NCBI GenBank assembly: GCA_027858895.1
Contig: JAQIBX010000023.1
Span: 1-55,490, forward strand
Reading direction: 5' to 3'
Source of the DNA: Desulfuromusa sp.
GTDB lineage: Bacteria > Desulfobacterota > Desulfuromonadia > Desulfuromonadales > Geopsychrobacteraceae
Length of the DNA stretch: 55,490 nucleotides
Below, in pieces: positions 1-55,490 of the stretch. Position 1 is the first letter of the stretch, and each line of letters begins with the position of its first letter. Under the pieces are notes generated by a model. It saw only the letters and a program-made list of their open reading frames with translations. It had not been told where the DNA came from and did not search any database. Both the position numbers and the translations under genes were made by a program.

Positions 1-522
1 GGCCGTGAATATATGATTCACATGCCAATGCAGCCGCGCAGTTATCCCCAAACCAATCCCGGGGCAAATGCATTATTACTGGGGCAGTCAGAAGATGAAA
101 CCCGCTGGTTGGTTCGATCTTATATGGACGGAGTGCCTGGCGCCGTTGGTAGTAATAATCACATGGGATCGCGGTATACAGCAGAATCAGAAGCGATGCG
201 GATCGTATTAAATGAGTTGAAACAGCATGATCTCTTCTTTATTGATAGTCGCACGATCGGTGATTCAGTGGCTTTTTCTGAGGCGCGAAAAATGGGGCTG
301 AAAACAGCGACACGAAATATCTTTCTGGATAACCAGGAAGATGTTTCTTATATCCGGCAACAGATTCATAAGATGGTCAATCTGGCCGGTAAAAATCGGG
401 AAATTATTGCTATCTGTCACCCGTATGCAGAAACTTTAGAGGCGTTTCGGCTGGAACGAGACTGGTTACGACAGCAGTCGGTTGATTTTGTCTCCGCCTC
501 GAGCCTGGTGCATATCTACTGA
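1..522 (+). CDS. divergent polysaccharide deacetylase family protein, C-terminal part (5' truncated by window edge)
   Basis: The frame is open from the first base, so the start lies outside the window; the ATG at 13 is internal. The visible 173 residues match the divergent polysaccharide deacetylase family (YibQ-like, Pfam PF04748): the opening HMPMQP strand, the GVPGAVGSNNHMGSRYT segment with its asparagine/histidine pair, and FFIDSRT followed by AxxxGL. These proteins have a NodB-like barrel and are usually exported; substrate and activity are not established for the family. It converges on the ParA-like gene with a 9-base gap. Family assignment is firm; a catalytic role is only inferred. 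Confidence 0.85.
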   Translation, partial: GREYMIHMPMQPRSYPQTNPGANALLLGQSEDETRWLVRSYMDGVPGAVGSNNHMGSRYTAESEAMRIVLNELKQHDLFFIDSRTIGDSVAFSEARKMGLKTATRNIFLDNQEDVSYIRQQIHKMVNLAGKNREIIAICHPYAETLEAFRLERDWLRQQSVDFVSASSLVHIY

Positions 523-531
523 TTGCTTGAA

Positions 532-1929
532 TTAGTTGCTCTCTGATTCAAGCCTGTGGTCAACCTGAATTCGGTTAAAGATGGTTTGCCATTCCATATA
601 GTGATGGTGTTGCAGGAGCTTTAGGGGATTGTTGTTGGTTTGCTGAACTAAGAGTTGTTGGAATCCCTGTGCTTGACCTCCTGCAGCTTGATTGAAAAGG
701 TGTAATAAGCTGATTTTCCCCTGGCGCTGAAAGCGTCTTCGCTTTTTTAATAGGATGCTTCGACCAGAAATTTTTTCGCCTTGTTGATCTAGCCGAAATA
801 GATCAACTTGGGCTAGCTCGCTGTTGATTTGAGTTTTTTGCAGGAGGAGGAATGGTTGATTTGCTGTTCCGACCAGGATCTCCTGCAAGAGTTTTTGTTG
901 TTCTTTACCACTGAGTTCCGGGTAGAAATCCAGTAGCAAAAGATCAAAAAAACAATCTTCCTCAATAAATCCGCTGAAACATCCGGTTTCATTTTCCAGA
1001 AAATAGGCATTATCCCAGATGCCATCTTCTGGAACAGGAGCCTCACAGCAGAGACAGGTTGATTGGAGGTTTTTTACGCGCGATTTGTATTCCTGGAGAA
1101 ACTCTTCTTCCTGATCAAAAAGGTTATTGGCAACTTCATTGAGTCTGCCTGGTCCATGCTCCAAATAATCGAGATAGACTTGCCGTGCCAAGTGGGTCAT
1201 CTGGAGATGGACTTCGGTATTGCGGCCATGAGTAATAATCGGATAGATTTTTCCGCTTGGATTTGTACTCAAGGACTCAACTTTTGGGCTTTTGGCAATA
1301 AACCCTTCATAACAACGGAAGCCCCGATTGATTGCATAGGCTTTCAGCAACTGATAGGAATTGCGAAAAGGTCCTTCAAAGTGGATGCGGGTGTCGATCA
1401 GACAAGGTAGAAGCTTTAATACTGTCTTTGAGCGTTGATGTTGCACCAGAAAGTTTGCCAGGTTGCGACAGTTTTCCAGTGAAGGGGCATCTTTTATTGG
1501 CACAATAATGCGATCTGCGGCAAAGAGTGCGTTCCGGGTATAGATATCGAGTATTGGACTTGTATCGATGATGACCAAGCCTTGCAATGACGAACGAGCA
1601 ATGATTTGGGCAAGCTGCTCTACATTTTGCACCTGATGCTGGGATTCAAACAGAGTGTGGCTGGATTGGATGAAATTTACGCCGTACTGTCCATCAATTA
1701 GCAGATCGGCAGTGTTGCTTTCGGTAAAGAGCTGTCCGACATGTCGCGGGTTAACCATTTTTTTTAAGCGGAACATTTGATCTACAGTAAAATGATTATC
1801 AAAACTGAACAGGGTCACAGGAAGGTCTTCCGCCAAACCCTTTAAGTAAATGGCCAAATTGGTCGCCAGGGTTGTTTTCCCGACACCACCTTTTTCACTG
1901 GCAATGGTTATAATGTACGAGCGTGCCAT
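532..1929 (-). CDS. ParA/MinD-like P-loop ATPase with unassigned C-terminal domain
   Basis: Residues 1-260 form a ParA/MinD-type deviant Walker A ATPase: EKGGVGKTT at about 12-20, an IIDTSP Walker B-type strand near 120, and an IIVPIKD strand typical of the fold. These ATPases dimerise on DNA or membrane and position cargo. Residues from about 265 to 465 do not resemble ParA; they carry a clustered TCLCCEAPVPEDG motif near 290, many acidic and aromatic residues, and a basic stretch (LLKKKRRRFQR). No parB or partition site is nearby, so a chromosome-partition role is not supported. It is a monocistronic gene, transcribed away from xseA. The ATPase call is firm; cargo is unknown. Confidence 0.85.
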   Translation of the reverse strand: MARSYIITIASEKGGVGKTTLATNLAIYLKGLAEDLPVTLFSFDNHFTVDQMFRLKKMVNPRHVGQLFTESNTADLLIDGQYGVNFIQSSHTLFESQHQVQNVEQLAQIIARSSLQGLVIIDTSPILDIYTRNALFAADRIIVPIKDAPSLENCRNLANFLVQHQRSKTVLKLLPCLIDTRIHFEGPFRNSYQLLKAYAINRGFRCYEGFIAKSPKVESLSTNPSGKIYPIITHGRNTEVHLQMTHLARQVYLDYLEHGPGRLNEVANNLFDQEEEFLQEYKSRVKNLQSTCLCCEAPVPEDGIWDNAYFLENETGCFSGFIEEDCFFDLLLLDFYPELSGKEQQKLLQEILVGTANQPFLLLQKTQINSELAQVDLFRLDQQGEKISGRSILLKKRRRFQRQGKISLLHLFNQAAGGQAQGFQQLLVQQTNNNPLKLLQHHHYMEWQTIFNRIQVDHRLESESN

Positions 1930-2012
1930 GCGTTCCTCAAGTGTGAATATTTAAAAAAATTAACTATTTATAGGGGATTCTAGCAACGCTGTCAATCTCG
2001 ATTGAAGATAGT

Positions 2013-2018
2013 TATACT
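2013..2018 (+). promoter_or_regulatory. possible -10 box upstream of xseA
   Basis: TATACT lies 42 bases before the xseA start in the 131-base gap between the divergent ParA-like gene and xseA. The hexamer about 17 bases upstream (TGTCAA) matches the sigma-70 -35 consensus poorly, so this is a weak call made mainly from position. Confidence 0.3.
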
Positions 2019-2060
2019 ATCCACTCTTTGTTTTGAGGGCTGATGAGGTTTATGTAGGTC

Positions 2061-3269
2061 ATGGATATTTCTGCTGCTGTTTCGGTCTCAACCTTAGTGC
2101 AATTATTGCAAGAGCTGGTTGAGGATAACTTTGTTGAAGTGTTAGTACGAGGTGAGTTGAGTAATGTTTCACAACCTGCATCCGGTCATTATTACTTCAC
2201 CCTGAAAGATAAAAGCGCTCAGCTTAGATGTGCCATGTTTCGTAGCCATGCCAGGACATTGCGCTTCAAACCGACAGATGGTTTGGCGGTTATTTGTCGC
2301 GGGCGGGTTTCAGTTTATCCGCAACGGGGTGATTTGCAACTGATTGTCGAAGGAATTGAGCCGGAAGGGGTTGGAGGCTTACAGCTGGCTTTTGACCAGT
2401 TGAAGGAAAAACTGGAGAATGAAGGGCTGTTTGCCCAGGAGTTAAAACAACCACTGCCCCCTTTTCCTCAAACAATTGGTATTGTGACTTCTGCATCCGG
2501 GGCAGCTATTCAGGATATATTGAACGTGTTACGGCGGCGCTCTGCCGGGGTGGGTGTTCTGTTACGTTCGGTTCGGGTTCAGGGTGAAGGAGCTGCCGAG
2601 GAAATTGCCGCTGCAATAGTCGATCTGAATATTGAAGCTAACTCAGATGTTCTTATTGTTGGGCGTGGTGGGGGTGCGCGTGAAGATCTTTGGGCATTTA
2701 ATGAAGAAATTGTTGCCAGGGCAATAGCAGTATCCCGAATCCCGGTGATTTCTGCGGTCGGGCATGAGGTTGATTTTTCTATCTCTGACCTGGTTGCTGA
2801 TTTGCGTGCCCCGACACCGAGTGCGGCTGCAGAACTGGTGGTGCAGAATCGCCTCGATCTGGAACGTCATCTGGATCAGTTAACCCTACGGCTTGCTGCG
2901 CAGATGCGCTCCCGTTTGTCGTTGTTGTATAGTCATTTGTATGGCCTGCAAAAAAGATTGAAAGCGCCGCAAGAACTGGTTCAAATGCAGCGGCTGATGT
3001 TGCAGCAGCAACTGTTATGCCTGCGGCAGGCAATGAATGAGATCATCGATCAGCAACAACATAAACTGGATCTTCTTATCAGCCGGCTGGAGACATTATC
3101 ACCTTTGGCTGTCTTATCCCGAGGTTATGCAATCGTTAAGCGGATGAAAACCGGTCAGGTTGTTCACGATGTTGAACAGCTGGAAGCCGGCGATCATTTG
3201 CAAATAAAATTTGCTATTGGGCAAGTGGCTGTAACGGTAGTGGAAATCGACGGGAAAGGGACTAAATAA
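2061..3269 (+). CDS. xseA: exodeoxyribonuclease VII large subunit
   Basis: Catalytic subunit of exonuclease VII, which degrades single-stranded DNA to oligonucleotides together with many XseB copies. Residues 1-100 form the OB-fold (VRGELSNVSQPASGHYYFTLKD). The catalytic region includes GIVTSASGAAIQDIL (about 140), GRGGGAREDLWAFNEE (about 203) and SAVGHEVDFSISDLVADLRAPTPSAAAEL (from about 232). A helical region follows, then a C-terminal LSRGYAIV segment. At 402 residues it is somewhat shorter than the E. coli protein but all core motifs are present. It heads a same-strand run with xseB, ispA and dxs, a common arrangement. Confidence 0.96.
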   Translation: MDISAAVSVSTLVQLLQELVEDNFVEVLVRGELSNVSQPASGHYYFTLKDKSAQLRCAMFRSHARTLRFKPTDGLAVICRGRVSVYPQRGDLQLIVEGIEPEGVGGLQLAFDQLKEKLENEGLFAQELKQPLPPFPQTIGIVTSASGAAIQDILNVLRRRSAGVGVLLRSVRVQGEGAAEEIAAAIVDLNIEANSDVLIVGRGGGAREDLWAFNEEIVARAIAVSRIPVISAVGHEVDFSISDLVADLRAPTPSAAAELVVQNRLDLERHLDQLTLRLAAQMRSRLSLLYSHLYGLQKRLKAPQELVQMQRLMLQQQLLCLRQAMNEIIDQQQHKLDLLISRLETLSPLAVLSRGYAIVKRMKTGQVVHDVEQLEAGDHLQIKFAIGQVAVTVVEIDGKGTK

Positions 3270-3348
3270 TAGTTTTAAGCACTTGACGTATAACTCCAGT
3301 GCTGTCGATAATCAAAAGCTTATACCAATCTTGAAATGGATCAAAAAT

Positions 3349-3576
3349 ATGGCAACCAAAATAAGTTTTGAAGCTTCATTGCAAAAGCTCGAGGCGGTGG
3401 TAGAACAACTGGAATCAGGTTCTCTACCGCTAGATCAAGCACTAAAAGTTTTTTCTGATGGAGTTAAGCAGGCAGATAGTTGCCGCCAGTCTTTGCGTAA
3501 AGTTGAATTACAGGTTGAACAGCTTCTTCAGCAAGATGATGGGACTTTGCAGCGGGAGCCATTTGATGTCGAGTGA
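3349..3576 (+). CDS. xseB: exodeoxyribonuclease VII small subunit
   Basis: The 75-residue product MATKISFEASLQKLEAV... has the XseB signature: FEASLQKLEAVVEQLESGSLPLDQALKVFSDGV followed by a second helix ending LQVEQLL. XseB forms the coiled-coil arms that bind and regulate XseA. The frame can be extended to a TTG at 3283, but the extra 22 residues have no family counterpart, so ATG 3349 was chosen; its ribosome binding site is weak. The 3' end overlaps the ispA start by 11 bases, pointing to translational coupling. Confidence 0.92.
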   Translation: MATKISFEASLQKLEAVVEQLESGSLPLDQALKVFSDGVKQADSCRQSLRKVELQVEQLLQQDDGTLQREPFDVE

Positions 3577-4471
3577 TCAATGGCAGTTGCAATCCTACAT
3601 GAAAGAGCGAATTCAACTGATTGACTTAGCCCTTGATCGTTATTTACCTGGAGCTGAAACTCTTCCAACCGTGTTGCACGATGCGATGCGCTATTCTGTC
3701 TTTGCCGGGGGGAAACGGATTCGACCGATTTTAATGTTGGCAGCGTGTGAAGCCGTTGGTGGTGAGGTGAAAAACGTGATGCCGGCAGCCTGTGCCATCG
3801 AAATGATTCATAGTTATTCTTTGGTTCATGATGATCTGCCGGCGATGGATGATGATGATTTACGGCGGGGGAATGCAACGAATCACAAAGTTTATGGCGA
3901 GGCTACGGCAATTCTGGCCGGTGATGGGTTGCTCACGGAAGCATTTATCCTTCTTTCTAATCCGGATACCTGGGGTGATGCTCCAGCGGATAAGTACTGT
4001 GAAGTGCTGCATATCCTGGCAAAAAGTGCCGGCTCACGCGGCATGGTTGGTGGTCAGGTAGTTGATATGGAAGCGGAAGCAAAGCCAGTTGATTTGCCCA
4101 CTCTGGAATATATCCATACACATAAAACCGGAGCGTTGATCTTGGCAGCGATTGAAATTGGTGCTTTATTGGGGGGAGCATCTGAACAACAACACCGTGC
4201 GCTCTGTCGTTACGGAGAAGCGGCCGGACTAGCGTTTCAGGTTGCCGATGATATTCTTGATATTGTCGCGGATCCGTCTCAGCTGGGTAAGGATATTGGC
4301 AGTGATCAGCAACGCGGAAAAGCAACTTATCCGGCATTACTCGGATTGGCTGGAGCACGCCAGCGTGCCAGCGAGCTTCGCGAGTTAGCTTTTTCTTCAC
4401 TGGATATTTTTGGTGACTCTGCGCGCCCACTGCGGGAGATAGCAAGTTATATTGTTAACCGATCTTGTTAG
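3566..4471 (+). CDS. ispA: short-chain polyprenyl diphosphate synthase (farnesyl/geranyl diphosphate synthase)
   Basis: Condenses isopentenyl diphosphate with allylic diphosphates to make C15 or C20 precursors. The 301-residue protein has the first aspartate-rich motif LVHDDLPAMDDDDLRRG (about 87-102), with the DDxxxxD spacing typical of bacterial FPP synthases, the GGKRIRP substrate site (about 48) and the second motif QVADDILD (about 228). ATG 3566 is preferred over the longer frame because a GGGAG ribosome binding site sits just before it and the extra N-terminus is only translated xseB sequence out of frame. It lies between xseB and dxs, as in many proteobacteria. Exact chain length cannot be read from sequence. 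Confidence 0.93.
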   Translation: MSSDQWQLQSYMKERIQLIDLALDRYLPGAETLPTVLHDAMRYSVFAGGKRIRPILMLAACEAVGGEVKNVMPAACAIEMIHSYSLVHDDLPAMDDDDLRRGNATNHKVYGEATAILAGDGLLTEAFILLSNPDTWGDAPADKYCEVLHILAKSAGSRGMVGGQVVDMEAEAKPVDLPTLEYIHTHKTGALILAAIEIGALLGGASEQQHRALCRYGEAAGLAFQVADDILDIVADPSQLGKDIGSDQQRGKATYPALLGLAGARQRASELRELAFSSLDIFGDSARPLREIASYIVNRSC

Positions 4472-4517
4472 AGTCTTAGTTTGATTCTGAAATGAATGTT
4501 TTACGCGAGGAAGCTGA

Positions 4518-6419
4518 ATGGAAACACTTCTTTCACAAATAAAGTCCCCCACCGAACTGAAAAAACTCGATAAGAACCAGCTTTCACAGTTGGCAGAAGA
4601 ATTGCGCGAGCAGATTGTTGCGACGGTTGCTACTAACGGTGGACATTTAGGTAGCTCTCTTGGGGTTGTCGAACTGACAATCGCATTACATCGAGTTTTT
4701 GATTCACCCAGTGATCAGATTATCTGGGATGTTGGCCATCAGGCCTATGCCCATAAATTACTGACTGGTCGTCAGGATCAATTCGGTTCATTGCGCCAGT
4801 TAAATGGTCTCAGTGGATTTCCAAAGCGGGCTGAAAGCGAGCATGATTGTTTTGGAGTCGGCCATTCCAGTACCTCGATATCTGCAGCATCGGGCCTGGC
4901 TGCAGGAAGGGATATCTGCGGTGTTCACGATAAGGTTATAGCAGTGATCGGGGATGGTTCATTGACTGCCGGAATAGCATTTGAAGGTTTGAATCATGCC
5001 GGGCATCTGAAACAAAAACTGATTGTTATTTTAAATGATAATGAGATGTCAATTTCCCCGAATGTCGGTGCTCTTTCCTCATTTCTCAGCAGGAAAATGA
5101 CTTCAAATACTTTCATCCGCTTTAAAAAGGAGACAGAGACTCTGCTTAATTACGTTCCTGGAATTGGTCGCGAACTGGTCAATCTGGCTAGGCGAGCTGA
5201 GGAATCGTTCAAAAGCTTTATGACACCGGGAATGTTGTTTGAGGGGTTTGGTTTCGATTATTTCGGTCCCATAGATGGGCACAATATTGAGGAAATGACG
5301 GAAACCCTACGTAACGTTAGTCAAATCAAAGGTCCGGTGTTGTTGCATGTCCAGACGAAGAAGGGCAAGGGGTATGAGCCGGCAGAAAAGAATCAACCCA
5401 AATTCCATGGTGTGGGTCCGTTTAATTCCGAGACGGGAGTGGTGAATGGTAGCAAGCCAGGAAGCGCCAGTTCTTACACCAAAGTGTTTGGCGATACTCT
5501 GACTGATATTGCCTGTGAGGATGAGCGAATTGTTGCCATTACTGCGGCCATGGCTGAAGGAACCGGACTGAAGAAATTCTCAGAAACTTTTCCGGACCGA
5601 TTTTTTGATGTTGGCATCGCTGAACAGCATGCTGTAACTTTTGCTGCTGGATTAGCCTGCCGGGGGCTTCGCCCGGTCGTAACAATTTACTCCACCTTTA
5701 TGCAGCGGGCTTATGACCAAGTTGTGCATGATGTCTGTTTGCAAAATCTTCCGGTGACCTTTGCAATGGATCGATGTGGACTGGTTGGAGCGGATGGACC
5801 AACGCATCACGGCGTGTTTGATCTTTCTTTTTTACGCCATATCCCCAATTTGACTTTTGCAGTGCCGCGTAACGAAGTTGAACTTCAGCGTATTATAAAA
5901 ACAGCCAGTTTACTAGAGGGACCTTTTGCCTATCGTTACCCGCGAGGCAATGGGATCGGATTGTCTTTAGCTGAAAAAATTGAATCGCTGGAAATTGGAC
6001 AGGGAGAATTGCTGCGCAATGGGCCTGATGGTCTGATTATTGCCGTTGGCGAAATGGTTAATGAAGCGTTTCAGGCGGCAAATCAACTCGCCGGGAAGGG
6101 GATTGATCTTTCAGTCATTGATGCCCGCTTTGTTAAGCCTTTAGACCGCGATTTGATTTTATCTCAGGCTGCAAAGGCCCCATTTATAATGACTGCTGAA
6201 GAAAATTCTTTACAGGGTGGATTCGGAACCTCGATTCTTGAACTGTTGAGTGATGCCGGCTTGGCCGTACCCGTGATCCGGATTGGCATTCCTGACCATT
6301 TTGTCGGTCAGGGTACCCAAGCGGAATTGCGCGCTCAATTAGGGCTTGATGCTGCGGGTGTCATGAATAAAGTTGAACAGATTATGCAACAATATAGCCC
6401 AAAAGTTACTGCAGGTTGA
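4518..6419 (+). CDS. dxs: 1-deoxy-D-xylulose-5-phosphate synthase
   Basis: Thiamine-diphosphate enzyme that joins pyruvate and glyceraldehyde 3-phosphate, the first step of the MEP isoprenoid pathway. The 633 residues match the usual length. Visible motifs are [29 protein letters not shown], the ThDP-binding [18 protein letters not shown] ending in [13 protein letters not shown], the [17 protein letters not shown] transketolase segment, and a C-terminal transketolase domain. A GAGGAAG ribosome binding site precedes ATG 4518. It follows ispA by 46 bases, so the cell makes isoprenoid precursors from one transcript. Confidence 0.97.
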
Positions 6420-6427
6420 GAAGGTTT

Positions 6428-6757
6428 ATGTTGCCGGGGCTAGTGATGGGAACCGTGGGTGTCGGCGGCGGCGCGCTGATTATTTTCTGCCTTTCAGCTT
6501 TTGCTAAATTTCCTCAGAAACTTGCTCAGGGAACCACCTTATTTATCGTTGCCGCACCTATAAGTTTGCTGGCGGCGATGCGCTATCATCGCCAGGGATA
6601 TGTTGATGTCAAGGCGGGCCTGATTGTTATGGTTTGTTTTTTGATTTTCAGTTTCATCGGCGCCCATTTTGCGACCCAATTACCGAATGAGTTATTACGC
6701 ACTTTGGTTGGTATTATGTTATTGCTGATGGGGGTAAAACTGATTTTCTTCAGTTGA
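6428..6757 (+). CDS. half-length TauE/SafE (TSUP) family membrane permease
   Basis: About 109 residues with three to four hydrophobic segments. The GTVGVGGGALIIFCLS and FPQKLAQGTTLF stretches match one repeat of the sulfite exporter TauE/SafE fold (DUF81/TSUP). Full-length members have two such repeats in about 250 residues, so this single-repeat protein would have to dimerise. A TTG at 6416 overlapping the dxs stop gives a slightly longer product, but GAGAAGG lies six bases before ATG 6428, which is preferred. It is the last gene of the xseA-dxs run; the sulfonate or organic-anion substrate is unknown. Confidence 0.8.
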   Translation: MLPGLVMGTVGVGGGALIIFCLSAFAKFPQKLAQGTTLFIVAAPISLLAAMRYHRQGYVDVKAGLIVMVCFLIFSFIGAHFATQLPNELLRTLVGIMLLLMGVKLIFFS

Positions 6758-6844
6758 TCTATTACCGAGTTTAAACAGCCGGACATTGTATCTGCCAAAT
6801 GTTTTTGATGGGTGCTAATTTTAATAATCAATTAAGGTGAAATT

Positions 6845-7255
6845 ATGCGAACAATGAGAATCTGTATTGGCTCACAAGATGGGGAGCATATTGCAACAAC
6901 ACATATGGGGGATACTGCCCACTTTTATATCTATGACCTGAACGCAGCCGGATATACTTTTGTTGAACAGCGCAGTAATATTGCACAGGATATGGATCAT
7001 GCCGGGGCTGACAAAATGAAGGCGATACTCTCGTTGGTCCTCGATGCGGACGTATTAATCGCCCAACAGAAAAGCCCGAATTTTATCAAGATAGCTAAGC
7101 AGACGAAGTACCAACCGGTCGTTGTCAAGGTTGATACTATTCAGGTTGTTCTTGCTTCACTTCAGGGTGAATTTGAGGAGATTTATTCATATGTTGAGCG
7201 CCGGAGAAATGGGGATACTTTTGAAACCATCCCGGAGTTAACAGCTCGTAGCTGA
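6845..7255 (+). CDS. NifX/NifB-like (dinitrogenase iron-molybdenum cofactor-binding fold) protein
   Basis: The 136-residue protein MRICIGSQDGEHIATTHMGDTAHFYIYDL... matches the NifX/NafY/VnfY cofactor-binding fold (Pfam PF02579): a first strand followed by a H-x-G-x-A-x-x-F-x-I-Y-D element, then an alpha/beta region with GADKMKAILSLVLDADVLIAQ. No nif genes are present in the window, so a role in nitrogenase assembly is not supported; many such orphans occur in anaerobes. An AAGGTG ribosome binding site precedes ATG 6845. It lies 15 bases before the DRTGG ATPase and is probably co-transcribed with it. Confidence 0.8.
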   Translation: MRTMRICIGSQDGEHIATTHMGDTAHFYIYDLNAAGYTFVEQRSNIAQDMDHAGADKMKAILSLVLDADVLIAQQKSPNFIKIAKQTKYQPVVVKVDTIQVVLASLQGEFEEIYSYVERRRNGDTFETIPELTARS

Positions 7256-7270
7256 TAAGGAGCAAACGCT

Positions 7271-8371
7271 ATGGCGCGAAAAATCTTTATAGCGGCAACG
7301 GGAATGAACAGTGGTAAAACGACCACCAGTCTTTCTTTGATGCATATGGCCAAAAAAAAATATGCTCGAGTTGGTTTTGTCAAACCGATCGGGCCAAAAC
7401 CGGTAGAGTACCGCGGCATAAGTGCTGATAAGGATGCTGTCCTCATGGCCCGTCATTTTGACTTGCTTGATGATTTACCTTTGATGTCTCCATTTGTACT
7501 GCAACCAGGAGATACCAGGCGCATCATGGATGGCGACCTGACGCGGGATGAGATTTCCAAACAGATGCTGGATGCCATAGCCGAACTGGATGCCAAGAAC
7601 GATTTTCTGATTATTGAGGGAGCAGGGCATACTGGTGTGGGGACCCTCTTTGGTTGTAATAATGCCAGAATCGCCAGAGAAACTGGTTCGGCGGTTCTCA
7701 TGGTGACAGGCGGCGGTTTGGGGAATGTTGTCGATTCTGTACAAATGAATTTGGCGCTGTTTCAGAAAGAGCAAGCCAAGGTCAGGGCGATCTTGGTTAA
7801 TAAAATTATTCCGGAAAAACGTGAGCAGACCCTGAAATACTTGAATATGGCTTTTGCTGAAGAAGGAATCCAGGTTGTTGGTGGGTTTAATTATCATCCC
7901 ATTCTGGCAAATCCGACCATGCGACGCATTGCCAGTGTCCTTAATATCAAGCTACACGCCACAGAGGATCAGGGGCAGCGGATTGTACACAATATTCAAA
8001 TCGGTGCCGCTTCAGCCCAGCGAGTTGCAGAGCTGTTGGAAGAATCTACCTTGGTCATCGTCAACAGAAGTCGAGACGAACTGTTAGTGACAATCTCAAA
8101 CCTCTACCAGTTGGCAGAGTATCGTGACAAAATTGCCGGTATCGTTATTCCCGGGGTTGGCGAAATCAGCCTTATTACGCAAAAAATTATTGACAGCAGT
8201 GGCATTCCATATATGCGTGCCGGTCTTACCTCTTCTACCGTTTTTGAAATTCTAAGGGACGATGTTTCAAAGTTGACTGCTGAAGATACCCACAAAATTC
8301 ACATGATTACTGAACTGGCAGAAAAGCGGTTTAATTTTGATGCTATTGATGCATTGCTGGATGAAAGTTGA
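7271..8371 (+). CDS. P-loop (dethiobiotin-synthetase-like) ATPase with C-terminal DRTGG domain
   Basis: Residues 1-210 form a BioD/CobQ-like P-loop domain with Walker A GMNSGKTT at 11-18 and the acidic strand FLIIEGAGHTGVG near 115. Residues from about 215 onward match the DRTGG fold (IQIGAASAQRVAELL, then PGVGEISLITQKIIDSSGIPYM). The same pair of domains forms the N-terminal regulatory half of long bacterial phosphotransacetylases, but the catalytic Pta domain is absent here. Stand-alone proteins of this build have no settled function. AAGGAG precedes the ATG. It follows the NifX-like gene by 15 bases and precedes two miniprotein genes. Confidence 0.8.
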   Translation: MARKIFIAATGMNSGKTTTSLSLMHMAKKKYARVGFVKPIGPKPVEYRGISADKDAVLMARHFDLLDDLPLMSPFVLQPGDTRRIMDGDLTRDEISKQMLDAIAELDAKNDFLIIEGAGHTGVGTLFGCNNARIARETGSAVLMVTGGGLGNVVDSVQMNLALFQKEQAKVRAILVNKIIPEKREQTLKYLNMAFAEEGIQVVGGFNYHPILANPTMRRIASVLNIKLHATEDQGQRIVHNIQIGAASAQRVAELLEESTLVIVNRSRDELLVTISNLYQLAEYRDKIAGIVIPGVGEISLITQKIIDSSGIPYMRAGLTSSTVFEILRDDVSKLTAEDTHKIHMITELAEKRFNFDAIDALLDES

Positions 8372-8408
8372 AACCACTGACGCGGACTAGATTTTTTTGG
8401 AGAAAACT

Positions 8409-8594
8409 ATGCTGATTCGGGTCCGCTATAAAGATGGACGTATCGATTTTATTCCTTCACATAATCTTGAAGAATTGATTGTGATGACCGAAATTGAACA
8501 ATTTGAACGTTCAACTGGTTGGGTCATGGTTGGAAAGGATCCGATAAGAAGTACATTGCGGGGTCATTACGCAGGTAATAATCGCAGGGGTTAA
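8409..8594 (+). CDS. GSU3473-family miniprotein (copy 1)
   Basis: A 61-residue protein, MLIRVRYKDGRIDFIPS..., with the pattern F-x-R-S-x-G-W-V-x-V-G-x-DP-x-R-S shared with the second copy at 8724. I recognise it as the GSU3473-type small protein family of Desulfuromonadia; function is unknown. The frame extends to a TTG at 8397, but GGAG at 8399-8402 is a good ribosome binding site for ATG 8409. It starts 37 bases after the DRTGG ATPase and may be co-transcribed. Confidence 0.75.
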   Translation: MLIRVRYKDGRIDFIPSHNLEELIVMTEIEQFERSTGWVMVGKDPIRSTLRGHYAGNNRRG

Positions 8595-8670
8595 GGTTTA
8601 ATTGAAATAGCTAAATTTAAGATGTTTCAATGAAGATATTGATATGACAGAGTTTTTATCTCATAATTCT

Positions 8671-8698
8671 TTGCTTATATGTTGCTTAGTGGTACAAT
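8671..8698 (+). promoter_or_regulatory. possible sigma-70 promoter for the second miniprotein
   Basis: TTGCTT at 8671-8676 and TACAAT at 8693-8698 are separated by 16 bases and lie 25 bases before the ATG of the 8724 gene. The -10 is good, the -35 is partial. This implies the second copy can be transcribed separately from the first. Confidence 0.4.
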
Positions 8699-8723
8699 TG
8701 AGAGTGTATAAAGGAGAATATTG

Positions 8724-8918
8724 ATGAGAGAAGTTTCAGTTGTTTATCCAGACGGCATGATGGGTATGGTTAAGCCCCACGTGTTGCAGGGTCTGATCGA
8801 AAGGGATGGCATTGTCAAATTTCAACGCTCTGATGGTTGGGTTTATCTCGACATTGATCCAGTCAGGAGTTTAGACCGTTCTTCTTCTTATCACGGAACT
8901 GAACGACGTCTTAACTAG
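8724..8918 (+). CDS. GSU3473-family miniprotein (copy 2)
   Basis: A 64-residue paralogue of the preceding gene: MREVSVVYPDGMMGMVKP..., then FQRSDGWVYLDIDPVRS, which lines up with the first copy over its whole core. A strong AAGGAG ribosome binding site sits at 8711-8716. It is the last gene before a strong hairpin terminator. The two copies differ at most positions, so the duplication is old. Function is unknown. Confidence 0.78.
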   Translation: MREVSVVYPDGMMGMVKPHVLQGLIERDGIVKFQRSDGWVYLDIDPVRSLDRSSSYHGTERRLN

Positions 8919-8945
8919 TCACTCTGTTGCTGTATGTGAAATTAG

Positions 8946-8980
8946 AAGGCTCAACCCGAAGGGGTTGAGCCTTTTCTGTT
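8946..8980. terminator. bidirectional rho-independent terminator
   Basis: A perfect 12-bp stem, AAGGCTCAACCC / GGGTTGAGCCTT, closes on a 4-base GAAG loop (8946-8973) and is followed by TTCTGTTT. It sits between the convergent miniprotein gene (+) and DUF3014 gene (-), whose stop is at 8981, and can serve both. Confidence 0.88.
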
Positions 8981-9823
8981 TCAAGGATGTATGTTTGTGA
9001 GCTTCTGTCGGTAGATGTCCAAAATTATTAGTGTTCTGGATCTCTGCTCCTGTCCGAGCCGGAGCAATATCTTTTGTCCGGATGATAGCTGTTCCAGACT
9101 TGGATCGGCATACGTGTAAAAGACTGCTGGCTGAGCGAGTTGAATCGGATCGGGAGGGTTTGGCGTCTCCAAGAGGTGCTCAATCACGTAGACCAACCGG
9201 TCATTGAAGTAAGCATTTTTGTAACCTAGTTGTTCATAAGCTGTTTGGAACAACGGATAAAAGTAGGCATAAATGTTGTTCGCCAGGTCGTGATTAACAG
9301 ATTCCAGTAGACTCAAATAGGCGCTATAGCGTTTGTCATTTCTACTACTGGTTTGCGGAGCTTCAGGTGTTCCTGCCACCAGGAATTTCCCTCCCGGGGC
9401 TTTGATCGGCAGATGGGCTCTTGGTAGGCGTTTTTCCGGTAAATTGTCAATCGTTGCTACAAATCTTTGGATGAAGTTTTCCATATACAGCAGTTTGACG
9501 ATTGTTTTACCGTTGCGTAAACTTTGAATGGCTTCTTGAATGATCTGATCACTTTCCTGAATGGGAGGTAAGCTTTCCGGAAGTTTGAGACTGACGGTTT
9601 GGGCTGTTGCTTCATTCTGCTCAACTGGTGGTGTTGCTGGCTCAACAATGAGACCCGGAACCGGATAGTGTACAATGGGATTTTTAATCGGTTCTTGTGG
9701 TGAAATCTGCTGAACGTCCAGGGGCATCTGCTCCGTGACAGGTCTGCTCTGAAAATAAATAGCCAAGCCAAGGGCCCCAAGCAGAATCAATAGAGTGAAG
9801 ATGATCAGATTTGTTCTATTCAT
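8981..9823 (-). CDS. DUF3014 domain-containing membrane-anchored protein
   Basis: The 280-residue protein starts with a short basic N-terminus and a single membrane segment (about residues 5-23), then a proline-rich linker to about 70, then a soluble domain matching DUF3014: LRNGKTIVKLLYMENFIQRFVATIDNLP, HLPIKAPGGKF, and YAYFYPLFQTAYEQLGY. It is predicted to face the periplasm. ATG 9823 is preferred over 9838 because GGGAG lies just upstream. Function of the family is unknown. It is a single gene facing the terminator at 8946. Confidence 0.85.
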   Translation of the reverse strand: MNRTNLIIFTLLILLGALGLAIYFQSRPVTEQMPLDVQQISPQEPIKNPIVHYPVPGLIVEPATPPVEQNEATAQTVSLKLPESLPPIQESDQIIQEAIQSLRNGKTIVKLLYMENFIQRFVATIDNLPEKRLPRAHLPIKAPGGKFLVAGTPEAPQTSSRNDKRYSAYLSLLESVNHDLANNIYAYFYPLFQTAYEQLGYKNAYFNDRLVYVIEHLLETPNPPDPIQLAQPAVFYTYADPSLEQLSSGQKILLRLGQEQRSRTLIILDIYRQKLTNIHP

Positions 9824-10128
9824 TGATCGTTCTCCCATGTAGATATTTTTTTTTCATTATGACCAATTTGATTTATCATTTCCAGTAGTTATTTAATGTA
9901 ACCGCAAAGTTTTTTTGCTAGTTTTTATTGGTTGTCCCTATGGAGGGGTAATTATCTGAAATTTTAAAAAGAAATTTTGTTTGAAATGAGTTTTGGTGCT
10001 GACTCTGAAAAAAGACTAAAATTCGTCTTAGTTCAGAAAATTATAAATAATTTGACTGTTGATTTTTTTTTACTCGGTCTATACTGAACTAATACATTTG
10101 TAAAGCTGCGTTGAAAGGAGTTTGTAAA
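9824..10128. other. AT-rich intergenic region with putative promoter and inverted repeat
   Basis: This 305-base gap between the divergent DUF3014 and tautomerase genes has no convincing coding frame. It contains an imperfect inverted repeat around 10006-10037 (CTGAA...GAC...GTC...TTCAG) and, nearer the tautomerase gene, TTGATT at 10059 and TATACT at 10080 (15-base spacing; a TTGACT at 10052 is also available but 22 bases away). These are candidate promoter and operator elements only. Confidence 0.4.
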
Positions 10129-10326
10129 ATGCCGGTAATTACTGTGCGTGCACTTGAAGGGATCAGTGCTGAGAAAAAGGAAGAACTCATGGCTCGGATC
10201 ACTGTTGTTATGAAGGAAGTTTTAGGTAAAAATCCTGAAACAACTCATGTCATTATTGAAGAAATTTCCGCAGAGAACTGGGGTATTAGAGGTAAAACTG
10301 TTGCGGCTAGCCGTTCAGGGAAGTAG
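10129..10326 (+). CDS. 4-oxalocrotonate tautomerase family protein
   Basis: A 65-residue protein with the invariant Pro after the start Met (MPVITVRALEGISAEKKEEL), the catalytic N-terminal proline of the tautomerase superfamily. The later THVIIEEISAENWGIRG segment is also typical of 4-OT subunits, which work as hexamers. ATG 10129, with GAAAGGAG before it, is chosen because upstream starts would bury the catalytic proline. No aromatic meta-cleavage genes are near, so the natural substrate is unknown. Confidence 0.92.
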   Translation: MPVITVRALEGISAEKKEELMARITVVMKEVLGKNPETTHVIIEEISAENWGIRGKTVAASRSGK

Positions 10327-10342
10327 GTTTTCTGCAATTTAC

Positions 10343-10382
10343 AAAAAAACGGTCGTCTCGCTGGATGGCCGTTTTTTTTTGT
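10343..10382 (+). terminator. rho-independent terminator after the tautomerase gene
   Basis: AAAAAAACGGTC pairs with GGCCGTTTTTTT (one G-T pair) around a loop of about 11 bases and runs into a T tract ending near 10380. It lies just after the tautomerase stop and before the convergent ArsR gene. Confidence 0.8.
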
Positions 10383-10398
10383 GAATTCAGCGGCGGAG

Positions 10399-10716
10399 CT
10401 AAAGACAGGGAGTGGAATCACCGAAGATAGCACCAATAATACGTATGGCTTCGGGTGAAGTGACCTGGTAGTAAACTTCAACTCCTTCACGGCGTCCAGT
10501 AATAATGCTTTTATTTTTTAGGAGTGCAAGGTGCTGGGAAACAGTGGCTTGTGGAAGAGAGAGACATTCCCAGATTTTTTTAACATTGCAAGATTGTGAT
10601 AGCAGCCCGGCAACTATCTTCAGGCGGATTGGATGCCCAAGCACTTTCAGGATTTCTGATTCCCGATCATAATCCTGATCTGACTCAAAAGGTAGTTTGT
10701 CGAATACTGCAGTCAT
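10399..10716 (-). CDS. ArsR/SmtB-family transcriptional regulator
   Basis: A 105-residue winged-helix repressor: LGHPIRLKIVAGLL (helix 1-2), LSLPQATVSQHLALLKN (recognition helix, about 53-69), then the wing GRREGVEVYYQV. The classical arsenic motif ELCVCDL is absent; cysteines are at 43, 51 and 104, so metal, arsenic or thiol/sulfur sensing are all possible. The AT-rich region just upstream (about 10735-10795) has ATATGAATAT-type repeats that could be its operator. No metal transporter is adjacent. Confidence 0.9.
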   Translation of the reverse strand: MTAVFDKLPFESDQDYDRESEILKVLGHPIRLKIVAGLLSQSCNVKKIWECLSLPQATVSQHLALLKNKSIITGRREGVEVYYQVTSPEAIRIIGAIFGDSTPCL

Positions 10717-10842
10717 GTTGAACTCCTTATTATGATTTTGTATATATGAATATTAAAGGCAAGAATCTTTTTCGTCAAGATATGATTATATTCAGTGAGA
10801 TATTTATCGTTAAGTTGGTTTCGATTTTAGGGTTTGATCTTC

Positions 10843-11652
10843 ATGATAAGAGAATCAACTAAATTACTGCTGTTACTTCTATTTCTGTTGGGATCGTCGA
10901 GGCTTTCTTTTTCTCAGCAACTGTCTCCGATTGATCACCCGATCAAACCTTTAGTCGGTGAATCCTTAGAATATGATATCTCATTCCTCTGGTTTGATTC
11001 CCTTGCAGAAGGGTCAATTAAACTTTTTGCCGGAGAACAACCAGGAACCTTTTTGGTTGTTATGGAGGCAAAAACGTTAGGAGTGGCCGCTTTTTTTACT
11101 AAGGATCGGATTGAAAAGTATCAAACCTTGATGAAAATCGGCTCGTCAGGTTTATTACAACCCTTGTGGCATAGCTCACATACGATTCGCGGAAAAGGGA
11201 AGTCGCGCAGTGAAAAAATAACCAGAAATACGTTTGATTATACTTCAGGCCAGGTTCGCTATCAAAAAATAAAAAATGATCATGTCTATACTGACGAATG
11301 GTTTGAGCTGGAAACAGACCGACCCCTGTTTGATATTTTAAGCGCACTCTATAACCTGCGTCTCGGTTTTTACGGTAAGACGGGTCAAGATAATATCCTT
11401 ATTCCGACCTTTCATCGCAAAGGAACGCAGGATATTGTTGTTGAACCCTTGCTGAAATTGAGGAATAAGGATCAAAAATTCTTTGCGACAGGTGCTGTCC
11501 AGTGTCGCATTCTTGTTGACCCTTCGGTTTTTGGCACGAAAGGGCGTGATCTCCTGGCCTCTTTTGATGAAGAAATGCGACCCCAAAAGGGGGTAATTAA
11601 AAATGTTATCGGCTTGGGGGATGTGCGGGGCAAGCTTCGTACGCTGCCATGA
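10843..11652 (+). CDS. DUF3108 domain-containing exported protein
   Basis: About 269 residues with a signal peptide (LLLLLLFLLGSSRLSFSQ, ending near 25) and a beta-rich domain matching DUF3108: VGESLEYDISFLWFDSLAEGSIKL, then VVMEAKTLGVAAFF, then a C-terminal GLGDVRGKL strand. Family members are periplasmic and their role is unknown. ATG 10843 is preferred to an in-frame TTG at 10834. It precedes the pyrophosphatase gene by 18 bases and is likely co-transcribed with it. Confidence 0.85.
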   Translation: MIRESTKLLLLLLFLLGSSRLSFSQQLSPIDHPIKPLVGESLEYDISFLWFDSLAEGSIKLFAGEQPGTFLVVMEAKTLGVAAFFTKDRIEKYQTLMKIGSSGLLQPLWHSSHTIRGKGKSRSEKITRNTFDYTSGQVRYQKIKNDHVYTDEWFELETDRPLFDILSALYNLRLGFYGKTGQDNILIPTFHRKGTQDIVVEPLLKLRNKDQKFFATGAVQCRILVDPSVFGTKGRDLLASFDEEMRPQKGVIKNVIGLGDVRGKLRTLP

Positions 11653-11670
11653 ATGTAAGAGGAGAGCGCT

Positions 11671-13326
11671 GTGGCAAAACCGGATAAGGTCTTTGTGGTA
11701 GGGCATCGAAACCCCGATTCAGATTCAATTTGCAGCGCTATTGCTTATGCTGATCTGCGCAGTCAACAGGGTCTACCAGGGGTCAAAGCCGCTCGGGCTG
11801 GAACAATCAACCTTCAGACGCAGTTTGTGCTGGATCTTCTGAGTGTTGCCGTCCCTGAATTGCTCTCTGACGTTCATCCTCGGGTCAAAGATGTTGTGAC
11901 TGAGAAGGTGATTTCAATCCACCAATCTGCGCCCATGTCGAAAGCGATTGAACTTTATCATCAGCACCATATTCGGATGCTACCGGTAGTTGATGATGAT
12001 GGTCGTGCTACGGGTCTGTTGCTGTTAGAGCGAGCAACGGAATTTTTTCTGGTTCCAGCTGCACCCGAAAAACTGCGTCGAATCCGTGCTTCACTCAGCT
12101 CTATCCAGAGTTGTCTTGGTGCGACTGCGCAGCACCTCTCAAATCCTGAGCCGATTGAGGATCTTGATCTCCACGTTGGTGCCAGACGCGAAGCTAGCTT
12201 CAGCCGTTGGGTCGATGAAATTGTCCCCGAAAAAATAATTTTGATTACCGGTGACCGTCCAGGTATCCAGAGACTTGCTGTTGAAGCAGGTATCCGTTTG
12301 TTGATTATCTCAGGGAATTCTCCGGTTGATCAACAACTGCTTGTCACTGCGCGTGAGAAGAATGTGTCAATTCTGGTAAGTCATTATGATACAGCAAACT
12401 GCGTCTGGCTGACGCGGATGGCAACCCCGGTTGGGGTTCTAGCGGAGCCGGATTTTATGGTCGTCAAGCCGAACGACTTGCTTGAAGATCTGCGTGTGAA
12501 ATTAATCCTCGGAAAGCAGTCGGGAGCGATTGTCTGCTCAGCAGAAGGACTGGTCGAAGGGGTTGCAACGAAAAGTCATTTGATAAAAAATTCACCAGTC
12601 AAACTGGTTCTGGTCGATCATAATGAGTTATCCCAGGCGGTTCCTGGGGCTGATAAGGTCCAAATTATTGAGGTTATTGATCATCATCGGTTGGGCAATT
12701 TTCACACCGATCTGCCCATCAAGTTTATAAATCAGCCACTGGGAAGTACTTGTTCTTTAGTTTCAACTCTCTATCAACAAGCGGGGATAGAGCCAAAAAA
12801 GAAAGTAGCAGGGTTATTGCTGGCTGGTTTGCTTTCGGATACCCTGATTTTAAAATCTCCCACAACGACAGAGATTGATCGTCAGCTGATTCCCTGGCTG
12901 GAGAAGCTCTCAGGGTTGGATCATCAGGAGTTTGGTTCTCAGCTGTTTGCTGCCGGCAGTCCTATGGCAAGTGGTGCTTCGGCGCGTAAATTGATTTTTA
13001 CCGATTTTAAAGAGTATGGAGTTGACAACCGATTACTTGGATTGGGACAAGTGGAGGTGGTGAATTTTCATACATTCCACCAGCGCCAGGATGAGCTGAT
13101 GGCGGAATTACAGAAAGTTCGAGAAGAAAAAGGCTATGAACTAGCGGCACTGCTCGTGACCGATATCGTCATGGAAAACAGCTTGTTACTGACAGCAGGA
13201 TCAAGTGAGTTACCGTATATTATCGGCTATCCACAGGAAGCCGACAACCTATACCGACTGAAAGGGGTTCTTTCGCGTAAAAAGCAGCTCGTTCCTCATT
13301 TGCTGAAGGTGTTCAAGGGTGCTTGA
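11671..13326 (+). CDS. CBS/DRTGG-regulated family II (Mn-dependent) inorganic pyrophosphatase
   Basis: Hydrolyses pyrophosphate in the cytoplasm. The DHH-type catalytic core is split by a regulatory insert: GHRNPDSDS (metal ligands H12, D16, D18), two CBS segments (about 75-125 and 250-300) flanking a DRTGG domain, then the core resumes with VIDHHRLGN (D337-H338-H339) and a C-terminal DHHA2 domain. This 551-residue layout matches nucleotide-regulated CBS-PPases, which are controlled by adenine nucleotides. The start is GTG 11671, with AGGAGAG before it. It sits behind the DUF3108 gene. Confidence 0.92.
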   Translation: MAKPDKVFVVGHRNPDSDSICSAIAYADLRSQQGLPGVKAARAGTINLQTQFVLDLLSVAVPELLSDVHPRVKDVVTEKVISIHQSAPMSKAIELYHQHHIRMLPVVDDDGRATGLLLLERATEFFLVPAAPEKLRRIRASLSSIQSCLGATAQHLSNPEPIEDLDLHVGARREASFSRWVDEIVPEKIILITGDRPGIQRLAVEAGIRLLIISGNSPVDQQLLVTAREKNVSILVSHYDTANCVWLTRMATPVGVLAEPDFMVVKPNDLLEDLRVKLILGKQSGAIVCSAEGLVEGVATKSHLIKNSPVKLVLVDHNELSQAVPGADKVQIIEVIDHHRLGNFHTDLPIKFINQPLGSTCSLVSTLYQQAGIEPKKKVAGLLLAGLLSDTLILKSPTTTEIDRQLIPWLEKLSGLDHQEFGSQLFAAGSPMASGASARKLIFTDFKEYGVDNRLLGLGQVEVVNFHTFHQRQDELMAELQKVREEKGYELAALLVTDIVMENSLLLTAGSSELPYIIGYPQEADNLYRLKGVLSRKKQLVPHLLKVFKGA

Positions 13327-13352
13327 AAAAGCAAGGAGAATGGATAAAAATA

Positions 13353-13381
13353 GCCCCGCGTCAGGAGGGAGAACACGGGGC
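13353..13381 (+). terminator. GC-rich hairpin after the pyrophosphatase gene
   Basis: GCCCCG (13353-13358) pairs with CGGGGC (13376-13381) around a 17-base loop, 27 bases after the pyrophosphatase stop. There is no T tract directly after it, so it may be a processing or rho-linked end rather than a simple terminator. Confidence 0.45.
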
Positions 13382-13523
13382 AAATGTTGTTCTTGAAAGA
13401 GAGTTTCTTACCTTTGAGGATTATTATATACTGAATATAATTAATGTCAACTAAAAAAACAAATTAATTTAAATATATTTTCTTTTGCTGAAATAGCTTT
13501 AGTAAAAATATCTGAAAAAATAC

Positions 13524-13557
13524 AAATAGCGAACTTCTCTATAGAAATTCGCTATTT
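13524..13557 (-). terminator. hairpin downstream of the cytochrome gene
   Basis: AAATAGCGAA pairs with TTCGCTATTT (10 bp), with a further TTCT/AGAA pairing inside the loop. Read on the minus strand it lies 27 bases past the cytochrome stop and is followed by a T-rich stretch (GTATTTTTTC), consistent with a terminator for that gene. Confidence 0.6.
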
Positions 13558-13583
13558 GTTGGAACCGTGATTTTAAGTGGCCG

Positions 13584-13904
13584 CTATTTGATATGACATT
13601 CCCTGCATCTAGTTGGACCTTTTGCCATTTCCTTATGACAGTCTTTACATGTTTTATGATAAGCATCTTTAGCTTTTACCGCCTTTGGATTAATGCCGTG
13701 ACAACTTTTACACTGAGCGTAATCTCCGGTGTGGTGACAGGTTGAACAATCGGTCAAGCTCTGGTGTGCTGTGTGGTCAAAGGTAACGGTTCCCATTTTT
13801 GGTGTAAATTTTATTTCTGCGGGACCATTCGTAACAGCAACGACAATCGTTGCTATGGATGAAACTAAAATTGTGGCAGTCAACAGAATTAGAAGCTTTT
13901 TCAT
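13584..13904 (-). CDS. small four-heme c3/c7-type periplasmic cytochrome c
   Basis: The 106-residue protein has a signal peptide (MKKLLILLTATILVSSIATIV) and four CXXCH heme sites: CSTCH, CKSCH, CKDCH and CRECH. The VTFDHTAHQSLTDC stretch and the C-terminal KGPTRCRECHIK resemble the class III/c7 cytochromes (PpcA relatives) that ferry electrons across the periplasm in metal- and sulfur-reducing Desulfuromonadia. PpcA has three hemes; here a fourth CXXCH follows closely after the first. ATG 13904 is chosen because AGGAGG precedes it and it gives a clean signal peptide. It is monocistronic. Confidence 0.92.
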   Translation of the reverse strand: MKKLLILLTATILVSSIATIVVAVTNGPAEIKFTPKMGTVTFDHTAHQSLTDCSTCHHTGDYAQCKSCHGINPKAVKAKDAYHKTCKDCHKEMAKGPTRCRECHIK

Positions 13905-14153
13905 CGTATTCCTCCTTAGTTCAGGGTGATTGGTTCCTGTGCTAGATAATTTCACATTTTTTAGGCTATTTCATTCGACATCGATGTGAATATCGCAAGA
14001 TGTCTGGTTGTATTCTAATAATATTAGAGATTTAAGTGCTGTTGTCAGGGCATTTAATTGAGCTGTTCAGTTGCTTCTATTCCGTAGTTTACAGAATTAC
14101 AGACTCTCTGTTAGACTTCCGGAAACTTAATTCAGATTCTTACGGGTACCGGC

Positions 14154-15071
14154 ATGGAACCATTAAACCCCCCATCTGTTGCGATCGATGGAAATTCTGT
14201 TCGTCGAATTCGTGAAGAAAAACGGTTGACGCAATTTTATGTGTCAAAAGTCGTTGCGGTCACTACAGATACTGTTTCTCGCTGGGAGAATAATCGTTAT
14301 CCGACCATTATGCGGGATAATGCTCTGAAATTAGCAGCAGCGCTGGAGGTGGATCTCGCTGAGATTCTGAAAAAAGATGATGTTGGTGAGATTTCAGATG
14401 AACCTCATCAGCCACAAACAACGAAAAGTCACAGATTAATTTATCTTCTGCTTTTGATCAGTGTTGTTTTTATCGCTTTATTTTATCTGTCACAGCAGCT
14501 TAACTCCCCGACTGTTCCAGTTATACAGGCAAAACGGCTACTTCCAGCTTATGCCGCTCCAGGCAGTAGAATTCTAATTCAAGCGGAACTTTCTTCAGAA
14601 AAACCATTAAAGGGGATGATTCTGAAAGAAACGTTTCCACCGGGTTGGCGTTTGCTGGAGTCTGAGCCAGTTGCTTCACATATTGATACTGATGCAGGAG
14701 TCGCACGTTGGATTTTCAGACAACCACTCTTGGAAACGCGGGTTTTTTATATTCTCGAGGTGCCTGAAGAAATTGATTCAAACTCGGATTTGAAGTTAGT
14801 AGGTGAATTAATTGCCAACCCTGAGGGGCAACGTTTTGCCGCCATTCTACAATCGCTTGGAACCATGCAGGTTAAACCTTTTCATTGGGCGGATAGTAAT
14901 GGTGATCATGTCATTGATGATGTTGAAATTCTTGAATTATCTGATTTAACCGAGGAAGCCAAGTCTTTACATCTGGATTGGGATTTGATTGAAACTATTT
15001 GGGAGGTTGGCGCTTACCGTTGGAATACTGAAAAAAAACAATTTGTCCCTGTCCAACCGCTTTCTGAGTAA
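14154..15071 (+). CDS. membrane-anchored XRE-type HTH protein with extracytoplasmic domain and EF-hand-like loop
   Basis: Residues 15-75 are an XRE/Cro HTH (VRRIREEKRLTQFYVSKVV...TVSRWENNRYP). A single membrane segment spans about 94-114 (LIYLLLLISVVFIALFYL). The outer part has a beta-rich domain (about 125-235: PGSRILIQAELSS, LKETFPPGWRL) like bacterial surface beta-sandwich repeats, then D247-S-N-G-D-H-V-I-D-D-V-E258, which places acidic or amide ligands at positions 1, 3, 5, 9 and 12 of an EF-hand/dockerin-type calcium loop. The layout suggests a one-component transmembrane regulator like CadC or RodZ in topology. Ligand and targets are unknown. No clear ribosome binding site supports the start. 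Confidence 0.8.
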   Translation: MEPLNPPSVAIDGNSVRRIREEKRLTQFYVSKVVAVTTDTVSRWENNRYPTIMRDNALKLAAALEVDLAEILKKDDVGEISDEPHQPQTTKSHRLIYLLLLISVVFIALFYLSQQLNSPTVPVIQAKRLLPAYAAPGSRILIQAELSSEKPLKGMILKETFPPGWRLLESEPVASHIDTDAGVARWIFRQPLLETRVFYILEVPEEIDSNSDLKLVGELIANPEGQRFAAILQSLGTMQVKPFHWADSNGDHVIDDVEILELSDLTEEAKSLHLDWDLIETIWEVGAYRWNTEKKQFVPVQPLSE

Positions 15072-15104
15072 ATTGAAAGTTCGCTATTATTTATAAAAAA
15101 GGTT

Positions 15105-15132
15105 TTGACAATAATAGTGCAATTTCTAGAAT
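15105..15132 (+). promoter_or_regulatory. sigma-70 promoter upstream of polyprenyl synthase
   Basis: A consensus TTGACA at 15105-15110 and TAGAAT at 15127-15132 are separated by 16 bases, 64 bases before the ATG at 15196. It lies in the gap after the XRE-type gene and probably drives the polyprenyl synthase, perhaps also the kinase/regulator genes behind it. Confidence 0.65.
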
Positions 15133-15195
15133 TAGCCCCCGGTCAATTATTTGATGGAGTCAGTTGGCGCCACCCTGGAAGGAAATGTTTAAGTT

Positions 15196-16164
15196 ATGGA
15201 TACAGTTATTGCGCTGCTAAAAGAAGAAATGCAGGCGGTTGAAAGTCAGGTTAAAAAGAACTTGGCTTCAGACGTACAGCTTGTCAGCCAGGTCGGGGAC
15301 TATGTTCTTTCGAGTGGCGGAAAACGCATTCGACCGATGCTCCTATTACTCTGTGCGCGCTTGTGCAATTATCAGGGGGACAAGCATATCGAGCTGGCCG
15401 GAGTCGTAGAATTCATCCATACTGCAACCTTATTGCACGATGATGTCGTTGATAGTGCCAACCTCCGTCGGGGAAATCGTTCAGCTAATTCTGTTTGGGG
15501 TAACCAGGCTTCTGTGCTGGTTGGTGATTTTCTGTTTGCCAAGGCTTTTTCTGTCATGGTCGGCTCTGAAAGCCTGAAAATTCTCCAGATTCTTTCCGAT
15601 ACCACGACTCAGCTGGCAGAAGGCGAAATTTTGCAGTTGATAAATACTTGTGATCTTGAGGTAGATGAACCTCGTTATCTGCAAGTTGTGCGCGACAAAA
15701 CTGCGATCTTGATCGCTGCTGCTTGTCAGGTCGCAGGAGTCCTTGCTGGGGTTGATGAAACGCAGGAAATGGCGTTACGTGAATTTGGTCTGGAAATTGG
15801 AACCGCTTTTCAGCTGATGGATGATGCCCTCGATTATATTGCCGCCGAAGAAGATTTTGGGAAGGAGCAGGGGCATGATCTGTTTGAAGGGAAGATGACG
15901 TTGCCGTTAATCCATGCCTATTCTATTTCCGCCGAACTGGAACGTCAGGAAATTTCTAGAATTATCGAAGCTGAAGAATTAGTGAAAGAGGATCTGGACT
16001 ATATTTGTGCTTTAATCGAAACAAAAGGGGGTATCGATTTTACTCGTCGTAAGGCAGCTGAGAGAATCGAACGGGCAAAACTGCAACTGGCTCCTTTCTC
16101 TGATTGTGAAGCGCGCCAGGCTCTTTTTACCCTTGCTGATTATGTTATTACTCGTAACAAGTAA
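15196..16164 (+). CDS. ispB: long-chain polyprenyl diphosphate synthase (IspB-type)
   Basis: Makes the long polyprenyl tail for quinones. The 322 residues carry GGKRIRP (41-47), the first aspartate-rich motif LLHDDVVD (79-86, the short DDxxD form of trans-long-chain synthases, unlike the DDxxxxD of ispA in this window), RRGNRSAN, and the second motif FQLMDDALDY (about 211). A GGAAGG ribosome binding site lies upstream. Menaquinone is the likely quinone in this lineage, so the product is probably a menaquinone side chain; the exact length is not readable. Confidence 0.9.
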   Translation: MDTVIALLKEEMQAVESQVKKNLASDVQLVSQVGDYVLSSGGKRIRPMLLLLCARLCNYQGDKHIELAGVVEFIHTATLLHDDVVDSANLRRGNRSANSVWGNQASVLVGDFLFAKAFSVMVGSESLKILQILSDTTTQLAEGEILQLINTCDLEVDEPRYLQVVRDKTAILIAAACQVAGVLAGVDETQEMALREFGLEIGTAFQLMDDALDYIAAEEDFGKEQGHDLFEGKMTLPLIHAYSISAELERQEISRIIEAEELVKEDLDYICALIETKGGIDFTRRKAAERIERAKLQLAPFSDCEARQALFTLADYVITRNK

Positions 16165-16260
16165 TCTTCTTTTTGGTTAAGGCCGGTCTCTCTGCGCAAA
16201 ACCCTGTTTTATATTTATCCTTTCTATGCTCTCACCTGAAATTCGTTTATAATCCGACCC

Positions 16261-18771
16261 ATGTTTAAGATCAGTCTGCATAAAAAAGTTCTTGGGGCTT
16301 TTCTGCTGCTCTCTTTGGTTCCACTGGGCATTTTGTTGTTCTCCTCCCAACACAGTTTGCGGCTGGTTGAGGATTTATTGCGCCAAAGGACAACCGAGGC
16401 TCTGGACAATCAAGCGGCCAAAGCTCTTGAACATCGAGCGCAGATGGTTGCAACGCAGGTCTCTACCTTTTTACAAGAGATCGAAGGCGACCTGCTCGAT
16501 TTGTCTTTATTGCCGACGACTGAGGAATCTTATCTTGGTTTTAGTCGCAATCATCAACGTGAACTCTGGTATCGCCATGGCACCAATGACAATCCGGTTG
16601 AAATACGGGAAGATGCTCTTCTTTACAGTGAACTGGCCTATGTCGATGGTAACGGTCGTGAATTGATCCGCATTGTTGCTGGCCAACCATCAAGCCAATA
16701 TCGTGATGTTTCCGACCCAGCCCAGACGACTTACAAGACCGAAACTTACTTTAAGCAGGCGGCACAATTAGAGACAGGAAAAGTTTGGGTTTCTCGACTG
16801 CATGGCTGGTATGTCAGTCGTGACGATCAGCTGCAGGGAGCCAAAAACCCACTCGAAGCGGTACAGGGTACGGTCTATCGTGGCGTGATCCGCTTTGCCA
16901 CTCCGATAATGAAAAATGGAAATCTCCAGGGGGTCGTTGTCTTATCCCTCGATCATCGTCATTTGATGGAATATACTCAGCATATTTCGTCGATTGGAGA
17001 TAAGGACATTGTCTTTCCTTCCTATGCCAGTGGCAATTATTCCTTTATGTTTGATGATCAGGGCTGGATGATTACTCATCCCAAATATTGGGATATCCGT
17101 GGTTATGACTCTGCTGGGCAGTTGGTGCCCGCTTATAACTCTGAGACGCCGGAAAAGGATATTCAGTCGGGGCGTATTCCCTTTAATCTGTTCTCTGCCA
17201 GTTTTATCCATCCCAGTTACCCTCTCGTAGCTGAAGCTATTTTACATGGAGAATCCGGGGTTGTTGAAGCGGTCAATGTTGGCGGATCCAATAAAATCAT
17301 GGCTTATGCCCCCATCTATTATGAAGAGGGGGTATATCGGGATCATAATATCTTCGGCGGCATTACAATCGGAGCTGAAATTGATCAATTTCATCAGCCG
17401 GCAGTCGCGACTTCTCTTTTGATTCGAAGTGAAATCAATAATTATCTGAAGCAATCCTGGCTGCTGATTTCTTTGACGGTCATGTTTGTGATTGCGACTG
17501 CCTATATCCTATCTGACAGCATTGTCAACCCGGTTTTGTTGCTAACAGAAGGTACCCGGCGGTTGATTCGTGGCAATCTATCCCCCGTAGTTAAGGTTAA
17601 CTCCAATGACGAAGTCGGGGTGTTAGCTGATTCATTCAATACGATGGTTGATGAATTGAACAGCAGGCGGCGGCGATTACTACAGACGTTGCAAGCACTA
17701 CGGCAATCGCGTAAAGAAATTATTCGCGAGAGAAATTTTAAGAATACCGTTTTTGAAAATATCGAAACCGGACTGCTCACTTTTGATATGGACAGCAAGG
17801 TCACTTCTGCCAATGGGCCTGCCTGTCAGATATTGGAAATAGATCGCCCTGGTAAGGATTGCAGTTGGAAAAAATTGTTGGTTGAGTGGCCTGAATTGCA
17901 TGAAGTTCTTGGTCAGTGGTTTTTGTCAGGTAAAACAGGTGAAAGTAGATCTTTCCGGAAGTATATCTCGCTGGAAAGAAAAGGGCGGACACTGACTTAC
18001 CGAATGGCCATGTTTCCGCTGAGTTTTCGCCAGCAGGAAGGTTGGTTGCTGACTATTGAAGATCTGACTGAACGTGTCAATTTGCGTCAGCAGATGGCAC
18101 GGATGGATCGTTTGGCTTCTTTAGGCAGAATGTCAGCCGGTATCGCTCATGAAGTTCGCAATCCCCTGACCGGAGTCAGTCTGCTTCTGGATGAACTGCA
18201 TGACCGTTTACTTGGTCAGGAAAATGATCAACAGCTGATTCGTCGTGCCTTGGGTGAAATTGAGCGATTGGAATCGCTGGTGAATGAGATGTTACATTTT
18301 TCGTCGTTGCCAACTCCAAAGCTTGCTTATGGCAGAATTGAAAAAGTACTCCAGGATTCCCTGTTTCTAACTCGTACACAATGTTTACGGCAAAATGTTA
18401 AGCTGATTGAACACGTCGCTGACAACCTCCCGGAACTGACGATGGATGCAGATCGGGTCAAGCAGGTCTTGTTGAATTTACTGAATAATGCTTTAGATGC
18501 CATGCCGGATGGCGGAGAATTGAAAATTGCTGTTGAAACCAGTAATGATGAAATATTAATTCGTGTGACTGATACCGGAGTTGGTATCCCCCCAGAGCAG
18601 CTGCCATTGATTTTTGAGCCGTTCTTTACCAGTAAAGGGCAGGGGACAGGGTTGGGACTGGCGATAAGTTATAATATTATCTCCGATCGTGGTGGTGAAA
18701 TTCAAATAGAAAGTAAGCTGGGTGTCGGTACAACTGTGTTGGTTTCACTGCCGATAAACCCGATTGGCTGA
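16261..18771 (+). CDS. membrane sensor histidine kinase (periplasmic sensor, HAMP, PAS, HisKA, HATPase)
   Basis: An 836-residue kinase. TM1 is at about 10-28, a large periplasmic Cache-like sensor spans 30-395, TM2 is at 399-417, HAMP is at 418-470 and a PAS domain at about 490-600. The phosphoacceptor is His630 in AGIAHEVRNPLTGV; the ATP-binding N box is LLNNALDAMPDGG (740s), with G boxes DTGVGIP and GTGLGLAIS. The sensor lacks the YxxxxRxWY amino-acid signature seen in the kinase at 29172, so the ligand is unknown. It is followed 45 bases later by an NtrC-type regulator, its evident partner. Confidence 0.93.
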   Translation: MFKISLHKKVLGAFLLLSLVPLGILLFSSQHSLRLVEDLLRQRTTEALDNQAAKALEHRAQMVATQVSTFLQEIEGDLLDLSLLPTTEESYLGFSRNHQRELWYRHGTNDNPVEIREDALLYSELAYVDGNGRELIRIVAGQPSSQYRDVSDPAQTTYKTETYFKQAAQLETGKVWVSRLHGWYVSRDDQLQGAKNPLEAVQGTVYRGVIRFATPIMKNGNLQGVVVLSLDHRHLMEYTQHISSIGDKDIVFPSYASGNYSFMFDDQGWMITHPKYWDIRGYDSAGQLVPAYNSETPEKDIQSGRIPFNLFSASFIHPSYPLVAEAILHGESGVVEAVNVGGSNKIMAYAPIYYEEGVYRDHNIFGGITIGAEIDQFHQPAVATSLLIRSEINNYLKQSWLLISLTVMFVIATAYILSDSIVNPVLLLTEGTRRLIRGNLSPVVKVNSNDEVGVLADSFNTMVDELNSRRRRLLQTLQALRQSRKEIIRERNFKNTVFENIETGLLTFDMDSKVTSANGPACQILEIDRPGKDCSWKKLLVEWPELHEVLGQWFLSGKTGESRSFRKYISLERKGRTLTYRMAMFPLSFRQQEGWLLTIEDLTERVNLRQQMARMDRLASLGRMSAGIAHEVRNPLTGVSLLLDELHDRLLGQENDQQLIRRALGEIERLESLVNEMLHFSSLPTPKLAYGRIEKVLQDSLFLTRTQCLRQNVKLIEHVADNLPELTMDADRVKQVLLNLLNNALDAMPDGGELKIAVETSNDEILIRVTDTGVGIPPEQLPLIFEPFFTSKGQGTGLGLAISYNIISDRGGEIQIESKLGVGTTVLVSLPINPIG

Positions 18772-18816
18772 GATGATATTTAGCTGGTTCAGATATTTAA
18801 ACCAGGAGTAAGTGCT

Positions 18817-20184
18817 ATGGAAAAAATTCTTATCGTTGATGATGAAGCGTTTATCCGGGAAAATTTGGAACGGATTATTGCTGAAGATGGTTACCGGCCT
18901 ATTACAACCGAATTTTCAGATGAGGCGATCCGTATTGTCTCTGAAGAAGAAATTAGCCTGGTGCTGCTTGACTTGAATCTTGGCAATAACAGTGGTCTGG
19001 ACGTATTACGTGCGATGCGTGAAGTTGATCCTGAAATTTTGGTGATTATTATTACCGGCTACGGAACGGTAGAGAGTGCCGTTGATGCGTTGAAAATAGG
19101 TGCCTATGATTACATTAAAAAGCCGTTCAAAGCTGATGCGATTCGTTTGATTGTTAAGCTGGCATTGGAAACTCAAAATCTGCGCCGTAAAGTCAAGCGC
19201 CTGTCCCGTGACGCTGATGGCATTAATATGGTAGGAACCAGTCTGCCGCTATTGCATATTTTTCAGCAAATCCGCGAAGTGGCTAAGCATGAAACGGCTA
19301 CGGTACTGATTACTGGAGATAGTGGAACTGGAAAGGAACTGGTTGCCCAGGCAATTCATAATTTATCACCGCGCAGTGAGCAGCCTTTTGTCGAAATCAA
19401 TTGTGGATCTTTACCATTTAATCTTCTTGAAACAGAATTGTTCGGGCATGAACGGGGCGCTTTTACTGATGCAAAAAACCGTAAAATAGGATTGTTTGAA
19501 GAGGCTGATGGCGGTTCTATTTTTCTGGATGAGATAGGGGAAATGGATATAAGTCTCCAGGTGAAACTGCTGCGGGTACTGGAAGATCGTAAAATTCGCC
19601 GGCTTGGAGGCAATCGAAATCTCGACATCAATGTGCGGATTATTGCCGCGACCAATGCAGAATTGAAAGGTGCACTTGAGCGCAAGGAGTTTCGTGAGGA
19701 TCTCTACTATCGCCTCAATGTTTTCCCCATTCATATTCCACCACTGCGCGAGAGACGGGAGGATATTCCACTCTTACTCGAGTATTTTTTGCAACGTTTC
19801 AGTAAGGAATTCAATAAGTCAATGCGGGGCTTCAGTCGTGATGCCCTTGATCTTGTCATGCGTTATCATTGGCCTGGAAATGTTCGGGAACTGCGCAACG
19901 TGGTTGAACGAATCTGTATTATGCACAATGTTGAAACGATTATGCCAACCCACCTGCCGCGTGAAATATGGGGTGAGTCGCCACAGAGCGAAATGCCATT
20001 TAATTATGAAATTCCGCCAGAAGGGATTGTGCTGGATGATGTTGTTGGGCAAGTCGAAAAAGAGTTGGTTGAAAAAGCCTTCCGTATTACAGGTGGAAAT
20101 GTAGCTAAAACTGCTCGGATATTGAATGTGCCGCGTGGAACCCTCCGCTATAAGCTGGAAAAATATCAGTTAAGCGGTGACTGA
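18817..20184 (+). CDS. NtrC-family sigma-54-dependent response regulator
   Basis: 455 residues: receiver domain 1-118 with phosphoacceptor D52 (LVLLDLNLG), AAA+ domain about 135-375 with Walker A GDSGTGKE (167-174) and Walker B GGSIFLDEIGE, and a C-terminal Fis-type HTH (GGNVAKTARILNVPRGTLRYKL). The sigma-54 contact loop reads GAFTDA (214-219), a mild variant of GAFTGA. AGGAGT precedes the ATG, within a small hairpin (CTGGTT/AACCAG, 18784-18805). It receives phosphate from the kinase just upstream; targets are not identifiable here. Confidence 0.94.
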   Translation: MEKILIVDDEAFIRENLERIIAEDGYRPITTEFSDEAIRIVSEEEISLVLLDLNLGNNSGLDVLRAMREVDPEILVIIITGYGTVESAVDALKIGAYDYIKKPFKADAIRLIVKLALETQNLRRKVKRLSRDADGINMVGTSLPLLHIFQQIREVAKHETATVLITGDSGTGKELVAQAIHNLSPRSEQPFVEINCGSLPFNLLETELFGHERGAFTDAKNRKIGLFEEADGGSIFLDEIGEMDISLQVKLLRVLEDRKIRRLGGNRNLDINVRIIAATNAELKGALERKEFREDLYYRLNVFPIHIPPLRERREDIPLLLEYFLQRFSKEFNKSMRGFSRDALDLVMRYHWPGNVRELRNVVERICIMHNVETIMPTHLPREIWGESPQSEMPFNYEIPPEGIVLDDVVGQVEKELVEKAFRITGGNVAKTARILNVPRGTLRYKLEKYQLSGD

Positions 20185-20272
20185 CTTTCTGGAATTTTGT
20201 CTGATTTATAGTCACAGTTTGATTTTTGATTATTAATGCATGGAAGTGCCCTCTGATATGAATGGATCTAAC

Positions 20273-21265
20273 ATGAAAAAATATTTTATTGCCTTTTGTC
20301 TCTCTGGATTGTGTCTTTTTCTCACTCTTGGTCAAGCCGTTTATGCTGATGACAATGCTGACTATTCTCTGTGGCTGGAAAACTTCAGGGAGGAGGCACA
20401 GCACTCCGGGATTAAAGCCGAAATACTGAAAACTGCCCTGTCTCAGGTTAAACCTCTCGACTGGATTATCAAACTGGATAGGGCTCAACCGGAGTTCACA
20501 AAAACTCTCGATGAATATCTGGCTGGGGCAGTGACTTCAAGACGGGTCAAAGAAGGGCAGCGATTATTATCTGAGAATTCGGATATATTAGCCCAAGTTG
20601 CAAAGGAATATCAGGTTCAGCCTCGGTTCTTAATGGCCCTGTGGGGGATTGAAACCAATTTTGGGCTGCACACCGGCAAAGTCCCCGTCATAGGTGCGTT
20701 GGTCACCCTTGCGTATGATGGTCGACGTAGCGATTTTTTTCGATCTGAGTTGTTAGCCGCACTTAAAATTCTTGATCAGGGGCATATAACATATGATCAG
20801 ATGAAAGGCTCCTGGGCGGGAGCTATGGGGCAGGTACAATTTATGCCATCAACTTTTTCGAACTTTGCAGTTGATGGGAACGGGGATGCACGTATCGATC
20901 TGTGGAACACTCGTGAAGATTATCTGTCTTCCGCCGCTAATTATCTTGTCAAATCGGGTTGGGATCACAAATACACCTGGGGGCGTGAGGTCAATTTGCC
21001 GAAACATCTGGCGGCGGATGACTTTGGCTTAGAACAGCAGCGTTCTTTATCCGAATGGCAGAAACTCGGGGTGCGGACAATCGGCGATAAGGATTTACCC
21101 AAAATCGAGATTACGGCTTCTTTGATTCAACCAGACGGTCCAGGGGGGAGGGCGTTTTTAGTTTATGCAAACTATCGCGTTCTGATGAAATGGAATAGGG
21201 CTCACCGTTTTGCCATTGCTGTTGGCTCACTGGCTGACCAGATTGGTGGTCGCAAGTCCCAGTAA
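20273..21265 (+). CDS. MltB-type lytic murein transglycosylase
   Basis: Cleaves peptidoglycan glycan strands with formation of 1,6-anhydromuramic ends. The protein has a signal peptide (MKKYFIAFCLSGLCLFLTLG, to about 25) and the SLT family 3 catalytic region: ALWGIETNFGLHTG with the catalytic glutamate, then GSWAGAMGQVQFMPSTF and DGNGDARIDLWN. No lipobox is seen, so it is probably a soluble periplasmic form. Starts at 20240 and 20258 are possible; 20273 gives the cleanest signal peptide, though its ribosome binding site is weak. It follows the NtrC-type regulator by about 90 bases. Confidence 0.9.
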   Translation: MKKYFIAFCLSGLCLFLTLGQAVYADDNADYSLWLENFREEAQHSGIKAEILKTALSQVKPLDWIIKLDRAQPEFTKTLDEYLAGAVTSRRVKEGQRLLSENSDILAQVAKEYQVQPRFLMALWGIETNFGLHTGKVPVIGALVTLAYDGRRSDFFRSELLAALKILDQGHITYDQMKGSWAGAMGQVQFMPSTFSNFAVDGNGDARIDLWNTREDYLSSAANYLVKSGWDHKYTWGREVNLPKHLAADDFGLEQQRSLSEWQKLGVRTIGDKDLPKIEITASLIQPDGPGGRAFLVYANYRVLMKWNRAHRFAIAVGSLADQIGGRKSQ

Positions 21266-21281
21266 TTATCTGCTTGTTTGC

Positions 21282-21327
21282 GGGGACAGAATAATTTTCC
21301 TAAGAAGACGAAAATTATTCTGTCCCC
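21282..21327. repeat. GGGGACAGAAT palindromic repeat, copy A
   Basis: A perfect 18-bp inverted repeat, GGGGACAGAATAATTTTC and its complement at 21310-21327, with a 10-base loop. It lies between the convergent transglycosylase and aminotransferase genes. A degenerate second copy is at 51716-51763, also between convergent genes. It resembles dispersed REP-like palindromes and could end transcription from both sides. Confidence 0.85.
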
Positions 21328-21391
21328 AGGCTAATCGAAAATAAAATCTTCTTCCAGATTGAACTGAGCTAAGTAGCTTGCCGTTCAGAGA

Positions 21392-22669
21392 TTACCCGAC
21401 CTCAGCCAATGATCGCTCTAAAATATCAAGTCCTTCTTCAAGTTGCTCATCTGGGATGGTCAACGGTGCCAACAAGCGCACGGTGTTCCCATAAATACCA
21501 CAGGAGAGCAAGATCAAACCATTTTCCAGCGCTTTGGCGGTCAGCTGTTTGACTTTGTCGGCATCGGGACTGTGTCCACCTCGCTCCTTGACCAATTCAA
21601 AGGCGACCATTGCTCCCAGGCCACGAATATCACCAATAGCTGCCGTGTCACTCCGTTCTTTCATCTGCTGAATCCGCTCAATCATCCGTGCACCGATTCG
21701 GTTGCTGCGGGCGCAGAGTTGCTCTTCTTCGATAATATCAAGGACTGCATGTGCTGCCGCGCAGCCGATCGGGCTACCACCGTAGGTTCCACCTAAGCCA
21801 CCAGGCTCCGGAGAGTCCATGATCTCTGCCTTGCCAATCACCCCGGAAAGTGGAAAACCGCCGGCTAGTGATTTGGCGATAGTCATCAGGTCCGGTTCGA
21901 TTTCTGCGTATTCGCAGGCAAAGAGTTTTCCGGTGCGTGCGAACCCTGATTGCACTTCGTCACAGATCAACAAAATGCCATGTTTGTCACAGAGGGCACG
22001 CAACGCTTGCAAGAATTCTTTTGAGGCGATGTAGAAACCACCTTCGCCCTGCACCGGCTCAATAATAATCGCAGCTACCTGCTCAGGTTCGACATCGGCT
22101 TTAAATAGCTTTTCCAGCGCTGCGAGACTGTCGGCCTCGCTGATTCCGTGGTGTTCGATAGGGAATGGCACATGATAAATTTCGGCCGGAAAGGGTCCGA
22201 ACCCGGTTTTATAGGGTGCCACTTTGCCAGTCAGTCCCATGGTCAAGAGTGAGCGACCATGAAACGCACCGACAAAAGAAACAATGGCAGACCGTTTGGT
22301 GTGATAGCGGGCAATTTTGACCGCATTTTCAACGGCCTCTGCACCTGTGGTCATGAAGATGGTTTTGGCTTTTTTGATTGGAGCCAACTTATTGAACCGC
22401 TCTGCCAGGGCAACATAACTTTCGTAAGGTACGACCTGAAAAGCGGTGTGGACAAACGCCTCATTCTGCTTTGTAGCAGCAGCCATAATCTTCGGATGGC
22501 GATGTCCAGTGTTGCAAACTGAGATGCCAGCAGCAAAATCGAGATAACGGTTACCCTCAACATCCCAGACTTCTGCATTTTCAGCTTTTTCGACAAACAC
22601 TGCTGTTGCCGATGCAACCCCGCGAGGAATGGCGGCATTGCGACGGGCAAGTAGTTCGAGATTGGACAT
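21392..22669 (-). CDS. gabT: class III PLP aminotransferase (4-aminobutyrate aminotransferase-like)
   Basis: Transfers an omega-amino group to 2-oxoglutarate using PLP. The 425-residue protein matches GabT: GISVCNTGHRHPK, TGAEAVENAVKIAR (about 108), FHGRS, ICDEVQSGFARTG (PLP-ring Asp237), the Schiff-base Lys266 in TIAKSLAGG, and GGTYGGSP. AAGGGAAA precedes the ATG. It is the last gene of the livKHMGF run, 28 bases after livF, so it probably acts on the amino acid that the transporter imports. GABA, 5-aminovalerate, beta-alanine or ornithine-like substrates cannot be told apart from sequence. Confidence 0.88.
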   Translation of the reverse strand: MSNLELLARRNAAIPRGVASATAVFVEKAENAEVWDVEGNRYLDFAAGISVCNTGHRHPKIMAAATKQNEAFVHTAFQVVPYESYVALAERFNKLAPIKKAKTIFMTTGAEAVENAVKIARYHTKRSAIVSFVGAFHGRSLLTMGLTGKVAPYKTGFGPFPAEIYHVPFPIEHHGISEADSLAALEKLFKADVEPEQVAAIIIEPVQGEGGFYIASKEFLQALRALCDKHGILLICDEVQSGFARTGKLFACEYAEIEPDLMTIAKSLAGGFPLSGVIGKAEIMDSPEPGGLGGTYGGSPIGCAAAHAVLDIIEEEQLCARSNRIGARMIERIQQMKERSDTAAIGDIRGLGAMVAFELVKERGGHSPDADKVKQLTAKALENGLILLSCGIYGNTVRLLAPLTIPDEQLEEGLDILERSLAEVG

Positions 22670-22697
22670 GTTGTTTCCCTTTCGCGTAACGATATGT

Positions 22698-23411
22698 TTA
22701 AAGACCCAAAAAGGCCTTTTTGATATGGGGATCGCCCATCAACTCAGCGCTGGTTCCCTCCAGCACCACCTGCCCCTGCTCCATAACGTAGGCTCGGTCA
22801 CTAATTGCGAGAGAATTAACCACGTCTTGTTCAACTAGCACGATGGTGGTTCCATGTTCATCAGTAATCTTTTTAATTGCCGCAAAGATATCTTTCTTCA
22901 ATACTGGAGCCAGACCCAGTGAGGGTTCATCCAGCATCAGAATTCTGGGCTCGGCCATCATGCCGCGACCGATGGCAACCATCTGTTGTTCACCACCACT
23001 CAAGGTTCCGGCAAGCTGCTTCCCCCGTTCCTGCAGGCGTGGAAAGAGCTGATGCACCGCCTGTAGATTTTTCTCAAAATTTGGCTCGGCTCGTTTGCTA
23101 TAGGCACCCATTTCGAGGTTTTCATATACAGTCATCAGCGAAAAAAGTCTCCGCCCCTCGGGAATATGGATCAACGCCTGCTCGACAATTTCATCGGGGC
23201 TCATCCCGCTGATGGTTTCACCGGCAAATTGGATCGATCCGGCACTGGGAACAATCAACCCGGAGATGGTCTTCAGCAGGGTTGATTTTCCCGCCCCATT
23301 GGCGCCGATAATACTGACAACCTCCCCTTCCTTGACCTGCAAGGAGATATCCAGAAGAACCTGAATTTCGCCGTAGCCCGCGCTGATTTTATCAATGTTG
23401 AGTAGCGACAT
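22698..23411 (-). CDS. livF: branched-chain-type amino acid ABC transporter ATP-binding protein LivF
   Basis: ATPase subunit of a HAAT-family importer. Walker A is GANGAGKSTL, the signature is LSGGEQQMVAIGRGM, and Walker B is ILMLDEPSLGLAP, all in the LivF pattern. The frame extends to 23480, but GGGAG lies six bases before ATG 23411, giving the usual length of about 237 residues. The start overlaps the end of livG by 20 bases, so the two are translationally coupled. Confidence 0.93.
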   Translation of the reverse strand: MSLLNIDKISAGYGEIQVLLDISLQVKEGEVVSIIGANGAGKSTLLKTISGLIVPSAGSIQFAGETISGMSPDEIVEQALIHIPEGRRLFSLMTVYENLEMGAYSKRAEPNFEKNLQAVHQLFPRLQERGKQLAGTLSGGEQQMVAIGRGMMAEPRILMLDEPSLGLAPVLKKDIFAAIKKITDEHGTTIVLVEQDVVNSLAISDRAYVMEQGQVVLEGTSAELMGDPHIKKAFLGL

Positions 23412-24123
23412 ATTCATCTCCCAGATAAGCCTTGATAACTTCTTCGTCCGAGACCACGTCATGCGGGTCGCCTTCGGCAATTTTTTTGCCGAAACTTATG
23501 ACATAGATCTTTTCGGAGAGATTCATGATCGCCTGCATGATGTGTTCGACGATAACGATGGTGACTCCGGTTTCGTTGATCTTGCGGATGATTGGCAACA
23601 TTTCGGTGACTTCCTGAGGGCGTAAGCCGGCCATGACTTCATCCAGCAGCAGTAGTTTCGGTTCGGTCGCCAAGGCTCTGGCCAGTTCTAGTTTTTTCCG
23701 TTCCGGCAAGGTCAGACTCTGGGAAACGACATCTCTCTTGTTGTAGAGATCAAGAAATTTGAGCACCTCGATCGCCTTGGTTTCCGCTTCGTGCAGATGT
23801 TGGGTGGTGGCAAAAGCCCCGACCACGGTATTGTAGAGCACGGTCTTGGTGGCAAAAGGTTTAACCACCTGAAAAGTACGGGTCACCCCAGCCTGACATA
23901 TCTGATAAGGCTTCTTTCCGGCTACTTCCTGGCCGTCGAAGAGAATACTTCCCGAACTTGGCGGCAATGCCCCGGCAATACAATTGAACAGGGTGGTTTT
24001 ACCCGCGCCGTTCGGGCCGATAACCCCAACGATCTGCCCCTCTTCGACACTCATACTGACATCGTTAACCGCAATCAAACCGCTGAATCTCTTTGTGACA
24101 TTTTTTACTTCCAGCAAAGCCAT
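23392..24123 (-). CDS. livG: branched-chain-type amino acid ABC transporter ATP-binding protein LivG
   Basis: Second ATPase subunit. Walker A is GPNGAGKTTLF, the signature region is LTLPERKKLELARAL (the LivG-specific variant), and Walker B is LLLLDEVMAGL. The C-terminal tail EVIKAYLGDEY is typical. ATG 24123 with AGGAGTAATTTT before it is preferred over 24201, giving 243 residues. It begins four bases after the livM stop. Confidence 0.93.
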   Translation of the reverse strand: MALLEVKNVTKRFSGLIAVNDVSMSVEEGQIVGVIGPNGAGKTTLFNCIAGALPPSSGSILFDGQEVAGKKPYQICQAGVTRTFQVVKPFATKTVLYNTVVGAFATTQHLHEAETKAIEVLKFLDLYNKRDVVSQSLTLPERKKLELARALATEPKLLLLDEVMAGLRPQEVTEMLPIIRKINETGVTIVIVEHIMQAIMNLSEKIYVISFGKKIAEGDPHDVVSDEEVIKAYLGDEYVATQH

Positions 24124-24127
24124 AAAA

Positions 24128-25171
24128 TTACTCCTGTCTGGCTGATGGATTTGAAGGATCGTCCGCTTTTCCCCGAGCAGGCTTGTGAATAAACCGATCA
24201 ATCAATTTTTTGATCGGTTCGACCAGCCCCTTAGGGTAGTAGCGCATCACGACAATCAAGATCAAACCGAAAATAACCAGATGTAACCCAGGTAGTGAGG
24301 CACCGAGATAGATCCGCGTCAGTTCGCTCACTGGCCGCAGCAGCAGCGCACCCAGCACAGGGCCGAGGATAGTTCCCCGCCCGCCGATCAGAGCAATAAA
24401 AGCAATTTCGAAAGAGAGATCTAGACCCATAATCGATTTCGGGTAGAAATAGAGCATCAGCTGCGCATAAAAAGTGCCGCCCAGTGCGGCCAGAAAACAA
24501 CTAATAGCCATGGCTATTAACTTGTAGCGAGAAACCTTGATCCCTAACGCTTCGGCCGCCTCCGGCTCCTCACCCCCAGCCGCCAGATAATAACCAACCT
24601 TAGAGTTCATCATAAAATAGGTGAGCAGCAGAACCACCAGTAACATGATTAGAATGATGTAGTAGTAAGTTGCCTTACTGCCAAATTGAAAGGTCCAGAA
24701 AGAACTTTCCATCAGCGGCAACGAAATTCCACTTGGGCCGTTGATCTTGAACGGTCCGACCTGCTTGACGTTTTCAAATAGCACCCGCATCCCTTCGCCG
24801 ACGGCGATGGTCGCCAAGGCAAAGTAGGCACCGCGCAGTTTAAGGGTCGGCAGACCAATAATCACTCCTACCAGCGACGCCAGCAAACCACCGACAATCA
24901 TCCCGAACCAGGGGCTAATGCCGAAGGTCTGGAAAAGCACCGTCGAAGTGTAGGCACCAATGCCGATAAATGCTGAATGTCCCAATGGTAACACCCCGGC
25001 AAAACCGCCGACAAAGTTCCAGGTCGAAGTAAAGTAGGCGTAAAGGACAATCAGGATAATAATTTGCATCAACGACGGACTGGTGACTATGAGTGGTAGT
25101 ATAAATAAGGCGCCGAGCAGCAGCGCACTAATCAGCAAAATAATAGGTTTTTGGTTTAACAACTGCTTCAT
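24128..25171 (-). CDS. livM: branched-chain-type amino acid ABC transporter permease LivM
   Basis: 347-residue inner-membrane permease with about ten hydrophobic segments. The GGFAGVLPLGHSAFIGIGAYTS segment and the cytoplasmic loop EAAEALGIKVSRYKLIAMAIS (the EAA-like coupling loop) are diagnostic of LivM. GGGAGAG precedes the ATG. It lies 39 bases after livH and forms the transmembrane heterodimer with it. Confidence 0.94.
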   Translation of the reverse strand: MKQLLNQKPIILLISALLLGALFILPLIVTSPSLMQIIILIVLYAYFTSTWNFVGGFAGVLPLGHSAFIGIGAYTSTVLFQTFGISPWFGMIVGGLLASLVGVIIGLPTLKLRGAYFALATIAVGEGMRVLFENVKQVGPFKINGPSGISLPLMESSFWTFQFGSKATYYYIILIMLLVVLLLTYFMMNSKVGYYLAAGGEEPEAAEALGIKVSRYKLIAMAISCFLAALGGTFYAQLMLYFYPKSIMGLDLSFEIAFIALIGGRGTILGPVLGALLLRPVSELTRIYLGASLPGLHLVIFGLILIVVMRYYPKGLVEPIKKLIDRFIHKPARGKADDPSNPSARQE

Positions 25172-25210
25172 TGTCGTTCTCTCCCGTTCCGGGTTAAGGG
25201 CTGATTCAGG

Positions 25211-26095
25211 TTAAAAGTCCTGTTTCATCCCAAACAATCCGGATGGCTTGACTAGTAAAACAAACAGAAAAACCCCATAAAGAAGTAGTTCTGTCCAGGT
25301 TGATGCCATAAACTGTGCACCGACATTCTCAATGATACCGACAATAATCCCGCCGATAATAGCCCCCGGAATACTGCCGAGGCCCCCAAGAACCACGATG
25401 ATAAAAGCTTTGATGTCAAAGGGAACGCCAACGGTGGGATAGACATAGTAGAAAGGGATCAGCACACATGCGGCCATGCCACAACAAGCGCAGCCCATAC
25501 CGAAAGCAATATTGTAAATTTTTGATTGCTTGATACCCATCAACGAGGCTGCTTCACGGTCGAGGCTGGTAGCCCGAATCGCCTTGCCCATTTTTGAATG
25601 TTTCAGAAACCAGTAGAGATAGATGGCACAGAGAATCGTAATTCCTGCGCCGATAATCTTCGGCAATAAAAAATACATGTCATAAAACTCAAAGATCTTA
25701 CCAGTCACTGAAGTCTTGACGACCCGGTATTCTGCACCAAAAAACAACAACGAGAGGTTATCGAGCACATACCAGATACCGGTGGTAACAATAATAACAG
25801 TGATCGGCTCGCGGACATCTTTCTCCGCTTCAAATATTGGCCTGATGATCCAGCTCTGCATGAAGTAGCCAAAATAAAACAAAAATGGCACCACAACCGG
25901 AATAGCCAGATAAGGATTCAGCCCGGTCAATTTGACAAACCAGTAGGCAGAAAACATACCGACCATAAGAATTGACCCATGGGCAAAGTTGATAACCTTC
26001 ATGACCCCAAAAATCAGGGTCAATCCGACTGCCGTTAGACCATAAATAGAACCCATCAGCACACCGTTGATTAATGCCTCGATAATGCCTAACAT
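25211..26095 (-). CDS. livH: branched-chain-type amino acid ABC transporter permease LivH
   Basis: 294-residue permease with the LivH hallmarks NGVLMGSIYGLTAVGLTLIFGVMKVINFAHGS near the N-terminus and REAASLMGIKQSKIYNIAFGMG as the coupling loop. AAGGAG precedes the ATG. It starts 127 bases after livK, with a strong hairpin in the gap. Confidence 0.94.
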   Translation of the reverse strand: MLGIIEALINGVLMGSIYGLTAVGLTLIFGVMKVINFAHGSILMVGMFSAYWFVKLTGLNPYLAIPVVVPFLFYFGYFMQSWIIRPIFEAEKDVREPITVIIVTTGIWYVLDNLSLLFFGAEYRVVKTSVTGKIFEFYDMYFLLPKIIGAGITILCAIYLYWFLKHSKMGKAIRATSLDREAASLMGIKQSKIYNIAFGMGCACCGMAACVLIPFYYVYPTVGVPFDIKAFIIVVLGGLGSIPGAIIGGIIVGIIENVGAQFMASTWTELLLYGVFLFVLLVKPSGLFGMKQDF

Positions 26096-26177
26096 TTAAA
26101 CTCCTTGCTGCAGCAAAAATCGCCCAAGAGCTCAGGGCGACTATCGCTGACAAGCTTCCACATAGAAAACCAACTAA

Positions 26178-26209
26178 TGCGGGACAAAAGGTCACCCTTT
26201 CGTCCCGCA
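26178..26209 (-). promoter_or_regulatory. livK-livH intercistronic hairpin
   Basis: A 14-bp stem (TGCGGGACGAAAGG on the minus strand pairing with CCTTTTGTCCCGCA, one G-U pair) with a 4-base loop lies 14 bases past the livK stop. No T tract follows it directly. Such a structure typically protects the upstream message or partly stops transcription, giving more binding protein than permease. Confidence 0.7.
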
Positions 26210-26222
26210 GCTTTAACAATAC

Positions 26223-27458
26223 TTACTTCTTTGGCTGGGGAAAAACTGGTGTATAACCAGCTCTGCGGACATTTTTAGGCCAAACGGTAATACGATCCAT
26301 ACCGTCGCCTTTGCTGTTTGTTCGAGTTTGAACAATAACTAAACTGGCATTTTTGTTCTGTCCAGTCTCATCAAAGTCGACACAATCATAAGCCAATAGA
26401 CCTACCATACCACCGCAAACTTTGATCTCAGACAGTGTCTTACGCAGAGCAGCAGGATCAGTTGAACCCGTTTGCTCCAGAGCCTCTTTGATGACATACA
26501 TAGCAGCATAGGCATCAACCGATTCACCGTTCATGTTGTTACCATAGAGCTTCTTGTACTTGTCGTTGGTCTCTTTGAGGCCAGGACGGTTGAGGTCGGT
26601 TTCCCACTCAACAATATCAAACAGATACTCGGCATTTTTACCGGCGGCTTTGAGGAAGGAAGGATCGGCATGACCGCCTCCGCTGGAGATGATCGCTTTC
26701 ACATTGACGCGCATTTCAGCCATGGTGTTGGTCAACAGGATCGCATCAGCAGCGTTCGAGGTCATAAAGACGACGTCGGGCTTGGCGCGCTTCAGTTTAA
26801 TAACCACAGGGGTCAAATCACTAGTGGTACTGGGATAAGGCTCATCAAGAACCACTTCATAGCCGGCCTGCTCAGCAAGGGTCTTCCATTTTTCGGCAAA
26901 ACCAGTTCCCCAATCGCCGTTTTCGTAGACGAAGGCGACCTTTTTAACTTCGACGCCAAACTCCTGCTGCATATCTTTTAAGAACTGAAATTGATCCTTG
27001 GCCCACCAGCCATCTTTGGCAGCTATACGGAAGACATTTTTAAAGCCACGCTCGGTGATGGTGTCACGCACCGAAACCGGAACGATAAAGGGGATACCAT
27101 AGCGTTCAGCAACTTGGGTGGTCGGATAGGTCACTGCGGAGTTCCAGCAACCGGTTAACATGTGAACCTTTTCGCTATTGATCATCCGTTCAGCTTCGGT
27201 TACCCCGGTGGTCGGATCACTTTTACTATCGGAAAACAGAAGCTCCAACTTTGCGCCACCCAACGACATGATTCCGCCAGCGTTGTTGATCTCCTCCAGC
27301 GCCATCTCCCGCGCTTGCTTTCCCTGAATACCAACCGATGCAGATGGTCCAGATAGCGGGATAATATTACCAATTTTGACCGTTTCGGCGGCCTGAACAG
27401 TTCCAACGGTCATTGCTAAGGCAACCATCGGCACAATCAGATTCTTGAACAATTTCAT
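26223..27458 (-). CDS. livK: branched-chain-type amino acid ABC transporter substrate-binding protein
   Basis: 411-residue periplasmic type I binding protein with signal peptide MKLFKNLIVPMVALAMTVGT cleaved after AQA-type residues near 23. The fold motifs are VKIGNIIPLSGPSASVGIQGKQAREMALEEINNAGGI, DSKSDPTTGVTEAERMI, and VAFVYENGDWGTGFAEKW. AAGGAG precedes the ATG. It is the first gene of the transporter operon and lies about 100 bases behind a sigma-54 promoter. Ligand specificity cannot be read reliably; the linked aminotransferase and amino-acid-type sensor kinase suggest an amino acid that need not be branched. Confidence 0.93.
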   Translation of the reverse strand: MKLFKNLIVPMVALAMTVGTVQAAETVKIGNIIPLSGPSASVGIQGKQAREMALEEINNAGGIMSLGGAKLELLFSDSKSDPTTGVTEAERMINSEKVHMLTGCWNSAVTYPTTQVAERYGIPFIVPVSVRDTITERGFKNVFRIAAKDGWWAKDQFQFLKDMQQEFGVEVKKVAFVYENGDWGTGFAEKWKTLAEQAGYEVVLDEPYPSTTSDLTPVVIKLKRAKPDVVFMTSNAADAILLTNTMAEMRVNVKAIISSGGGHADPSFLKAAGKNAEYLFDIVEWETDLNRPGLKETNDKYKKLYGNNMNGESVDAYAAMYVIKEALEQTGSTDPAALRKTLSEIKVCGGMVGLLAYDCVDFDETGQNKNASLVIVQTRTNSKGDGMDRITVWPKNVRRAGYTPVFPQPKK

Positions 27459-27481
27459 ACGTCACTCCTTCTCATTGATTG

Positions 27482-27540
27482 TCCGCGCAGCACGCGGAAA
27501 CATAGACTCGGTCGCTGAGACACATCTTCAGCGCCGACGC
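27482..27540 (-). promoter_or_regulatory. structured leader of livK mRNA
   Basis: Two small inverted repeats lie between the sigma-54 promoter and livK: TCCGCG/CGCGGA (27482-27498) and GCTGA/TCAGC flanked by GTCG/CGAC (27511-27539). They would form two stem-loops in the leader. A regulatory role is possible but there is no recognised riboswitch. Confidence 0.4.
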
Positions 27541-27570
27541 AAAAAAAATGAATATTTCGCTAATGATAGA

Positions 27571-27587
27571 TAGCAACGGTTATGCCA
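27571..27587 (-). promoter_or_regulatory. sigma-54 (-24/-12) promoter of the liv-aminotransferase operon
   Basis: On the minus strand the sequence TGGCATAACCGTTGCT fits the RpoN consensus TGGCAYRNNNNTTGCW at every fixed position; the -24 GG is at 27586-27585 and the -12 GC at 27574-27573. Transcription would start near 27561, giving a leader of about 100 bases before livK. This promoter class needs an activator ATPase, which is encoded just upstream. Confidence 0.85.
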
Positions 27588-27680
27588 GAGAATATTTAAG
27601 GAATTTTTATATAGGAAGAAGGTGGTTTATACAGGTTTTTTTAGATTTATCTGCCGACCCAATCAACTTGCTTCGGATTG

Positions 27681-27732
27681 ATGTCAACCAAAAACGTCAA
27701 CCAATGTTGACGTTAACTCCACTTATTGACGT
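27681..27732 (-). promoter_or_regulatory. putative enhancer (UAS): four ACGTCAAC-like half sites
   Basis: Four related octamers occur: ATGTCAAC (27681), ACGTCAAC (27694), and inverted copies ending in GTTGACGT (27706-27713) and ATTGACGT (27725-27732). The middle two form a perfect 9-bp inverted repeat, AACGTCAAC-CAAT-GTTGACGTT. The cluster is centred about 120 bp upstream of the sigma-54 promoter, the usual enhancer distance, and starts directly after the regulator gene's stop. Confidence 0.7.
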
Positions 27733-27735
27733 AAA

Positions 27736-29163
27736 TCAGTTGTTTGATTTATCCGACCTGCCTTTATTATTGATCCGTTTATTTAATGCCTGTTTTGATA
27801 TCCCTAACAATTTTGCCGCCTGGCTTTGGTTTTGATTCGTCTCAGTCAAGGCTGATTCTATGGTGAATTGTGTTATCTCTTCTAACGTTGGGAAGTGTTC
27901 AAAAAAAGTCTCTAAGTTACATTTATTATCAGGATCTACAGTCCTTGTAGCCTTAACCGAACCAAGTCGCTCAGCCAGATTGTGATAAGAAATCTGTTTT
28001 GAATCACAGCGCGCCACGGCATCAAATATATAGGTTTTAAGTTCACGGATATTTCCATAAAAGGGAAAGTCCAATAATAACTCTAGAGAACGCCCCCCGA
28101 TATCAGGCTTTTCCTTGCCCATACTTGCCGCAGCTTCAGTCATTAAAAGATCAACCAATAAAGGAATATCTTCGCGCCGCTCTCTTAACGGTGGGACCTT
28201 GATCAGATGGGTGCTCAAGCGATAGTACAGATCTCTGCGAAATCCCCCATTTTTTTCAACCAAAGAGTGATGTGATTTGTTTGTTGCCGCAATAATCCTG
28301 GCTTCACTTTTTTTGGGCTGGTCTGACCCTAATGGATAATAAATCCCTTCCTGGAGCAATCGCAGTAATTTGACTTGCGAACCCTCATTTAAATCCCCGA
28401 TTTCATCCAGAAATAAAGTTCCATTTCGCGCCGTTTCAACCAATCCTGAACGCGGCTTTTCCGCACTAGAGTAGGCCCCCTTTTCATGCCCAAAAAGGGT
28501 ATCTGAAAAAAGGGTGTCATCCAAACCAGAGGCATCAATCGGGATAAATTCACCCGATAACTGACTTGTTTCGTGAACCGCCTTTGCTATTAATTCCTTG
28601 CCAACGCCCGTTTCTCCTAAAATCAACAGGGGTTGTCTGCTCTGGGAAATCGCTTGAATATAATGAAATATTGATTCCATCAAGGAGCTTTTAGTCATAA
28701 TATTTCTAAAACACGCATCGGTGGACAACTGCTTTTGAAAAGAAATCCCCTTGAGGGAGAGAACCTCACTGCGCAATGTATTTATTTCATGGGCGGTTCT
28801 CAAAGCTGATCCAAAGGTGCTCAAATTAATGGGTTTCACCAGATAATCGTGAGCTCCCAGTTTAAGGCACTCTACGGCCGTTTCAATATCTGAATTCGCA
28901 GTACAGACAATAACGGGGATTTGTGGAAATTTTAATTTAATTAGCCGCAAAACATCCTGACCCGAGATATGCGGCATATTGAGATCCAAAAAAACAATTG
29001 GAGAGTCATTTTTTTCAAGGGTGGCCAAGACCTCACGGCTATCGCTAATTGCGGTTATTCTGTGAACCCCCATTGATTCCAATAAAAATTCGTACGCTTC
29101 CAGCTCTGGTACTTCATCATCAACCAGAACGACATGTGGATCCTGCAAACTCAAATCAAGCAT
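27736..29163 (-). CDS. sigma-54-type response regulator with altered GAFTGA loop
   Basis: 475 residues: receiver 8-125 with phosphoacceptor D60 (IVFLDLNMP), AAA+ domain about 145-385 with Walker A GETGVGKE (183-190), Walker [11 protein letters not shown] (248-257) and the arginine-finger stretch [10 protein letters not shown] (308-317), then a C-terminal Fis-like HTH ([20 protein letters not shown], 445-464). The sigma-54 contact loop reads GAYSSA (229-234) instead of GAFTGA, while the ATPase motifs are intact. AGGAAG precedes the ATG. It is coupled to the kinase gene 8 bases upstream and is the obvious activator for the sigma-54 promoter at 27571. Confidence 0.93.
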
Positions 29164-29171
29164 TTTTCTTC

Positions 29172-31298
29172 CTACAACGATGAATGAGGTAATTGAATAA
29201 TAAAAGAAGAACCAACTTCGGTATTTTCAGCCAACAGCTTCCCCTTCATTTCTTTTTCCACTATCACCTTGGCCATATAAAGCCCTAATCCGGTTCCGGA
29301 TGAGGTCCCTTTCGTGGTGAAATATGGATCAAAAATTTTGGGCAACAAATGCACCGGAATCCCCCCACCATTATCTTTTACACAAACCTCAACCAACTGG
29401 TCGTGGGCCGCAATATCAATATCTATAAAACGGTGGCACACCCCTTTTGGCTGCTGCGGTTTTCCCTTAATAGAATCCTTGGCGTTATCCAGAATATTGA
29501 CGAGAACATGAACAAACTCACTTTGATAGCCATCGACAACCAACTCCGTATCACCATTAGACTGATTAACAGAAAGGACAATTTCATTGTGTTCTAAGTG
29601 CGGATCCAGCAACTTGACGGCACTGCGCACAGCAGCAATAATATCAAATGGGTTTTTTTGCTTGGAAGGTCTAAAAAAATGTCGAAAATCATCAATCGTT
29701 TTTGACATAAACTGAATCTGGGCATCAGCGCCAGAGACCATTTTTTCGATATATTCTTTTGAAATAAGATTATTGAAATAGGCAGACTGGATACTTGCGA
29801 CATAAGTTGAAAGGGTGTTGAGTGGCTGCCGCCATTGGTGGGCAATGGCACCAAGCATCTCCCCCATTGCTGCCATTTTTTGAGCCTGCCGAAGCTGCTC
29901 TTCGGCATTCACCCTCTTTGAGATATCCCTGATACTGTAGAGGGTTAATTCCTCCTCATTGAGGTGAAGAACCTTCAGGCCAACTTCCGAAGGGAACTCC
30001 GTTCCATCCAGTCGACTAAATGTCCAGACAAGAAATTGCTCGTCCCCGGCTTCAGAATTTTCGATGACAGATCTGAGCTTGTGGACGCTTTCAATGCCAT
30101 CGGGTTGATACTCAGGCGATAGATCGAGAACACTCCTGCCGAGAACTTCATAACGCCCTCCACCAAACATCCCTTCCGCCCGTTCATTACATTCGACCAA
30201 ATAGAACTTTTTGCACAAAATAATTGCATCATTAGCAACATTAAACAAGGTTTGGTAATAAGCTTCGACCTCTTTTCGTTTGTTGATGTTCCATTTCAGA
30301 TCTTCATTGATTCCCGATATCTCTTCGCGCTGTTTGTCGACAGTGGTTTTAAATTTTCGGCTGAATATCAGCAAGACAAGAGCGCTACCACCGATGCCGA
30401 GTAACGTCACCGAAGCCAGCCCCCCGAGAACCAGGAGAACGACTTCAACCGCCGATAAAATAGTCGCTTTTTGCGTTAAAGCGTAAGCTTCTGTCAGTGG
30501 AACAATGGTACAGAGATACCAGTCGGTATTGGGAACCTTCTGGTAGGACAGAAGATAATCTTCATTCGCTATTTTATCTTGATAGGCAATGGTCCCATGC
30601 GGTAGCTCCTGGGCTTGCTCTGCTTTCCATTTTAAGTCAGGTTCAATTTCCTGCAGCCTTGTTTTCATGACGTAATCGTGATTAGGATGGACCAGGATCA
30701 TGCCGTTTTCTTCAACAATGAAAGCATAACCAGTCTCACCAACTTTTACGTTGGCGATGTTCTCAACCAGGACATCCAATACGGTATCAGCGCTCAGAAC
30801 CCCGATAAAATCGTCATGTTTTTTTAATGGTGTCACCAAGGCAATGACCAGTTCCATGGTTGTCAGATCGATATACGGTTTTGTGACCGCTGTTTGACCC
30901 ACCTCTATAGCTCTTAGATACCAGGGACGGATGCGGGTATCATAGGTTTCCGGAGGCACCCAATCTGCGCCATCAATGATTTTCCCGTCAGGCAACCCAA
31001 TATAAACATCACTGAAGTGTCCTGCTTTCATGGCCATTTTTAACGGGCGCAATGTTTCAGGATTATTGCCGATATTCTCATAATCAATCGAATCAGCCGT
31101 TGCATTCAATATTTTCATCTGTTGATTAAGCCAAGTTTCGATTGTTTTAGCGGTATCAACGGTAAGAACGTGGAGGTGGTCATAAATTGTTTTTTCAACT
31201 AAGGAAGAAGTGCTTCGATAGGTGATGCCAACTGCGGTCAAAATTATTATAGAAAAAATAGCCATCCATATTAATGTATTTTTGAGTTTAAAATTCAT
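29172..31298 (-). CDS. sensor histidine kinase with amino-acid-type dCache domain
   Basis: 708 residues: TM1 8-24, periplasmic double Cache domain about 35-280, TM2 about 285-313, PAS about 345-460, HisKA with phosphoacceptor His487 (GAIAHQWRQPLNTL) and HATPase (NILDNAKDSI at 601, DNGGGIP at 642, GTGLGLYMAK at 668). The sensor carries Y119-x4-R124-x-W126-Y127, then Y142-x-D144 and D171, which is the published ligand signature of amino-acid-binding dCache_1 domains. It heads a two-gene operon with the sigma-54-type regulator. The likely role is to detect an extracellular amino acid and switch on livKHMGF and the aminotransferase. Confidence 0.93.
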   Translation of the reverse strand: MNFKLKNTLIWMAIFSIIILTAVGITYRSTSSLVEKTIYDHLHVLTVDTAKTIETWLNQQMKILNATADSIDYENIGNNPETLRPLKMAMKAGHFSDVYIGLPDGKIIDGADWVPPETYDTRIRPWYLRAIEVGQTAVTKPYIDLTTMELVIALVTPLKKHDDFIGVLSADTVLDVLVENIANVKVGETGYAFIVEENGMILVHPNHDYVMKTRLQEIEPDLKWKAEQAQELPHGTIAYQDKIANEDYLLSYQKVPNTDWYLCTIVPLTEAYALTQKATILSAVEVVLLVLGGLASVTLLGIGGSALVLLIFSRKFKTTVDKQREEISGINEDLKWNINKRKEVEAYYQTLFNVANDAIILCKKFYLVECNERAEGMFGGGRYEVLGRSVLDLSPEYQPDGIESVHKLRSVIENSEAGDEQFLVWTFSRLDGTEFPSEVGLKVLHLNEEELTLYSIRDISKRVNAEEQLRQAQKMAAMGEMLGAIAHQWRQPLNTLSTYVASIQSAYFNNLISKEYIEKMVSGADAQIQFMSKTIDDFRHFFRPSKQKNPFDIIAAVRSAVKLLDPHLEHNEIVLSVNQSNGDTELVVDGYQSEFVHVLVNILDNAKDSIKGKPQQPKGVCHRFIDIDIAAHDQLVEVCVKDNGGGIPVHLLPKIFDPYFTTKGTSSGTGLGLYMAKVIVEKEMKGKLLAENTEVGSSFIIQLPHSSL

Positions 31299-31416
31299 TT
31301 GCCCTTTTACTCTGGTTTTAATATTTAATCAGGACTGTTCGGTTATGTTCATGACCTTAAATAACCCAAAAAAAATAATTATAATAAGCCATTAGAGTTG
31401 TTTTTGTTTGATAATT

Positions 31417-31436
31417 GAGCCTATTGCAAAAGGCTC
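31417..31436. repeat. small hairpin in the gap between kinase and MoaD-like genes
   Basis: GAGCCT/AGGCTC with an 8-base loop, in the 218-base gap between the kinase start and the MoaD-like stop. Nothing else is recognisable there. It could terminate or process the MoaD-like transcript but has no clear T tract. Confidence 0.35.
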
Positions 31437-31516
31437 CTATGCTAATTTTTAATAAATCAGGATGTGCTGCTGGATCTGTCGTTTGAAAATTCATGGGGGT
31501 ATTTTTGAGATCGGTC

Positions 31517-31741
31517 CTAGCCTCCTTCAAGCAGGGGAAGTAACATCAGTGTATCACCACTCTGCAGGATGTCTTCAGCCTTGGCATGGATACCATTAAT
31601 CAGAACAATACCCAACAGTTGAATGGGAATCTGCAGATCGTCAATAACTCTCTGGGCACTGCTGCCATCGGGGTATTCACACATCTCTTTTTTGAATCGA
31701 TCAATGCGAAATATTCCGTGCAGGCTGACTGTGATCTGCAT
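31517..31741 (-). CDS. MoaD/ThiS-family sulfur carrier-like protein
   Basis: A 74-residue beta-grasp protein that begins MQITVSLHGIFRI, contains VLINGIHAKAEDILQSGDTLMLLPLLEGG, and ends in the Gly-Gly that is adenylated and thiocarboxylated in MoaD and ThiS. GGAGGAACTCTC precedes ATG 31741; the reading frame extends to 31957 but that part overlaps the divergent DCC gene and has no family match. No molybdopterin or thiazole gene is adjacent, so its acceptor pathway (pterin, tungsten enzyme or other) is unknown. Confidence 0.82.
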   Translation of the reverse strand: MQITVSLHGIFRIDRFKKEMCEYPDGSSAQRVIDDLQIPIQLLGIVLINGIHAKAEDILQSGDTLMLLPLLEGG

Positions 31742-31868
31742 GAGAGTTCCTCCAGTTATGTAATCAGGTTTGGTGAAGCCTACACTAGCAATATAATCGT
31801 TGTCTAAGATTAATTGAATGAGTATGGTATCGAGGTCAGTAGAATAACTTGTCAGGCTATAACAACAC

Positions 31869-32267
31869 ATGAACGACATCGTGATATTTGATGGCATATG
31901 CAGTCTATGCACACACTCTGTACGGTTCATTTTGAACCATGAAGCCGACCAATCCATTCGTTTTGCCCCGGTCCAATCCCTTGCCGGGAAAAGGCTGATG
32001 CGTGACTATGGGTTTGATCCAGACGACGCGAAGACTCTCGTATTTCTATCGGCAGGAAAGTTATATTCGAAGTCAGACGCAGTGATACAGGTGTCTAAGT
32101 CATTGCGTTGGCCCTGGAAAATGCTTGGCGCGGTCAAGATTATTCCGCGCCCAGTCAGAGACTGGGTGTATGACCTGATCGCACGTCATCGGTATCGTTG
32201 GTTCGGCCGCTATGAGACTTGCATTTCACCAAGCCCCAATCTCAAAGCTCGGTTCATCGAGGACTAG
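31869..32267 (+). CDS. DCC-family thiol-disulfide oxidoreductase-like protein
   Basis: The 132-residue protein matches DUF393, named for its D-x-x-C-x-x-C start: VIFDGICSLCTHSVRFIL with D8, C11 and C14. FAPVQSLAGKRLM and the C-terminal RYRWFGRYETC follow the family pattern. It has a thioredoxin-like fold; the redox partner is unknown. It is divergent from the MoaD-like gene with a 127-base gap and is followed by a DUF924 gene. No clear ribosome binding site is seen. Confidence 0.88.
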   Translation: MNDIVIFDGICSLCTHSVRFILNHEADQSIRFAPVQSLAGKRLMRDYGFDPDDAKTLVFLSAGKLYSKSDAVIQVSKSLRWPWKMLGAVKIIPRPVRDWVYDLIARHRYRWFGRYETCISPSPNLKARFIED

Positions 32268-32367
32268 CGCAAATGCAACTGAACACGTCGTTGCAGTCGC
32301 CGCCGATGAGAGGCGCGGCTGGCTTGGAACGTTAGTCCTCTTAAAATCAGAGACTGCAGGAGGCAGT

Positions 32368-32904
32368 ATGTACAACGAAGTCCTTTCATTCTGGTTTGAA
32401 GAAATTGAAGCAAAGATGTGGTGGGTTGCTGATCCAAGCTTCGACCGCCAGATCAAGGCGCGCTTTCACCATATTCTTACTCAGGCAGCGCAAGGGGAGC
32501 TGTTCCCTTGGCGTAAGACACCAAAGGGTCGGCTTGCAGAAATCATTGTACTAGACCAGTTCTCACGTAATATTTTCCGTCATACTCCGGCAGCATTTGC
32601 ACAAGATCCTATGGCTTTGGTTTTGGCTCAAGAAGCTGTTGGCGCCGGGGTTCAAGAGTCGCTCTCGGCACCGGAGTGTGGGTTCCTCTTAATGCCATTC
32701 ATGCACAGTGAGTCCAGGCAGATCCACGTGGTGGCAGAGAAACTTTATCGCGAGCTGGCTCCACCGCACAGCTATCAATTTGAACTGAAACATAAAGTCA
32801 TCATTGACCGCTTCGGACGCTATCCCCACCGAAATAAGATTCTCGGCCGCACCTCTAGCGCTGAAGAAATCGAGTTTCTGACGCAACCTGGGTCAAGTTT
32901 CTGA
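32368..32904 (+). CDS. DUF924 family protein
   Basis: The 178-residue protein has the family hallmarks: N-terminal EVLSFWFEE, GRLAEIIVLDQFSRNIFRHTPAAFAQD in the middle and FGRYPHRNKILGRTSSAEEIEFL at the end. It is all-helical and TPR-like, of unknown function. ATG 32368 is chosen because CAGGAGG precedes it and the family starts there; the open frame upstream only overlaps the DCC gene. It lies about 100 bases after the DCC gene. Confidence 0.88.
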   Translation: MYNEVLSFWFEEIEAKMWWVADPSFDRQIKARFHHILTQAAQGELFPWRKTPKGRLAEIIVLDQFSRNIFRHTPAAFAQDPMALVLAQEAVGAGVQESLSAPECGFLLMPFMHSESRQIHVVAEKLYRELAPPHSYQFELKHKVIIDRFGRYPHRNKILGRTSSAEEIEFLTQPGSSF

Positions 32905-33055
32905 ATAGAGGGTGTACAACAGGCTTGGCAAGGGCTAACCAATGGTTGGTTGATCCCTGGGTGGTTAGCGTGAAAGTGCCTATCCGCTTGAAACTGACGA
33001 GGTCCAGTTGGTTGGGCTTGATCCACTAAACGTTGAAAAATTTGGCGCAAACTGA
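32905..33055 (+). pseudogene. probable decayed gene remnant before the AlaX-type gene
   Basis: Two overlapping frames give protein-like tails: one reads ...ANQWLVDPWVVSVKVPIR from about 32934 and the other ...YPLETDEVQLVGLDPLNVEKFGAN ending at TGA 33053-33055. They join with a single frameshift near 32985. The final TGA overlaps the next ATG (TGATG), the mark of a translationally coupled gene pair. No start codon or full domain remains. I do not recognise the family; the call of a remnant is an inference. Confidence 0.35.
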
Positions 33056-33696
33056 TGACCCAAAAAACATTCTGGCTCGACCCCTACAGCACACACCATA
33101 AGACGTATGTCGTCTCAGTGACTGGTGATGAAGTCACCCTCGACGCGACGATTTTCTTTGCATTCTCTGGGGGTCAAGAGAGTGACCACGGAACCATCGG
33201 AGGGTTCACCGTTTTGTCTGTCAGAAAAAATGGACGCAACATCGTTTATACCCTCCCTCAAGAACATGGACTGAGCTCTGGCCAGAAGGTGGAAATCGAC
33301 ATTGATTGGGTAAGGCGTTATCGTTTGATGCGACTGCACTTTGCTGCGGAACTTGTGTTGGAACTTGTTTACCGGGAGCTTGCTGGTGTCGAAAAAATTG
33401 GGGCGAACATTGCTTCTGACAAAGCACGGATCGATTTTATTTGGCCACAAAGTATTGCTCCTCTGTTAGCCAAATTTACTGATGATGCCAATGGCATCAT
33501 CAATTCAAATCTGGAAATCCACACCGGCTTCGAAGATGAGACCAATGAGAGGCGATACTGGGAAATCGAAGGATTTTCACGCGTTGCATGTGGTGGAACC
33601 CACGTTCGGCGCACAGGCGAAATTGGCCCAATTCGATTGAAGCGGAACAATATTGGCAAGGGTAAAGAGAGGGTGGAGATCTTTCTCAGTGAGTGA
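33055..33696 (+). CDS. AlaX-type alanyl-tRNA editing protein
   Basis: A stand-alone editing domain related to the second additional domain of AlaRS, expected to hydrolyse mischarged Ser- or Gly-tRNA(Ala). The 213 residues include the N-terminal barrel (FWLDPYSTHHKTYV, FFAFSGGQESDHGTI) and the editing core. The usual HxxxH zinc pair is H95-x3-E99 (LMRLHFAAELVLE), while the second pair C179-x3-H183 (CGGTHVRRTGEIG) is intact. The start overlaps the preceding stop. Substrate preference is unknown. Confidence 0.85.
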   Translation: MTQKTFWLDPYSTHHKTYVVSVTGDEVTLDATIFFAFSGGQESDHGTIGGFTVLSVRKNGRNIVYTLPQEHGLSSGQKVEIDIDWVRRYRLMRLHFAAELVLELVYRELAGVEKIGANIASDKARIDFIWPQSIAPLLAKFTDDANGIINSNLEIHTGFEDETNERRYWEIEGFSRVACGGTHVRRTGEIGPIRLKRNNIGKGKERVEIFLSE

Positions 33697-33741
33697 TTGG
33701 ATCCTCCCCCTGCGAGTGTAAATTTCTCAGTACGAGGAAAT

Positions 33742-35130
<1,389 letters not shown>

Positions 35131-35308
35131 CTATAGCTGTGGCTGATTGTCCTCGCAACCATTTATCATGCTTGTTGTTGAAAAAAATATAAGCGCTATA
35201 ATCCTTATCAAGCCCCGTTCGTTTTGACTGGTAAATGCGTGACTTTGTCGCTAGCATGACGAAATTAATGGTCTTATGTTTTACTTAATTTCTGTGTAGC
35301 AAGAAACT

Positions 35309-37012
35309 ATGAAAACAATTTCCGCAGAACTTGCCTATTTTTTGCGTGGTCGAGCCAAGCAGAATCTTAAAATACTGTGGTACTACAGTTTTTTTCTGAT
35401 CTTGTTGGTTCTGGTCTATGCAACCCTGTTCCGCTATTTGATGCTCCATCTCGAAGGGCGGGAATACTCCTTTGTCGCTGGGGTCTACTGGGCGATCACC
35501 GTGATGACCACGCTCGGTTTCGGTGATATTACTTTCCATACCGATCTTGGTTACATATTTGCTGCTGTGGTGACGATTTCCGGGGTGGTGTTTCTCCTTA
35601 TCATTCTGCCGTTCGGTTTGATCAGTCTGTTCCTAGCTCCCTGGATTGAACAACGGTTGCGCTATCGTCCCAGCTTCACTTTGCCAGCTGATACTTCCGA
35701 TCATGTCTTGATTTTTGGTATTAATCCTACCGCTCGTGCGCTGATTCACAATCTTGAAAGCCTCTCAATCCCATTTGTTGCCATAACTGAAGACTATCAA
35801 GAATCATTGCGTCTGGAGGAGGAAGAGGGTATTCGCGTGGCTTGTGGTTCGGTAACCGATAAAAAGCTACTCTCAGGGCTTCGGGTTGCCTCGGCGCGCT
35901 ATATTTTTGTCAATCTCAGTGACACCCAGAACGTCAATCTGTGCTTGACGATCCGAGCGATCTGTAAAACTCCGATTGCAGCAATTGTTAACGATTCAGA
36001 ACACCTCGAACTTATGCACCTGGCTGGAGCTAACAAGGTGGTGCCATTGATGCGGATCATTGGTCGTTACCTTGGAATACGCTCGACGACACAAGGGGCT
36101 TTAGCTCATATTATTGATTCTTTTGGGCGGTTGAAAATTGCTGAAATCCCGGTTAATTGCACTCCTTTTTCGGGGCAGACCCTGGAGCAGACTGAAATTC
36201 GTCAAAAGACCGGACTGGCAGTGATTGGTGTTTTGGAGCGCGGGGTGTTTACCATCCCGTCGAAAGATACTGTTCTTTCTCCGTCATCTCTAGTGGTTTT
36301 GGCGGGAACCCGCGAGCAGTTAGCACGGTTGGAGAAGTTGACCGGGGAGCAGGCTGAAGATGATCTGATCTTTATTCTTGGCCATGGTAAAATCGGCTGC
36401 GCAGCAGCGAACTTTCTGGATCATATCCCCGTTCCTTATCTATTAATCGACCAGACCGAGAACCAAAATTGCGATCAACACATCTCGGTTATTGGTGATG
36501 CCACCAATTGTCAGTTGTTACGTAAATCTGGCATTGAACGGGCTAAGGGTTTGATTGTAACGACTAATGATGATAGTACCAATGTCTTCTTGACTTTAAG
36601 TAGCCGTCACTCTAACCCGCATATACGGATTGTTGCTCGAGCGAACACGGAAGAGAATGTTGCGCAACTTTATGCAGCTGGAGCCGATTTTGTTGTTTCT
36701 AATGCCTCGGTTGGTGCGAATATCCTGACCAATATATTGGAATCGAAAGAGTCAATTTTTCTTACCGAAGGGCTGACGATCTTCCGTCGCCCGTTGCCAC
36801 AAAGCTTGGTTGGTAAAACTATTGAGGAATCGCGGATTAGACCATTGACGGGTTGCTCTGTTGTTGCTCTTGAAATGATAGGATCGAACCCGCTCCCTTC
36901 TCCACCGCCGGATACAATGTTGGCGAGTGGGATGAAATTGGTTCTGATCGGCAGCCCCCACCAGGAAGAAGGGTTTATCCAGCAGTTTGATAATAAACGA
37001 GGAGCGAATTGA
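35309..37012 (+). CDS. potassium channel with two RCK (TrkA-N/TrkA-C) units
   Basis: 567 residues: TM1 about 22-44, a pore loop with selectivity filter TTLGFGD at 67-73, TM2 about 80-110, then a first cytoplasmic NAD-binding fold (VLIFGINPTARALIHNL) and TrkA-C-like segment, and a second RCK unit (LIFILGHGKIGCAAANFL, then TLSSRHSNPHIRIVARAN) with another TrkA-C at the end. This matches MthK/Kch-like two-TM channels gated by ligands on a cytoplasmic ring. The GFG filter replaces the common GYG but is used by many prokaryotic channels. The stop overlaps the next gene's start (TGATG). Confidence 0.92.
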   Translation: MKTISAELAYFLRGRAKQNLKILWYYSFFLILLVLVYATLFRYLMLHLEGREYSFVAGVYWAITVMTTLGFGDITFHTDLGYIFAAVVTISGVVFLLIILPFGLISLFLAPWIEQRLRYRPSFTLPADTSDHVLIFGINPTARALIHNLESLSIPFVAITEDYQESLRLEEEEGIRVACGSVTDKKLLSGLRVASARYIFVNLSDTQNVNLCLTIRAICKTPIAAIVNDSEHLELMHLAGANKVVPLMRIIGRYLGIRSTTQGALAHIIDSFGRLKIAEIPVNCTPFSGQTLEQTEIRQKTGLAVIGVLERGVFTIPSKDTVLSPSSLVVLAGTREQLARLEKLTGEQAEDDLIFILGHGKIGCAAANFLDHIPVPYLLIDQTENQNCDQHISVIGDATNCQLLRKSGIERAKGLIVTTNDDSTNVFLTLSSRHSNPHIRIVARANTEENVAQLYAAGADFVVSNASVGANILTNILESKESIFLTEGLTIFRRPLPQSLVGKTIEESRIRPLTGCSVVALEMIGSNPLPSPPPDTMLASGMKLVLIGSPHQEEGFIQQFDNKRGAN

Positions 37013-37905
37013 TGAGTGTTGAAGGGAAGACGATTTCCTTAGTCCTTGGTAGCGGTGGCGCGAGAGGTCTGGCACATATTGGCGTGATTCAAGTCCTGGA
37101 AGAGCGGGGCTACGCTATCCGTTCTATCTCTGGTTCATCGATGGGGGCTTTGGTCGGCGGAATTTACGCAGCTGGAAAACTGGATATTTACACCGAGTGG
37201 GTTTGTGCTCTCGATCGTTTCGATGTGCTGCGCTTACTCGATGTCTCTTTCAGCGGTGCTGCAATTTTCAAAGGCGAGCGGGTTATCAATACGCTGCGGA
37301 AACTCATCGGTGAGCAGAATATTGAAGATCTCCCGATCTCTTTTACCGCCGTTGCGACAGATATCGAGGAAAGTAAGGAGGTCTGGCTTTCCACTGGGCT
37401 ACTGTGCGACGCTATCCGGGCATCGATTGCTTTTCCAACGGTTTTTTCCGCTGTTCCCTACAAGGGGAAAACTCTGGTAGATGGCGGTTTATTGAATCCC
37501 GTTCCAATTGCCCCAACGATACGAGATTTGACCGATATGACGATTGCTGTCAGCTTGAGCGGTAACGCAAGGATCATCGCAGAAGATATGCCGAGTGTGG
37601 ATAACCTTTCGGATAAGCGCAACAAATATCATCAAAAAATCATCAGCTTTATTGACAGTTTACAGCGCAAAGATAATGGCAAAAAAGAAGAAGACGCTGG
37701 TTTTTTTGATATTATTTCAAAGAGTCTGGATGTTATGCAGTCGACAATCGCTAATTTTAAACTGGCTTCCTATCGGCCCGATATCTTGATTGAAATACCC
37801 AAAGATGTTTGTACCATTTATGAATTTGAACGAGCCAAAGAGTTAATTGAAATCGGTCGTCGAGAAGCAACTGCCAGACTGGATGAATTCGACCGTTCTG
37901 CTTAA
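37012..37905 (+). CDS. patatin-like phospholipase family protein
   Basis: 297-residue cytoplasmic serine hydrolase of the RssA/NTE type. It has the oxyanion loop GSGGARGLAHIGV (13-25), nucleophile elbow G-S-S43-M-G and dyad aspartate in VDGGLLNPVP (about 160). GAGGAG precedes ATG 37012. It overlaps the channel gene by one base, so the two are probably made together. The lipid substrate is unknown. Confidence 0.92.
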   Translation: MSVEGKTISLVLGSGGARGLAHIGVIQVLEERGYAIRSISGSSMGALVGGIYAAGKLDIYTEWVCALDRFDVLRLLDVSFSGAAIFKGERVINTLRKLIGEQNIEDLPISFTAVATDIEESKEVWLSTGLLCDAIRASIAFPTVFSAVPYKGKTLVDGGLLNPVPIAPTIRDLTDMTIAVSLSGNARIIAEDMPSVDNLSDKRNKYHQKIISFIDSLQRKDNGKKEEDAGFFDIISKSLDVMQSTIANFKLASYRPDILIEIPKDVCTIYEFERAKELIEIGRREATARLDEFDRSA

Positions 37906-37928
37906 CAGCTTTAACTCGTTAGTTTTGC

Positions 37929-38891
37929 TTAAACCAACAACTGATTCGCCAGTTTTAGCAACATGGGATTGATCAAACGAATTCCTGATAACGTGACGGT
38001 CTCCAAATCGGTCAGAATAATATCAGCTCCTTTCAGGCCGACCATCATTCCACCATTCTCATTGATCAGGTTTTCGACTGCGGCCTGGCCAAATCGTGCT
38101 CCAAGCAGGCGGTCAGAGACCGAGGGTGAACCCCCTCGTTGATAATGGCCAAGCACAATGATCCTTGTCTCAAAGCCGATCCGATCCTTAATCTGATTAG
38201 CGATATCCTCTGCTTTGCCAGCCCCTTCCGCAACCATGATAATCGAGTTACTGCGACCTTCCTGAAAGCGTCTGCGCAGGTCGTCACAGATATGGTCGAG
38301 ATTGTACGGTTCTTCGGGGATTAAGCTGTGTTCTGCTCCGGCAGCAATCGTTGCGGCGACAGTCAGGTAGCCACAATTCCTCCCCATAATTTCAACCACA
38401 AAGGCACGATCATGGGAAGACGCAGTATCCTTCAGGTTGTCCACGGCACGAACAATATTATTCAATGCGGTGTCAACACCAAGTGAAACATCGGTAAAGG
38501 GAATATCGTTATCAATTGATCCTGGAATTCCAATGACCGGGATCCCTTGTCGGTGGATGGCATAGCCTCCCTTAAGGGAGCCATCTCCTCCAATAACGAT
38601 TAAGCCTTCTACCCCCATTCCTTTTAAGTTTTCGCTGGCTAGACGCAACCCAGATTCGGTACGCATTTCTTTACAGCGCGCACTCTGAAGAATAGTTCCA
38701 CCGCGTTGTAGAATATTACTGACTGATCTGGTGTTCATACTTTCATACAGACGGTCAATCAAACCCTGAAAGCCTTTCTGGATACCAATAACTTCCAGAC
38801 CAGATGCCAAGCCGGCACGGACAACAGCGCGAAGTGTTGCATTCATTCCAGAGCAGTCTCCGCCACTGGTCAAAACAGCAATACGTTTCAT
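37929..38891 (-). CDS. pfkA: ATP-dependent 6-phosphofructokinase
   Basis: Phosphorylates fructose 6-phosphate in glycolysis. The 320 residues match the short bacterial PfkA: TSGGDCSGMNATLRAVVR, the GGDGSLKGG loop (the glycine that marks ATP rather than pyrophosphate as donor), GIPGSIDNDIPFTDVSLGVDTAL and VEIMGRNCGYLT. The N-terminal GGDCSG replaces the more usual GGDAPG. AAAGGTT precedes the ATG. It is a single gene convergent with the patatin gene. Confidence 0.95.
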   Translation of the reverse strand: MKRIAVLTSGGDCSGMNATLRAVVRAGLASGLEVIGIQKGFQGLIDRLYESMNTRSVSNILQRGGTILQSARCKEMRTESGLRLASENLKGMGVEGLIVIGGDGSLKGGYAIHRQGIPVIGIPGSIDNDIPFTDVSLGVDTALNNIVRAVDNLKDTASSHDRAFVVEIMGRNCGYLTVAATIAAGAEHSLIPEEPYNLDHICDDLRRRFQEGRSNSIIMVAEGAGKAEDIANQIKDRIGFETRIIVLGHYQRGGSPSVSDRLLGARFGQAAVENLINENGGMMVGLKGADIILTDLETVTLSGIRLINPMLLKLANQLLV

Positions 38892-39010
38892 ATAAAATAA
38901 CCTTTCTAAAAATAGGTAAGATTTATTTTCACTCCGGGTAGCTTCGCTGCCGGATAATGGGATATTATAACCTTATATGTAGAATTAATCATTTTTTTAG
39001 AGGAATCCTT

Positions 39011-40492
39011 ATGTATCGTATCTATATCACAATCTCATTCATTTTATTTTTGATTTCTCCGGGGCTGGTCCTTGCCCAGACCTTGGTTGATAAGGTGCAG
39101 GAACATCGCTTAGAAAATGGCACAACAGTGCTTCTGGTAGAGCGACATGATTCTCCTACAGTTGCTGCTTATATCAGTTTCCGGGTGGGGGGAGCGAACG
39201 AAACCAGCCAAGAGCGTGGCGTTGCTCATCTATTGGAGCACATGCTGTTTAAGGGAACCAAAACCCTGGGAACGAAAGATTATGTGGCTGAGGAAAAACT
39301 GCTGCAGAAAATAAAAACGGTCGGTCAACAGATAGATTCCATAAAAAATCGTTCGGACGCTGATCCCCAACAACTGCTGGAATATCGTGATCAACTTGCT
39401 GCTTTGCAGAAAGAGCATCGGAAATTGGTGATTAAAGATGAGTTTTCTAAAATTTATGCGGAACATGGTGGGGTTGGATACAATGCCTATACCGGTAAGG
39501 ACTCAACTACTTATTTGATTAACTTGCCCGCCAATAAGCTGGAACTTTGGGCGTCAATAGAGTCTGATCGACTGCAGAATGCCGTTTTCCGTGAATTTTA
39601 CACCGAACGTGATGTGGTCCACGAAGAAAGGAAACGTTCCTATGAAAGCAGTCCTGGCGGTTTGATGTATGAAACGCTGTTGGCGACTGCGTACAAGGTT
39701 CACCCTTATCGAGCTCCGGTCATCGGTTGGAACTCAGATATTGAAAATCTTGATCCTGATCGGATTCGTGATTTTTTTGACAAATATTATACCCCCGTAA
39801 ATATGGTGATTACCCTGGTTGGTGACTTTGAGAGCCAGGCCACGTTGCAAATGGTTGATCGTTATTTTGGAAAATTGAAGCCGGGGATTCCGGTTCCGAT
39901 CGTTACCGACAAAGAGCCTGAACAGCAAGGGGAGCGGCGTGCTTATATCAATTTTGCTGCTGAGCAGCAGTTGATGATCGCATTCCATAAGCCGACCATG
40001 CCGAACCGAGACGATTATGTTTTTGATATTGTGATGCAGGTTTTAAGTGAGGGAAGAACTTCGCGACTTTATAAAGCTTTGGTTGTTGAGAAACAATTGG
40101 TGACAGATGTGGGTGTTTTTGGCGCTCCGGGTTCTCGTTACAATAATCTGATGGTTCTAAGTTTGACGCCACGTTACAGCTGTTCTTGTACCGATGTGGA
40201 AGATGCTGTTTATGAAGAATTAGAGCGCTTAAAAGTGGAACCGCTTAGCCTTGCAGACCTTGATGTTGCGCGTAAGCAGATTATGACATCAATTTTGCGT
40301 GGTTTAAGGGGAAACAGTGGTCTGGCAAGGATGTTAACCTCCTACCAGACACTCGGCGATTGGCGTTATCTAGTTGATTATGAAAAACATCTCAATTCGA
40401 TCACTGCTGAAGATATTATGGCTGTTGCAAAACGCTATTTACATGCTGACAACCGGACTGTCGTGACCTTGCTCCGAGGGGAGCAGGGATAA
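39011..40492 (+). CDS. M16 zinc metallopeptidase, catalytic subunit
   Basis: About 493 residues. Signal peptide MYRIYITISFILFLISPG precedes a pitrilysin-family domain with the inverted zinc motif H73-L-L-E76-H77. A helical insert of about 60 residues (LLQKIKTVGQQIDS... to FSKIY) separates it from NAYTGKDSTTY and the distal glutamate region ESDRLQNAVFREFYTERDVVHEE. ATG 39011 with AGAGGAATCC before it is preferred over 38957. It overlaps the next M16 gene by one base (TAATG); the two probably form one periplasmic enzyme. Confidence 0.93.
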   Translation: MYRIYITISFILFLISPGLVLAQTLVDKVQEHRLENGTTVLLVERHDSPTVAAYISFRVGGANETSQERGVAHLLEHMLFKGTKTLGTKDYVAEEKLLQKIKTVGQQIDSIKNRSDADPQQLLEYRDQLAALQKEHRKLVIKDEFSKIYAEHGGVGYNAYTGKDSTTYLINLPANKLELWASIESDRLQNAVFREFYTERDVVHEERKRSYESSPGGLMYETLLATAYKVHPYRAPVIGWNSDIENLDPDRIRDFFDKYYTPVNMVITLVGDFESQATLQMVDRYFGKLKPGIPVPIVTDKEPEQQGERRAYINFAAEQQLMIAFHKPTMPNRDDYVFDIVMQVLSEGRTSRLYKALVVEKQLVTDVGVFGAPGSRYNNLMVLSLTPRYSCSCTDVEDAVYEELERLKVEPLSLADLDVARKQIMTSILRGLRGNSGLARMLTSYQTLGDWRYLVDYEKHLNSITAEDIMAVAKRYLHADNRTVVTLLRGEQG

Positions 40493-41901
40493 TGCGCTAT
40501 TTTTTCTATTTCATCGTTGTTACTCTCCTTTTTGGATGCGGGTCTAATTTTCTTAATCAGCAGGTTCGTCCAGACGATTTGAGTTTTCCGCCGTTAGAAT
40601 TCAGTTTCCCTGAGGTCGCTCAACAACAGTTGGACAATGGGATGAAACTCTATCTGAAAGAAGATAATGAGTTGCCACTGATTGAATTAACCCTGCTGGT
40701 TGAAGGTGGTAGCATTTATGATCCATTAGATAAAACCGGTTTGTCACAGTTTTTTTGCCAGTCATTGTCAACCGGTGGTACGGAGAATTTGACCCCGACA
40801 CAACTGGAAACCGAACTGGAGGCCATGGCCGCAATCTTGACGGTTTCCAGCTCTTCATACGGTTATGAAATAAATCTATCCTTAAACCAGGAAGATTTAG
40901 AGCGCGGCATAGAGATTTTAGCAGATTTGCTGCGGCGGCCACGGTTTGACGCTGAACGGATGGAGCTGGTTAGGACCGAGATGTTGGAGAACATTCATCG
41001 CAAAAATGATGATCCGGGTTCAATTGCTGGCCGCCTTTTGTCTGCCGCTGTTTATCCCGGTCATCCATTTGGCGCCTATCCGACTGCAGAAGTGGTCTCT
41101 GGATTCACCCGTGACGATCTGCTGGAAGTACATCGGCGCTATTTCCAGCCACAAAACTTCTGGTTGGCCGCTTCAGGTGATATCCAACTGAAGCAACTGA
41201 TTCCGCTGCTCGAACAAGAAATCGGAGATTGGCACTCATCTGAGAATATGCTTCGTGAGTTGTCACTGCTGCCACTGGCACCATCGGGACGGATTCTCTT
41301 AGTCGACAAGGATATCCCGCAAACGACTATTTTGATGGGTCATCCAGGGGTCAATAAAGATAACCCTGATGTGTCAGCATTGCAGGTTGCAAATTATATT
41401 TTAGGTGGTGGTGGTTTTAACTCGCGAATGATGCGGGAAGTACGTTCTAATCGTGGGCTGGCATACTCAGTCTATTCCTATTTTAAGGTTGGCCGCCAGC
41501 TAGAGGAAATGTTTATTGCCGGCAGCGAAACAAAATGTGGGTCTACGGTTGAGGTTGTCGCTCTGATGCAACAGCTAATCCAGCAAATGCGTGATGAGCC
41601 TATATCGGCTGCTGAGCTCGATCTGGCTAAGAAAAGCCTGATTAACTCATTTGTTTTTGCTTTTTCTAACAGTCATTCAGTTGTCAGTCGCAAGGTGCGT
41701 CTCGATTTTTATGGCTATCCTGGCGATTATCTGGAAACCTACCGGCAGAAGATAGATTCAGTGACTGTTGCAGAGGTCCAGCGGGTTGCGCGTCAGTATC
41801 TGCACCCGGATAAATTACAGATTGTGCTGGTTGGTAACAGTCAGTTATATGCTGATGATATCAAGACCCTCGGATTGCCGGTTGAAAATGTTGCTTTGTA
41901 G
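40492..41901 (+). CDS. M16 family non-catalytic partner, lipoprotein
   Basis: 469 residues. The N-terminus MRYFFYFIVVTLLFGCG has a lipobox (LFGC, Cys16), so it is predicted to be membrane-anchored. Two M16 folds follow, but where the active subunit has HLLEH this protein has Q86-F-F-C-Q90, so it cannot bind zinc. The glycine-rich GGGGFNSRMMREVRSNRGLAYSVYSYF loop, which holds substrate in M16 partner subunits, is conserved. This active/inactive pair mirrors mitochondrial processing peptidase and PqqF/G-like bacterial pairs. Confidence 0.92.
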   Translation: MRYFFYFIVVTLLFGCGSNFLNQQVRPDDLSFPPLEFSFPEVAQQQLDNGMKLYLKEDNELPLIELTLLVEGGSIYDPLDKTGLSQFFCQSLSTGGTENLTPTQLETELEAMAAILTVSSSSYGYEINLSLNQEDLERGIEILADLLRRPRFDAERMELVRTEMLENIHRKNDDPGSIAGRLLSAAVYPGHPFGAYPTAEVVSGFTRDDLLEVHRRYFQPQNFWLAASGDIQLKQLIPLLEQEIGDWHSSENMLRELSLLPLAPSGRILLVDKDIPQTTILMGHPGVNKDNPDVSALQVANYILGGGGFNSRMMREVRSNRGLAYSVYSYFKVGRQLEEMFIAGSETKCGSTVEVVALMQQLIQQMRDEPISAAELDLAKKSLINSFVFAFSNSHSVVSRKVRLDFYGYPGDYLETYRQKIDSVTVAEVQRVARQYLHPDKLQIVLVGNSQLYADDIKTLGLPVENVAL

Positions 41902-41938
41902 CAGATCCGAAAGATGTAAATGGATGAAGGCATATTAG

Positions 41939-43297
41939 ATGGTCAAAACATCATCATTGACGCTGCGCGAGAGAATAAAATATCTGCTCTGGGAGCAGAA
42001 TCCGACTGATTTGTCGTTGTTGCAACGGATGCTGTTACGACAGGTTCAGACCATCGCTTTAGTGCTCCGGGATTTTGCCGTTAACCAGTGTCTGCTACGT
42101 GCTTCAGCCTTAACTTATTATACGATGTTATCACTGGTACCTCTGTTGGCTTTGACGTTTGCACTGTTGAAGGCATTTGGGGTGCAGAATCTGCTTCAGC
42201 CGTTGATCATCGAAAAGTTGAATGTGGGTGATGGTCAGGTTGCTGATGTTATTCTAGGCTATATCAATAACACTCAGGTCACGCAACTGGGAGCGATCGG
42301 GCTGGTCTTTCTGATTGTTGCGGTTGTTTCGCTGCTGACCAACGTCGAAAAATCGTTCAATCATATCTGGGGTGTTAAAGATATTCGTCCACTATTGCGC
42401 CGGTTTGCCGATTATTTGTCGGTTATTCTAGCCGGTCCCGTACTGATTATCGGCGCCATCTCCATGACATCAACGCTAGCCAGTAACAGCCTGGTGCAAA
42501 AATTGATTGAAATGCAGATGGTCGGAAACCTTATTCTACTGCTTTTCAAGATAGCACCGTTCCTCTTTATGTGGCTGGCGTTCACCGGCCTTTATATTTT
42601 TATGTCAAATATTAAGGTTGAATGGCGGGCGGCATTTTTTGGTGGGGTGGTTGGTGGTACGTTGTGGCAGATTGCTCAGGTTGGTTATGTCCATTTTCAG
42701 GTTGGGGTTGGTCGCTATAATGCTATCTATGGCACTATGGCGGCGCTGCCAATTTTTATGGTCTGGCTTTATCTTTCCTGGGTGATTGTTCTGTTTGGTC
42801 TTGGTGTCTGTTATGCTAAACAAAATCTGCGCACGAGCGGGCGGGACCTGCGCGGCTCGGAGGTCAGTCGCAATTGCTTTGAACAGGTTGCTCTGGCGCT
42901 GCTGGTGACATTGGCAGATCGCTTCGCTAAAGGGGAACCCGCATTAAGTAATGAACAACTGGCTAAATTTTTGTTTATTCCGCCCCGACTTTGTCGCAGC
43001 ATCCTCAGCCTTCTAATAAAAATAGGTTTTGTGTCTGAACTTTGTACCCTGGCTGGTCGGTGTCAGTACCAGCTTGGGCGTTCTGCTGAAAATCTCAGTG
43101 TGGCTGAAATCCTAAAAAAAATGGGTGATTTTGGTGAAGAGGCACTCTATCTGCTTCCTCATCCGCAAACCTTGATTGCTTTGGAAACCTGCCATAGCAT
43201 GGAAGATATGGTCGCTGATGGCTTGGACGGGACAACTTTGAAAGACCTGGTCACCCGCGGTCAGGAGCCGGTTGAGACCGGGACGGTAAAGGGATAA
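41939..43297 (+). CDS. YihY/BrkB family inner membrane protein with C-terminal winged helix
   Basis: 452 residues. About six membrane segments span 50-290, with the family motifs LRASALTYYTMLSLVPLLAL, EKSFNHIWGVK and GTLWQIAQVGYVHFQ...YNAIYGTMAALPIFMVWLYLSW. The C-terminal 150 residues form a cytoplasmic winged-helix-like region (LSNEQLAKFLFIPPRLCRSILSLL). Old names such as RNase BN do not apply to this family. Function is unknown; a transport or envelope role is likely. It is convergent with lpxH. Confidence 0.88.
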   Translation: MVKTSSLTLRERIKYLLWEQNPTDLSLLQRMLLRQVQTIALVLRDFAVNQCLLRASALTYYTMLSLVPLLALTFALLKAFGVQNLLQPLIIEKLNVGDGQVADVILGYINNTQVTQLGAIGLVFLIVAVVSLLTNVEKSFNHIWGVKDIRPLLRRFADYLSVILAGPVLIIGAISMTSTLASNSLVQKLIEMQMVGNLILLLFKIAPFLFMWLAFTGLYIFMSNIKVEWRAAFFGGVVGGTLWQIAQVGYVHFQVGVGRYNAIYGTMAALPIFMVWLYLSWVIVLFGLGVCYAKQNLRTSGRDLRGSEVSRNCFEQVALALLVTLADRFAKGEPALSNEQLAKFLFIPPRLCRSILSLLIKIGFVSELCTLAGRCQYQLGRSAENLSVAEILKKMGDFGEEALYLLPHPQTLIALETCHSMEDMVADGLDGTTLKDLVTRGQEPVETGTVKG

Positions 43298-43304
43298 AAA
43301 GAGC

Positions 43305-44003
43305 TCAGCAGGTGTAACTCTTCAAGTTGATCTCTCCATCCACTATCTCTGCATAGGAAAATTGGCTGATCCAATCACCTAACGCAATAATTCTTGTGCC
43401 GCGATGTTCTATGTCGAGCGGGTGATGAAAATGCCCACAAATAACAATATCGCTGTGACAGGTTTCTGAAAATGGTATTAAGTATGGGGTGGGATCCTGA
43501 TGACGATTTTCCGGATGATTTTTTGCACTTTTATTGCTTAACCAGATAGCGAACGACCAGACCAGGTCGGGATGAATAACCTGTGACAGAAATTTAATTG
43601 GCCAACTGCGCCAGAATGAGCGCAGCAGTTGATAAGTGCGATCCGGGTTAAGCAGGTCACCATGGCTGAGCATGATTTTTTGGCCATCCCATTCAAGCAA
43701 CTGTTGATCGGTGATTACGCCACAATTGAGTGTTTCAGTAAAGTAGGGACCCAGGTTAAAATCATGATTCCCCTCAACGAAATAAAGTTTTGTGCCATTT
43801 TCTGAGAGTTGGCGTAATGTCTCCAACAAAGGGATGTACACTGTAAATGCCACGTGTTTATAGCCAAGCCAGAACTCAAAAATATCACCGAGCAGAAAAA
43901 GGCCATCAAGATCTTTTTGCTGGTTGAGAAAGTCGAGTAAAAGTTGATAGTTATTATCCTGCGGCTGGCGCAGGTGGGCATCGGATAAAAATATTGCTCT
44001 CAT
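43305..44003 (-). CDS. lpxH: UDP-2,3-diacylglucosamine diphosphatase
   Basis: Hydrolyses UDP-2,3-diacylglucosamine to lipid X in lipid A synthesis. The 232-residue protein shows the calcineurin-fold metal ligands in order: SDAHL (8-12), GDIFEFW, GNHD, HGD and CGHFHHP. ATG 44003 aligns with the family start; the longer frame to 44081 would overlap the glyoxalase gene. The ribosome binding site is weak. Its presence shows a Gram-negative outer membrane with lipid A. Confidence 0.9.
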   Translation of the reverse strand: MRAIFLSDAHLRQPQDNNYQLLLDFLNQQKDLDGLFLLGDIFEFWLGYKHVAFTVYIPLLETLRQLSENGTKLYFVEGNHDFNLGPYFTETLNCGVITDQQLLEWDGQKIMLSHGDLLNPDRTYQLLRSFWRSWPIKFLSQVIHPDLVWSFAIWLSNKSAKNHPENRHQDPTPYLIPFSETCHSDIVICGHFHHPLDIEHRGTRIIALGDWISQFSYAEIVDGEINLKSYTC

Positions 44004-44060
44004 GACTACGACTATAAAGAGCTGATTGGCGGTTGTCAATTTGCAAACAAGGAGATACTT

Positions 44061-44450
44061 ATGGAATATCCAATGATTCACATCTGTTACCGGGTTATGG
44101 ATCTAGAGGCTACGGAAAAATTTTATCATGAAGCTTTTGGCTTTGAAGTGTCACGAAAAAAGGATTATCCGGAAGGACGCTTTACCCTCAGCTACATGAC
44201 ATCTGTCGGACTGCCGTTTGAACTGGAATTGACCTACAATTATGATCAGAAGGAGTCCTATGTTATAGGCAATGGGTATTCTCATCTAGCGGTTGCGACA
44301 GCTGATTTGGAAGCATCACACAAAAGGCATACGGAGATGGCTCTTGCCGTCACCCCCTTAAAGGGATTGGTTGCGGGACAACCACGTTTTTACTTTGTAA
44401 GCGATCCCGATGGTTATCTGGTTGAAGTTGTCCGTCGGACTTCACTGTAA
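44061..44450 (+). CDS. lactoylglutathione lyase-like VOC family protein (glyoxalase I)
   Basis: The 129-residue protein matches small bacterial GloA: PMIHICYRVMDLEATEKFYHEAFGF, FELELTYN, GYSHLAV and the C-terminal DPDGYLVEVV. The four metal ligands are visible as His7, Glu in ELELT, His in YSHLAV and Glu in LVEVV, so it could be an active Ni/Co-type glyoxalase I. AAGGAG precedes the ATG. It is divergent from lpxH with a 57-base gap. Confidence 0.9.
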   Translation: MEYPMIHICYRVMDLEATEKFYHEAFGFEVSRKKDYPEGRFTLSYMTSVGLPFELELTYNYDQKESYVIGNGYSHLAVATADLEASHKRHTEMALAVTPLKGLVAGQPRFYFVSDPDGYLVEVVRRTSL

Positions 44451-44514
44451 TAGAATTTACACTGAACATCATCAGCCCCTCTGGAATTTTTAGATGGGCA
44501 CTATGGAGAGAAAA

Positions 44515-45285
44515 ATGACTGTTGATGGGTTGATGGAGCAGGGCTTACGTGCCCTTGAGGAAGGGGAAGCTCAGGCAGCAGCTCGATACTTCCAGCAGGT
44601 TATTGAAATGGAGGAGACTGCCGAAGCCTGGTTGCTGCTCGCAGCTGCGCAAATTGAAAATGGTTCTTTTGCAAAGGCACATAAAAGCCTTGCTGCTGGC
44701 TTGAGGTTGGAAACTGACGATATAGATCTGTTATTTTCTTTAGGGGATCTCTATCTTGAAGAGGGAAATAATGGCAAGGCAATAGCAACCTACCAGCAGA
44801 TCATCGATCTGGACGCAGAAGAAGTGGATGCCTGGATCAGTATGGCGGTAGCCAAGATGAATAACAATGATTTCGAAGGTGCTGAGAACACTTGTCGTCA
44901 GGCGCTTGAAATAGATGCAGAGTCGGCATTTGCGCATAATGCCCTCGGGGATATCTGTGTTGCCAAAAATAAAACAGAAGAGGCGATGAAATGCTTTCAA
45001 CAAGCGATAAAACTTGACTCATCAGACCCTCAACCTTATTTGAGTCTGGCAGAACTCTATTATGAAGCCAACAAGTTTGATCAGGCCGAAGAATATTGTC
45101 AGCAAGGTCTGGAATTGGATGCTGGATTGGCACCAGGCTATCTGATGCTTGGCAATATTTGCCTGGATCAGGATCGCACTCAAGAGGCAATTGATTATCT
45201 TCAGCAGTTTTTGCGTCTGGAGAAAAGTCCTGCGGCGAAGAATATCCGTGATGAGGTTTCTGCTGTTGTTGAAGGTCTCAAATAG
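44515..45285 (+). CDS. tetratricopeptide repeat protein
   Basis: About 256 residues consisting almost wholly of TPR units of 34 residues, for example AWLLLAAAQIENGSFAKAHKSL, DAWISMAVAKMNNNDFEGAENT and AFAHNALGDICVAKNKTEEA. No signal peptide, so it is cytoplasmic and likely a protein-binding scaffold. Starts at 44494, 44503 and 44515 are all in frame; GGAGAG lies just before 44515. Partner is unknown. Confidence 0.88.
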   Translation: MTVDGLMEQGLRALEEGEAQAAARYFQQVIEMEETAEAWLLLAAAQIENGSFAKAHKSLAAGLRLETDDIDLLFSLGDLYLEEGNNGKAIATYQQIIDLDAEEVDAWISMAVAKMNNNDFEGAENTCRQALEIDAESAFAHNALGDICVAKNKTEEAMKCFQQAIKLDSSDPQPYLSLAELYYEANKFDQAEEYCQQGLELDAGLAPGYLMLGNICLDQDRTQEAIDYLQQFLRLEKSPAAKNIRDEVSAVVEGLK

Positions 45286-45312
45286 CCAGTTTTTTGCATT
45301 GTAGAAACCAAA

Positions 45313-46158
45313 ATGAATCTACGTACTGAAGCACGTAACATTCTCTATATCTCATCAGGCGCTGCAGCGCTGGCGTTGGGAATTGTGTTGTTTCTGGCGC
45401 CCAACAGAATTGCCACGGGTGGAACGCCGGGGATAGCGATTCTGTTGAATTATCTGATCAACTTGCCGATCGGCAGTTTGATGTTGCTGATCAATCTGCC
45501 GTTGTTGCTGGTGAGTGGTAAAATACTCGGAAAAGCATTTGCCTTTCGTTCTGTCTCAGCGATCTTTCTGACTTCTCTTCTTATTGATCTATTTTCTGAA
45601 ATTTTACACTTTCCGGCAATCAGCCATAACACTTTGTTGGCAACCCTGTATGGTGGTATTGCTGTAGGGGTTGGAGTTGGCTTGATTTTGCGTGGCAATG
45701 CCTCGGCTGGTGGTACCACAATTCTTGCCCGACTGGTGGCAGCCCGTAGCCAGTATAAACCGGGGCAGGTGATTCTGGTTTTCGATGTTTTTATCATCGT
45801 TGCGTCTGGGTTTGTGTTTCAGGATATTGAGCGTGCTCTCTGGAGTATGATCAGTATTTATGCGACATCTAAGTGTATTGATATGATTCTGACCGGAACT
45901 TTGTCCGAAAAGATCGTGCATATTGCTTCCAATAGAGCCGATTTGCTCAGCCAGAAGATCATTGAACAACTCGGGCAACAGGGGACCATTCTCACTGGTA
46001 CCGGACTGTACAAGGAAGAACAGAAAACTTTGATATTTGTGACTGTTGAGGCGCGGCAGATCACCGTGCTGCGTGATATTATTCGCAATAATGATCCGGA
46101 TGCTTTTATGGTTGTTATGGATGCTGCCGAAATGCTTGGGCGCGGACACGGAGTGTAA
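45313..46158 (+). CDS. YitT family membrane protein
   Basis: 281 residues with five membrane segments: ISSGAAALALGIVLFLAPN, ATGGTPGIAILLNYLIN, LYGGIAVGVGVGLILRGNASAGGT and others, then a cytoplasmic DUF2179 domain (TGTGLYKEEQKTLIFVTVEARQ) at the C-terminus. This is the standard layout of the YitT/DUF161 family, whose substrate is unknown. It starts 27 bases after the TPR gene and ends 27 bases before the antiporter gene. Confidence 0.92.
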   Translation: MNLRTEARNILYISSGAAALALGIVLFLAPNRIATGGTPGIAILLNYLINLPIGSLMLLINLPLLLVSGKILGKAFAFRSVSAIFLTSLLIDLFSEILHFPAISHNTLLATLYGGIAVGVGVGLILRGNASAGGTTILARLVAARSQYKPGQVILVFDVFIIVASGFVFQDIERALWSMISIYATSKCIDMILTGTLSEKIVHIASNRADLLSQKIIEQLGQQGTILTGTGLYKEEQKTLIFVTVEARQITVLRDIIRNNDPDAFMVVMDAAEMLGRGHGV

Positions 46159-46185
46159 CGGCTACGATTAACCACAAGGGACACT

Positions 46186-48144
46186 ATGGGAATAGCAGCT
46201 GACATCATCATTATATTCGTTGCGGCACTGCTCGGTGGCTTGATTGCGCAAAAAATGCGTCAACCATTATTGCTTGGCTACCTCCTTGTCGGGGTTATCA
46301 TTGGTCCTTTTTCTGTGGCTCTCGTCTCTGACCCCCACGATGTTGAAAAACTTGCGGAAATTGGTGTTGCTCTCCTACTGTTTGCCCTTGGACTGGAATT
46401 TTCACTTCAGGATTTAAAGCCGGTTAAATATGTCGCACTGATCGGCGGTCCGATACAAATTTTGTTGACCATTGGTTATGGTTATCTGATTGGAAGTTGG
46501 CTCGGCTGGGAGAGCGGTCCGTCACTCTGGCTCGGTGGCCTTATCTCCCTTTCAAGTACCATGGTGATCCTGAAAACCCTGATGGCTCAGGGTATGATCG
46601 GAACCTTATCCAGCCGGGTGATGATTGGCATCTTGATTGTTCAGGATCTGGCCGTCGTTCTGCTGTTGATTCTCTTGCCCCAATTATCCAATCCCGCAGC
46701 CGGCCTGTCAGTTTTAGCCCTTGCCCTGCTTAAATCGATTATTTTTCTGGCTGTTATGCTGTTGCTTGGAACGCGGTTGTTGCCCCGGCTGCTTGCAGTT
46801 ATTGCTCGCGGGAATTCTCGGGAACTGTTTCTCCTGACGATTATTGCGATCGGTCTGGGAATCGGTTATGCGACTTATCTGCTCGGCCTTTCTTTTGCTT
46901 TTGGTGCCTTTGTGGCTGGTATGGTGTTGAGTGAATCGGATTATGGTCACCAGGCATTAAGTGATGTCATTCCATTACGCGATCTGTTTGGGCTTCTTTT
47001 CTTTACCTCAGTCGGGATGCTGCTGAATCCGGTATTTTTAATTGAAAACTGGTCAGGCGTCCTGCAACTTGTGTTGCTGGTTGCAATCGGTAAAAGTTTG
47101 ATCATGGCCGGGATTGTTCGTAGCTTCGGCTATGGTAATGTCATTCCTCTCGCTGTTGGTTTGGGGATGTTTCAGATCGGTGAGTTTTCTTTTGTCTTAG
47201 GTCGGGTTGGAATAGACGGTGGTTTTCTGGATCATGATCAATATTCCTATGTTTTGTCGGCGACGATTATAAGTATGTTGATCACGCCCCTGGCTTCAGC
47301 TTGTACGGTGCCACTCTATAGTTTGAAAAAGCGTTATTTCAAAAAAGAAATTTTGGAGACAATTAACATCCCGCAAGGGGGATTGCACGGACATATTGTC
47401 ATCGCCGGCGGCGGACGGGTTGGCCAGCACGTGGCCTATATTCTGGCTCAGCTTGAAGTCCCTTTTGTTATTATCGAACTAGGGCAGCGGACCATATCAG
47501 AGTGTAAGCAGAATGGTTATCCAACGATCTATGGTGATGCTTCTCAACCGGTTGTTCTTGAAGCGGCTAATCTGGCAGAAGCAAAACAACTACTGATCAC
47601 TATCCCCCACATTACAACGACCGAAGCAATCGTCCATTTTGTGCGTCGACAGCGTCCTGATTTGAATATAGTCGTGCGTTCGGTTGGAGCTGAACAGATG
47701 GAAGCACTCTATGCCGATGGCGTATCTATGGTTATTCGACCGGAATTGGAAGCGGGTCTGGAAATAGCACGGCAGGTATTGTTGAATTTAAATATCCCCG
47801 TACCAACTATTCAGAAGTTTACCGATGCTGCCCGTCAGGATCATTATCAGCAATTATCTGATGATCGGGCGGGTTTGGACAATATCCGCTTGCTCCAGAA
47901 GGCACGGGATTCTCTCGAATTGAGTTGGGAGGAATTAAGTACAGAGAGTTTATTAGTTGGCCGCAGCTTACGTCAACTAGATGTTCGACAAAGTACCGGA
48001 GCTTCTGTCGTTGGGGTCATGCGTGACGGGAATTTTATCGCCAATCCTTCTGCCGACCTGGTTTTTCAAGTAGGCGATCTGATTGCATCTATTGGCCGTC
48101 CGCAACAATGCAATTGGCCACGGGAGACAACCGAAAGAGGATAA
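46186..48144 (+). CDS. Kef-type monovalent cation:proton antiporter with TrkA-N/TrkA-C
   Basis: 652 residues. The N-terminal CPA2 exchanger domain has about 12 membrane segments ([45 protein letters not shown]). It is followed by an RCK-N NAD-binding domain ([18 protein letters not shown], from about 395) and a TrkA-C domain at the end ([25 protein letters not shown]). The ordering matches YbaL/KefB-like K+/H+ antiporters. AAGGGA precedes the ATG. It is probably a potassium efflux system gated by nucleotides; glutathione control is not evident. Confidence 0.92.
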
Positions 48145-48146
48145 AA

Positions 48147-48182
48147 CAAAAAAGGCTGCCGGAATGCCGGCAGCCTTTTTTG
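48147..48182. terminator. strong bidirectional terminator
   Basis: A 12-bp GC-rich stem, AAAGGCTGCCGG / CCGGCAGCCTTT with loop AATG (48151-48178), is extended by A and T tracts on either side to about 16 bp. It lies between the convergent antiporter and PxxKW genes and can end transcription from both. Confidence 0.9.
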
Positions 48183-48208
48183 TTAAGCATAGTTTGTATG
48201 AAATTAGT

Positions 48209-48493
48209 TTACTTGCCAGCAGCAGCGCGTTTTGCTGCTTTCAGCGGGTTGACTCTGACGTCATCAACCTTCAGATCAATCTTTTTGTGGGTTGCAAAGT
48301 TACATAGGCCGTTTACCCATTTTGCTGCGGGGTCTGGATAAGCCGTACAAACATCACCAATGCTTCCTTTGGCAATGCGATCACATCCTTGACACTCTTC
48401 TACAATAACTTTGCAGCTACCGTCTTGGGCGCTACAACCAGATTTTTTCCAGAAACTACACTCGGTTCCTGCGAGAACTGTTTGACACTGCAT
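48209..48493 (-). CDS. PxxKW family cysteine-rich protein
   Basis: A 94-residue protein with nine cysteines (CQTVLAGTEC, CSAQDGSC, CQGCDR, C, C) and the P-D-P-A-A-K-W motif that names the family, followed by VNGLCNFATH. A basic alanine/lysine-rich tail ends it. AGGAGG precedes the ATG. The cysteine pattern suggests an iron-sulfur or zinc site; function is unknown and the family is mainly from Desulfobacterota-type anaerobes. Confidence 0.9.
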   Translation of the reverse strand: MQCQTVLAGTECSFWKKSGCSAQDGSCKVIVEECQGCDRIAKGSIGDVCTAYPDPAAKWVNGLCNFATHKKIDLKVDDVRVNPLKAAKRAAAGK

Positions 48494-48592
48494 ATTGTTA
48501 TTCCTCCTATATTTATAACTTTTGGTTCAAACTCAGAACTCGTACTAATAGCGAATTTAAAATATAGAGTCAATGCTTTTCTGTGACAATTT

Positions 48593-49741
48593 TCAGGTAA
48601 CAAAACTATTTTTGTTAAAATTGAGGAGGATAATGGCAGACAGAATAATGCTGGCTATGATGAACATTGGCAGTGTAAAACTGCCAGTTGTATCGTAGCA
48701 ATATCCAGCAAAAAGGGGTGCTATAGCACCGGGAATGTTCGCTGAGAATAGCCAGCCATAAATTGAACCAACCTTGTCTGCACCCCAGATTCTGGCAACA
48801 GAGCCAGCGTAAACAACCAGAACACCGCCGTAATTAAAGCCCGAGATTATGGCAAAAATTTGCAGTCCAAGAGAGGATGTCACAATCCAAGGTGAGGCAA
48901 ACAAAAGAAGCGCCTGCGAAAGAAGGTTGAGTTGAATGATGGTGCGACTGTTGAAGCGGTCGAATATGCTTCCCCAGGCAACCCTGCCGATGGCGTTTGC
49001 AATAGCAAAAAATGAGACCGCACTGACACCGGTCATCAGCGTTGCCGATTGATAGAATTCTTTGATATTGGCATTGATGGCAAAGCCGGCTGCCAATCCG
49101 GTGAACATGGCAAAATACAGGATAAGGAAACGTTTATCGGTCAATACTTGCCGGAAATCTAATTTGACCGTATTTGTTTTGGCAAAATCGGGCGGGTTTT
49201 GCATAAAGAGTCCGGAAAAAACGATCAAAAACATAAATGCCAAGCCAAAATAACCAAACAGAGCAAAGGGAGTGAAATTGAGTTTGAGCAGGTATCCAGC
49301 AACGGTGCTGACGAGTGCCGCACCTCCACCAAATCCGGCGACAGCAACGCCGGTGACGAGCCCTTTATTGTTGGGGAACCATTTAATGCAGGTTGAGATG
49401 GGGACAATGTAGGCGATACCTGCTCCAATGCCAGCAATAATACCGTTTCCCAATATGGTGTAGGTGAAATTGTTCACCCCCAGGGACGAAATCAGCCAGC
49501 CACTACCGAAGAGAATTCCGCCGCTGATAGCCGCAATCCGTGGGCCAAACTTGTCTACGAGCGTCCCCGAAAAAACCATCGTCAAGGGGAAGACAAAATA
49601 GAAGACCGAAAAAGGGATTTGAGCCTGCACTTGAGAAATGTCAGCAATAGTTTTGATATGCTGAACGAAAACCGACCAGGAATAAGTTGCACCCAGACAC
49701 AGTTGCATCAGCAGGGCAGAGAGGATAATCATTATGCGCAT
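48593..49741 (-). CDS. OFA-family major facilitator (oxalate/formate antiporter-like)
   Basis: 382 residues with 12 predicted membrane segments. LCLGATYSWSVFVQHIK at the start, GTLVDKFGPRIAAISGG after TM2 (the MFS A-motif region), and GIGAGIAYIVPISTCIKWFPNNKGLVTGVAVAGFGGGA are typical of the OFA family. Members move small monocarboxylates such as lactate, pyruvate, formate or oxalate. GGGAG precedes the ATG. It is a single gene; substrate is not certain. Confidence 0.9.
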   Translation of the reverse strand: MRIMIILSALLMQLCLGATYSWSVFVQHIKTIADISQVQAQIPFSVFYFVFPLTMVFSGTLVDKFGPRIAAISGGILFGSGWLISSLGVNNFTYTILGNGIIAGIGAGIAYIVPISTCIKWFPNNKGLVTGVAVAGFGGGAALVSTVAGYLLKLNFTPFALFGYFGLAFMFLIVFSGLFMQNPPDFAKTNTVKLDFRQVLTDKRFLILYFAMFTGLAAGFAINANIKEFYQSATLMTGVSAVSFFAIANAIGRVAWGSIFDRFNSRTIIQLNLLSQALLLFASPWIVTSSLGLQIFAIISGFNYGGVLVVYAGSVARIWGADKVGSIYGWLFSANIPGAIAPLFAGYCYDTTGSFTLPMFIIASIILSAIILLNFNKNSFVT

Positions 49742-49894
49742 TTTTTACTCCCGATGAAATCAGCTTAAACTTGATCAGGTTATGTGTATCTTTAGATATT
49801 GTCAATGATCGGTTTTTGTTGCTAAATGAGATGACCGTTTGGATGGAATCAAATTGCAGGGATTGAGCATTGAAATGAGTGAGATTTTGAAATT

Positions 49895-50164
49895 ATGCCT
49901 TTAAATTCTGTAGAGTGGGAAAAAATCTGCGAACGTTGTGGGCGCTGTTGTTATGAAAAATATACTTATCGGGGTAAGATTTTTTATACGGATAAACCTT
50001 GTCAATATCTGGATACAGAGACAAATTGCTGTCGAATATATGATCAGCGCTCAGAGTTACACCCTGACTGTGCCCGCTTGACCCCTCAGCTGGTTAAAGC
50101 TGGTATCATGCCGGAGGGTTGCCCATACGTAAAAAATCTGGATGATGACTCTACCTCAAAATAG
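49895..50164 (+). CDS. YkgJ family cysteine cluster protein
   Basis: An 89-residue protein with CERCGRCCYEKY near the N-terminus and further cysteines in KPCQYLDTETNCCRIYDQR, HPDCARL and GCPYV. This CxxCxxCC pattern is the Zn/Fe-binding cluster family (YkgJ/YcgN, PF03692). It is a short member. The ribosome binding site is weak. Function is unknown; it sits 94 bases before the phosphohexomutase gene. Confidence 0.87.
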   Translation: MPLNSVEWEKICERCGRCCYEKYTYRGKIFYTDKPCQYLDTETNCCRIYDQRSELHPDCARLTPQLVKAGIMPEGCPYVKNLDDDSTSK

Positions 50165-50258
50165 CCGCGCTGATACATCATCTGTATGCTATTATTGTCT
50201 TTTACAAGAGGATAAATTATTGCAAGCAGTCATACTTCTTTAAATCGGGGAGGGATCC

Positions 50259-51680
50259 ATGTCGCATATTAAATTTGGTACTTCGGGTTGGCGCGGTATT
50301 TTTTGTGAAGAGTTTACCCTGGATAATGTCCGGGTGGTGGTGCAAGCGATTGCTGATCATTTGCATGCAGAGGGCCTAGCCGAGAAGGGTGTGGTGATCG
50401 GTTACGACGCTCGTTTTATGGGGGCCGATTTTTCCCGTGAGACTGCACGGATATTGGCCGGGGCCGGGATTAAAAGTTATTTCTGTCAGCGGGATACACC
50501 GACACCGGTGATTGCCCATGAACTCCTGCGGAGAAAAGCGGCCGGGGCGATCAATTTTACTGCCAGTCATAATCCTTATAACTACAGTGGCATTAAATTT
50601 TCTCCGGTCTCGGGTGGTCCGGCTTTGCCCGAAACAACCAATGATATTGAAAAACGGGCCAATGCCATGCTTGGCGAGATAGTTTACAAAGAGATTTCTT
50701 TGGAAAATGCCGCACAGCAAGGGCTGTATGAAGAAATTGACCCTCGCGAAGCCTATTTTACTACTCTAAAGAAACTGGTTGATTTTAAGGCGATTGCTGC
50801 CTCAGAGATGACAATTGCGGTCAATCCCCTTTACGGTTCCGGGCGCGGCTATCTTGATCGGATTCTGGAGGAAGCGGGAGTTAAGGTGGTTAAAATCAAC
50901 GACCATCTTGACCCTTATTTTGGTGGTAAACCGCCAGAGCCAGCGGAAGAGTATATTCAGGATTTTATCGGGCTGATCAAGAGTGATGAATCCGTTGTTC
51001 TTGGATTAGCAACCGATGGTGATGCTGATCGCTTCGGGATTATTGATAGCGACGGCACCTATATTGAGCCAAATTATATTCTCGCTCTTTTGTTCGATTA
51101 TATGATCCGCCGAAAAGGTCTGCGAGGAGATGCTGCGCGCAGCGTTGCCACATCGCATCTGGTTGATGCTGTCGCTGACTATCATGGGGTGAAAGTGTTG
51201 GAAACGCCCGTGGGTTTTAAGTTTATTGGTGAATATATCAGTGCCGACAAAATTCTGATTGGTGGTGAAGAGAGTGCCGGATTGAGTATCAAGGGACATG
51301 TGCCGGAAAAGGATGGAGTTCTGGCATGTCTGTTGGTGGCTGAAATGGTGGCAGTAGAAAAGAAATCACTGCGGGAGCTATTATCTGATCTCTATTCGCG
51401 GGTTGGAGAAATTCATACCAAACGCATCAATATTCATTTATCCCCTCAACTTGAAGCCGCTTTGCCCGATAAATTTGCTAATCCCCCCGAAAAGATTGGT
51501 GAACACCGCATTGTTGAAGTCATCCAGATTGATGGCAATAAATACCTGCTGGACGATGGCTCTTGGTTGCTGTTCCGCAAGTCTGGAACAGAGCCGGTCG
51601 TTAGGTTGTACGCTGAAACAAAAAATTTCGAATCGTTGGCACAATTGATTGATCTTGGTCGGGAATTTATTCTGGGATAG
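50259..51680 (+). CDS. phosphoglucomutase/phosphomannomutase family protein
   Basis: Alpha-D-phosphohexomutase of 473 residues. The active-site phosphoserine is S103 in TASHNPYNYSG, the metal loop is DGDADRFGI, the sugar-binding loop is GGEESAGLS and the phosphate-binding loop is RKSGTEPVVRLYAE. GGGAGGG precedes the ATG. It could act on glucose, mannose or glucosamine phosphates; sequence alone does not decide. Confidence 0.93.
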   Translation: MSHIKFGTSGWRGIFCEEFTLDNVRVVVQAIADHLHAEGLAEKGVVIGYDARFMGADFSRETARILAGAGIKSYFCQRDTPTPVIAHELLRRKAAGAINFTASHNPYNYSGIKFSPVSGGPALPETTNDIEKRANAMLGEIVYKEISLENAAQQGLYEEIDPREAYFTTLKKLVDFKAIAASEMTIAVNPLYGSGRGYLDRILEEAGVKVVKINDHLDPYFGGKPPEPAEEYIQDFIGLIKSDESVVLGLATDGDADRFGIIDSDGTYIEPNYILALLFDYMIRRKGLRGDAARSVATSHLVDAVADYHGVKVLETPVGFKFIGEYISADKILIGGEESAGLSIKGHVPEKDGVLACLLVAEMVAVEKKSLRELLSDLYSRVGEIHTKRINIHLSPQLEAALPDKFANPPEKIGEHRIVEVIQIDGNKYLLDDGSWLLFRKSGTEPVVRLYAETKNFESLAQLIDLGREFILG

Positions 51681-51715
51681 TTACCCCCAGAGAATTGAGG
51701 GGCCTGGATTAATGC

Positions 51716-51763
51716 GGGGACAGAATGATTTTTGCAAAAAGACGCAAAAAAAATTCAGTCCCC
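51716..51763. repeat. GGGGACAGAAT palindromic repeat, copy B (degenerate)
   Basis: GGGGACAGAATGATTTTTGC (51716-51735) faces GCAAAAAAAATTCAGTCCCC (51744-51763), an inverted repeat with three mismatches in 20. It matches copy A at 21282 over GGGGACAGAAT and its complement and likewise lies between convergent genes. Confidence 0.75.
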
Positions 51764-51776
51764 TCACATATCTCGA

Positions 51777-52349
51777 TTATTCACCTGCCAGTTTTTTTGC
51801 CAACACCAAACTGAGGTTGTTGATACCATTATTCAGTCCAACAACCAGATCCTGATAGCTGCTCCCAACCGGTTGTCGATCGGTAAAATGACCTTGCATG
51901 GCTTGACCTGACGGGTTGTTAATTGTCCACCGAATATCAACTTGCGTATGACCGTCGAGTTTTCCAGAAAAATTATTCACTAACAGTTTTACTTTTATTG
52001 CATTGGTGCGTGAGCTCTCCCACGGACTGACCGAAATGTGACTCCCTGGTAGCAAAAGAGTCAGGTTTTCACGGACTATTCGCATCAAACTTTCTTGAAC
52101 AGGCTCTGCCCAGCGTTTGGATGCGGAAAAATCAATCTCATTATTATTGTTACGCGTAACAATTTTAGGCTGATCAAGATAACCAGGTAAACCAATGAGT
52201 TCGAGATCGATAGTGAATGCATTATCTGGATAACTTTTTGGTGTTTCAGTCACACTTTCCAGCAGGAAGTAGTGCCTCGGTTGAAGGTCACTGCCGATTT
52301 GAATACAGGAGGTACAAAGTAAAAGTAAAACCAGGAATAGCTTGCGCAT
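51777..52349 (-). CDS. ABC-type transport auxiliary lipoprotein (PqiC-like)
   Basis: 190 residues with a hydrophobic N-terminus ending in cysteine (LLLLCTSC, Cys15; the lipobox is atypical). RHYFLLESV and the following domain match the ABC_trans_aux/PqiC family (DUF330) that works with MCE transporters. The ATG overlaps the MCE gene stop by one base (TAATG). It is the last gene of the operon and takes the place where MlaC/MlaB would be in E. coli; it is probably an outer-membrane lipoprotein partner. Confidence 0.88.
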   Translation of the reverse strand: MRKLFLVLLLLCTSCIQIGSDLQPRHYFLLESVTETPKSYPDNAFTIDLELIGLPGYLDQPKIVTRNNNNEIDFSASKRWAEPVQESLMRIVRENLTLLLPGSHISVSPWESSRTNAIKVKLLVNNFSGKLDGHTQVDIRWTINNPSGQAMQGHFTDRQPVGSSYQDLVVGLNNGINNLSLVLAKKLAGE

Positions 52350-53383
52350 TAGTTCTTCCCTCCATCAATCCTGCCACGGAGTAACATCTGTGGATCGCGT
52401 TCAAGTTCTGTTGTCAAGTAGCGCAAAGTACGAGCAGTACGATTCACTTCCTGAAGGGTCAAACTTAACTGTTCTATAATCTGGGAATCGTTTGCAGAAA
52501 GACCTTTGATCTGTTGCATGGCATCAGCGGTTTTGACCGATGCATCATTGACGGCGAGTACCGCCTGACCTAATTGTTCAGAGAGTGGATCGATCTTACT
52601 GTCAATATGCCCGATTGTCGCCTGTGCATCCTGAATGGTTGTTTGACTTTGTTGAATTGTATCTTTGACCATATTGACCAGTGGTAGAAGTTGTTCATTC
52701 AGGTTGTGCAGGAAATGATTTAATTGAGAGGTCGTGTCATCAAATTTTGCCAAGGCATTGTGCAGGCTCGGTGAGTTAATAAGTTTCTCAAACCCTTCAG
52801 CAGAGCTAATCAATTTGTCTGTCAGGTCCTTCAGTGGTATGTCTGCAAAGGTCTTGGTCAATTCCTCAAGGCTCGAGGTGATTGCAGGTATTTCCGGGTA
52901 TTCGTGTTGGTATCCCGCAAGTACGAGTGGTGTGTCAGGCAACATATCCAGGTTGACATACAACTGTCCGGTGACCAAGCTGTCTAACTGCATTTGTGCT
53001 CGTAAGCCTTTATCAACCAGCGAAATCATTGGATCATCGCCTTTTACGGTTGTTTTGATCGAATCAAGAACCCCTTTATCATTCCCGTCTGCTTTAAACC
53101 GGGAGGGCTCAATCTCTATGACAACAGGAATATAAAATTTAAATTCCTGTGGACGAACTCTGACGTTTATTTCCTTGATCTGACCAATTTTCACCCCACG
53201 AAAACGTACAGGGGAACCGACGCTAAGTCCTTTAACTGAACTGTCGAAATAAATAACATAGCTTCGCGTTTCAGATAGAAATCCTCCAGGTCCAAAAAAA
53301 AGTAAAGCAGCAACACTTAAAATAATAGCGCCGACTACAAAACTACCGATGACCCGTGGATCAATTCTTTTACGTCTACGCAT
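52349..53383 (-). CDS. mlaD: MlaD-like MCE family protein
   Basis: 344 residues: one membrane anchor (about 12-33), an MCE domain (about 38-118: YVIYFDSSVKGLSVGSPVRFRGVKIGQI) and a long helical C-terminal tail (about 180-320) rich in Q, T and S heptads. MCE rings hexamerise and form a path for lipids between the membranes. The long tail suggests a needle-like extension beyond the E. coli MlaD size. AGGGG precedes the ATG. Confidence 0.93.
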   Translation of the reverse strand: MRRRKRIDPRVIGSFVVGAIILSVAALLFFGPGGFLSETRSYVIYFDSSVKGLSVGSPVRFRGVKIGQIKEINVRVRPQEFKFYIPVVIEIEPSRFKADGNDKGVLDSIKTTVKGDDPMISLVDKGLRAQMQLDSLVTGQLYVNLDMLPDTPLVLAGYQHEYPEIPAITSSLEELTKTFADIPLKDLTDKLISSAEGFEKLINSPSLHNALAKFDDTTSQLNHFLHNLNEQLLPLVNMVKDTIQQSQTTIQDAQATIGHIDSKIDPLSEQLGQAVLAVNDASVKTADAMQQIKGLSANDSQIIEQLSLTLQEVNRTARTLRYLTTELERDPQMLLRGRIDGGKN

Positions 53384-53424
53384 AAAAACCCCTGAGATAT
53401 TTTAATGGCTTCATTCTTATCATA

Positions 53425-54174
53425 TCAAGTTGTCCTGGTTAAAAACTTAATTACGCGCAAATCTACCGAAGATTCAAGTAAGTGCTTGGGTGCTCCGGTG
53501 GCAATAATTGTTTTTTCTGTGGGATCAAGAAAAATCGAATTATCGCCTACGGCAAAAATACTGGGCAGTTCGTGACTGACGATGACTATCGTTGCACCAA
53601 GACTGTCGCGCAGCTCTAAAATTAAATCATCTAACAATCTTGAGCTGACTGGGTCAAGGCCTGCAGAGGGTTCATCAAAGAAAAGAATTTCGGGATCTAA
53701 TGCCATCGCTCTGGCCAGTCCCGCTCTTTTGCGCATGCCACCACTGATTTCGGAGGGATAATAGTCTTTATAGCGAGATAGACCCACCAAAGAGAGTTTA
53801 TAGGAAATAACGTCCTGAATCTGTTTTTGATTGAGGTTTGTATATTCTGTTAGAAGCAGCTCGATATTTTCAGCAAGGGTCATGGAACTCCAGAGCGCGC
53901 CCCCTTGAAAGAGGACACCAGCGCGGCTAATAATCGTGTTACGTTCCTGTAGGGAGCTATTCCAAAGGTCTACACCGTTGACAAAAATCTCCCCTCCAGT
54001 CGGTTGCATAAGACCGATGAGGTGTCTGAGAAGGGTGCTTTTCCCACAGCCGCTGCCCCCCATAATAATGAAAATTTCACCATGTTTAACGGTGAAATTG
54101 AGATTTTTCTGGATGACCGACTCACCGTAAGCCATGGTTAATTTATGGATAGCCAGATGGGGAGTTGAGGGCAT
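53425..54174 (-). CDS. mlaF: MlaF-like lipid ABC transporter ATP-binding protein
   Basis: 249-residue ATPase with Walker A GGSGCGKSTLLRHLIG, signature ISGGMRKRAGLARAMALDPE and Walker B ILFFDEPSAGLDPVSS, the MlaF/Ttg2A pattern. The SGGMRKR signature separates it from the Liv ATPases in this window. AGGAG precedes the ATG; it starts just after the permease stop. Confidence 0.95.
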   Translation of the reverse strand: MPSTPHLAIHKLTMAYGESVIQKNLNFTVKHGEIFIIMGGSGCGKSTLLRHLIGLMQPTGGEIFVNGVDLWNSSLQERNTIISRAGVLFQGGALWSSMTLAENIELLLTEYTNLNQKQIQDVISYKLSLVGLSRYKDYYPSEISGGMRKRAGLARAMALDPEILFFDEPSAGLDPVSSRLLDDLILELRDSLGATIVIVSHELPSIFAVGDNSIFLDPTEKTIIATGAPKHLLESSVDLRVIKFLTRTT

Positions 54175-54176
54175 GA

Positions 54177-55310
54177 TTAAACTCCTAGAACCTGGCAGAG
54201 AACGGTTATAATTGCGTCTGCGACAATGATGAGAACAATCGATGTTACGACCGCACTGGTGGCGGCAAAACCGACAGCTGAAGCACTACGACCACATTGA
54301 AGGCCACGAAAACAACCAGCTGTTGCAATCAAGATTCCAAAAATAGCTGCTTTTACAATGCCAATGATAAAATGAGAGAGACCAACAAACCCTTGAATTT
54401 GTTGAAAATACTGAAAGAAAGAAATATCCAGCATGGTCGCACTTACAATAGCACCGCCGATGATACCCATAAAATCAGCATAGATGCAGAGTAGGGGCAT
54501 TGTAATCACCAGCGCAATCAGGCGCGGTAGGACAAGAAACTCAATAGGGGAGACAGCAATTGTCTTCAGCGCATCAATTTCTTCATTGACCTGCATGGTT
54601 CCCAAGAGGGCCGCATAAGCGGCTCCCGTGCGCCCAGCCATGATAATGGCCGTCATCATTGCGCCCATTTCACGCGCCATACCCAGACCGACAAGGTTGG
54701 CTATGAAAATTTCTGCGCCGAATAAACGAAGCTGAACTGCTCCAACAAACGCTAATATCATTCCGACTAAAACGCTAATCAGCGTGACAATAAATAACGC
54801 TGAAGGACCAGCCGCTTCAATTTGAAATAGCAAGTCTGAGGTCCGAAAATGAGCTTTACCACGCAGAAAATTGATAAAAGCTAAAAATACATCACCGATA
54901 AAAGCCAGCATCTCAGCCCAACTTCGGTGCATTTCGATGGTGACATTGCCGATCTTTGCCAGGACCGGCTGACCTAGAACCTCTCGTCGCTCTCCTCTGC
55001 GTTCTGGTATTGCAAAAGAAAGTTGTAGGAGCTTCTGGACTCCATCGGGAAGGGATTCACGAACAACCTCAATGTTGCTGTTATGACAATTCTGAATTAA
55101 ACCAACCAGAAATGTCATTAAACCTGTGTCCCATTGACCCAATTGTTCGCAGTTGAAATTAAGTTTTTGAGGATGTGCAGAGGGTAACTGGTTCAGAAGT
55201 GGCTCAACATCAGGAATGCCATTTTGAAATAGCCAATCTCCGGATAATTGGAGGAAGAGTTCATTACCGTCAGTGATGAGCTGATATTTTTCAGTAACAT
55301 TGGCTATCAT
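54177..55310 (-). CDS. mlaE: MlaE-like lipid ABC transporter permease fused to N-terminal STAS domain
   Basis: 377 residues. Residues 1-110 resemble a STAS domain (LFLQLSGDWLFQNGIPDVEPLL, FNCEQLGQWDTGLMTFLVGL), which is the separate protein MlaB in E. coli. Residues 130-377 are the MlaE permease: LRLFGAEIFIANLVGLGMAREMGAMMTAIIMAGRTGAAYAALLGTM and EIDALKTIAVSPIEFLVLPR. ATG 55310 with AAGGAA before it is preferred over 55325. It is the first gene of the four-gene MCE operon. Confidence 0.92.
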   Translation of the reverse strand: MIANVTEKYQLITDGNELFLQLSGDWLFQNGIPDVEPLLNQLPSAHPQKLNFNCEQLGQWDTGLMTFLVGLIQNCHNSNIEVVRESLPDGVQKLLQLSFAIPERRGERREVLGQPVLAKIGNVTIEMHRSWAEMLAFIGDVFLAFINFLRGKAHFRTSDLLFQIEAAGPSALFIVTLISVLVGMILAFVGAVQLRLFGAEIFIANLVGLGMAREMGAMMTAIIMAGRTGAAYAALLGTMQVNEEIDALKTIAVSPIEFLVLPRLIALVITMPLLCIYADFMGIIGGAIVSATMLDISFFQYFQQIQGFVGLSHFIIGIVKAAIFGILIATAGCFRGLQCGRSASAVGFAATSAVVTSIVLIIVADAIITVLCQVLGV

Positions 55311-55409
55311 GAAAATTCCTTCCATCAGGAATGTTTAATAAGCTAACATGACAACCTTAGAAAATCTAGTTATTGCGGGGGAGTGAAGCGTTTTTATTAG
55401 ATTATTAAA

Positions 55410-55490
55410 TTATTCGAAAGACGTTTCAGGTTCAAGAACTGTCACTTGATTACGACCGTTTTGTTTTGACATATAGAGTCCGCGGTCAGC
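55410..55490 (-). CDS. GGDEF (diguanylate cyclase) domain protein, C-terminal end only
   Basis: The minus strand is open from the window edge and reads ADRGLYMSKQNGRNQVTVLE..., then stops at TAA 55412-55410. A-D-x-x-L-Y-x-x-K-x-x-G-R-N is the conserved last helix and strand of GGDEF domains. Only 26 residues are visible, so the active site and any sensor domains are outside the window. Confidence 0.8.
   Translation of the reverse strand, partial: ADRGLYMSKQNGRNQVTVLEPETSFE

Follow-up and report, generated by a model that had tools for sequence, protein, structure and literature searches.

The window, by which we mean the whole analysed stretch of 55,490 nucleotides from Desulfuromusa sp., holds on its minus strand a gene for a sensor histidine kinase, followed by a gene for an NtrC-like response regulator, a gap of 277 bp with candidate control sites, the genes of a Liv-type ABC importer and, as the last gene of the run, a gene for a 4-aminobutyrate (GABA) transaminase (Table 1).

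Table 1. Features of the kinase locus, in positions of the window.
Feature	Position	Strand	Remark
Sensor histidine kinase, 708 aa	29172..31298	minus	TM, dCache_1, TM, PAS, HisKA-like, HATPase_c
Periplasmic dCache_1 domain, residues 35-264	30507..31196	minus	Pfam PF02743
D97 codon	31010..31008	minus	aligns with PctA Phe99 and PctC Ser101 (numbering counted from profile alignment)
D109 codon	30974..30972	minus	aligns with PctA Met111
Amino-acid ligand motif Y119-x4-R124-x-W126-Y127 ... Y142-x-D144 ... D171	30786..30944	minus	translation, PctA alignment
NtrC-like response regulator	27736..29163	minus	receiver, AAA+ Sigma54_activat, Fis-type HTH; 8 bp after kinase
Candidate enhancer array	27683..27730	minus	half site, palindrome, half site
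Half site GTCAAT	27730..27725	minus	part of candidate enhancer array
Perfect palindrome AACGTCAA-CATTGG-TTGACGTT	27714..27693	minus	part of candidate enhancer array
Half site GGTTGAC	27689..27683	minus	part of candidate enhancer array
Sigma54 -24/-12-type site TGGCATAACCGTTGCT	27587..27572	minus	1 mismatch; 113 bp upstream of binding-protein start codon
LivJ-type periplasmic binding protein (Peripla_BP_6)	26223..27458	minus	domain scan and structural-relative search
LivH-type permease	25211..26095	minus	domain scan
LivM-type permease	24128..25171	minus	domain scan
LivG-type ATPase	23392..24123	minus	start taken at internal ATG
LivF-type ATPase	22698..23411	minus	start taken at internal ATG
4-aminobutyrate (GABA) transaminase	21392..22669	minus	class III aminotransferase, closing the run; 28 bp downstream of livF

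The sensor domain of the kinase scored 116.7 bits against dCache_1 (PF02743), above the curated cut-off of 45. It is flanked by hydrophobic segments, one at about residues 5-28 and the other at about residues 273-314. The HisKA match was below its cut-off (22.6 against 26.9 bits); the candidate phospho-histidine is H487 in HQWRQPL, and the N and G boxes were recognisable. The domain scan of the kinase gave no match to HAMP and, at E 0.001, none to SBP_bac_3. Six dCache_1 matches were found in the genome of the window, and one of them, this kinase, has the full ligand motif described below. Six of the seven motif residues were present in one other match (L004), and the motif was absent from two (L002 and L003); the last two (L005 and L006) were not matched by the profile of the orthologues at E 1e-3, and hence their motif columns were not read. 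L006 is the second kinase of the window (16261-18771). Its dCache_1 score of 24.3 bits was below the cut-off and a text search of its translation found no such pattern, in agreement with the preliminary description, which had stated that this kinase lacks the signature.

All three regulator domains exceeded their cut-offs (PF00072, 88.4; PF00158, 170.9; PF02954, 23.3 bits). The best NCBIfam model was AtoC, with 299.6 bits against a cut-off of 714. The GAFTGA loop of NtrC-type regulators is the contact to sigma54. At this place the window regulator, whose gene is open, reads GAYSSA, whereas GA[F/Y]TGA was found in 13 of 13 orthologues; because GAFTGA is absent, we call the window regulator only NtrC-like.

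The Liv-type subunits reached no NCBIfam cut-off (among the best 25 models for each ATPase). The closest solved relative of the LivJ-type protein was 8WCH, for which a search of the open-licence literature by code found no paper; entries 3ip5-3ipc, also relatives, belong to an Agrobacterium protein with GABA, proline and alanine as ligands. The transaminase scored 611.5 bits against the 506.65 required by the equivalog model TIGR00700; its nearest solved relatives by sequence were PuuE/GabT enzymes. Two more relatives of this enzyme are encoded outside the cluster in the same genome (C106, 86%; C8, 48%), both with no palindrome of the kind described below at up to one mismatch. No succinate-semialdehyde dehydrogenase of this genome exceeded the family cut-off (best 250.8 against 646.35).

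An amino-acid-binding dCache_1 signature had been proposed for the kinase between positions 30785 and 30945. All seven residues named (Y119, R124, W126, Y127, Y142, D144 and D171) are present in the translation of 31298..29172 (minus strand), and the span was borne out, with the Y119 codon beginning at 30944 and the D171 codon ending at 30786. The corresponding residues of PctA are Y121, R126, W128, Y129, Y144 and D173 (PMC10104139 and PMC11245519, in excerpt), with D146 inferred from PctC Asp149 (PMC6974571, in excerpt), so that each kinase residue carries the PctA number minus two. When the kinase was compared with PctA (5ltx) in phmmer, the E-value was 3.4e-30 and the whole motif was aligned without a gap, showing that the match is not a chance one. 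The roles given to the residues in the preliminary description also match those in the available text of PMC6974571, where PctA Arg126 and PctC Arg129 are placed on the ligand carboxylate and PctC Asp149 and Asp176 on the amino group.

The motif was well conserved. In an alignment of nine sequences, that of the window and those of eight orthologues, Y119, R124, W126, Y142, D144 and D171 were invariant, and position 127 was Y in all but one, which had F. The profile built from these nine sequences scored 134.0 bits against PctA and 101.5 against PctC. The motif was also present in four more orthologues (G062, G075, G105 and G089), of which G075 has F at 127. In 22 more distant homologues from the same class (30-33% identical), the motif was kept with Trp at 119 in 14, and Ala or Ser was found at 144 in eight. 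The kinase thus has the dCache_1AA pattern, Y-x4-R-x-W-[YF] ... Y-x-D ... D, at the PctA positions, and the proposed signature is supported by the PctA spacing, by orthologue conservation and by fold superposition.

The AlphaFold model of the sensor domain, predicted from the nine-sequence alignment, had a mean pLDDT of 85.3 and a pTM of 0.73. Mlp24, PctA and CtaA were its best Foldseek matches (best E 1.9e-20). In VIA-align, the model was superposed on PctA with a Z of 25.1 and an rmsd of 2.5 A over 239 residues, covering residues 26-276, and on GABA-bound PctC with a Z of 22.4 and an rmsd of 2.2 A over 209 residues. For PctA, CtaA, PctB, Mlp24 and PctC, including the overlay on PctA and PctB suggested earlier, the Z values were 22-25. 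From the alignment and this superposition, the motif residues are predicted to lie in the membrane-distal pocket. Amine and purine receptors also reached about Z 20-22, showing that the overall fold alone does not choose the ligand class; the motif does.

Retention of the motif by a pocket that now binds another class (an amine, a purine or an organic acid) is nevertheless conceivable, since the family that binds amines arose from sensors of amino acids (PMC10104139, in excerpt) and motif residues can therefore outlive their ligand; a putrescine aminotransferase is encoded near one orthologue (L013). We consider this very improbable. Amine sensors (dCache_1AM) have an insertion before the pocket and do not conserve the arginine at PctA 126, whereas the window domain has no insertion relative to PctA and its R124 is present and invariant. 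The purine class (dCache_1PU) would require Phe and Asp/Asn at PctA positions 155 and 157 (T155 and A157 in PctA), where the window domain has A153 and V155; D171 is also kept where McpH has Gly (PMC11245519, in excerpt). Assignment of the kinase to the amino-acid sensors of the dCache_1AA type, a class of more than ten thousand sequences (PMC10104139, in excerpt), is well supported by these sequence comparisons, and its ligand is very probably an amino acid of some kind. The neighbouring GABA transaminase, the importer, the sigma54-type site and the palindrome array point to a particular class of amino acid.

The cluster was compared across 15 loci: the window, L007 (G005), L008 (G012), L009-L015, one each in G062, G075, G105 and G089, and that of G057. 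L015 was cut short in the kinase, and the G057 kinase is cut by a contig end. Transporter genes followed the kinase-regulator pair in 13 of the 14 loci other than the window. A Liv-type binding protein followed it in 13 of the 15 loci including the window, with only its start on the contig in L007; in G075, a TRAP importer (DctP-DctQ-DctM) took the place of the Liv-type one. The GABA transaminase lay between the regulator and the binding protein in G089, and a chemoreceptor gene did so in L014.

The frequent presence of the binding-protein gene after the pair raises a further alternative, in which no free ligand is sensed and a ligand-loaded LivJ-type protein docks on the domain, as occurs with some kinases (PMC11113362, in excerpt). 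This is a poor fit. The full direct-binding motif is conserved, and the G075 binding protein belongs to an unrelated family (TRAP DctP) although the sensor of that genome (L020, F at 127) still has the motif, D97 and D109. In the available text of PMC11113362, P. aeruginosa neighbours of such a kind did not interact. Taken together, docking is highly unlikely, and direct binding of a free amino acid is the reading that we follow.

Eleven of 15 loci (10 of 14 without the window) have a relative of the GABA transaminase within the cluster or flanking it, namely the window, L008, L010, L011, L012, L015, G062, G075, G105, G089 and G057. The match was in two pieces with a part missing in L012, and about 8 kb from the kinase in L015. 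L013 had a putrescine aminotransferase instead (NF008570, 647.4 against 612; TIGR03372, 487.1, below 658.65), and in L007, L009 and L014 too little downstream sequence is left on the contig or flank for a judgement. All six cluster transaminases scanned, of the 11, passed TIGR00700 with 553.8-611.5 bits (window, 611.5; L010, 553.8; L011, 564.9; L049 of G105, 586.6; L050 of G089, 601.1; L064 of G075, 599.0); the other five were named by identity to the window enzyme. Two transaminase subfamilies, about 81-91% or 43-48% identical to that of the window, occupied different places, indicating that the association was kept or remade. A succinate-semialdehyde dehydrogenase exceeded its cut-off in L010 (TIGR01780, 697.5 against 646.35), the aldehyde dehydrogenase of L011 was below it (408.0), and aldehyde ferredoxin oxidoreductases were encoded in L010, L013 and L049.

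Control sites were conspicuous in the gap between the regulator and the binding protein. TGGCATAACCGTTGCT was one of only two sigma54-type sites with one mismatch in 55 kb; sites with two mismatches were not in excess over the whole window (31, against 31.9 in shuffled sequence). The genome encodes RpoN (446.7 bits, cut-off 277.35). In most orthologues, two palindromes GTCAACC-NN-GGTTGAC stood 19 bp apart and were followed by a half site GGTTGAC and then by a sigma54-type site; in the window, the first palindrome of the array is degenerate. With this degenerate palindrome, GAYSSA in the regulator and one mismatch in the sigma54-type site, the circuit may be weakened in the window species.

Palindromes were counted at up to one mismatch in the 13 loci with a readable gap between regulator and transporter (256,126 bases). 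In each of the 13 control regions that could be read, GTCAAC-N4-GTTGAC lay before a sigma54-type site. The 8,180 gap bases held 23 palindromes, at least one in every gap, compared with one in the other 248 kb. This sole outside palindrome was at a contig end of G075, before its GABA transaminase, with a sigma54-type site of its own (two mismatches, read from the sequence). Sigma54-type sites with up to one mismatch numbered 12 in the gaps (11 of 13 loci) and 16 elsewhere; the gaps of L011 and L048 had sites with two mismatches. Because most of the G057 gap consists of N, this locus was excluded from the count and cannot be taken as a cluster without the operator.

The exact palindrome occurred once in the 2.78 Mb of the window's own genome, at the kinase locus, and was likewise confined to that locus in G005, G062, G089 and G105. 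G012 had one more site elsewhere (C60), with no cluster gene within the 8 kb read around it. In G075, it was present at two contig ends. Stretches of sequence are common to the left end of C71 and the right end of C124, in one orientation but without identity at every base, which argues against a C124 site unlinked to the kinase; C71 and C124 probably adjoin, and their two sites are probably one place. Across the class, the exact palindrome was found at the kinase locus in all seven genomes whose sensor is at least 40% identical, and in 42 of the 270 other genomes (Fisher p 3.7e-6). The 270 included G057, with its sensor truncated at a contig end, and 17 genomes with 30-33% identical sensors, counted as non-orthologous. 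A reversed control pattern occurred in about 42 of 277 genomes (counted by eye), showing that 42 of 270 is background.

The palindrome of the window could also be a mere terminator of the kinase-regulator transcript, in which case the pair would not control the operon; a scan returned 27714..27693 as terminator-like (nine pairs, then TTTGG). However, most orthologues have the two-palindrome array and half site upstream of the sigma54-type site, the T run is mostly absent from their arrays, and the G075 sites lie upstream of the TRAP operon (one mismatch) and of the GABA transaminase (exact). A terminator is therefore improbable as the whole explanation. The conservation of palindrome and sigma54-type site in the gap indicates that the transporter operon, which in the window includes gabT, is most probably under the control of the pair. 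This control does not extend to the transaminase everywhere, as no palindrome was found before the divergent transaminase in the four loci scanned (L010, L011, L012 and L049). A further sigma54-type regulator was seen near the divergent transaminase in L010 and L011.

D97 and D109 were found in all 13 orthologues (window included) and in none of the 22 more distant homologues, and may mark the specificity of the orthologue group. By alignment, they would add acids at pocket positions in the side-chain region, for which GABA has no obvious need. Two acids there would suit an amine near the end of a side chain, making a basic amino acid the main rival ligand. In that case the sensor would bind ordinary alpha-amino acids, perhaps lysine, ornithine or arginine, with R124/W126 on the carboxylate, D144/D171 on the alpha-amine and D97/D109 on the distal amine, and GABA or 5-aminovalerate would be merely breakdown products for the transaminase. 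Alpha-amino acids are also the common cargo of Liv-type importers. PctA Phe99, with which D97 aligns, contacts the ligand side chain (PMC6974571, in excerpt), and ornithine is bound by PctA and PctB (PMC10653921, in excerpt). On the other side, it is a GABA transaminase that has stayed with the cluster, and the selected flanking ORFs scanned gave no lysine/ornithine decarboxylase, oxygenase or racemase. The D97 position is compatible with GABA, because PctC Ser101 hydrogen-bonds GABA there in the crystal structure, a contact that simulation seldom showed (PMC6974571, in excerpt). PctC binds GABA, and 5-aminovalerate with a KD of 28 μM (PMC10653921, in excerpt); PscC of P. syringae binds GABA with a KD of 1.87 μM (PMC9452764, in excerpt). 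Weighing these points, we regard an alpha-amino acid as rather unlikely, while still the chief competitor, and lean slightly towards a GABA-type omega-amino acid as the ligand.

The neighbourhood of a kinase is an uncertain guide to its ligand. AgtS of P. aeruginosa, encoded beside GABA-binding proteins, bound no tested ligand according to an excerpt of PMC11113362, a warning against guilt by association. With this in mind, the kinase is probably a sensor of GABA or another omega-amino acid that drives import and transamination through the NtrC-like regulator. A free amino acid, likeliest GABA or a closely similar omega-amino acid (5-aminovalerate or beta-alanine, for example), would bind directly in the membrane-distal dCache_1 pocket, where R124 and W126 would hold the carboxylate and D144 and D171 the amine. 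From TM2 the signal would travel through PAS to the kinase core with H487 and then reach the neighbouring regulator. The regulator would bind the GTCAAC-N4-GTTGAC array of the 277-bp gap and, together with sigma54, turn on the genes from the binding protein through LivHMGF to GabT. The sensed compound would thus be imported and then transaminated.

More tentatively, and with rather more doubt than confidence, the locus may be a portable cassette consisting of a pocket narrowed to omega-amino acids by D97/D109, an NtrC-like partner, a private enhancer (paired GTCAAC-N4-GTTGAC palindromes and a half site before a sigma54 promoter) and, behind these constant parts, swapped outputs (a Liv-type ABC importer, a TRAP importer or either transaminase subfamily). 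If so, it would provide a GABA-sensing kinase with a defined one-locus regulon. Most histidine kinases are without a known signal. Here the pocket motif, the kept metabolic genes and an operator almost unique to this locus all point to a single small ligand class and a single regulon. In the open-licence literature, a search of titles and abstract beginnings found no paper describing the cluster.

The sensor domain resembles PctA, PctB and PctC of Pseudomonas aeruginosa, CtaA and Mlp24/Mlp37 in motif, PctA spacing and fold, with about 25-30% identity to dCache_1AA receptors in superpositions. It differs from this comparison set, which consists of chemoreceptors, in sitting in a histidine kinase and in having Asp at the positions of PctA Phe99/PctC Ser101 and PctA Met111. 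The regulator shares receiver, AAA+ and Fis-type HTH domains with NtrC-family regulators of the AtoC and ZraR types, but has GAYSSA in place of their GAFTGA. In Bacillus thuringiensis, the gab operon is controlled by sigma54 and an enhancer-binding protein, and that regulator is not known to belong to a two-component pair. Metabolic pathways under sigma54 are the subject of PMC4428206 (in excerpt).

In arrangement, the cluster resembles AgtS-AgtR of P. aeruginosa, where a two-component system likewise neighbours an ABC importer of omega-amino acids; growth on GABA requires agtS as well as the transporter genes (PMC11113362, in excerpt, citing Chou et al. 2014). The AgtS sensor is of the SBP_bac_3 family and the binding protein AgtB is SBP_bac_8. 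By contrast, the window sensor is dCache_1 with a direct-binding motif, and its operon includes a transaminase. If the kinase binds the ligand itself, it would be a cleaner model than AgtS, whose sensor-domain screen, as far as the excerpt of PMC11113362 goes, gave nothing. The dCache_1AA sensors and the role of AgtSR in GABA/5-aminovalerate uptake are known; what is added here is a specific ligand prediction for a kinase cluster.

The sigma54-contact loop of the NtrC-like response regulator in the window reads GAYSSA (residues 224-234), whereas GA[F/Y]TGA was retained in all 13 regulator orthologues examined. Judged from these sequences, it is possible that activation of sigma54 by this regulator was lost or changed in Desulfuromusa sp. 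The window holds another kinase and sigma54-type regulator pair; its regulator carries the loop GAFTDA, and the dCache_1 match of its kinase was weak (24.3 bits, below the cut-off).

Elsewhere in the same genome, a sensor protein on contig C49 (locus L004) had six of the seven residues of the amino-acid motif, with Tyr142 replaced by Leu. Contig C106 (locus L066) carries another GABA transaminase gene, whose product shares 86% identity with the enzyme of the window; the gene lies about 0.5 kb from an ORF labeled integrase-like by eye from its sequence. The palindrome operator was absent at this gene when searched at up to 1 mismatch.

Coordinates of the features
Feature	Location	Coordinates	Strand
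NtrC-like regulator gene	window	27736-29163	-
Second kinase-regulator pair	window	16261-20184	+
Second GABA transaminase	L066 (C106)	5293-6570	
Integrase-like ORF	C106	3625-4830	
Chemoreceptor gene	L014	4856-6256	

Among the orthologous loci, the regulator and the binding protein of L014 were separated by a gene for a chemoreceptor with MCP signalling and HAMP domains. Aldehyde ferredoxin oxidoreductase genes adjoined GABA or putrescine aminotransferases in L010, L013 and L049, suggesting that the semialdehyde may undergo ferredoxin-linked oxidation in these bacteria. Downstream of the same kinase-regulator pair in genome G075 (L048 and L064), a TRAP importer replaced the Liv-type ABC importer, and palindrome sites preceded the TRAP genes as well as the GABA transaminase.
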